NCBI GenBank assembly: GCA_018268515.1
Contig: JAFDWK010000012.1
Span: 1 to 32,168 of the forward strand
Reading direction: 5' to 3'
Source of the DNA: Actinomycetota bacterium
GTDB lineage: Bacteria > Actinomycetota > Actinomycetes > Actinomycetales > Microbacteriaceae
Length of the DNA stretch: 32,168 nt
Shown here: in pieces, positions 1 through 32,168 of the stretch
Layout: each line of letters starts with the position of its first letter
How positions within the stretch are numbered: the first letter of the stretch is position 1
Notes under the pieces: model-generated
What the model was told of the DNA's origin: nothing
Databases searched by the model: none
What the model saw: the letters and a program-made list of their open reading frames with translations, nothing else
Program-made: the position numbers and the translations under genes

Positions 1-693
1 CTCGAGCTCGGCGGCAAGGCCCCCGCGATCGTGTTCCCGGACGCGTCGATCGAGAAGGCCGCGGAGGGCATCGTGACCGGCGCGTTCTTCAACGCGGGGC
101 AGGACTGCACCGCCGCGACCCGGGTGATCGTGCACGCCTCGGTGCACGACGCTCTCGTGAAGGCGCTCGTCGAGCGGGTGCGCACCCACGCCCGCACCGG
201 TGCCCCGCAGGAGGACGGCGTGTTCTTCGGTCCGCTCTCCAGCGCCGCGCAGCTCGCCCAGGTGCAGGGCTTCGTGGACCGCCTGCCCGCGCACGCGACG
301 ATCGAGACCGGCGGCCGGCGGCAGGGCGACGTCGGCTACTTCTTCGAACCGACGATCGTCTCGGGCATGCGGCAGGACGACGAGGCCGTGCAGAGCGAGA
401 TCTTCGGACCGGTGCTGACCGTGCAGTCCTTCGAGGAGGACGACGAGGCCCTCGCCTTCGCGAACGATGTGCCCTACGCGCTGGCCGCGTCGGTGTGGAC
501 GAAGGATCACACCCGGTCGCTGCGCTTCTCCCGCGACCTGGACTTCGGCTGCGTCTGGATCAACACGCACATCCCGTTCGTGTCGGACATGCCGCACGGC
601 GGATTCAAGCACTCGGGCTACGGCAAGGATCTGTCGCAGTACGGCTTCGACGACTACACGCGCATCAAGCACGTGATGAGCGCGCTCGACTGA
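1..693 (+). CDS. gamma-aminobutyraldehyde-type aldehyde dehydrogenase (3' part)
   Basis: C-terminal 230 residues of an NAD-dependent aldehyde dehydrogenase; the reading frame is open from base 1, so the gene begins outside the window. Visible landmarks are ELGGKAP at the very start, the catalytic cysteine in FNAGQDCTAA (codon 106-108), EIFGPVL, and the C-terminal PHGGFKHSGYGKDLSQYG, which resembles the gamma-aminobutyraldehyde/betaine-aldehyde group (PatD type). Enzymes of that group oxidise 4-aminobutanal to GABA in putrescine breakdown, or related aminoaldehydes. The substrate is inferred from similarity of the Cys loop and the C-terminus. The gene ends cleanly at TGA and is followed by a hairpin at 718-753. 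Confidence 0.9.
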   Translation, partial: LELGGKAPAIVFPDASIEKAAEGIVTGAFFNAGQDCTAATRVIVHASVHDALVKALVERVRTHARTGAPQEDGVFFGPLSSAAQLAQVQGFVDRLPAHATIETGGRRQGDVGYFFEPTIVSGMRQDDEAVQSEIFGPVLTVQSFEEDDEALAFANDVPYALAASVWTKDHTRSLRFSRDLDFGCVWINTHIPFVSDMPHGGFKHSGYGKDLSQYGFDDYTRIKHVMSALD

Positions 694-717
694 GGTAGCC
701 CCACGCCGACGCAGCCC

Positions 718-753
718 CGTCCCCCGGGCGCGCAGACGCCCTCCCCGGGGACG
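718..753 (+). terminator. hairpin after the aldehyde dehydrogenase
   Basis: Arms 718-728 and 743-753 (CGTCCCCCGGG and CCCCGGGGACG) pair with a single internal mismatch around a 14-nt loop, 25 nt after the stop codon. There is no T-run, as is usual in GC-rich actinobacteria. It is read as a terminator because of its position. It abuts REP-like element 1, so it could also be the outer part of that element. Confidence 0.5.
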
Positions 754-945
754 TTGAGCGGACTCTTCGCGCTCCCCACCCGGAGCCGTCGAGCGAAGAC
801 GCCGAAGACGACGGAGACGGAACGGGGCGCCCTCGCGAGAGCGCCCCGTTCCGTCTCGCTCCTCGCCGCGCTCGGTGCTCGCCCAACGACCCCAGAAGAT
901 GTCCGCTCAACGGCCCCCAGGGGTGTTCGCTCAACGGCCCCGGAC
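754..945. repeat. REP-like palindromic element, copy 1
   Basis: The core is a perfect 17-bp inverted repeat, GAGACGGAACGGGGCGC at 814-830 and its complement at 841-857, with a 10-nt loop that contains the self-complementary CTCGCGAG. Flanks carry 'gttgagcg', 'gtcgagcgaagacgccg' and 'gctcaacggcccc', and the last recurs about 20 nt later. Copy 2 at 1908-2060 has the same layout. The two stems differ at three positions, and all three are compensated on the opposite arm, so the folded structure rather than the sequence is being kept. No transposase is nearby. Confidence 0.8.
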
Positions 946-949
946 GGTG

Positions 950-993
950 TAGCCTCGCCTACGCCGTGCAGGCACGAGAACAGGAGGTGATCC
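950..993 (+). promoter_or_regulatory. -10-like box and 12-nt Shine-Dalgarno sequence
   Basis: TAGCCT at 950-955 is a plausible -10 hexamer; it lies in GTAG-CCTCGC-CTAC, a short palindrome. AGGAGGTGATCC at 982-993 is complementary over all 12 bases to the conserved 16S rRNA 3' end (GGATCACCTCCT). The AGGAGG core sits 8 nt before the ATG at 996, which is ideal spacing. Such a long match is rare and decides the start of the small ORF that follows. Confidence 0.6.
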
Positions 994-995
994 CC

Positions 996-1046
996 ATGAA
1001 CGAATCGACGTGGGTGCTCCTGATCGGGGTCACGGTCGGGCGATAG
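996..1046 (+). CDS. 16-residue small ORF with near-perfect ribosome-binding site
   Basis: The ATG at 996 opens a 16-codon frame, MNESTWVLLIGVTVGR, that ends at TAG (1044-1046). The peptide has a short hydrophobic run (WVLLIGVTV) but no run of one amino acid, so a classical amino-acid attenuator is not indicated. The alpha/beta hydrolase starts 46 nt downstream; between them, gggagcgc and gcgcactccc (about 1055-1079) can pair around a small loop. It could be a leader peptide controlling the hydrolase or a small membrane-associated peptide. The support is the ribosome-binding site, not homology. Confidence 0.45.
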   Translation: MNESTWVLLIGVTVGR

Positions 1047-1092
1047 GTCGTCCGGGAGCGCCGCTGAAAGCGCACTCCCGAAAGGCACGACC

Positions 1093-1881
1093 ATGAACCC
1101 TCACACCTCCGCACTGACCTTCACCTCCGAGCGGCCCGCCGCTGCGGAACCGCGTCGCGACGGCATCATCGAGCGCGACTTCATGCTGGGCGGGGACGAC
1201 GGCATCGCCGGCATCCTCTGGACGCCCGGGTCCGCCTGCGCCGCGCATCCCGTCCCGCTGATCCTGCTCGGCCATCCGAGCGGGCCCGGCCTGGCCCGGA
1301 TGCGCCCTCGCCTGGGCGGCCGGGCGCGCGCCGCCGCCGAGCTCGGCTACGCCTCCGTGGCGATCGAGATGCCCGGCAACGGCACGCGTGCGCCCATGCC
1401 CCAGCTCGAGAGCGCCCGTGCCGACCTGATGCGGGCGCTCGATGCCGGCGAGCGTCCCGGCGAGGACGTCATCGATCGACTGGTGCTCCCGTTGGTCGAC
1501 GCGACCGTGCCGGAGTGGCAGGCGGCCCTGGACGCCGTGCTCGCCCTGCCCGAGATCGGCGGTCCCGTCGCCTACTCGGGCGGCGTTCTCGCGATCGGGA
1601 TCCGACTCGCTCTCGTCGAACCTCGGATCGTCGCCGCCGGGCTGTTCGCCGGCAGTTACGTGCCGTTGAGCATCCTGGACGAGGCCCGGCGCGTCACGAT
1701 CCCACTGCACGTGCTGCTGCAGTGGGACGACGAGGGCAACGACCGGCAGCGATCGCTCGACGTCTTCGACGCGTTCGGATCCGCGGAGAAGACGCTGCAG
1801 GCGAACCTCGGCGGCCACACCGGCGTTCCGGCGCACGCCGGGGAGGACGCCGGGCGGTTCTTCGCACGGCACCTGGGCTGA
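1093..1881 (+). CDS. alpha/beta hydrolase, dienelactone-hydrolase-like
   Basis: A 262-aa cytosolic alpha/beta-hydrolase-fold protein. The oxyanion region reads ILLGHPSGPG, the nucleophile elbow is AYSGG with Ser162, the acid is probably Asp212 or Asp213 in QWDDEGND, and the catalytic histidine is His242 in LGGHTG. Order and spacing match dienelactone hydrolase/acyl esterase-type enzymes. The substrate cannot be read from sequence. The RBS is weak (gaaagg at about 1079), so translation may depend on the preceding small ORF. REP-like element 2 follows about 25 nt after the stop. Confidence 0.85.
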   Translation: MNPHTSALTFTSERPAAAEPRRDGIIERDFMLGGDDGIAGILWTPGSACAAHPVPLILLGHPSGPGLARMRPRLGGRARAAAELGYASVAIEMPGNGTRAPMPQLESARADLMRALDAGERPGEDVIDRLVLPLVDATVPEWQAALDAVLALPEIGGPVAYSGGVLAIGIRLALVEPRIVAAGLFAGSYVPLSILDEARRVTIPLHVLLQWDDEGNDRQRSLDVFDAFGSAEKTLQANLGGHTGVPAHAGEDAGRFFARHLG

Positions 1882-1907
1882 GCCCCCGGGACGCCTCCCT
1901 GGGGGCG

Positions 1908-2060
1908 TTGAGCGAGCACCGAGCGTAGCGAGGAGCGAGACGAAACGCGGTGCGCTCGCGAGGCACCGCGTTTCGTCTCAGTCGCCTGCGGCGTCTTCGC
2001 TCAACGACCCTGGGAGAGGGATCGGCGCTTCGCTCGACGACCCCGGGAGAGGGCGGTCCG
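1908..2060. repeat. REP-like palindromic element, copy 2
   Basis: The core is a perfect 17-bp inverted repeat, GAGACGAAACGCGGTGC at 1937-1953 and its complement at 1963-1979, with loop GCTCGCGAG. The right flank runs gtcgcctgcggcgtcttcg, then ctcaacgaccctgggagagg, followed by a second, shorter copy ending cgacgaccccgggagagg. The left flank cgttgagcgag at about 1908 mirrors cgctcaacg on the right. The right half is nearly identical over about 45 nt to the tandem repeat inside hsdM (21911-21964). It sits between two convergent genes and may also serve as a terminator. Confidence 0.85.
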
Positions 2061-2065
2061 GCAGG

Positions 2066-2983
2066 TCAGCTGAGACCCTGCGCCGTGAGCCAGGCCTTGG
2101 CGATGTCGGCCGGCTGCTTCTTGTCGGCTGTGCTCTGCACGTTGAGCTTCACCAGCTCCGCCGTGGTGAGCTTCGCGCTCACGGCATTGATCGCCTTCGA
2201 CACCTTGTCGGCGACGTTCTCGCTCACGATCGGCACGACGTTCGACGGCAGGATGAGGTTCTTCGGATCCTTCAGCGCGACGAGGTCACCCTTGGCGAAC
2301 GCGGGGTCTGCCGAGTAGATGTCGGCGACCTGCACGGTGCCGGCCTGCAGCGCTTCGAGCGTGGTCTGGCCCGTGGCCGAGAAGGTCAGGTCGACGCCGT
2401 ACAGCGTCTTCGCCGCGGCAGGGCCGTAGGGGCGCTTCTCGAACTCGGGCGCCGCGCCGATCGTGACGGGCGCCGGCATCTTCGACAGATCCGCGATCGA
2501 CGACAGACCGTACTTGTCGGCGTTCGCCTTGGTCACCGTGTAGGTGTCCTGATCGGCGGCCTTGGCGTAGTCGAGCGCCGTGAGGCTCGACGGCAGCGCC
2601 TTCTTCAGCGCGGCGTAGACGTCGTCGGAGCTGTTCGTGTCGGCCTTGCCGCCCAGGTACTCGAGCAGGTTCCCGGTGTACTCCGGGAACAGGTTGATCG
2701 CCCCCGATTTCACGTCGGGCATGTAGGCGTCGCGCTGGCCGATGTTGAACTTGCGGTCGACCTTCACGCCGTCCTTCTCGAGCGCCTGGGCGTAGATCTC
2801 GGCGATGATCTCGTTCGAGTAGTAGGCCTGGGATCCGATCACGATCGTGTCGGAGGAGCCGGATCCGCTCGTCGACGTGGGCTTGTCGAGCGGATTGCTG
2901 GAGCTGCACGCGCTGAGCGCGAGAGCGGCGGCCAGCGCGACCGTTGCTGCGGCGGCGAGGCGGGGGAGGCGAGCGGTGAACAT
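2066..2983 (-). CDS. osmoprotectant ABC transporter substrate-binding lipoprotein
   Basis: A 305-aa lipoprotein with a basic N-terminus, a hydrophobic stretch and the lipobox LSAC (Cys26), then a Ser-rich linker. The mature part matches the OpuAC/OpuCC/OsmF class that binds glycine betaine, choline or carnitine: IVIGSQAYYSNEIIAEIYAQ, NLFPEYTGNLLEYLG and GQTTLEALQAGTVQVADIYS are characteristic. It captures the substrate outside the membrane and delivers it to the two permeases encoded upstream. The start has an SD-like agagga. It is the last gene of the minus-strand operon and is separated from the permease by three 20-bp tandem repeats. Confidence 0.93.
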   Translation of the reverse strand: MFTARLPRLAAAATVALAAALALSACSSSNPLDKPTSTSGSGSSDTIVIGSQAYYSNEIIAEIYAQALEKDGVKVDRKFNIGQRDAYMPDVKSGAINLFPEYTGNLLEYLGGKADTNSSDDVYAALKKALPSSLTALDYAKAADQDTYTVTKANADKYGLSSIADLSKMPAPVTIGAAPEFEKRPYGPAAAKTLYGVDLTFSATGQTTLEALQAGTVQVADIYSADPAFAKGDLVALKDPKNLILPSNVVPIVSENVADKVSKAINAVSAKLTTAELVKLNVQSTADKKQPADIAKAWLTAQGLS

Positions 2984-2994
2984 GGTGTTCCTCT

Positions 2995-3053
2995 CTGGTG
3001 GGGACTGCGTCAGGCTGGTGGGGACTGCGTGAGGCCGGTGGGAGTGCGTGAGG
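2995..3053. repeat. three tandem 20-bp repeats between permease and binding-protein genes
   Basis: Units at 2995-3014, 3015-3034 and 3035-3053 (20, 20 and 19 nt) follow the plus-strand pattern ctggtggggactgcgtgagg. The third copy is the most diverged. They begin directly after the permease stop codon and end just before the RBS of the lipoprotein gene, so they fill the whole spacer inside the operon transcript. Copy number could vary by slippage and could tune expression of the binding protein. Confidence 0.85.
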
Positions 3054-3791
3054 TCAGGCGCGGGCGGGGCGCAGGGCGCCCCGGGTGCGGGTGCGGGATC
3101 CGTCGTCGTCCGCGCGTCCGCCGCCGGCGCGGATGCCGGCGGGCACGGAGGCGCGCTGGGCGAGCGCGAACAGCAGATCGGCGATCAGTGCGAGGGCGGC
3201 GACGAGGAGGGCACCGGCGAGCACCTCGTCGAAGCGGCCGAGCGGGATGCCCTGGATGATCGGGTATCCGAAGCCGCCGAGGTTCACGTAGCCGGCGATC
3301 GTGACGGTGGCGATCACCTGCAGGGTCGCGGCGCGCAGGCCGCCGATGAGCAGCGGCAGTCCGAGCCGGAACTCGACCTTCCAGAACACCTCCCACGGCG
3401 TCATGCCCATCGCCTTCGCCGCATCGATCACGCGCGGATCGATCGCCTCGATGCCGGTGTAGGCGCCCGCCAGCAGTGAGGGGATCGCGAGCAGAACGAA
3501 GGTGACCAGGGCCGCGGCGGGCACCTGCAGCACGCCGAACAGCAGCACCAGCAGGATCAGCAGTCCGAAGGACGGGATCGCACGCGCGGCGCCGGAGATC
3601 GCCACCGCGACCTCGCGACCGCGCCCGGTGTGCCCGATGAGCCAGCCCGCGGGGACGGCGATCGCCGCCGCGACCAGCACCGAGGCCACGGTGTAGAGCA
3701 CGTGCTGCCCGAACAGCACCGGGAGCGCATAGGATCCGGTCCACTGCGCGGGGTCCAGCAGCCAGCGGATCGCGTCGGCGAAGAGGTTCAT
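3054..3791 (-). CDS. osmoprotectant ABC transporter permease (second)
   Basis: A 245-aa inner-membrane permease of the OpuCB/OpuCD/OsmW type, with about five to six hydrophobic segments. The cytoplasmic EAA-type loop reads DAAKAMGMTPWEVFWKVEF and contacts the ATPase. GGFGYPIIQGIPLGRFDEVLAG near the C-terminus is also typical. The start is the ATG at 3791, which overlaps the stop of the preceding permease gene in an ATGA, so the two are translationally coupled and probably form a heterodimer. A longer open frame runs upstream to 4406, but it lies out of phase inside the first permease gene and was not used. The last 25 residues are Arg/Gly-rich and probably cytosolic. Confidence 0.93.
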   Translation of the reverse strand: MNLFADAIRWLLDPAQWTGSYALPVLFGQHVLYTVASVLVAAAIAVPAGWLIGHTGRGREVAVAISGAARAIPSFGLLILLVLLFGVLQVPAAALVTFVLLAIPSLLAGAYTGIEAIDPRVIDAAKAMGMTPWEVFWKVEFRLGLPLLIGGLRAATLQVIATVTIAGYVNLGGFGYPIIQGIPLGRFDEVLAGALLVAALALIADLLFALAQRASVPAGIRAGGGRADDDGSRTRTRGALRPARA

Positions 3792-4516
3792 GCGGCGACC
3801 CCCGCGGTCACGGGCTCCTCGGCCGGTTCCGCGTCCGGCTCCTGCGGTTCCCGGAGGGCGGCGGATCGGCGCGTCTTCCCGGCGCTCGCGCGCTGCCAGG
3901 GCATCAGCACGCGTCCGAGCAGCACCAGCAGCAGGTCGATGACGAGCGCCAGCACGATGACGGCGAGGACGCCCGCGAAGACCTCCTCGATGAGCCGGCG
4001 GTCCAGGCCGTTCGTGAAGAGATAGCCGAGGTTCTGCACCCCGACCAGGATCCCGACCGTGGCGAGGGCGATCGTGGAGACCGCGGCCACCCGCACGCCC
4101 GCCAGGATCACCGGGCCCGCGAGCGGCAGCTCGACGGTCCAGAACCGGCGGCCGGATCCGTATCCCATCGCGGTGGCCGCACGGCGCACGTCCGGGTCGA
4201 CCGAGTCGAGGCCGTCGGCGACGGCCCGCACCAGGATCGCGACGTTGTAGATGGTGAGCGCCACGACGAGATTGGGGGCGTCCGTCGCCTGATAGCCGAT
4301 GAACGCCGGCAGCAGGATCAGCAGCGCCAGCGAGGGGATCGTGTAGAGCAGCCCGGTGAGCACGATGAGCGGACCGCGCACCAGGCGGTACCGCCAGGCG
4401 ATCCAACCCAGCGGCACGGAGACGACGACCCCGAGCACGAGAGCGATCATGCTCTGCTGCAGATGCACGGCGGAGAGGCTCAGGATGAGCCCGAGGTTGT
4501 CGATGATCCAGGTCAC
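3788..4516 (-). CDS. osmoprotectant ABC transporter permease (first)
   Basis: A 242-aa permease starting with the GTG at 4516 (WIIDNLGLILSLSAVHLQQS follows), 1 nt after the ATPase stop, with a purine-rich ggggga upstream as RBS. An ATG further upstream would add 23 Arg-rich residues inside the ATPase gene and is less likely. The EAA-type loop is RRAATAMGYGSGRRFWTVEL. LVGVQNLGYLFTNGLDR is typical of the family. The tail is charged and rich in Glu, Pro and Ala. It pairs with the next permease to form the membrane channel of the osmoprotectant importer. Confidence 0.92.
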   Translation of the reverse strand: MTWIIDNLGLILSLSAVHLQQSMIALVLGVVVSVPLGWIAWRYRLVRGPLIVLTGLLYTIPSLALLILLPAFIGYQATDAPNLVVALTIYNVAILVRAVADGLDSVDPDVRRAATAMGYGSGRRFWTVELPLAGPVILAGVRVAAVSTIALATVGILVGVQNLGYLFTNGLDRRLIEEVFAGVLAVIVLALVIDLLLVLLGRVLMPWQRASAGKTRRSAALREPQEPDAEPAEEPVTAGVAA

Positions 4517-4517
4517 G

Positions 4518-5372
4518 TCAGCCGCCCGTTCCCCCGTCGATCGCCACAGCATCCGCCGGTGACTGCACCAGGGTGCCCTGTGCACGCCCGTCGGCGTCGA
4601 CGATCACGGTGCCGTGCGGGGTCTGCTTGAGATGCAGAGCGCGCCGCCCGCGGTCCGCGCCGATGAACGCCGCGACGAACTCATCGGCGGGAGCGGCGAG
4701 GATCTCCTCCGGGGTGCCCTGCTGCACGATCCGCGCGGCCTTGTCGAGGATGACGATGCGGTCGCCGAGCAGCAGGGCCTCGTCGATGTCGTGCGTGACG
4801 AACACCACCGTCTTGTCGAGCTCGCGCTGCAGCCGCAGCAGCTCCTGCTGCAGCTCGGTGCGCACGATCGGATCCACGGCGCCGAACGGCTCGTCCATGA
4901 GCAGGATGTTCGGATCCGCGGCCAGCCCGCGCGCGACGCCGACGCGCTGCTGCTGCCCGCCGGAGAGCTGGCTGGGGTAGCGGTCGGCCAGGGCCTGGTC
5001 GAGGCCCACGGTGTCGAGCAGCTCCCGCGCGCGCACGTGCGCCTCGCGCCGGGAGACGCCGTTCAGGCGCAGCACCGTGGCGACGTTGTCGATCACTGTG
5101 AAATGGGGCATCAGCCCGGAGTTCTGCATGACGTAGCCGATGCGACGGCGCAGCGCGACGGGATCGCCGCTCTGCACGCTCTCCCCGTCGATCTCGACGG
5201 TGCCGCTGGTGGGCTCGACCATGCGGTTGATCATCCGCAGCAGGGTGGTCTTGCCGGATCCGGAGGATCCGACCAGCACGGTCGTCTGCCGGGCGGGGAT
5301 CACCAGGCTGAAGTCATCGACGGCGCGGGTGCCGTCGGGGAAGGTCTTCGTGACGGAGCGGAACTCGATCAT
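4518..5372 (-). CDS. osmoprotectant ABC transporter ATP-binding protein
   Basis: A 284-aa cytoplasmic ATPase that powers the importer. Walker A is GSSGSGKTT (about residues 36-44), the Q-loop lies in GYVMQNSGLMPH, the signature is LSGGQQQR, Walker B is ILLMDEPFGAVDP and the H-loop is FVTHD. These fit the OpuCA/ProV/OsmV branch. The long form of OpuCA carries tandem CBS domains that sense ionic strength; here only about 50 residues follow the ATPase core, so any osmotic sensing must occur elsewhere. It follows the DUF427 gene by 13 nt and precedes the first permease by 1 nt, so it is in the middle of an operon. Confidence 0.94.
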   Translation of the reverse strand: MIEFRSVTKTFPDGTRAVDDFSLVIPARQTTVLVGSSGSGKTTLLRMINRMVEPTSGTVEIDGESVQSGDPVALRRRIGYVMQNSGLMPHFTVIDNVATVLRLNGVSRREAHVRARELLDTVGLDQALADRYPSQLSGGQQQRVGVARGLAADPNILLMDEPFGAVDPIVRTELQQELLRLQRELDKTVVFVTHDIDEALLLGDRIVILDKAARIVQQGTPEEILAAPADEFVAAFIGADRGRRALHLKQTPHGTVIVDADGRAQGTLVQSPADAVAIDGGTGG

Positions 5373-5385
5373 CGGTGGTCCGCCC

Positions 5386-5718
5386 TCAGGGGAGCGCTCC
5401 CTCGTCGGGGACCTCGCCCGGGCGCACCGCGACCTTCGCGTCGAAAGCGACGTAGCCGGAGAAGTCGACGCCGACCCGTTCGATCGCGGTCGGGTACGGG
5501 TGCGGGTATGCCCAGGCCAGATCCTTGTGGTCCTGCTCGTCCACCCGGATCGAGTAGTACTGGCAGACGCCCTTCCACGGGCAGGTGTACGGCGTGGGGC
5601 TCTCCTGCAGCACGCCCTCCGTGATCGAGGTCGGCGGGAAGTAGCGGTTGCCCTCGATGATCACCACGTCGGCGTCATCGGCGTTCGCGATGACGGTTCC
5701 TTCGAATACTGCTTGCAT
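5386..5718 (-). CDS. DUF427 domain protein
   Basis: A 110-aa cytosolic protein made up entirely of a DUF427 domain. Recognisable parts are VIIEGNRYFPP, PYTCPWKGVCQYYSI with two cysteines (46 and 52), and AWAYPHPYP followed by IERVGVDFSGYVAFD. The biochemical role of the family is unknown. The start ATG at 5718 has a strong RBS (GAGGAGGGG, about 7 nt upstream), which rules out the long upstream open frame. Only 13 nt separate it from the transporter ATPase gene, so it is probably the first gene of the osmoprotectant operon. That linkage does not by itself give it a function. Confidence 0.85.
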   Translation of the reverse strand: MQAVFEGTVIANADDADVVIIEGNRYFPPTSITEGVLQESPTPYTCPWKGVCQYYSIRVDEQDHKDLAWAYPHPYPTAIERVGVDFSGYVAFDAKVAVRPGEVPDEGALP

Positions 5719-5867
5719 GCTCGCCCCTCCTCGGGAATCGATGCGACTCGCTTCTTCTCGGCGTGCGGCGCGACGCGGCGCCCTACCGACAGTACGCGCG
5801 GCCTCCGACATCGGAAACAGCCATGCCGCTGTCCGGATTCCCGGATCCGGATCCGTCCTGCGTTCGA

Positions 5868-5916
5868 GGAGCGATGTTCGTCCTGTTCTCCCCTCACACC
5901 GAGCGGACATCGCTCC
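5868..5916. promoter_or_regulatory. 10-bp inverted repeat in the upstream region of the DUF427-transporter operon
   Basis: GGAGCGATGT at 5868-5877 is the exact complement of ACATCGCTCC at 5907-5916, with 29 nt between them. It lies in the 233-bp gap upstream of DUF427 and downstream of the oxidoreductase gene, both on the minus strand. It could be a spaced operator for the osmoprotectant operon or a terminator stem for the oxidoreductase. The long loop favours a protein-binding pair. No clear -35/-10 pair was identified in the gap. Confidence 0.35.
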
Positions 5917-5951
5917 CCGAAACCAGGGAGGGGCGCCGGGCGGAGAAATCG

Positions 5952-7370
5952 TCAGGCGGACTGGCGACCGTAGGCCTCGAGGAGACGCAGCCAGACCTCG
6001 CTCATGGTCGGGTACGAGGGCACCGCGTGCCAGAGCCGGGCGAGCGGGACCTCGCCCGCGACCGCGATCGCCGCGGCGTGGATGAGCTCGGCCACGTCGG
6101 GGCCGGCCATGGTCACCCCGAGCAGCACCTGCCGGTCCTCGTCCACGACCATGTGCGCGCGCCCGCGGTAGCCGTCGGCGTGCAGAGACGCCCCGGCGAC
6201 CGAGGAGAACGCCACCTCGACCTCGCGGATCCGGTGCCCCGCCTCTCGTGCGGCCGCGGCGGTGACGCCCACCGCGGCGACCTCCGGCTCGGAGAACACG
6301 ACGTGCGGCACCGCGGTGTGGTCGGCCGTGGCGACATGCCGCCCCCACCGCTCGTCATCCACGGGCTCGCCCTTCGCCCGCGCCGCGATCACGTCGCCGG
6401 CGGCGCGCGCCTGGTACTTGCCCTGGTGGGTGAGCAGCACGCGGCCGTTCACGTCGCCGACCGCGTAGAGCCAGTCCACGCCCGGCACCCGCAGGGTGTC
6501 GTCGGTGCGGATGTACCGGCCCGCGGCGAGGCCCACGGTCTCCAGCCCGATGTCGCCCGAGCGCGGCGTGCGCCCGGCCGCGACGAGGATCTCGGCGGCG
6601 CGCACGTCGCCGGCGTCGGTCGTGACGGTCACCCCCTGGGCGTCCCGGGCGACGCCGAGGGTCGCGACGCCGGTGCGCACGTCGACGCCGAGCTCGCGCA
6701 GCCCTTCCGCGACGAGCTCTCCCGCGAACGGTTCGACCGAGCCGAGCAGCCCGCTGCGGGCGAGCACGGTGACCTCCGCTCCGAGCGCGGCGTAGGCGGT
6801 GGCCATCTCGACGGCGACGACACCGCCGCCGATCACCACGAGCGAGGCCGGGATCTCCTCGGCGCTCGTGGCCTCACGGCTGGTCCACACCTTCGCCTCG
6901 TGCAGGCCCGGGATCGGCGGGATCGCGGCGTCGGATCCGGTGCTGACCGCGACCGCGTGCCGGGCGGTGAGGGTGCGCACGCTGCCGTCGGGCGTGGTCA
7001 CGGCGACCTTCCGTTCGCCGCTCAGCCGCCCGTGCCCTCGGACGAGGTCGATCCCGGCGGAGTCGAGCCAGGCGACCTGGCCGTCGTCCCGCCAGTGGCT
7101 GGTGAACACGTCGCGCCGGTCGAGCACGGCCCGCACATCGAGCTCGCCGGTGATCGCCTCGGCCGCGCCGCCCACATGCTGCGCCGCACGCAGTGCCTGC
7201 GGCGAGCGCAGCAGCGCCTTCGACGGCATGCAGGCCCAGTAGGAGCATTCCCCGCCGACGAGCTCGCCCTCCACGATCACGGCGGTCAGGCCGCCCTGCA
7301 CCGCGCGGTCGGCCACGTTCTCGCCGACCGGGCCGCCGCCCAGCACGATCAGGTCGTATTCATCGGTCAT
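5952..7370 (-). CDS. FAD/NAD(P) pyridine nucleotide-disulfide oxidoreductase
   Basis: A 472-aa cytosolic flavoprotein of the dihydrolipoamide dehydrogenase/mercuric reductase family. FAD is bound at VLGGGPVGENVA, and the redox-active disulfide is Cys42-Cys47 in GGECSYWACMPSKAL. NAD(P) is bound at VVIGGGVVAVEMATA, and the second FAD motif is YAVGDVNG. In lipoamide dehydrogenase the C-terminus carries HPT..E; here it is YPTMSE, with Tyr where the catalytic His should be, as in mercuric reductases. No N-terminal heavy-metal domain or C-terminal Cys pair is present, so neither activity can be asserted. The start ATG has an RBS-like GGAAGGG. It is monocistronic and divergent from the LuxR gene. 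Confidence 0.88.
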   Translation of the reverse strand: MTDEYDLIVLGGGPVGENVADRAVQGGLTAVIVEGELVGGECSYWACMPSKALLRSPQALRAAQHVGGAAEAITGELDVRAVLDRRDVFTSHWRDDGQVAWLDSAGIDLVRGHGRLSGERKVAVTTPDGSVRTLTARHAVAVSTGSDAAIPPIPGLHEAKVWTSREATSAEEIPASLVVIGGGVVAVEMATAYAALGAEVTVLARSGLLGSVEPFAGELVAEGLRELGVDVRTGVATLGVARDAQGVTVTTDAGDVRAAEILVAAGRTPRSGDIGLETVGLAAGRYIRTDDTLRVPGVDWLYAVGDVNGRVLLTHQGKYQARAAGDVIAARAKGEPVDDERWGRHVATADHTAVPHVVFSEPEVAAVGVTAAAAREAGHRIREVEVAFSSVAGASLHADGYRGRAHMVVDEDRQVLLGVTMAGPDVAELIHAAAIAVAGEVPLARLWHAVPSYPTMSEVWLRLLEAYGRQSA

Positions 7371-7450
7371 GAGGGCCCTTCCGATCGTCGTTCGGTCGTG
7401 GTGACGTCAGCGTCCGTCCCAGACTCCCAGAACGCACCCACACTCACACG

Positions 7451-7465
7451 GATTCCGACGGAATC
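7451..7465. promoter_or_regulatory. short palindrome in the divergent promoter region
   Basis: GATTCC-gac-GGAATC is a perfect 6-bp inverted repeat with 3-nt spacing, located between the oxidoreductase (minus) and LuxR (plus) genes. Size and position suit a dimeric regulator, possibly the neighbouring LuxR protein itself. A single site is weak evidence. Confidence 0.3.
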
Positions 7466-7530
7466 GTCAGGTCCGCAGTACCCGGAGCGGATCCGTCCGG
7501 TGCCTCACTCCCGGCGGGGTCCCCGCGCTC

Positions 7531-7566
7531 TTGTCCCCAGCGCCCGACCGGGAAGATACTGTGCAC
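7531..7566 (+). promoter_or_regulatory. candidate leaderless promoter of the LuxR-family gene
   Basis: TTGTCC (7531-7536) and GATACT (7555-7560) are separated by 18 nt and resemble sigma-70 -35 and -10 boxes. The next expected transcription start falls on the ATG at 7567, which would give a leaderless mRNA. A gggaag at 7550-7555 could alternatively act as RBS for the GTG at 7561. The TTG at 7531 is in frame, but it is part of the proposed -35 box. Confidence 0.45.
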
Positions 7567-9177
7567 ATGGCGATCCGCAGCGCGGCCGTCGTGGACTGGA
7601 CGGGGCGATTCGAGCAGCTCATCGCACGCGAGGCGCAGCTGGGTGCAGACGAGCTGGACGAGCTCGGCCAGGCCGCCTGGTTCACGGGCAGAGACGAGGT
7701 CAGCCACCGCGCCTGGGAGCGCGCGCATCTGCGCCACCTCGACGACGGGAACCTCGCCGCGGCCGTGCGCTGCGTGTTCTGGCTCGGCTTCACACTCCGC
7801 GAGCACGGGGAGGAGGTGCTGGCGCGCACCTGGATGGGCCGGCTGCTCGAGCTGTGCGCGCGGCCGGAGGCGGATGCCCGCACCGAGGCCTATCGCGAGC
7901 TGTGCGGAGCCGCGGCCCGGTACGGTCAGGGCGACGTCGAGGGATCCGTTCCGCAGTATCGCCGGGCGACCGAGCTGGCCGCCGCCACGGACGACGGCGA
8001 TCTCGACGCCCTCGCCACGATGGGCCTGGGGCGCGCCCTCGTCGACCTCGGTCGCCTCGAGGAGGGTTTCGCCTGCCTCGACCAGGTGATGCTCATGATC
8101 GGATCCGGGCGGGTCAGCGACCGCGCCGCGGGGCCCGCGTTCTGCTCGGTCGTCGCGGGGCTGCTCGCACGCGGCGACCTGGAGCGGGCCCGGGTGTGGA
8201 CCCGCGACCTCGGCGACTGGTGCGACACGCAGCGCGGGCTGGAGCCGTTCCGCGGCGAATGCACGCTGCATCGCGCCACCGTCATGCAGCTGGGCGGGGA
8301 GTGGGGCGCGGCGGCGAAGGCCGCGGAGCAGGTGTGCCGCACCGAGACGCGCGCCGAGACCCTCGGCAACGCCTGGTACCGCGCGGCCGAGCTGCACCGC
8401 GTGGCCGGCCGGGCGGCGGCGGCCCGCGACGCGTACCGCGAGGCGGCGGCGATCGGGCGCGAGGTGCAGCCCGGACTCGCGCTGCTGCACCGCGACGCCG
8501 GGGAGCTCGAGACGGCGTGGTCGGGCCTGTCCCGGGCGCGCGCGAGTGCGCTCGGCCCGGCGGATCGCGTCGACGTGCTCGCCGCGGCCGTGACCGTCGC
8601 CCTGGACCGGGGTCGGATCGCCGAGGCCCGCGCCGCGACCGAGGAGCTCGCCGCGTGCGCCGCCGCCTTCGACTCCCTGTGCCTGCACGCCCAATCCGCG
8701 CAGGCCCGCGGTGAGGTGGCGCTGCGGGAGGGACGCCCCGCCGACGCTCTCCCGCTGCTGCGCGCGGCCTGGCTGGACTGGCGGAGGCTGGACGCCCCAC
8801 ATCAGGCGGCGCTCGTGCGCATCGCGATCGGATCCGCCGCCCGCGCGGCCGGCGACGAGGAGGGGGCGCAACTCGAGTTCGATGCGGCGAGGGCGGTGCT
8901 CGAGGGGCTCGGCGCGGTGCCGGATCTCGCCCGGCTGGAACGGCTCGCCACGACGACGCACCGGGAGGCGGCGGATCCCGGGCTCAGCCGTCGCGAGCGC
9001 GAGGTGCTCGAGCTCGTCGCTCAGGGGTGGTCGAACCATCGCATCGCCGAGCATCTGTTCCTCAGCGATCGCACCGTCGCCCGGCACGTCGGCAGCATCC
9101 TCAGCAAGCTCGACGTGCCCTCGCGCTCGGCCGCGACCGCTTACGCCTACACGCACGGGCTGGTCGCGACGGTCTGA
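7567..9177 (+). CDS. LuxR-family transcriptional regulator with long helical N-terminal region
   Basis: A 536-aa protein if started at the ATG at 7567. The last about 65 residues are a LuxR/GerE helix-turn-helix: LSRREREVLELVAQGWSNHR, then IAEHLFLSDRTVARHVGSIL and SKLDVPSRSA. The preceding about 460 residues are Ala/Arg/Leu-rich helical repeats of TPR type, such as DLDALATMGLGRALVDLGRL. It resembles the C-terminal half of LAL/MalT-type regulators but has no Walker A motif or P-loop ATPase domain. It is probably a ligand- or partner-responsive regulator; its target is unknown. The 3' end including the stop codon is partly duplicated at 9177-9202. Confidence 0.88.
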   Translation: MAIRSAAVVDWTGRFEQLIAREAQLGADELDELGQAAWFTGRDEVSHRAWERAHLRHLDDGNLAAAVRCVFWLGFTLREHGEEVLARTWMGRLLELCARPEADARTEAYRELCGAAARYGQGDVEGSVPQYRRATELAAATDDGDLDALATMGLGRALVDLGRLEEGFACLDQVMLMIGSGRVSDRAAGPAFCSVVAGLLARGDLERARVWTRDLGDWCDTQRGLEPFRGECTLHRATVMQLGGEWGAAAKAAEQVCRTETRAETLGNAWYRAAELHRVAGRAAAARDAYREAAAIGREVQPGLALLHRDAGELETAWSGLSRARASALGPADRVDVLAAAVTVALDRGRIAEARAATEELAACAAAFDSLCLHAQSAQARGEVALREGRPADALPLLRAAWLDWRRLDAPHQAALVRIAIGSAARAAGDEEGAQLEFDAARAVLEGLGAVPDLARLERLATTTHREAADPGLSRREREVLELVAQGWSNHRIAEHLFLSDRTVARHVGSILSKLDVPSRSAATAYAYTHGLVATV

Positions 9178-9202
9178 CGCGCCCGGGCTGGTCGCAACGG
9201 TC
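9151..9202 (+). repeat. duplication of the 3' end of the LuxR gene
   Basis: The 18-mer GGGCTGGTCGCGACGGTC at 9157-9174 recurs at 9185-9202 with one change, offset by 28 nt. The flanking 'acgc' is also shared. The stop codon lies between the copies, so the second copy is untranslated. This looks like a small tandem duplication by slippage. Confidence 0.7.
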
Positions 9203-9509
9203 CCACGTGCCGGCGTGATGGCAGGGCTCGATACGTCCGCCGGATCCGGACGCGCCGCGTGCCGGCCGGATCCGGAAGCGCCGCGTGCCGAACTCCGTCG
9301 ATTCGGGGCGCGCCGGGCTCGGAACGGCGTGCCGAAGCCGGACTCGGAATGGCGCGCCGAAGCCGGGACCGACCGCGTTCGGCACCACCGACGAGAGACG
9401 ACGTGCTCCCGAATTGGTCATTTCTGCCGATGCCGGCCACTCTGTCCCGCCCGTACCGTGCCGGGAGAACCGGAGAACCCGAGACGAGGGCTCCGAGGAG
9501 GAGGCCATC
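9203..9509. repeat. intergenic region with degenerate ~25-bp repeats
   Basis: No gene was recognised in this gap between the LuxR and flavoprotein genes. From about 9239 to 9368 it holds degenerate copies of a ~25-nt unit around 'ccggatccggaagcgccgcgtgccg': two close copies at 9239-9290, then 'ctcggaacggcgtgccgaagccgg' and 'ctcggaatggcgcgccgaagccgg' at about 9319-9368. A GAGGAGGAGG run at about 9494-9503 is the RBS of the next gene. Confidence 0.55.
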
Positions 9510-10598
9510 ATGTCCACGACACTCGACCTGGCCATCGTCGGCGCGGGCGCCGCGGGTCTGCATACCGCCCGCCGCGCGATGCACCGCGGAGCGAGGATCG
9601 GGGTCTTCGACGCGCATGCGCGCATCGGCGACTCCTGGCGCGAGCGCTACCGGTCTCTGCGCCTGTTCACCCCGCGGCGCTGGGCGGAGCTGCCCGGTCT
9701 GCGGCTCGACATCGGCGTGTTCGACTACCCCACCGCGACCCAGTTCGCCGACTATCTGGAGCGGTACGCCGCGACGTTCGAGATCCCGGTGCGCACCGCC
9801 ACCCGGGTGCAGCGGCTCTCGGTCGAGCCGGACGGACGGTTCCGCCTCGAGCTCGGCACCGGGGAGGACGTGGTCGCGGAGAAGGTGGTGGTGGCCGCAG
9901 GCGCCCACCACCGGCCGATCGTCCCGCGATTCGCGGCCGACCTGGATCCGACGATCCGGCAGCTGCACTCGCTCGAGTACCAGGGTCCGGAGGACTTCGC
10001 GGCCGGGACGGTGCTCGTGGTGGGCGCCGCCAACTCCGGCACCGACCTCGCCCTCGACGCCGCCGCGGCGATGCACGAGACCGTCATCGCCGGGCGCAAT
10101 CCCGGTCAGATCCCCGGCCGCATCGACACCCCGATCGGCAACCTGATCAGCAGCATCTTCATCCGGCGACTGCGCAACTTCACGAGCGACACGGAGAAGG
10201 GACGACAGGAGTGGGAGCTGCGACGCGGGCACGGCGTCAATCTGGTGCGCAATCACATGTCGGATCTGCGCAAGGCAGGGATCCGGCAGGTCGGACGTGT
10301 CGCCACGGTCGAGGACGGCCTCCCTGTGCTTGAGGACGGCGAGCGCCTGCATCCGGCGACGATCATCTGGGCGACCGGATCGCGCCCGATCCTGAACTGG
10401 ATCGACATCCCCGGCTTCGCAGACGAAGAAGGCGTCCGGCATGAGCGCGGGATCTCCACGGTCGTACCGAGGCTCGCGTTCATGGGGCTGCCGTTCCAGT
10501 ACTCGATCGCGTCACCGACCCTCATGGGCATGGGCCGCGACGCCGACTACGTGGTCGAGCACCTGCTGCAGCCCGCGCCTGCGCTGCGCGCGGCGTGA
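9510..10598 (+). CDS. CzcO/YUCCA-like FAD-dependent oxidoreductase
   Basis: A 362-aa flavoprotein. The N-terminal FAD dinucleotide site is AIVGAGAAGLHTARR (Gly11-x-Gly-x-x-Gly16), followed by GDSWRERYRSLRLFTPR, which is typical of flavin monooxygenase-like proteins. A second nucleotide site near residue 172, VVGAANSGTDLALD, has Ala-Ala where the NADPH motif normally has Ala-Gly. The C-terminal IIWATGSRP closes the FAD domain. It is annotated in relatives as a potassium-transport or monooxygenase flavoprotein without proven substrate. The start is the ATG at 9510 with a strong GAGGAGG RBS. An upstream in-frame extension to 9285 lies in repeat sequence and was rejected. It converges on hsdR across a 38-nt gap in which no clear terminator was seen. 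Confidence 0.87.
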   Translation: MSTTLDLAIVGAGAAGLHTARRAMHRGARIGVFDAHARIGDSWRERYRSLRLFTPRRWAELPGLRLDIGVFDYPTATQFADYLERYAATFEIPVRTATRVQRLSVEPDGRFRLELGTGEDVVAEKVVVAAGAHHRPIVPRFAADLDPTIRQLHSLEYQGPEDFAAGTVLVVGAANSGTDLALDAAAAMHETVIAGRNPGQIPGRIDTPIGNLISSIFIRRLRNFTSDTEKGRQEWELRRGHGVNLVRNHMSDLRKAGIRQVGRVATVEDGLPVLEDGERLHPATIIWATGSRPILNWIDIPGFADEEGVRHERGISTVVPRLAFMGLPFQYSIASPTLMGMGRDADYVVEHLLQPAPALRAA

Positions 10599-10636
10599 CG
10601 GCTGGCGGTGTGGGCGGCGGCTGGCCTACAGACCGC

Positions 10637-13600
10637 TCACTGCAAAGCACCCCTGTCGCGGTCCTCTGCGTAGCGCGGCGCCATCGACTCCATCTGGTCC
10701 ATGACGAGCTTGATCGCCTCGGGCTGCTTGTCGGGCGGGTACTTGTACTTCACGAGCAGCCGCTTGATCGAGGAGCGGAGCTTCGCGCGCACGTCGTCAC
10801 GCACCGTCCAGTCCGTGCGCACGTCGCGGCGCATCACCGCGACGAGTTCGCGCGCGATCTGAGCCAGCACATCCTCGCCCTGAACCGACACGGCCGACTC
10901 GTTCTGCGCCACGGCGTCGTAGAAGGCCAGCTCGTCCTGTGACAGCGGCGGTGAGAAGCGCTCGCCGCGCGACGCTTCCGCAGCGACGTCCTTCGCGAGA
11001 GCCACGAGCTCGGCGATGACCTCGGCGGCCGTGAGCTGCTGATTGGTGTAGCGCTTCATGATCTCGGCGATGCGCTCGGAGAATGCGCGTTGCCGCACCA
11101 GGTTGCCCCGGGTCGCCGCGGCTCCCGCCTCGACGAGCGAGGCACGCAACGCCTCGATCGCGAGATGCGGGTTGGGCGCCGCCTGCGCCTTCGCCAGGAA
11201 CTCGGGCCCGAGATCACCGAGCGAAAGCCGCGGCAGCCCCGCCGCATCGTAGATGTCGAGGACGTCTCCCGGCGCGATCGCCTCGGCGACGAGCTGACCC
11301 AGCAGTCGCTGGATGTCATCGGGGATCGGCTCGTCACGGGCCTGGCGCTCGGCCGCGTCGTACTTCGCCATCCAGACGCGCACTTCTTCGTAGAACCCGA
11401 TCTCCTGCCGCAGATCGGCGAGGCTGTCCTGACCGGATGAGAGCGCCCATGCCCGTGCCAGTGCGCCACTGGCCGCGCGGAAGCGGGCCTTGAGCGTCTC
11501 CGGCCCCAGATCCGGGGCGTTGAGCGGGTTGGCGGGGTCGCGGAGGTAGTTCGTGGCCATCGTCGCCGCGGTCCTCCAGCTGCGCGGACCCCCCTTGGCA
11601 ACCACTGCCTCCCAGTCGCAGCCGGCCAGCATGTCGCGGATCAAGAGGATGAGCTCGTCCGCGATCTCCCTCGCCTTCTCGGCGACATCACGGCCGATCG
11701 GGCGGTTCTCCTGATCCGTGGGCGTGTACTCGGCGAGCGCCTTGGCGAGATTGTCGGCCAGGGGCGCGTATGCGACGAGCAGTCCATCTCGCTTGCCACG
11801 GAATGTGCGGTTGACCCGCGCGAGCGTCTGCATGAGCAGCGCGCCCTTGAGCGGCCGGTCGAGATACAGCGTGTGCAGGGGCGGCGCGTCGAAGCCGGTG
11901 AGCATCATGTCTTTGACGATCACGAGTTCGAGCTCGTCTCCCGGATCCTTCAGCCTCTTCTTGATCGCGGCGTTCTCGGAATCGCGGCGCACATGATCGC
12001 TCACCGGGGGCTGGTCGGTCGCACTGCCCGAATAGACGACCTTGATCTTGCCGGCGTCGAGCGCATCGGAATGCCAGTCGGGCCGGAGCGCGACGATCGC
12101 GTCGTAGAGCCGGGCGCAGATCTCCCGGGTGCCACCGACGATGAGCGCCTTGCCCGGCGACTCGATGAACGGGAGCATGCGGGCGCGCCGCTCTTCCCAG
12201 TGGGTGACGAGATCCTTTGCGAGCCGCTCGATGCGCGCCGGCGCACCATAGACGGCGTTGACGACGGCGACGGAGGCCTCGAGCTGTGCCCGCTCGGTGT
12301 CGTCGAGCCCGACCGTGTATTCGTCGGCGGCGCGATCGATGTCCTCCTCGCTCGCGCCCGCCGCGAAGCCCACCTTGAGAAGCCGCGGCTCGAAGTACAC
12401 GGGAACGGTCGCGCCGTCGTCGACGGCACGGGTCAGGTCGTAGATGTCGATGTAGTCGCCGAAGACGTCCTGCGTGTTGCGCTCGGCGAACGAGATCGGC
12501 GTGCCGGTGAACGCGATGAGCGTCGCATGCGGCAGGGCGTCGCGCAGGTGGCGTGCATAGCCGTCGAGGTCGTCGTAGTGGCTGCGATGGGCCTCGTCGA
12601 CGATGAGGATCACGTTGCGACGATCGGTCAGCAGCGGATGCCGGCTCCCCGCCGCCTTCTCGGTCTCACTCAGCCCGAACTTCTGCAGGGTCGTGAAGTA
12701 GATGCCGCCCGTGACGCGGTTGCGCAGCTCGTCGCGCAGCTGCGCCCGCTCGCGCACCTGCACGGGCTTCTCGGCGAGCAGCAGACTGCGATCGAACGTC
12801 GCGAACAGCTGACCGTCGAGCTCATTGCGGTCGGTGACGACGATGATCGTCGGGTTCTTGAGCTTCGCCTGCCGCGACACCAGGTTGGCGTAGAGCTCCA
12901 TCTCCATGGACTTTCCGGATCCCTGGGTGTGCCAGACCACTCCGGCTTTGCCATTCGACTCCACCGCCTGGACCGTTCTGCCGAGGGCCTTCGTCACGGC
13001 GAAGTACTGATGCGGCTTCGCGATGCGCTTGGCAAGTCCGTCAGGTCCTTCATCGAACGCGGTGAAGTTGCGGACGAGCTGCAGGAAGCGCTCCTGGTTG
13101 TAGAGGCCGGCGAGCGCGTCGTCGATCGGCTGCACGTCGTCGCCGAACTCGATGCGCGGCTGTTCCAGGGGCTTGCCGTCGTCGTCGACGTTCCACGGTG
13201 CGAAGTGGTGGAACGGCGTGAACGGCGTGCCGTAGCGGGCGTCGATCCCGTCGCTCGCCAGCGTGAACACGCAGAATCGGAACGCTGCCGGGAACTCGCG
13301 CAGGTACGTCTGCAGCTGTGCGTGCGCAGCGGCAGCCCCGACCCCCGCGGCCCCGGCCCGCTTCAGCTCCATGATGCTGAGCGGCATCCCGTTCACGTAG
13401 AGCACGATGTCGAAGCGCCGATGGAGATCGCCCTGCCGGATCGTCACCTGGTTGACCGCGAGCCAGTCGTTGTCGGACGGATCCGTCGAGAGCAGTCGAA
13501 GTCTCAGGTTCTGCTCGACGCCGTCATCGTCGATGTAGCTCAGCGGGTAGCCACCGACGAGATACGTGTGGATCCGATAGTTCTCGGTGATCGCGTCCTG

Positions 13601-13834
13601 AGAGGTGGGCGTGGCGATCTCGCCGACCGCCTGCTGCAGATACGGCACCGGAACCGCGGGATTGAGCCGGCGGAGCGCCTCGAGCAGCCGCGGCCGGATC
13701 AGCAGTTCGTCCCACGTCTCCCGCTCACCGCTTCCGGGCGCGATCTGCTCACCGCGCAGGGGCCGCCAGTCGAGCGGCTGCGACAGCAGCTCGAGGGCCT
13801 GGTCCTCCCAGTCGGATTCCGCGAACCCGGTCAT
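10637..13834 (-). CDS. hsdR: Type I restriction enzyme R subunit (HsdR)
   Basis: A 1065-aa motor/nuclease subunit of normal length. The N-terminal PD-(D/E)xK nuclease shows Asp142 in RFDIVLYVNG and Glu156-x-Lys158 in MELKRAG. The SF2 translocase has Walker A HTQGSGKS (about 302-309), DEAH at about 413-416, AFTGTP, and LLMQTLARVNRTFRG as motif VI. The C-terminal helical domain, which docks on HsdM2HsdS, is present. All key residues are intact, so it should be active with HsdM and HsdS. The start ATG has an RBS (aaggag, about 8 nt upstream). Unusually, it is more than 6.5 kb from hsdS, with seven minus-strand and plus-strand accessory genes between. It probably has its own promoter in the 54-bp gap shared with the HipA_2 gene. 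Confidence 0.96.
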   Translation of the reverse strand: MTGFAESDWEDQALELLSQPLDWRPLRGEQIAPGSGERETWDELLIRPRLLEALRRLNPAVPVPYLQQAVGEIATPTSQDAITENYRIHTYLVGGYPLSYIDDDGVEQNLRLRLLSTDPSDNDWLAVNQVTIRQGDLHRRFDIVLYVNGMPLSIMELKRAGAAGVGAAAAHAQLQTYLREFPAAFRFCVFTLASDGIDARYGTPFTPFHHFAPWNVDDDGKPLEQPRIEFGDDVQPIDDALAGLYNQERFLQLVRNFTAFDEGPDGLAKRIAKPHQYFAVTKALGRTVQAVESNGKAGVVWHTQGSGKSMEMELYANLVSRQAKLKNPTIIVVTDRNELDGQLFATFDRSLLLAEKPVQVRERAQLRDELRNRVTGGIYFTTLQKFGLSETEKAAGSRHPLLTDRRNVILIVDEAHRSHYDDLDGYARHLRDALPHATLIAFTGTPISFAERNTQDVFGDYIDIYDLTRAVDDGATVPVYFEPRLLKVGFAAGASEEDIDRAADEYTVGLDDTERAQLEASVAVVNAVYGAPARIERLAKDLVTHWEERRARMLPFIESPGKALIVGGTREICARLYDAIVALRPDWHSDALDAGKIKVVYSGSATDQPPVSDHVRRDSENAAIKKRLKDPGDELELVIVKDMMLTGFDAPPLHTLYLDRPLKGALLMQTLARVNRTFRGKRDGLLVAYAPLADNLAKALAEYTPTDQENRPIGRDVAEKAREIADELILLIRDMLAGCDWEAVVAKGGPRSWRTAATMATNYLRDPANPLNAPDLGPETLKARFRAASGALARAWALSSGQDSLADLRQEIGFYEEVRVWMAKYDAAERQARDEPIPDDIQRLLGQLVAEAIAPGDVLDIYDAAGLPRLSLGDLGPEFLAKAQAAPNPHLAIEALRASLVEAGAAATRGNLVRQRAFSERIAEIMKRYTNQQLTAAEVIAELVALAKDVAAEASRGERFSPPLSQDELAFYDAVAQNESAVSVQGEDVLAQIARELVAVMRRDVRTDWTVRDDVRAKLRSSIKRLLVKYKYPPDKQPEAIKLVMDQMESMAPRYAEDRDRGALQ

Positions 13835-13853
13835 GACGATGCTCCTTCACTGC

Positions 13854-13888
13854 TGAGGTCGGTGGTGCAGACCCGGTAGCCTCTGCCC
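13854..13888 (+). promoter_or_regulatory. candidate leaderless promoter of the HipA_2-DUF3037 pair
   Basis: TAGCCT at 13877-13882 lies 6 nt before the ATG at 13889, the geometry of a leaderless actinobacterial transcript. No SD sequence precedes this ATG. The -35 region (around 13854-13859) is poorly conserved. The 54-bp space is shared with the divergent hsdR start, so expression of the two could interfere. Confidence 0.4.
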
Positions 13889-14722
13889 ATGGATGATGCC
13901 TTCGACTCGCTGGACGCGTGGCGTGGGCGGCTCACCGGCCGGCAAGGGCAGGCACCTACGATCGTTCTCCGTGCGCCGCGTGAACGCGCACGGTCATCTG
14001 GCGCGGGCGCGTTCCTCGGCCTGGCTGACGATGGCCGCACGTACTGGGTGAAGGTGCCAGGCAATCCCCAAGGCGACCAGGTTCTCGTGAACGAAGTGAT
14101 CGTCGGGGAGCTCGGCAGGCTGATCGGAGCACCTGTCCGCGAACGTGTGCTCATCAGGATTCCACCGAGCATCTCCCGATGGGACATGTTCCCCGCCGGC
14201 AGGAGTGACGCACCCCTGATCGCCCACGGCTCGCTGCACGTGCCGGGCGCGATCGACGACGACGACCTGCGGTACACGAGGCGAGACGACAATGCGCGTC
14301 GGCAGTCGGCAATGGTCGCCTTGTGGGACCTTTGCCTCGGTGAGGATCCGCAGTGGCTATACGAGACGACAGCCGCGTACTCGATGTGGTCATACGACCA
14401 CGGTCTGTGGTTCACCACCGGCGAGGGCGACTGGGAGGAGTCCGTGCTTCGCCGTCTCGTAACCACCGACGGCACGTTCCCCCATATCCCCACGGGGCTG
14501 GACCGGCGACGGCTGCTCGACGTCGCCGACGCCATCCTCGGTCTGACTCCGGAAGCGCTCCTGTCGGTGATGTCGGCGGTCCCTGTAGAATGGGGGACCG
14601 ATGACAGGAGCCTCGAAGCGATGGCGTGGTTCCTCTTCCGCCGCCGAGAACCGGTAGCGCAGCGGCTCCGGAGACACGCCGAGGCCCCGTCGGGTGGGCA
14701 AGCGACGGGAACTCCGAAATGA
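13889..14722 (+). CDS. HipA_2-family kinase-like protein
   Basis: A 277-aa protein that I assign to the HipA_2 group of HipA-like kinases. A conserved Lys in YWVKVPGNPQG (Lys55) and a Glu in VNEVIVGELGRLIG (Glu69) fit the ATP-anchoring pair. The later YDHGLWF (Asp170) fits the metal-binding DHG-type motif. The catalytic loop, usually an N-x-D-R-H type, reads LGEDPQWLYE (Asp153), so the Asp is kept but neighbouring residues are unusual. HipA kinases phosphorylate proteins and can act as toxins; whether this one is active is open. It overlaps the DUF3037 gene by ATGA. It has no HipB-like antitoxin next to it; DUF3037 takes that position. Confidence 0.7.
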   Translation: MDDAFDSLDAWRGRLTGRQGQAPTIVLRAPRERARSSGAGAFLGLADDGRTYWVKVPGNPQGDQVLVNEVIVGELGRLIGAPVRERVLIRIPPSISRWDMFPAGRSDAPLIAHGSLHVPGAIDDDDLRYTRRDDNARRQSAMVALWDLCLGEDPQWLYETTAAYSMWSYDHGLWFTTGEGDWEESVLRRLVTTDGTFPHIPTGLDRRRLLDVADAILGLTPEALLSVMSAVPVEWGTDDRSLEAMAWFLFRRREPVAQRLRRHAEAPSGGQATGTPK

Positions 14723-15591
14723 GCAGCGCATACCTCTACTGGCTCGTCAGGTACGTGCCCGATGTGGCGCGCGGCGAGCGGGTGAATGTCGCGGTCGTGG
14801 TCGGCTGCGACGGCGGCGACTGGGCGATCCGGGTCGCGCCCGACCTGCGCCGCGCGAGCAGGCTGGGTGGCGATGCGAGCGCGCTTCAGCCCTGGCTCAC
14901 GAGGCTGGAGCGCACGATCCACGACTACGAGCACCCGCCTCTCGATCTCTTCGCGGGTACCGACGATGTCAGCGTGAACCGGGCCTGGCTGGAGCTGCTC
15001 TCGCATCGTTTCAACAACGTGCTTCAGATCAGTGCGGCAACACCCGTCGAAGCGCTCTCGGCGCAGGACGGTGCCGATTTCCTCTTCCCGTTGCTTGTCG
15101 CGACTCCCGCACCGGTGCGCCGGTCGCGCACTCGCGCCAGGCTCGTGCACGATCTCGGGCAGCTCTACGAGCGCACGGCGAGCCTGGAGGTCGGCACGTC
15201 CCTCCTTCGCCGGCCGGAGGCGCTCACCGGCCGACAGCGAGGGCGCTTCGACTTCGCTGTCGTCGACGACGATGTCGACCAGCTGTCGCAGGCGTTCGCC
15301 TTCGACGTCCGCAATCTCGACACCCTCGAGCAGGAACTGCAGTCGTGGAACTTCGTCGTCAGCCGCGTGCGTGAAAGCGGTGCGTCGATCACGCACGGCT
15401 CGATTCAGCATCGCGCCGCCGCCGGCGTGCCGGTCGCTGTCGCGTTCCAAGAGCCGAGCGCCCGGGACGACCGCCGCTGGGACATCTTCGAGGCCGCGCG
15501 CGAGGCGTGGGCGGCGCTCGATGTCACCGCCGTTCCGAGCACGGAGCTCGATGCGATCGCTCGCGAGGCGCGGGAGCTCGTGCTGGCGTAG
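14719..15591 (+). CDS. DUF3037 domain protein
   Basis: A 290-aa soluble protein, with the start ATG at 14719 overlapping the upstream stop codon. The N-terminal YLYWLVRYVPDVARGERVNV, with NVAVVV following, is the hallmark of DUF3037. The C-terminal half is Arg- and Glu-rich and helical. Function is unknown. From general knowledge, HipA_2 and DUF3037 genes tend to occur together, which together with the 4-nt overlap suggests that the two work as one unit, perhaps kinase and partner or immunity protein. The position between hsdR and the rest of the island points to defence or addiction. Confidence 0.75.
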   Translation: MSSAYLYWLVRYVPDVARGERVNVAVVVGCDGGDWAIRVAPDLRRASRLGGDASALQPWLTRLERTIHDYEHPPLDLFAGTDDVSVNRAWLELLSHRFNNVLQISAATPVEALSAQDGADFLFPLLVATPAPVRRSRTRARLVHDLGQLYERTASLEVGTSLLRRPEALTGRQRGRFDFAVVDDDVDQLSQAFAFDVRNLDTLEQELQSWNFVVSRVRESGASITHGSIQHRAAAGVPVAVAFQEPSARDDRRWDIFEAAREAWAALDVTAVPSTELDAIAREARELVLA

Positions 15592-15603
15592 CACCGGGCC
15601 TGC

Positions 15604-15640
15604 TACGGGGCCGCCCAGGAGGGCTCCAGGGCCCCCCGTA
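15604..15640 (+). terminator. GC-rich hairpin after the DUF3037 gene
   Basis: TACGGGGCC and GGCCCCCCGTA pair imperfectly around a 17-nt loop, starting 13 nt after the stop. No T-run follows. It is a probable terminator, on position and stability alone. Confidence 0.45.
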
Positions 15641-15670
15641 CCGACGGCGGGATCAGTCATCGAATCCGCA

Positions 15671-15748
15671 ATGCGCGCACCGGCAGGCGCGTACACGGAC
15701 GGGTCCGGAACCATTGATCCACCTTTCATGTTCGCGCCGAAGAAGTAA
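15671..15748 (+). CDS. possible 25-residue peptide or 3' remnant ending in the shared palindrome
   Basis: The ATG at 15671 opens a 25-codon frame whose C-terminus reads GTIDPPFMFAPKK and ends at TAA (15746-15748). It has no convincing RBS. The ending 'AAG AAG TAA' forms one arm of the palindrome at 15737-15777, whose other arm provides 'AAG AAG TAG' for a minus-strand frame. It could be a real small peptide, the tail of a deleted gene, or chance. Low confidence. Confidence 0.2.
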   Translation: MRAPAGAYTDGSGTIDPPFMFAPKK

Positions 15749-15777
15749 CCCAAACGGCGTTTGACCTACTTCTTCGG
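15737..15777. terminator. bidirectional hairpin between converging genes
   Basis: CCGAAGAAGTA (15737-15747) and TACTTCTTCGG (15767-15777) are perfect complements. Inside lies a second short stem, CAAAC-ggc-GTTTG (15751-15763), separated from the outer stem by a symmetric 3x3 internal loop. It sits between the plus-strand DUF3037 gene and the minus-strand GTPase gene, so it most likely terminates both. Confidence 0.65.
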
Positions 15778-15827
15778 ATCCTTTTGCAAACTCTGGCCCA
15801 TCGCGTCGAGCAGTTCGGGCGGTCGCG

Positions 15828-17000
15828 TCACGACTTCCCCACTTTCTGCTCGGCGATCTTGCGGACGACCTCGAGGAACGACGGGGCGTACTGCCCCCAG
15901 GCGTCGCCGATCTTGGCCGGGTCGAGTTTGCCGGTATGCACCTGCTCGCACAGCCGGAGCCAGCCTTCGCCCGTCGCCGCGGTGAGGGCGAAGGCGATGC
16001 CGGCGTTGAGCATGCTCCCCGCACCCGGAATGAGCTTCAGGAAGCTGCGGGCGAGGGCCTGCCCGCTGATCTGCACGCCGAGCTGCGCCAGGGCGCCGGC
16101 CGACATCATGGTCTTGAGCTCAAGGTCGTAGATCGCGGCGATGCGCCCCATCATCGCGAGCTGGATCGGCGCCAGAAGGGCGGCGTCTGCGACCGGAACC
16201 GGGACAGCAGCCGCTGCGGCCGCGGCAGAGGCGGCGGTTCCGATGACGGGCCGGGCCATCTCCCGCTTCCAGGGGAGGTTGAGCCGCTGCGCGATGCGAA
16301 AGGCATCCTTCTCGTCCTCAGGCGAGAGGGCGAGGGTCTCCGCGACGAGCTCACCGAGGCCATGCCCCGTGCCCTTCCCGTGCTTGTCGCGGGTCGAGGT
16401 GAGCATGACTCGTTCATAAGGCACCGTGATCGGCTCGCCCGTGTCGCGGTCGGTCGGATGCTCCAGCCAGTCGACGAAGGATTCGAGGTCTTTCGTGACG
16501 CCGTACTTGCCGGTGATCGGGTTCCGGATCCAGTCGACCTTGGTCAGCACGAGAACAACAGGGAGCCCCGCGGCATCCAGCTCTCGGATCATCGCGATCG
16601 CCGCGGGTGTGAGGCGGTCGCTGGTCGAATGCACGCAGTACCAGACCACCGAGATCTGCTCGTTGGCGGGGCGGGCGGAGATCATCGCCAGGTGCTCACG
16701 CAACTGGGCCGCCGGCGACTGAGTGGATCCGATCTCGAACCCCTCGATATCCCAGATGCCGAGGGAGTCGTCGTGGAAGTAGTGCACGCCGCGAGTCACG
16801 GGCATGCCCTTGCCGACCTCGGCCCAGTCCCGCTGGAACACGGCGTTCACCAGGGATGACTTGCCGACGCCGGAGTCGCCGATGATCGCCAGGTTGAACC
16901 GGCCGTACCGGGACTTGGCCTCGGCCGTCGCCTCGATGAACGGCTTGTCATCGAAGCCACGGAGGCCGTCGGGAGCGTCATCGAGGTTGCTCGTCGTCAT
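15828..17000 (-). CDS. IRG/Era-like GTPase with hydrophobic C-terminal domain
   Basis: A 390-aa P-loop GTPase. G1 is GDSGVGKSS (about residues 41-49), G2 is probably Thr69 in PVTRG, G3 is DIEGFE (84-89) and G4 is TKVD (153-156). After about residue 245 comes an Ala-rich, amphipathic region with AALLAPIQLAMMGRIAAIYD and FLKLIPGAGSMLNAGIAFAL, as in GTPases carrying a DUF697-type membrane-binding tail. It probably acts at the membrane. The start ATG at 17000 lies 16 nt downstream of the DUF4230 gene, with aagga upstream. A coding-like frame continues out of phase for 23 more residues, from about 15841 down to 15767, suggesting a 3' frameshift. It is the last gene of the long island operon. Confidence 0.82.
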   Translation of the reverse strand: MTTSNLDDAPDGLRGFDDKPFIEATAEAKSRYGRFNLAIIGDSGVGKSSLVNAVFQRDWAEVGKGMPVTRGVHYFHDDSLGIWDIEGFEIGSTQSPAAQLREHLAMISARPANEQISVVWYCVHSTSDRLTPAAIAMIRELDAAGLPVVLVLTKVDWIRNPITGKYGVTKDLESFVDWLEHPTDRDTGEPITVPYERVMLTSTRDKHGKGTGHGLGELVAETLALSPEDEKDAFRIAQRLNLPWKREMARPVIGTAASAAAAAAAVPVPVADAALLAPIQLAMMGRIAAIYDLELKTMMSAGALAQLGVQISGQALARSFLKLIPGAGSMLNAGIAFALTAATGEGWLRLCEQVHTGKLDPAKIGDAWGQYAPSFLEVVRKIAEQKVGKS

Positions 17001-17016
17001 CCTTGCCGTCCTTCTG

Positions 17017-17682
17017 TCAGTTGCTCGGCTGCGAAAGCGCGAAGTCGAACGAGAGCTTTGCGTCGGGTTCGATGCTCGACACGATCCTCGTGTAAAACTT
17101 CTGGGCTTGTATCTCCAGGAGCGGGCGCACGCCATCAATGTGCTTGGCCGCGGCGGCTTCCGTGAGGAGTTCCTTGCTCGCCTTCAAGGTGTCGATCTGA
17201 GGCGTGGTCCAGCTCAGGATCCCGTTCGACTCCGTGGCGACTCGGAAAATAGGATCCGGTCCGTAACCGAGGAACTTGAATGTGGGAATGCTGATCTCGT
17301 ACGACTTGTCGCCGAGTTTCCGGATGCGGACGTCTTTGCCCTCGATTCCGTACTTCGCGTCGTAGTCGTAGCGGAGGAACGTCGTCCGATCGCTGAGCGG
17401 AATGTCGAAGAGCCCGAAGAAGCTCTGATTGTCCTTCATCTCCTTGATATCGGTGATGCCCGTGGTGACGAGGATCACCTGTTCCTCACCCTTGACGGAG
17501 CGCACCACCTGGACGTCCCGCAGTTCCTGCGCGCCGAGGACCCTGCCCACCATCAGACCCATGGCGGCCGCACCGCCACCGATGAGGATGATGAGCAGGA
17601 TCACCAGCCAAGCGGGCATACGGCGTCGACTCGTGGCAGGAATGGTCATTCGTGGAGCGTCCTCACTCTTCGGTGGAGTCAT
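17017..17682 (-). CDS. membrane-anchored DUF4230 protein
   Basis: A 221-aa protein with a short basic N-terminus, one membrane helix (about residues 24-46) and an outward-facing domain of the DUF4230 type. Recognisable parts are VQVVRSVKGEEQVILVTTGI, YDYDAKYGIEG, and FKFLGYGPDPIFRVATES. Function is unknown. The ATG at 17682 overlaps the end of higA by 20 nt; a second ATG at 17649 (MTIPATS) would remove the overlap and leave 13 nt. Neither has a strong RBS. The tight spacing on both sides places it in one operon with higA and the GTPase gene. Confidence 0.8.
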   Translation of the reverse strand: MTPPKSEDAPRMTIPATSRRRMPAWLVILLIILIGGGAAAMGLMVGRVLGAQELRDVQVVRSVKGEEQVILVTTGITDIKEMKDNQSFFGLFDIPLSDRTTFLRYDYDAKYGIEGKDVRIRKLGDKSYEISIPTFKFLGYGPDPIFRVATESNGILSWTTPQIDTLKASKELLTEAAAAKHIDGVRPLLEIQAQKFYTRIVSSIEPDAKLSFDFALSQPSN

Positions 17683-18760
17683 CTGAGCCGCCCGTGCGGC
17701 CCGGCAAAGGCATGAACTCGATCCGGGTCTTCAGCTCATGTCCCCACGCGTAATCATGGCTCAGATGCTGCGCGCGACCGAGCACGATGCTCGGGGCGAT
17801 GCCCCACTCGCCTGCGAGAGCGCGGATTGCGACAAGGTCCCGCCGATGCGGGAGCCGATGCTCTTCGGCAACCGGGATCAGCACCTCTGACGCGTACCGG
17901 TCGGCTTCGCGCTCTGCCTCGGTGCCATCGCCCTCGAGGTAGAGCTCGCGGTCGCCGTGGAGCATCACGTGGCCGAGCTCGTGGAACAGTGTGAACCAGA
18001 GCTGGTCGTCGCTCTTCCACAGCAAGGAGAGCTGGATGACGGGGCGCCCGTTGACCCAGCGCGTCGCCCCGTGGATCCCGAGACCCGGGACAGCGGGGAT
18101 CAGGCACAGCACGACGCCGACCGCGCGCAGCGCCGCGGCTGCCGCCTCGATCGCGATCACCGGATCCTCCCGGGTGGAACGACGCAGCTCGGGGATCAGC
18201 GACTCCAGCCCCTCGCGGTCGAACGCGGGGACGTCGTGCAGTCCGTCATGATGGCGCTCGGCGAGCGCGAGCCAGGTGACCAGCGCCTCGCTGTGATCCC
18301 TCGCGATCGCCGACCGGCGATAGGCGACGGCTCCTTCACGCCACGTGACCTCGAACGCGTCCAAGCTCGCGACGCCGAGAATCGCAAGCAGCTGACGCAC
18401 GGTCTCCGCACGGTCGCGGGATCCGGCCGTGATGTACGACCACTTGCGCAGGTACGACAGCGGGAATGCCCTGGCAGCTTCGTACTGGCGTTCCAGGTCG
18501 GCAACCTCCTGAAGCCGTGCGAGGTCTTCGCGGTAACCGCTCTCGTACTGATTCCAGATGCGCGCGGGCACGCCCGTGACGCGCTCGAGGGCGAGCGCGA
18601 GCGCGTGCGACAGCGGCGCCTTGCCATGCAGCAGCTCGCTGACATGCTTACGGCTCACGCCGAGCCGACGGGAAAGCTCAGCCGCATTGATCCCCTCAGC
18701 CTCCATCCACTCCGAGATGAAGTCGCCGGTGGTGACGACATAGTTCGGCTGTGCAGTCAT
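17663..18760 (-). CDS. higA: HigA-type antitoxin fused to ImmA/IrrE metallopeptidase domain
   Basis: A 365-aa protein. The N-terminal 15-70 region is an XRE/HigA helix-turn-helix: INAAELSRRLGVSRKHVSEL, then LLHGKAPLSHALALALE and the HigA-typical GVPARIWNQYESGYRE. The second half holds an ImmA/IrrE (COG2856) zinc protease with HELGH at 260-264 and a probable third ligand near residue 285 (EREADRYASEVLIP). It represses its promoter and neutralises HigB; the protease half could cleave a regulator or itself. It follows higB by 13 nt. Compared with plain HigA proteins of about 100 aa it is a long, two-domain form. Confidence 0.88.
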   Translation of the reverse strand: MTAQPNYVVTTGDFISEWMEAEGINAAELSRRLGVSRKHVSELLHGKAPLSHALALALERVTGVPARIWNQYESGYREDLARLQEVADLERQYEAARAFPLSYLRKWSYITAGSRDRAETVRQLLAILGVASLDAFEVTWREGAVAYRRSAIARDHSEALVTWLALAERHHDGLHDVPAFDREGLESLIPELRRSTREDPVIAIEAAAAALRAVGVVLCLIPAVPGLGIHGATRWVNGRPVIQLSLLWKSDDQLWFTLFHELGHVMLHGDRELYLEGDGTEAEREADRYASEVLIPVAEEHRLPHRRDLVAIRALAGEWGIAPSIVLGRAQHLSHDYAWGHELKTRIEFMPLPGRTGGSDDSTEE

Positions 18761-18773
18761 CTCTCCACTCCCT

Positions 18774-19073
18774 TCAGCGTCGGTGATAGTCCACGATCTC
18801 GAGCACGAGAACCGTCACGATCTCGCGATCCGCAGGAGTGACGATGAGGCGCCAGTTCGCGGTCAATCGCGCCGACCATTCCCCTATCCGATCCCCGGTC
18901 AGCTGCTCCCAGCGGCCCGTGCCCCGCAGCAGGTCATCCATCTGCATGGAGCGTCTCAGTTCGGCGATCCGCAGCTTCAGCGTCTTCGCGACCTGCGCGC
19001 CGAGCTTCTTCTGCATGGCGCGTTCGTCGGTGCAGGTCTTCTCGAGCTCTCGCGTCGCGTACTCCAGCTCCAT
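18774..19073 (-). CDS. higB: HigB/RelE-family toxin
   Basis: A 99-aa protein of the plasmid-maintenance killer family: an N-terminal helix LEKTCTDERAMQKKLG, then LAxLR-like KLRIAELRRS, MDDLLRGTGRWEQLTGDR, and the C-terminal strands TANWRLIVTP and VLEIVDYHRR with the conserved Arg75 and Tyr96-His97. HigB toxins are ribosome-dependent mRNA interferases. The gene order toxin then antitoxin is characteristic of higBA. The ATG at 19073 is directly abutted by a perfect palindrome, so the mRNA is nearly or fully leaderless. Confidence 0.88.
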   Translation of the reverse strand: MELEYATRELEKTCTDERAMQKKLGAQVAKTLKLRIAELRRSMQMDDLLRGTGRWEQLTGDRIGEWSARLTANWRLIVTPADREIVTVLVLEIVDYHRR

Positions 19074-19094
19074 GTGTTACCTAAATCGTAACAC
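19074..19094 (-). promoter_or_regulatory. higBA operator/promoter palindrome
   Basis: GTGTTAC (19074-19080) and GTAACAC (19088-19094) are perfect 7-bp arms around 7 nt. On the coding strand the site reads ...TTACGATTTAGGTAACAC followed immediately by the higB ATG, and contains the -10-like TACGAT. A HigA dimer bound here would block the promoter, giving autoregulation. It marks a second promoter inside the island operon. Confidence 0.65.
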
Positions 19095-19181
19095 GGCTGG
19101 GTTCGGATGGAAAGGGCCTGATTCGCATCACCATTCGAGCCTCCGCTTCCGTGCGTCCTGCGATCCCGCCGGTCGGACGCC

Positions 19182-19727
19182 TCATTCGCGCGCCTTCAGG
19201 TACAGGACGAGCCCGCCGAGAGCGAACGCGAGAACGACGGCACCGACCGTCGCGGGGATCCAGGACGCGAACCGGTTCAGGGCGTCGCACCCCGCCCCGA
19301 TGAGCACGCCTGCGCCGATGATGATCGCGGGGACATAACCCGCCCAGGACAGGGGAGAACCACCCAGTTGCACGGCGCCCCACCACAAGAAGAACAGGGC
19401 GACTGCGACCCAGGGGATCACCACCCACCACACGACCGGGTGCGTGTAGACATGGCGCATCATCGTCGCGGGCAGGATCAGCAGCACCCCCGCGGCGCCG
19501 ACCACCGCGACGACGAGGAGGACCCACAGGAGCCTGCCGTGTCGCGCTTCGTTCGCATACGCGGCCGCGAAAGGGGCAGCAAGGGCGACCAGAATCGCCG
19601 CGATTCCGATCGCCACCGCGATGAGCCATCCCCAGACGGTCCAGTCTTTGACGAACTGGACGGCGACGTCCTCTGTCCGGATCCGCAGCAGCGCGTTCGT
19701 CGTTGTCATCACGTGGTCGTGGTTCAT
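19182..19727 (-). CDS. five-helix membrane protein of unknown function
   Basis: A 181-aa integral membrane protein with predicted helices at about 31-57, 65-87, 97-117, 128-147 and 156-177. I recognise no family. The start ATG at 19727 has a ggggggaa RBS about 5 nt upstream; a second ATG seven codons in is possible. It follows the 250-aa membrane protein by 43 nt and precedes the higB operator by about 87 nt. The context suggests a membrane component of the island. Confidence 0.7.
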   Translation of the reverse strand: MNHDHVMTTTNALLRIRTEDVAVQFVKDWTVWGWLIAVAIGIAAILVALAAPFAAAYANEARHGRLLWVLLVVAVVGAAGVLLILPATMMRHVYTHPVVWWVVIPWVAVALFFLWWGAVQLGGSPLSWAGYVPAIIIGAGVLIGAGCDALNRFASWIPATVGAVVLAFALGGLVLYLKARE

Positions 19728-19770
19728 GATTCCCCCCGGAAGTCAGGTGTTTGTTGTGCTCGGTCAGATT

Positions 19771-20523
19771 TCAGACGGATGGGTCTGCCGGACGGTCGGG
19801 CTCGTCATCGACCCAGATGTCGGTATCGATCTCGATTCCACTGGGACGAACCGGCAGACCGAAGAAATTGCGTTCGATACGCACCCGCTTGCTCACCCGA
19901 GACGCGTCAGCTTTCGTTCGGGCGCTGAGCTTCTTGCGAGCGTTGTGGTGTGAGCGCCACTCGTCATACCGACGCAGCACTCGCCACGGGTCTGCACGCA
20001 CCAGGTTGCTGTGCCCCTTCCGTCCGGCCGCGACCAGCGCGTTGAATCGGGCTGTGACCACCGTGTCAGCGAGAACCGCCGCGATCTCGCACCCGAGAAG
20101 CACGATCAGGGCGACTGCCGCGGTGAACGCGAGCACCCCGGATCTCTCCACCAGCCACCAGGTGCCGAAGATCAGGGTGAAGGGCACGAACACCCAGAAC
20201 CCCATCCAGAACGGCCGTGCAGGATCGGGCCCTATTCGTCGCAGGGCCTCGTGCGCCTCGACCATGATGCGCGCCTCGGTGGCGCGGAGATCAAGCTGCT
20301 CGGCCTCGGGACCGGCCGGCATGTCTTTGCGCTGAGCCAGCGCTTCGGCGTGGCGTGAGCGCCAGTACTTGCTCGAGGTCGGCGAGCCGCGCAGACCGCT
20401 CGATTGGGCCGAGATCCATCCCGGCAGCTTGTTGATAAGCCAGAGAAGAACCGGCGTCGCGATGAGGACAGGGATCGCCCAGGCACCGAGGGTCGAACGA
20501 GCCCACTCTTCGTAGGCGCTCAC
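19771..20523 (-). CDS. three-helix membrane protein coupled to hsdS
   Basis: A 250-aa protein of unrecognised family. Predicted membrane helices are at about 11-32, 105-124 and 129-151. Between helices 1 and 2 lies a charged helical segment (SKYWRSRHAEALAQRK, AEQLDLRATEARIMVEAHEA), and the C-terminal 95 residues are basic (RRYDEWRSHHNARKKLSART), then acidic. The start GTG at 20523 overlaps the hsdS stop in GTGA, so its translation depends on hsdS. This coupling is the strongest clue that it works with the restriction-modification complex or shares its regulation. Confidence 0.72.
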   Translation of the reverse strand: MSAYEEWARSTLGAWAIPVLIATPVLLWLINKLPGWISAQSSGLRGSPTSSKYWRSRHAEALAQRKDMPAGPEAEQLDLRATEARIMVEAHEALRRIGPDPARPFWMGFWVFVPFTLIFGTWWLVERSGVLAFTAAVALIVLLGCEIAAVLADTVVTARFNALVAAGRKGHSNLVRADPWRVLRRYDEWRSHHNARKKLSARTKADASRVSKRVRIERNFFGLPVRPSGIEIDTDIWVDDEPDRPADPSV

Positions 20524-21683
20524 GTCGCCGCCTCGACGATCTTCTCGGCGTCGCGAACGCGAAGTTTGCCCGACATGAGCTGCGGGAGCAGCGCGTCGCG
20601 GGTGGAGGCGAGGGTGCGGTTCTCCTCAGTCAGCGCGCGAACGGATCCAAACACCGCACCAACCGTTTGCTCCAGGGCCGTCAACTGGCTTTCAGCAGGC
20701 ACCACCAAGCCAAGACGACGCGCCTGTCCCATGCTCAGCTTTGGCTGCACTGCGCCCGTAACGAGCGCGGACACATCAGCCTGTCGAAGCATGACCGATA
20801 GAAGCTCGGTACTGACCTTCGTGCCCGTAAGAACGTGCGCATGATTGTTCACCCAGGCGGGGCCCCACACGTAGTGAACGTACGGACTTCCGTCGGACCG
20901 GCAGACGGATCCGTCCTCTCCAAGCAGAACGATCGGCTCGTCAAACAACGGGGCATCGACCGTGCCCATCTGTCCGTTGGCGCCGTAGTACGGGATGACG
21001 CCGCGACGTTCAGCGCGACCGGCAGCCGAGAGTGGTACACGTCGCCGATTATGAAAGGCCGCGACATCGCCGAGAGTGCGGTCGTTCCCAGCGCCCACCG
21101 CCGCAACGTAGGACACATTCAGAAAGGCTTCCGCGGCACTCTTAGCGGCCGTGTTCGCGGCGATCTTGTCGTCGAGGGCGCCCAACACCTCGGCGATTGC
21201 CTGCTGCTCGGGAAGCGGCGGGAGAGGAATCTCGAGTTCCGACAGGATCCCCAAGTTCGTGTGCGGCACGCCGGTCGAGATCGCACGGTCATCAATCTGC
21301 TGGAGGAAGTCATCACTCGTCGATGCGTAGTAGACGAACTCCGGGATAGCACGATCGCGGTCCACCCGAAGTCTCATCTGGCTCTGCGAGACGACGAGCT
21401 GCTGAGGGCCACTGCTCGGGACGAGTGCAACCTGACCGAGCGTCCCGCGCTGGGTATAGATCACATCTCCAGCCATCGCGGCGTTTCGAGAAAGGTCTCG
21501 CGCGAACTTTTCCGCGGACACGAAGACGAACTCGCCGCCTACGTAGCGACCCTCATTCAAATTCGTCCCACGAATCACGGGCACACCTGACTCCGCATAG
21601 TCGGCATTGACCAAGGACGATCCAAATGGGCCACCTACAAGTCCGCGATCGGCCGCGACTTGAGCGAGCGGTTGACGATTCAC
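20520..21683 (-). CDS. hsdS: Type I restriction-modification specificity subunit (HsdS)
   Basis: A 387-aa DNA-recognition subunit with the expected two half-repeats. TRD1 spans about residues 1-155 and ends with IPLPPLPEQQAIAEVLGALD, the first conserved helix. TRD2 spans about 205-335 (HNRRRVPLSAAGRAERRGVI, PYYGANGQMG) and ends in the second conserved helix (LTALEQTVGAVFGSVRALTE, then RDALLPQLMSGKLRV). It sets the bipartite target for HsdM and HsdR; the target cannot be read from sequence. It starts with GTG overlapping the hsdM stop (GTGA). Its DNA is visibly less GC-rich than its neighbours, as expected for exchanged target-recognition domains. Confidence 0.94.
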   Translation of the reverse strand: MNRQPLAQVAADRGLVGGPFGSSLVNADYAESGVPVIRGTNLNEGRYVGGEFVFVSAEKFARDLSRNAAMAGDVIYTQRGTLGQVALVPSSGPQQLVVSQSQMRLRVDRDRAIPEFVYYASTSDDFLQQIDDRAISTGVPHTNLGILSELEIPLPPLPEQQAIAEVLGALDDKIAANTAAKSAAEAFLNVSYVAAVGAGNDRTLGDVAAFHNRRRVPLSAAGRAERRGVIPYYGANGQMGTVDAPLFDEPIVLLGEDGSVCRSDGSPYVHYVWGPAWVNNHAHVLTGTKVSTELLSVMLRQADVSALVTGAVQPKLSMGQARRLGLVVPAESQLTALEQTVGAVFGSVRALTEENRTLASTRDALLPQLMSGKLRVRDAEKIVEAAT

Positions 21684-23455
21684 GACACCCTCCCCAGCTG
21701 CTCGCGCACCACATCCGCCAGGCGAGCGGACTCGGCGAACTGGGCTTCGAGCTCGGTGCGCAGGCGGGCGAGCTTCTCCTGGATGGGCTCGCCGTCGTCC
21801 TCGACCTCGGCGGCGCCGACGTAGCGGCCCGGGGTCAGGGCGTAGTCGGCGGCCTTGATCTCGGCGAGGGTTGCGGAGTAGCAGAAGCCGGGGATGTTCT
21901 CGTAGGGATGCGGCGTTTCGTCTCGGTCGCCTTCGGCGTCCTCGCTCAACGACCCCGGGGGGAGGTCGCCTTCGGCGTCCTCGCTCAACGACCCCGGGGG
22001 GAGGGTGCCGGCGGCGTCCTCGCTCAACGACCCCGAGTGCGTTTCGTCTCGCTGCGCTCGCTCAGGGACCGGGTTCATCCAGGCGTGGAAGGTGCTGGCG
22101 ATCCTGGCGATGTCCTCGTCCGAGAGGGCGCGCTCGGCGCGGTCGACCATGTGCCCGAGCCCCCGAGCGTCGATGAAGAGCACCTGGCCGGCGCGGTCAC
22201 CCTTGTCCTTCGCGAAGAACCATACGCACACCGGGATCCCCGTCGAACGGAAGAGCTGCGTCGGCAGGGCGACCATGCACGAGACCAGATCCGCCTCGAC
22301 GATCTCCGCGCGGATCTGCCCCTCTCCGCCCGAATTCGACGACATCGACCCGTTGGCCATGACCACACCGGCCTGCCCGTCCGGGGCGAGCTTCGACAGG
22401 ATGTGCTGGATCCACGCGTAGTTCGCGTTGCCTGCCGGCGGCACGCCGTACTTCCACCGCGGGTCGTCCTCGTTGCGCGCCCAGTCCTTGATGTTGAACG
22501 GCGGGTTCGCCATCACGAAGTCCGCGCCCTTGTCGCCGGTCAGCTCAGGGTGCAGGTCGCGCGCGAACGTGTCGCCCCAGCGCGGGCCGAGGTTGCCCGA
22601 GAGCCCGTGGATGGCCAGGTTCATCTTCGCCATGCGCCAGGTGCGCTCGTTGAGCTCCTGCCCGTAGACGGAGATGTCGGATCCCTCGCCGTGGTGCGCG
22701 TCGATGAACTTCTCGGCCTGCACGAACATCCCGCCGGATCCGCACGCCGGGTCGTACACGCGCCCGTGCGTGGGCTGCAGCAGCTCGACGAGCACCCGCA
22801 CGACACTGGCCGGCGTGTAGAACTCCCCGCCCCGCTTGCCCTCGGCCGCGGCGAACTTCTCCAGGAAGTACTCGTACACCTCGCCGAGCAGGTCGCGGGC
22901 GCGCCGACCCGACTCACCTGCCTGCCCCTGCCCGGCGAACCGCGCCGAATTGAACAGGTCGATCAGCTCGCCCAGCCGGCGCTGGTCGACGTTGTCGCGG
23001 TTGAAGATGCGCGGCAGGGTGCCGGACAGTTGCGGGTTCGCCTGCATGAGGCCTTCCATCGCCTCATCGATGAGCGAACCGATCGATCGGATCCCCTCGC
23101 CGAAAGCCGGATCCAGCCCCTTCGCGTTCTCGGCCAGGAAGGCCCACCGTGCCCGCGCCGGCACCCAGAACACGCCTCGGCCGGTGTACTCGTCGGTGTC
23201 GTCGATGAGCTCCGCGATCTGATCGTCGTCGTAACCGTCGGCGGTGAGTTCGTCGCGGATCCGGTCCCGGCGCTCGTCGAATGCGTCCGACACGTACTTG
23301 AGGAACACGAGACCGAGGATCACGTCCTTGTACTGAGACGCGTCCATCGATCCACGCAGCTTGTCGGCGGCCTTCCAGAGCGTGTCTTTGAGCTCCTTCA
23401 TGGTCGACGGAGCCTGGGGAGCGGCTTTCTTCGTACGCGGCATGATTCCCTTCAT
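21680..23455 (-). CDS. hsdM: Type I restriction-modification methyltransferase subunit (HsdM) with repeat insertion
   Basis: A 591-aa N6-adenine methyltransferase. The N-terminal HsdM helical domain spans about 15-160, the AdoMet motif I is DPACGSGG (235-242) and the catalytic motif IV is NPPF (317-320). Residues about 464-516 are an insertion with three copies of the theme GSLSEDAEGDLPP between HAWMNP and YENIPGFC, which are close together in ordinary HsdM. The insertion is encoded by REP-like DNA and lies in a surface linker after the catalytic domain, so activity may be kept. The ATG at 23455 overlaps the preceding stop (ATGA); a second ATG at 23443 has an SD-like aaggga and could be the true start. 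Confidence 0.95.
   Translation of the reverse strand: MKGIMPRTKKAAPQAPSTMKELKDTLWKAADKLRGSMDASQYKDVILGLVFLKYVSDAFDERRDRIRDELTADGYDDDQIAELIDDTDEYTGRGVFWVPARARWAFLAENAKGLDPAFGEGIRSIGSLIDEAMEGLMQANPQLSGTLPRIFNRDNVDQRRLGELIDLFNSARFAGQGQAGESGRRARDLLGEVYEYFLEKFAAAEGKRGGEFYTPASVVRVLVELLQPTHGRVYDPACGSGGMFVQAEKFIDAHHGEGSDISVYGQELNERTWRMAKMNLAIHGLSGNLGPRWGDTFARDLHPELTGDKGADFVMANPPFNIKDWARNEDDPRWKYGVPPAGNANYAWIQHILSKLAPDGQAGVVMANGSMSSNSGGEGQIRAEIVEADLVSCMVALPTQLFRSTGIPVCVWFFAKDKGDRAGQVLFIDARGLGHMVDRAERALSDEDIARIASTFHAWMNPVPERAQRDETHSGSLSEDAAGTLPPGSLSEDAEGDLPPGSLSEDAEGDRDETPHPYENIPGFCYSATLAEIKAADYALTPGRYVGAAEVEDDGEPIQEKLARLRTELEAQFAESARLADVVREQLGRVS
21908..22066 (-). repeat. REP-like tandem repeat inside hsdM
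   Basis: Two exact 39-nt units at 21926-21964 and 21965-22003 and a diverged third from 22004, flanked by 'gcgtttcgtctc' on both sides (about 21913 and 22040). The unit, gtcgccttcggcgtcctcg then ctcaacgacc and a G-run, matches the right half of REP-like element 2 (1971-2020) almost base for base. The 39-nt length is a multiple of three and the frame stays open, encoding repeats of 13 residues (GSLSEDAEGDLPP). Confidence 0.9.
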
Positions 23456-25422
23456 CGCGGGTCGGGCGCCGCGTCTGCGGCGTCATCGGTGATCGAGACG
23501 CGACCGGCGACGATTCCGGCCGCGAGCAGTTCTGCGTAAGTGTCCAGCGCTTCGATGCGTCGCGCGAGTGCATGCTGCCGTGCGGCGATATCGGCGAGCG
23601 CGGATCCCAGCACCGCGCGCGTGTGCGGGGGCACACGCCGCAGCATCCAGCGCCGCCAGGATCCGGCACCACCGGTCGAACGGGCGATGTCGGCCGCCAC
23701 CAGAGCCGGCACGAGCCCGCCCGGATCGTCGGGGTCGATCCGCAGCACCCGCGCGGGGTAGGCGACGACCTTGGATCCGTCGGGGTCGACCCATGCGCGC
23801 GGTGACGGCGCCGTGCGGAAGACGACGTCACCCGGGAGCGTCAGCTGAGCCGAAGCATGGGCTGCGGCGAAGGCGAACGGGTCGACGCGCTTCGCGCCGA
23901 TCGACACCTCATGGTCGAGGTCATCCGCGTCGACGACGACGAGTCCGCGGTCGCCGAACTCATCCGATGCCAGCCGGACCCCGGCTCGCACGCGCAGGTG
24001 GCGCTCCGCGATGAGCGTCTCGACGGTCGCCGTCGGTACGGTCTGCTCCTCACCCGTCCGCAGCGCATGCGCCGGGGCATCTTCGCCGAGCTCCCCACGG
24101 GACGCGTCGAGGAGCGCCGGCAGATCACCGGAGAAGAAGGGCTCGTCCGCGCGGGCCGACGACGGCGGCACCAGCGGACCACGGGCCGCGATGAGCGAAC
24201 TGGTGCGCACCAGCCGGGTGAAGCGGAACGCATGCGCCCGGACATCTCGCACCCGCCCCATCGCAGCCATGACGTCGCTCACCAGATCCGCGCGCGCGGC
24301 CGACGTGAGCGGCATCCCGGCCAGGTCGGCGACGGCGGTGAAACGTTCCGCCACGGGCAGATCCGCCGCCTCCCTCCCCAGGATCCACATCGCGAGCGCC
24401 TCGCGGGGCGCCGACTGCACCAGACCCTCCGGCAGCTTCACGATCGCGCGCACACGACCCGAACGCAGCACATCCGCACGCCCCCCGGCGTCGGTGGCGG
24501 GCACACCATCGGTGAGGGCCGCCGCAGGCGCGATGACCATCGCCCGGTCACGCTCCCGCATTCCGAGAGAGACCTCGTCGAGCGCACGCAGCATGTCGGC
24601 GACCGACCGGATCCCGGCCGCGGGCAGGCGCACGACGTGCATCTGCGGATCGGCGCCGCCGTGCTCACCGATCCGAAGTGCGATCCCCTCGCTCAGCAGG
24701 CGACGGCGGAGGTCACGCCGTTCCGGAAGCGGTGCGACGCCGAGATCGACGCCCTCACGCACCTGCACCATCCGGACGGCGAGCGCGGGCCCGATCCCCC
24801 CGCTCAGGACGAGCTCGGACTCGTGCTCGCCGGCAAGTGCGTGCGCCATCGCGAGGAACAGATCCTCCGCATCGGCAGTGAACGGCCCCGCCGATCCGTG
24901 CGCGGACCGCATCGCGACATGGCGGCGCTCCAGCAGGCGTGCGGCCCCGAGCGGCGAGTACGCCGCATCGGCGAGCAGGTCGGCCCAGCGCGCCCACGCG
25001 GTGCGGCTCGCCGACAGCTCGGTCAGCAGGCTCGCGTCTTCGGGATCGAAATCACGGGCCCGGCTGCGGAGCTCGTCGAGCGTGACCTCGCCGACGGCCT
25101 CGCCCGACAGAGCGCGCAGCGTGAGCAGCGCGTCGACCACGGCCAGATGTGCCGAGTCGGCGACGTCGAAGTCGGCCGGCGCTGCTGCCGCGGCCGAATC
25201 GGCCACCGCATCGGCGTTGTTGCCGTGGCCGGTGCGCTCGAGCCAGTGCGCGACGTCGATCGCGTCGAACATCGACCGCCCGCTCTTCTCCGCCACGACC
25301 GGCGGGAACGCATCGTCGGATCCCGCGAAGCGCGTGCGCCAGACGGATGCCACGGGGCGCCGCACGTCGGCCAGCCGGGCTACCCCGGCCAGGTCGATGA
25401 GGAGCGGTGCACGCGTGGTCAT
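23452..25422 (-). CDS. HsdM-like protein lacking recognisable methyltransferase motifs
   Basis: A 656-aa protein with the start ATG at 25422 (MTTRAPLLIDLAGVARLADV). The N-terminal 8-35 region looks like a helix-turn-helix of MerR/excisionase style. The middle resembles N6-methylases of the HsdM type (AMVIAPAAALTDG, GRVRAIVKLPEGLVQSAPRE), but I find neither a D/NPPY/F motif nor a G-x-G AdoMet motif; the expected place reads FTADAEDLFLAMAHAL. The C-terminal part (VVVDADDLDHE onward) is a possible specificity-like or structural domain. It overlaps hsdM by ATGA and so heads the operon. It may be a regulatory or DNA-binding accessory to HsdM. A frame running upstream to 25614 crosses the promoter and was rejected. 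Confidence 0.72.
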   Translation of the reverse strand: MTTRAPLLIDLAGVARLADVRRPVASVWRTRFAGSDDAFPPVVAEKSGRSMFDAIDVAHWLERTGHGNNADAVADSAAAAAPADFDVADSAHLAVVDALLTLRALSGEAVGEVTLDELRSRARDFDPEDASLLTELSASRTAWARWADLLADAAYSPLGAARLLERRHVAMRSAHGSAGPFTADAEDLFLAMAHALAGEHESELVLSGGIGPALAVRMVQVREGVDLGVAPLPERRDLRRRLLSEGIALRIGEHGGADPQMHVVRLPAAGIRSVADMLRALDEVSLGMRERDRAMVIAPAAALTDGVPATDAGGRADVLRSGRVRAIVKLPEGLVQSAPREALAMWILGREAADLPVAERFTAVADLAGMPLTSAARADLVSDVMAAMGRVRDVRAHAFRFTRLVRTSSLIAARGPLVPPSSARADEPFFSGDLPALLDASRGELGEDAPAHALRTGEEQTVPTATVETLIAERHLRVRAGVRLASDEFGDRGLVVVDADDLDHEVSIGAKRVDPFAFAAAHASAQLTLPGDVVFRTAPSPRAWVDPDGSKVVAYPARVLRIDPDDPGGLVPALVAADIARSTGGAGSWRRWMLRRVPPHTRAVLGSALADIAARQHALARRIEALDTYAELLAAGIVAGRVSITDDAADAAPDPR

Positions 25423-25426
25423 GCGG

Positions 25427-25454
25427 CCAATGTACCGACATCCTTCGACATTGG
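25427..25454 (-). promoter_or_regulatory. promoter and inverted repeat at the head of the island operon
   Basis: On the minus strand TACATT (25434-25429) lies 6 nt before the ATG at 25422, giving a leaderless start. The same box is the inner part of ACATTGG/CCAATGT, a perfect 7-bp inverted repeat at 25427-25433 and 25448-25454. An operator over the -10 box would allow repression, possibly by the helix-turn-helix domain of the first gene product. Confidence 0.5.
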
Positions 25455-25617
25455 ATGGATTTCGTTGATAACCCCCATTATCGGTGGGTGTGCGAGCCTT
25501 ATCGGTTGTCTGCGCCACGCTCATCTCGGCAGCGTCTGACCGCTGCTGCGACAGGCGGGGATCTGCTGGGGAGTCACCCGCCTGTCGGTTCCCCCACCTC
25601 CCCGAACGGAGCACGAC
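25455..25617 (+). promoter_or_regulatory. leader of the lipoprotein gene with 11-bp hairpin
   Basis: TTATCGG occurs twice, once after 'cccccat' and again 24 nt later (about 25479-25510). CGACAGGCGGG (25549-25559) and CCCGCCTGTCG (25577-25587) are perfect complements with a 17-nt loop, ending 30 nt before the ATG at 25618. The hairpin could be an attenuator or a stabilising 5' structure. No clear -35/-10 pair was seen. Confidence 0.4.
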
Positions 25618-26241
25618 ATGAACAAGTTCCCCATGATCGTCGCGGCGTCTGCCGCGCTCGTCCTCGCACTGACGGCATGTTCAGCGCCCAAGCCCACGGA
25701 TTCGGGCAAGACCCCTGACACCGCGCCGGCGGCCGGCGCTGCTTCGCCGTCGCCCTCCGCGCCCGGAGGCGGTTCCGAATACGGCGCGAGCGAGAAGAGC
25801 TCCCGGGGCAACCTGATCAAGAAGATCGGGCAACTCGCCGGCACGTCGTCGTTGGAGAGTGATGTCACGACCTCGCGATTCGCGGTCACTGACCTCAAGC
25901 TCGACCTCCCGTGCACCAACCAGTACGCGCAGCCCTCCAAGAACGGCCATTTCCTGGGGATCCACGTCAACGTCGAGACGACGCCGGAACTGGCCAAGGA
26001 GCAGTTCCCGTGGCTGATGTTCACGTCGTACGACTGGCAGGCGTACGACGCAGACGGCAAGCGCCTGAACGACCCGCAGGGAAACGGATACTCGTGCCTG
26101 GACTCCAGCGAGGTACTCCCCTCGAAGATCGGACCGGGCGAGAGCGTCTCGGGGTGGATCGTGCTCGACGTGGCGGCTCCGACGGGTGCCGTCGCCTTCA
26201 CGATGGCCGGCAGCTCGACGGGGTGGGAGTGGAGCTACTGA
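25618..26241 (+). CDS. secreted lipoprotein with DUF4352-like domain
   Basis: A 207-aa lipoprotein: signal peptide with lipobox LTAC (Cys21), then a Pro/Ala/Ser/Gly-rich linker to about residue 55. The folded part (FAVTDLKLDLPCTNQYAQPS, GHFLGIHVNVETTPEL, and GPGESVSGWIVLDV) has the strand pattern of the DUF4352/immunoglobulin-like family of exported actinobacterial proteins. Two Cys in the mature domain (about 99 and 161) could form a disulfide. Function is unknown. It is transcribed away from the island and may mark its edge. Confidence 0.8.
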   Translation: MNKFPMIVAASAALVLALTACSAPKPTDSGKTPDTAPAAGAASPSPSAPGGGSEYGASEKSSRGNLIKKIGQLAGTSSLESDVTTSRFAVTDLKLDLPCTNQYAQPSKNGHFLGIHVNVETTPELAKEQFPWLMFTSYDWQAYDADGKRLNDPQGNGYSCLDSSEVLPSKIGPGESVSGWIVLDVAAPTGAVAFTMAGSSTGWEWSY

Positions 26242-26247
26242 CCCGCC

Positions 26248-27387
26248 TCAGCGCACCGGGAGCACGTGCGTCGGGGCGGGGGCCGGGGTGCGATGCCGGA
26301 TCCGGCCCGGGGCGCCGGTGCGCTCGTCGAGGTCGAGCACGCTGATCTCGTCGGAGCGCTGGCCCGCGACGAGCAGCGCGCCGTCGTGCACGAGGTGGTG
26401 GCGCGGCCAGTCCACGCCCGCGTCGGCGAGCGCGAGGGGTTCCACCCGGTCACCGGATCCGCGCACGCGGAGCGCGGCGATCGTGTTGCTGCCGCGCACC
26501 CCGGCGTAGAGGGTCTCGCCGTCGCGCGAGCGGCTGAGCTCGGCCGGATAGTCGTGGCCCGGCGTCGCGATCGCGGAGACCTGCGTGCCGGCGACGAGGC
26601 CCCAGCGCTCGCGCCCATCGGCCTCGGAGCGGGTCGCGGCCAGGGTGAACAGCTCGCACGAGTACTCGGTGACCACGTGCAGGTGCCCGCTGGGGTGCAC
26701 GACCATGTGCCGAGGTCCGGATCCGCGCGGCAGCACCACCTCGTGATCGAGCGTCAGCCCCGACGCCGAAGGGCGCCAGATCCGCACGAGGTCGTAGCCG
26801 AGGTCGGTCGTCGCGATCCGGCCGTCGGGCAGGAACGCCGCGGCGTGCGCGTGCGAGACACGGGGATCCCCGTTCGGATCGAAGCGGTTCGGATCCCCGG
26901 CGTAGGGATCCGCGGCGGCCATCGGATCCGCGCCTTCGTCCGAGGCCGGATCCACGCCATCGCCGAACAGCGCCTCCCGCAGCTCGGCCGCCTTGTCGCG
27001 CGCCTCGGGCACGAGAGCACCGTCGGCGCCGAGCCCGATCCGCACCACCCGGCCGTCGCCGTAGCAGTTCGCCACGAGGAAGCGCCCGTCGGGTGCGACG
27101 GCGAGATGGCACACGTACTGCCCCGCCGCGACCGGCTGCCCGAGCGGGCGCAGCGTGCTCTCGCCCGTGCGCGCGAACGCTGCGACCTCACCGGATCCCT
27201 CGAGCGCCGCGTAGACGACATCGAGCGTCGGATGCTGTGCGAGCCAGGACGGCGACGGCGCAGGCACGACGGCGCCGCGGTAGCCGAGCGTGGTCGGGCC
27301 ATGGCCCTCCGCGACCGCGAGCAGCCCGATCCCGTCGGCTGGTCCCTCCATGTCGGCGCCGTACCCGCCGGTCCAGAATCGCGTCAT
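26248..27387 (-). CDS. lactonase-family beta-propeller protein
   Basis: A 379-aa protein of the YbhE/Pgl lactonase family (seven-bladed beta-propeller). Typical blade segments are PSWLAQHPTLDVVYAALEGS, CHLAVAPDGRFLVANCYGDG, RVSHAHAAAFLPDGR and GSGPRHMVVHPSGHLHVV. Family members hydrolyse 6-phosphogluconolactone or related lactones; the substrate here is not certain. The start at ATG 27387 has a GAGGAGG RBS about 7 nt upstream, so the longer frame to 27459 was rejected. It contains an Asp/Pro/Ala-rich loop (about residues 148-172) rich in GGATCC sites. It converges on the lipoprotein gene with only 6 nt between the stops. Confidence 0.87.
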   Translation of the reverse strand: MTRFWTGGYGADMEGPADGIGLLAVAEGHGPTTLGYRGAVVPAPSPSWLAQHPTLDVVYAALEGSGEVAAFARTGESTLRPLGQPVAAGQYVCHLAVAPDGRFLVANCYGDGRVVRIGLGADGALVPEARDKAAELREALFGDGVDPASDEGADPMAAADPYAGDPNRFDPNGDPRVSHAHAAAFLPDGRIATTDLGYDLVRIWRPSASGLTLDHEVVLPRGSGPRHMVVHPSGHLHVVTEYSCELFTLAATRSEADGRERWGLVAGTQVSAIATPGHDYPAELSRSRDGETLYAGVRGSNTIAALRVRGSGDRVEPLALADAGVDWPRHHLVHDGALLVAGQRSDEISVLDLDERTGAPGRIRHRTPAPAPTHVLPVR

Positions 27388-27446
27388 GCGAGCCTCCTCA
27401 TGTGCAGAGTTGCCTTTCCACGGGCTCGTGCGGCCTCGGTCGGGGA

Positions 27447-27540
27447 GTTCACTTGGCACCTGTGGTCGCTATGAGAAGCGCATTCCGACTACAGGTGCCA
27501 GGTAAACGAGGTGCCAGGTGAACGAGGTGCCAGGTGAACG
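27447..27540. repeat. inverted repeat with three 16-bp tandem repeats
   Basis: A 22-nt arm at 27447-27468 pairs with 27486-27507 at 19 of 22 positions around a 17-nt loop. The right arm runs into three tandem 16-nt units of AGGTGCCAGGTRAACG at 27493-27508, 27509-27524 and 27525-27540; the first differs by one base. It fills the gap between the lactonase start and the purA stop. It could be a repeat family, an operator array, or a terminator for purA. Confidence 0.85.
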
Positions 27541-27582
27541 ACGGGGACGACGTCGCGTGCCCCCGGCGCCGGTCGCATCGCG

Positions 27583-28869
27583 TCAGTCGACGAGGTCGTG
27601 GCGCACGACGACCTGGTCGCGCTCCGGGCCGACGCCGATCACCGAGATGCGGGTGCCGCTCATCTTCTCCAGCGCGAGCACGTAGTCCTGTGCGTTCTTC
27701 GGCAGCTCCTCGAACGTGCGGGCAGAGGAGATGTCCTCCTGCCAGCCCGGGAAGTACTCCAGGATCGGCTTCGCGTGGTGGAAGTCACTCTGGTTCACCG
27801 GCACGTCGTCGAAGCGCACCCCGTCGACGTCGTAGGCGACGCACACCGGGATCTGCTCCAGGCCGTCGAGGATGTCGAGCTTGGTCAGCACGAGGTCGGT
27901 GATGCCGTTCACACGCGTCGCGTAGCGCGTGATCGGGGCGTCGTACCAGCCCACCCGGCGCGGACGCCCGGTGGTGGTGCCGAACTCGAAGCCGCGTGCG
28001 CGCAGCCAGTCGCCCTGCTCGTCGAAGAGCTCGGTGGGGAACGGACCGGATCCGACCCGCGTCGTGTACGCCTTGACGATGCCGACGATGCGGTCCAGGC
28101 GGCCGGGGCCGACGCCGGATCCGGTCGCCGCTCCTCCCGCGGTCGCCGACGACGAGGTCACGAAGGGATAGGTGCCGTGGTCGACGTCGAGCATGGTGGC
28201 CTGCCCACCCTCGAACACCACGACCTCGCCACGGTTCAGCGCGTCGTCGAGCAGGTGGCCGGTGTCGGCGACCATCGGGCGCAGCCGTTCGGCGTAGGAG
28301 AGCAGGTCGTCGACGATCTCGTCGACCGTGATGGCGCGGCGGTTGAAGACCTTGACGAGCAGGTGGTTCTTCTGGTCGAGGGCGCCTTCGACTTTCTGCC
28401 GCAGGATGTTCTCGTCGAAGAGGTCCTGCACGCGGATCCCCACGCGGTTGATCTTGTCGGCGTAGGCCGGGCCGATGCCGCGTCCGGTGGTGCCGATCAT
28501 GCGCTTGCCGAGGAAGCGCTCGGTGACCTTGTCGAGCGTGCGGTGGTACTGCGTGATGATGTGCGCGTTGGCGCTCACCTTGAGGCGCGAGGTGTCGATG
28601 CCGCGGGATCCCAGGGCCTCGAGCTCGTGGAACAGCACCTCGAGGTCGATCACGACGCCGTTGCCGATCACCGGGATCACGCCCGGCGAGAGGATGCCGG
28701 AAGGCAGCAGGTGCAGGGCGTACTTCTCATCGCCGACCACGACCGTGTGGCCGGCGTTGTTGCCGCCGTTGAACTTGACGACCCAGTCGGTGCGCTCGCC
28801 GAGCAGGTCTGTGGCCTTGCCCTTGCCCTCGTCGCCCCACTGGACGCCGACGATCACGATTCCTGGCAT
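27583..28869 (-). CDS. purA: adenylosuccinate synthase (PurA)
   Basis: A 428-aa cytosolic enzyme making adenylosuccinate from IMP, aspartate and GTP, the first committed step to AMP. All landmarks are present: GDEGKGK (about 12-18), NNAGHTV with the catalytic His, [43 protein letters not shown] and [10 protein letters not shown]. The length is normal and no defect is seen. The start ATG has an aaggggga RBS. An upstream leader of about 100 nt carries a -10-like TAGACT at 28985-28980 and a small gccgg/ccggc hairpin. Confidence 0.97.
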
Positions 28870-29005
28870 GGGTGTTCCCCCTTTTCAGTGGCGTGCGAGC
28901 CCTTGGGGGCGGCCGCATCCGCCGCCGTGCTTTCGCCGGGTTTGCACCGGCTGATGAGCTGGCCCGATCGGGCGGATCCAGTCTATCGGAGGGGGTCCGA
29001 CGCCG

Positions 29006-29242
29006 TTGCGGGCGGGGCCGCGGATGATCTCCGTCAACGCCGTGGCACCGGGCCCGATGGACACGCCCTTCTTCTACGGCCAGGAGACGCCGGAGCGGGT
29101 CGCCTTCCACAAGTCGCAGGCAATGGGCAATCGCCTGACCCTGATCGAGGACATCGCGCCGGTCGTGCTCTTCCTCGCCACCGACGGCGGCTGGCTCACC
29201 GGCCAGGTGCTCTTCCCCAACGGTGGATACACCACCCGCTGA
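29006..29242 (+). pseudogene. C-terminal remnant of a short-chain dehydrogenase/reductase
   Basis: The 78-residue frame, opening with a TTG, corresponds only to the last third of an SDR: ISVNAVAPGPMDTPFFY, then EDIAPVVLFLATDGGWLTGQ and VLFPNGGYTT. The N-terminal Rossmann motif TGxxxGxG and the catalytic Tyr-x-x-x-Lys are missing. The fragment begins abruptly about 20 nt from the purA -10 box, so a deletion removed about 170 codons and brought purA next to it. No RBS was seen. It is followed by the NTF2-like gene, its probable former operon partner. Confidence 0.8.
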
Positions 29243-29269
29243 GCCGCGATCCGGACAAGGAGCATGACC

Positions 29270-29605
29270 ATGACTGAAGAGTTCTCACTCCCCGCGCCTG
29301 TCACGGCCTTCGTCGACGCCGTCAACGGCGCCGACACCGAGGCCTTCGTCGCCCTCTTCGCCGAGGACGGCGTCATCGACGACTGGGGCACGACGTATCC
29401 CGGCCCCGACGGGGTCCGCCGCTGGGCCGGTACGGACGCGATCGGCGCCGGCGCGCACATGAGCGTGCTGACCGCGCACACCGAGGGCGCAGTCACCTCG
29501 ACGACCTTCGACTGGCGCAGCCGCAAGTTCAACGGCGTGTCCGCGGGCATCTTCACGGTGCGCGACGGCCTGCTGACGAGTTTCGTCATCCCCGCGCAGC
29601 ACTGA
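29270..29605 (+). CDS. NTF2-like/SnoaL-type protein
   Basis: A 111-aa cone-shaped alpha+beta protein of the nuclear-transport-factor-2-like superfamily: [20 protein letters not shown], then [20 protein letters not shown] and a C-terminal sheet [15 protein letters not shown]. Related proteins are small hydrolases/isomerases or orphan ligand binders. The ATG at 29270 is chosen because AAGGAG (29257-29262) is 7 nt upstream; the ATG at 29264 would leave 1 nt. It lies 27 nt after the SDR remnant and was presumably cotranscribed with the intact SDR. Confidence 0.82.
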
Positions 29606-29614
29606 GGCCGACCA

Positions 29615-29656
29615 CGCCAGGGCGGTCGCGGCTTCCGAGCCGCGGCCGCCCTGGCG
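29615..29656 (+). terminator. strong 18-bp terminator hairpin after the NTF2-like gene
   Basis: Arms 29615-29632 and 29639-29656 pair at 17 of 18 positions, with a G-T-type mismatch and a 6-nt loop TTCCGA, starting 9 nt after the stop codon. No T-run follows. It is a very stable stem. Confidence 0.75.
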
Positions 29657-30050
29657 TCATGTGCGGGAGTCTGTGTCGCCGGTGGAGCCGGATCTCAGGC
29701 CGGGACGCTCGCGCCGGCGCCGCGGATCCGATCGCCTCTGCGGTGAGCGCTGCGCCGGTGAGCTCGCGGCACGGCGTCCCGCGGCCCCGCGCGTCACCCC
29801 GCAGTATCGACATCTGCGCCGCGTCGACCTCGACGGCACGAGAACGCGCCGAGCGCACGGCCTGTCGACGCATGGATCCCGTGCACTCGGCAGCAACCCG
29901 TACGGCGGGCCGTCCGGCCGTGTGGATCTGGTCCGCGGATGGGCAGTCCTCCCCATCGGATCCGGGTCGCATCGTCAGACTCGGCGGTTACGCTGTCAGG
30001 GTTGCGTGCCACCGGCTCGCGCACATCAGGACCACCGGGGGGAATCGCAC
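29657..30050. other. gap upstream of the MoxR gene, no supported gene
   Basis: About 390 nt without a recognisable gene. The open frames on both strands here are Arg/Ala-rich and lack homology and RBS. TACGCT at 29989-29994 could be a -10 box for moxR with a poor -35 (gtcgca). A purine-rich ggggggaa at about 30037-30044 is the RBS for the GTG at 30051. Confidence 0.4.
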
Positions 30051-31292
<1,242 letters not shown>

Positions 31293-31318
31293 CCATGACC
31301 CCGTTCGTCCGTGCCACC

Positions 31319-31351
31319 CGCCTGGGAGATGGATCTTGCATCTCCCAGGCG
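31319..31351. terminator. perfect 13-bp hairpin between MoxR and DUF58 genes
   Basis: CGCCTGGGAGATG (31319-31331) and CATCTCCCAGGCG (31339-31351) are perfect complements around GATCTTG. It starts 26 nt after the moxR stop. It could terminate or attenuate transcription into the DUF58 gene. The right arm is part of the longer repeat unit at 31328-31446. Confidence 0.6.
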
Positions 31352-31446
31352 CTTCGCAGCGGCGTTTTCCATCTCCTCCGAGTTCGCCGCCGCGCTCGGG
31401 GATGGGTTTCGCACCTCCACGGCGCGGGGCAGCAGCGTTATCCATC
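31328..31446 (+). repeat. 73-bp-period direct repeat in the MoxR-DUF58 spacer
   Basis: A unit from GATGG to CCATC (31328-31373) recurs at 31401-31446 with about three quarters of positions identical. Shared blocks include 'ctcc..ggcg', 'gcagc.gcgtt' and 'tccatc'. Each unit is itself bounded by GATGG...CCATC, so it can close as a loop. It fills most of the 187-nt spacer in what is normally a tightly packed operon. Confidence 0.6.
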
Positions 31447-31479
31447 CCTGAGCGGATCCGCGACGCGGGCGGGGGTGAC

Positions 31480-32168
31480 ATGGCCAGCCTGCTGACGCCG
31501 GTGAAGGGCAAGCTCTTCATCGACTCGACGCGCAAATCGACGCACGCGCTCGACGGCGCCTACGCGTCGCTGCTGCGCGGGCACAGCCTCGACTTCGACG
31601 ACCTGCGCGCCTACGAGTACGGCGACCAGATCCGCGACATCGACTGGAAGGCCACCGCCCGGCTCGGATCCCCGGTGGTGCGCCGCTCCCTCGCGACCCG
31701 CATGCACACGGTGCTGTTCGCCGTCGACACGGGCCTCGCGATGACCGCGCTCGCGCACGACGAGAAGCCGAAGAAGGATCTGGCGATCCTGACCGTCGGC
31801 GTCCTCGGGCTGCTCGCACTGCGGCACGGCGACGACTTCTGCCTGGTGCATGGCGACTCGACCGGGGTGCGCCGGCGCGAGATCGGCCGCAGCGAGGCGG
31901 CTCTCGAGCACACCCTGCGCACGATCGACCGTGCCGTCGACGACGCCTCCGCGCCGAGCGACCGGGACTCGCTGCTGTCGTACATCGCGCGCACGATCTC
32001 GCGGCGGATGATCGTGGTGGTGCTGACCGACGACGCCCCGGTCGGCGACGAGACCGAGCGGCTGCTGCGGCGCCTGAACGTGCAGCACGACGTGCTGTGG
32101 ATCACGCTGCGCGACGCGGAGCCCGTGCTGGAATCCCGACCGTCCGCCGCCGGGGCGAAAGCCCGCCG
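31480..32168 (+). CDS. DUF58 domain protein (5' part)
   Basis: The ATG at 31480 follows a gcgggggtgac RBS; the frame runs open to the window end (229 complete codons). The diagnostic DUF58 block is DFDDLRAYEYGDQIRDIDWK, with ATARLGSPVVR following. Next come the VWA-like strands VLFAVDTGLAMTAL and MIVVVLTDDAP. No membrane helix is seen in the visible part. DUF58 proteins work with MoxR ATPases. It is incomplete at the 3' side; the end is beyond the window. Confidence 0.88.
   Translation, partial: MASLLTPVKGKLFIDSTRKSTHALDGAYASLLRGHSLDFDDLRAYEYGDQIRDIDWKATARLGSPVVRRSLATRMHTVLFAVDTGLAMTALAHDEKPKKDLAILTVGVLGLLALRHGDDFCLVHGDSTGVRRREIGRSEAALEHTLRTIDRAVDDASAPSDRDSLLSYIARTISRRMIVVVLTDDAPVGDETERLLRRLNVQHDVLWITLRDAEPVLESRPSAAGAKAR

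Follow-up and report, generated by a model that had tools for sequence, protein, structure and literature searches.

The hsdM gene of a type I restriction-modification (R-M) locus in a Microbacteriaceae draft genome carries a run of short repeats within its reading frame, which raises the questions of where this DNA came from, whether it was captured once or many times, and what it means for the enzyme. The locus lies in a window of 32,168 nucleotides (the whole stretch of DNA analyzed here, from contig JAFDWK010000012.1). Judged from its sequence, the gene product is a type I modification subunit, with HsdM_N and N6_Mtase domains, the catalytic and SAM motifs, and HsdS and HsdR partners (Table 1); the methyltransferase motif residues N317, P319, F320, D235, P236, and G239 are invariant across 56 aligned rows. 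Eight called ORFs separate hsdS from hsdR (window 13889-20523), including an HTH/IrrE-like metalloprotease resembling PD-Lambda-2_B (PADLOC, 1.9e-29), a DUF697 GTPase, a DUF3037 protein, and a weak HipA-like Pfam match under the cut-off, and this interval is a possible defence island within the R-M locus. A 720-aa ORF (23452-25614, minus strand) with no Pfam or PADLOC match overlaps the hsdM start by four bases and is probably cotranscribed with hsdM.

Table 1. Coordinates in the window of the R-M genes, the parts of the HsdM insert, and the intergenic repeat
Feature	Position	Strand	Evidence
hsdM, type I R-M modification subunit, 591 aa, with repeat-derived linker	21680..23455	-	Pfam HsdM_N 6.8e-27, N6_Mtase 2.9e-109; PDB 3khk_A E 9.6e-136
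hsdS, overlaps the end of hsdM	20520..21683	-	Pfam Methylase_S 7.4e-21; PADLOC Specificity_I 3.5e-59
hsdR, 1065 aa, frame open	10637..13834	-	Pfam HSDR_N, SWI2_SNF2, T1RH-like_C; PADLOC REase_I 5.6e-234
Expanded linker, residues 461-517 (NPVPERAQ...DETPHP)	21905..22075	-	codon reading; linker-length comparison
Element A, complete short-form 32-nt repeat GGTCCCTGAGCGAGCGCAGCGAGACGAAACGC, read VPERAQRDET	22039..22070	-	codon reading; many other genomic BLAST places
39-nt tandem array, 2.8 copies, read SLSEDAAG / SLSEDAEG / SLSEDAEG	21925..22035	-	TRF
Right end of element B, CGAGACGAAACG, read RDET	21914..21925	-	codon reading
Composite intergenic repeat with copies in either orientation, flanked by convergent genes	1885..2053	.	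BLAST 83% over query 83-168; fold

The expanded linker (NPVPERAQRDETHSGSLSEDAAGTLPPGSLSEDAEGDLPPGSLSEDAEGDRDETPHP) is located between FHAW (456-459) and YENIPGFC (518-525), and the distance from FHAW to PGFC is 62 residues, compared with 11 to 15 in insert-free relatives. A preliminary description of this DNA had reported an in-frame insertion of about 53 residues; the insertion is real and lies where it was placed (repeat-derived DNA at about 21914-22070), and its excess over insert-free relatives is 47 to 51 residues. The same description supposed that one intergenic element had been captured, and here the capture in frame stands, but two elements are present rather than one. Element B is a longer form of the repeat that makes up element A, is translated in a different frame from it, and has its first part arranged as 39-nt tandem units. 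TRF bears out this frame-keeping duplication (period 39, 94% matches, and a score of 194, the top of 33 rows in the window); units 1 and 2 have four base differences, and the first 31 nt are the same in units 2 and 3. No clear target-site duplication was seen by eye at the inserts. The predicted fold of the hsdM copy is no better than that of shuffles (z -0.34, against -5.27 for the intergenic element), and a hairpin role for this copy was rejected on these values.

The proposed resemblance of the insert DNA to an intergenic REP-like element was confirmed by a match at window 1968-2047 (83% identity, E 3.6e-16), and the composite repeat containing it (1880-2060) has a predicted fold of -112.2 kcal/mol, a strong hairpin. 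Closer genomic copies exist (C109:9864-9930, 88%; C37:7490-7536, 96%). The unit is indeed multicopy elsewhere, the HsdM linker DNA having 59 BLAST places in the 3.71-Mb draft genome (E<=0.001, hsdM itself counted), and a 19-mer allowing up to 3 mismatches finds 52 places versus 2 for the reversed control pattern, much more than chance would give. Sixty-two places (58 of the 59 BLAST places, without hsdM, plus 4 pattern-only) were classed with a basic gene caller built on codon usage, which was run on the window first; 23 have convergent neighboring genes, 19 have tandem ones, 2 have divergent ones, 3 sit at contig edges, and 15 fall inside called ORFs, with adjacent places not independent of one another. 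Two pattern-only places within ORFs (C8, C74) are probably chance matches. We call the repeat REP-like because it is found preferentially near gene 3' ends and because the intergenic composite is predicted to form a strong hairpin, and it shares with REP/BIME sequences a size of 20 to 40 bp, multiple copies, an intergenic position near gene 3' ends, and some oppositely oriented pairs. A scan of 1800-2100, around the intergenic element, for T-tailed terminators was negative, and no Rfam family reached its gathering score within the window. A second intergenic composite, at about 755-950 and flanked by ORF 31-693 and the gene at 1093, consists of related repeats, among them a degenerate array of 24-nt units at 873-950. 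The genus is Microbacterium: over 4608 bases, L177, a locus of another genome in the genus, shows no difference from L091, which belongs to a named Microbacterium record. The core pattern of the repeat is present in 213 of 366 Microbacterium genomes, where the reversed-control columns are zero.

With regard to the enzyme, the expanded linker follows the final helix of the methyltransferase core and precedes the C-terminal segment, ahead of the C-terminal helix 558-590. In the structural prediction the insert would be disordered, and the rest of HsdM would fold normally. The dN/dS ratio of hsdM is about 0.1 (a rough figure, at dS = 0.58 to 0.90), and HsdM is under purifying selection. Type I restriction itself depends on HsdM, so a dead HsdM would lose both activities; this, together with the intact motifs and low dN/dS, weakens the earlier worry about self-restriction. 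On/off phase switching by the 39-nt unit was rejected as unlikely because 39 is a multiple of three and the frame is kept, and length variants arising from unit number are plausible.

To place this insert among its relatives, an insert-free HsdM was searched against 366 Microbacterium genomes, one per species, 41 of which match at E<=1e-100. The 29 closest HsdM sequences (83 to 100% identity to the query) fall into 15 with a linker of 11 to 15 residues and 14 with a linker of 25 to 71 residues. Thirteen of the 14 lengthened linkers are recognizably repeat derived, with differing contents, and the view of the insertion as a one-off is not supported, since 13 of the 29 closest HsdM carry such linkers at this site and repeats also lie within further proteins encoded by this genome. 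By codon reading, our repeat family occurs in 12 of the 14 (our own genome, G070, G339, G093, G200, G049, G042, G090, G316, G315, G156, and G221); the linker of G248 is built on another palindrome (the GGTCGAG...TATCGAGACC kind), and the linker of G295 has no family label. There are four units in the linker of G070 and two tandem units in that of G339, and the linker of G049 additionally contains a TTCGACAGGCTC-type repeat. In G221 HsdM (L198), a second loop (KDKG) has a TTCGACAGGCTC-type repeat, GALLEPVEGSRGG.

Repeat-derived linkers at the HsdM site are also found outside Microbacterium, with TTCGACARGCTC-type repeats in Agromyces bauzanensis (L093), Krasilnikoviella flava (L146), and G443 and a GGTCGAG-type repeat in G434; one of G443 and G434 may itself belong to Agromyces, and we therefore count at least three other genera. 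By our reading of the sequences, three repeat families appear to have used the site. The GSLSEDAEG repeats themselves occur in none of the homologous linkers compared. Among 80 named loci, the linker pattern failed in L120, L126, L133, L138, L140, L143, L145, and L165 and overran in L144, and all of these were excluded; the linker judgments also leave out the distant HsdM L077-L090 plus L217, L223, and L224, and L280 was judged by eye. The insert-free SAVEAGLTY linkers of Arthrobacter-like HsdM (L095, L096, and others) resemble a worn-down TTCGACAGGCTC-type repeat (VEPVEA), and the ancestral HsdM linker might itself be an old capture.

Such a distribution could in principle descend from one ancestral insert that has degenerated along a separate path in every species inheriting it, and some sister rows do share inserts (those of G315 and G316 are identical, and G200 and G093 have one unit in common). 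Nevertheless, the family, frame, number, and order of the inserts differ, and in an HsdM tree (45 sequences, linker removed, LG+G4; the partial L199 scored as insert free) the trait changes 15 times, at least 9 of these changes being required by branches with good support, and its clustering does not exceed that of shuffled labels (mean 14.3). Single inheritance is rejected by these contents and this tree, and we give it almost no credence. The 15 changes, together with the differing insert contents, mean many separate captures; loss or replacement of inserts may be among the changes, and linker exchange between species could mimic independent insertion.

Repeat abundance was compared after subtracting by hand the copies inside hsdM, and insert-bearing genomes have more core repeats than insert-free ones (medians 11.5 versus 0, two-sided p 0.014, phylogeny ignored); the phylogeny-aware test, underpowered with its 5 usable pairs, gave a mean of 1.7 pairs in the same direction and 0.0 in the opposite one (median p 0.5). 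Insert-free HsdM is also found in repeat-rich genomes such as G170 (154 copies) and G028 (67). The core pattern has zero matches in two insert-bearing genomes, G295 and G339, the latter having a variant: the G339 insert DNA has 3 matches in G339, 7 in G200, 30 in G093, and 17 in G248 (hsdM copies counted) and none in the insert-bearing G295 and G316 or in six insert-free genomes.

Captures are not confined to HsdM. In the same genome, a PfkB-family sugar kinase (L025:835-2019, minus strand) has two 100% identical 60-nt units in one loop, an oligopeptide-type ABC protein has an in-frame repeat between its two ATPase domains, an ABC fusion (L019:2-3019, plus strand; CydDC-like by our reading) contains in-frame repeats, and a nitrate reductase beta subunit has one at its C terminus. 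Cases at the N terminus are doubtful, since they depend on where the gene start is called. A TTCGACAAGCTC-type repeat is likewise visible by eye in the PfkB loop, and the linker of about 110 residues in the ABC fusion looks largely composed of several repeat families in both orientations. A PfkB survey of 149 genomes (loci taken from 30 of the 38 genomes with a match, 24 of 30 linkers parsed) showed by eye repeat-derived loop inserts in 3 of the 24 parsed sequences, from our own and two other genomes, with contents differing by species. Since captures occur in the PfkB kinase and ABC proteins as well, HsdM is one clear case of a wider process. In its distribution, the repeat resembles Rickettsia palindromic elements (RPEs) in being both intergenic and in frame within unrelated proteins that keep their domains (HsdM, the PfkB kinase, and two ABC proteins).

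These captures bear on whether a site-specific mechanism targets hsdM, for example through the enzyme or its DNA attracting repeats. The other 12 Microbacterium HsdM (51 to 58% identity) have no insert, some of them in repeat-rich genomes, and the resulting difference, 14 of 29 close versus 0 of 12 distant HsdM with long linkers (p 0.003), would fit such targeting, although this contrast ignores relatedness. Targeting is also hard to reconcile with three unrelated repeat families at the site (by our reading), with the repeat taken up by the KDKG loop of G221 HsdM, and with the PfkB inserts, and we regard it as very unlikely.

The repeat is open in 5 of its 6 reading frames, and all 13 orientable HsdM insert lineages have it in one orientation, in the VVERAQRDET and SLSERSETKR frames (counted by eye; L183, L194, and L205 of the 18 insert rows were not orientable, and near-identical sisters were merged). 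These two frames are the most hydrophilic ones, with a mean hydropathy of -1.35 and -1.92, respectively, versus +0.51, -0.30, and -0.43 for the reverse frames. If the mechanism were unbiased, such uniformity would arise by chance with a probability of 0.5^13 = 1.2e-4 or 0.4^13 = 6.7e-6. Oriented insertion instead of selection could also produce it; repeats within other proteins of our genome occur in both orientations (by eye), and orientation is therefore not fixed by the insertion process. The periods of coding arrays (39, 60, 39, 60, and 57; L229 start uncertain) are divisible by three in 5 of 5 cases, compared with 4 of 9 for intergenic arrays (24, 33, 36, 84, 28, 28, 28, 58, and 166; p 0.086); left out of the nine were arrays in whose units the repeat was not seen (41 nt in L239; 18 to 27 nt in L011, L014, L231, and L239). 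The periods fit selection for frame, short of proof.

A rival reading is that of a functional linker, in which the repeat-encoded length would tune the packing of HsdM on HsdS, and hence restriction versus modification, with the unit number slipping. In EcoKI and EcoR124I, the C-terminal region of HsdM touches HsdS, and the insert lies between the methyltransferase core and the corresponding C-terminal helix; the uniformly frame-keeping coding arrays point the same way, and the identical PfkB units suggest recent change. Against this, insert-free linkers of 11 to 15 residues are equally common (15 of 29), the length and content of inserts are unconserved, unrelated proteins are affected likewise, and intergenic periods, too, are often divisible by three. 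On balance, a tuning role seems improbable.

We consider it very probable that the HsdM insert reflects recurrent capture of nonautonomous palindromic repeats, which survive where frame and loop allow. The insert is a pair of such short repeats, of a family widespread between Microbacterium genes. Copies would land in many places, and intragenic ones would persist only if they leave an open frame, encode a hydrophilic peptide, and fall in a loop that can vary in length; the HsdM linker satisfies these conditions and has therefore been filled independently many times. Adjacent units then duplicated in frame-preserving steps. Most probably the peptide acts as a disordered spacer that affects activity little, and the enzyme presumably remains active.

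RAYT-driven transposition was rejected as the means of mobilization. No match to the RAYT Y1 transposase (PF01797) was found in our genome (0 of 1) or in 12 others (0 of 12), drafts that may be incomplete, and the control search gave matches in 5 of 14 control genomes. We infer that some process nevertheless moves the repeats.

A bolder possibility, which we think unlikely, would make the HsdM linker an evolvable landing pad where repeats supply fast-changing spacers adjusting the balance of restriction and modification; more widely, such repeats would give rise to new disordered linkers in proteins across the Microbacteriaceae. Palindromes that code for protein have been described chiefly in Rickettsia and in some other genomes, and they may be either noise that is tolerated or material from which proteins evolve. 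One orthologous loop, empty and filled in dozens of species by several families, is a replicated natural experiment on which frames, orientations, and lengths survive and on how they affect enzyme activity. It also carries a warning for annotation: where SLSERSETKR, VVERAQRDET, and similar peptides appear in these proteins, they are repeats that have been translated and should not be taken for motifs.

Among known type I HsdM proteins (3khk from M. mazei and the EcoR124I and EcoKI subunits), 3khk_A has 5 unaligned residues (498-502) where our protein has 57 (463-519). Phasevarions are phase-variable R-M genes, and like them hsdM has a tandem repeat within a methyltransferase gene; the difference is that its 39-nt unit keeps the frame. 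RPEs were reportedly described by Ogata et al. in 2000 and 2002. Compared by description, RPEs and our repeats are both palindromic, intergenic, and in frame within ORFs of unrelated, likely functional proteins; RPEs within protein-coding genes are given as about 150 bp (PMC10969869), whereas units here are about 32 to 43 nt. Our repeats differ further in belonging to Actinobacteria and in refilling one protein site across species with, by our reading, three families. Intragenic GTAG/CGTC REPs, as presented in PMC3733652, stand singly or grouped, in frame within ORFs, where some clusters encode 43 to 82 residues; flexible linkers or loops are proposed as neutral sites, and CGTC REPs apparently have no dedicated transposase. 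Our repeats are similarly short, in frame, at loop sites, and without an evident transposase. The main text of that paper contains no occurrence of Microbacterium, Actinobacteri, Arthrobacter, restriction, or methyltransferase, and recurrence at one orthologous site was not met there; a search of PMC papers found none on these actinobacterial repeats. Protein-coding palindromes in Rickettsia and intragenic GTAG/CGTC REPs are thus already known from the accounts in PMC10969869 and PMC3733652, and what is new within the literature searched is the actinobacterial repeats and their repeated capture, by several repeat families, at one orthologous site.
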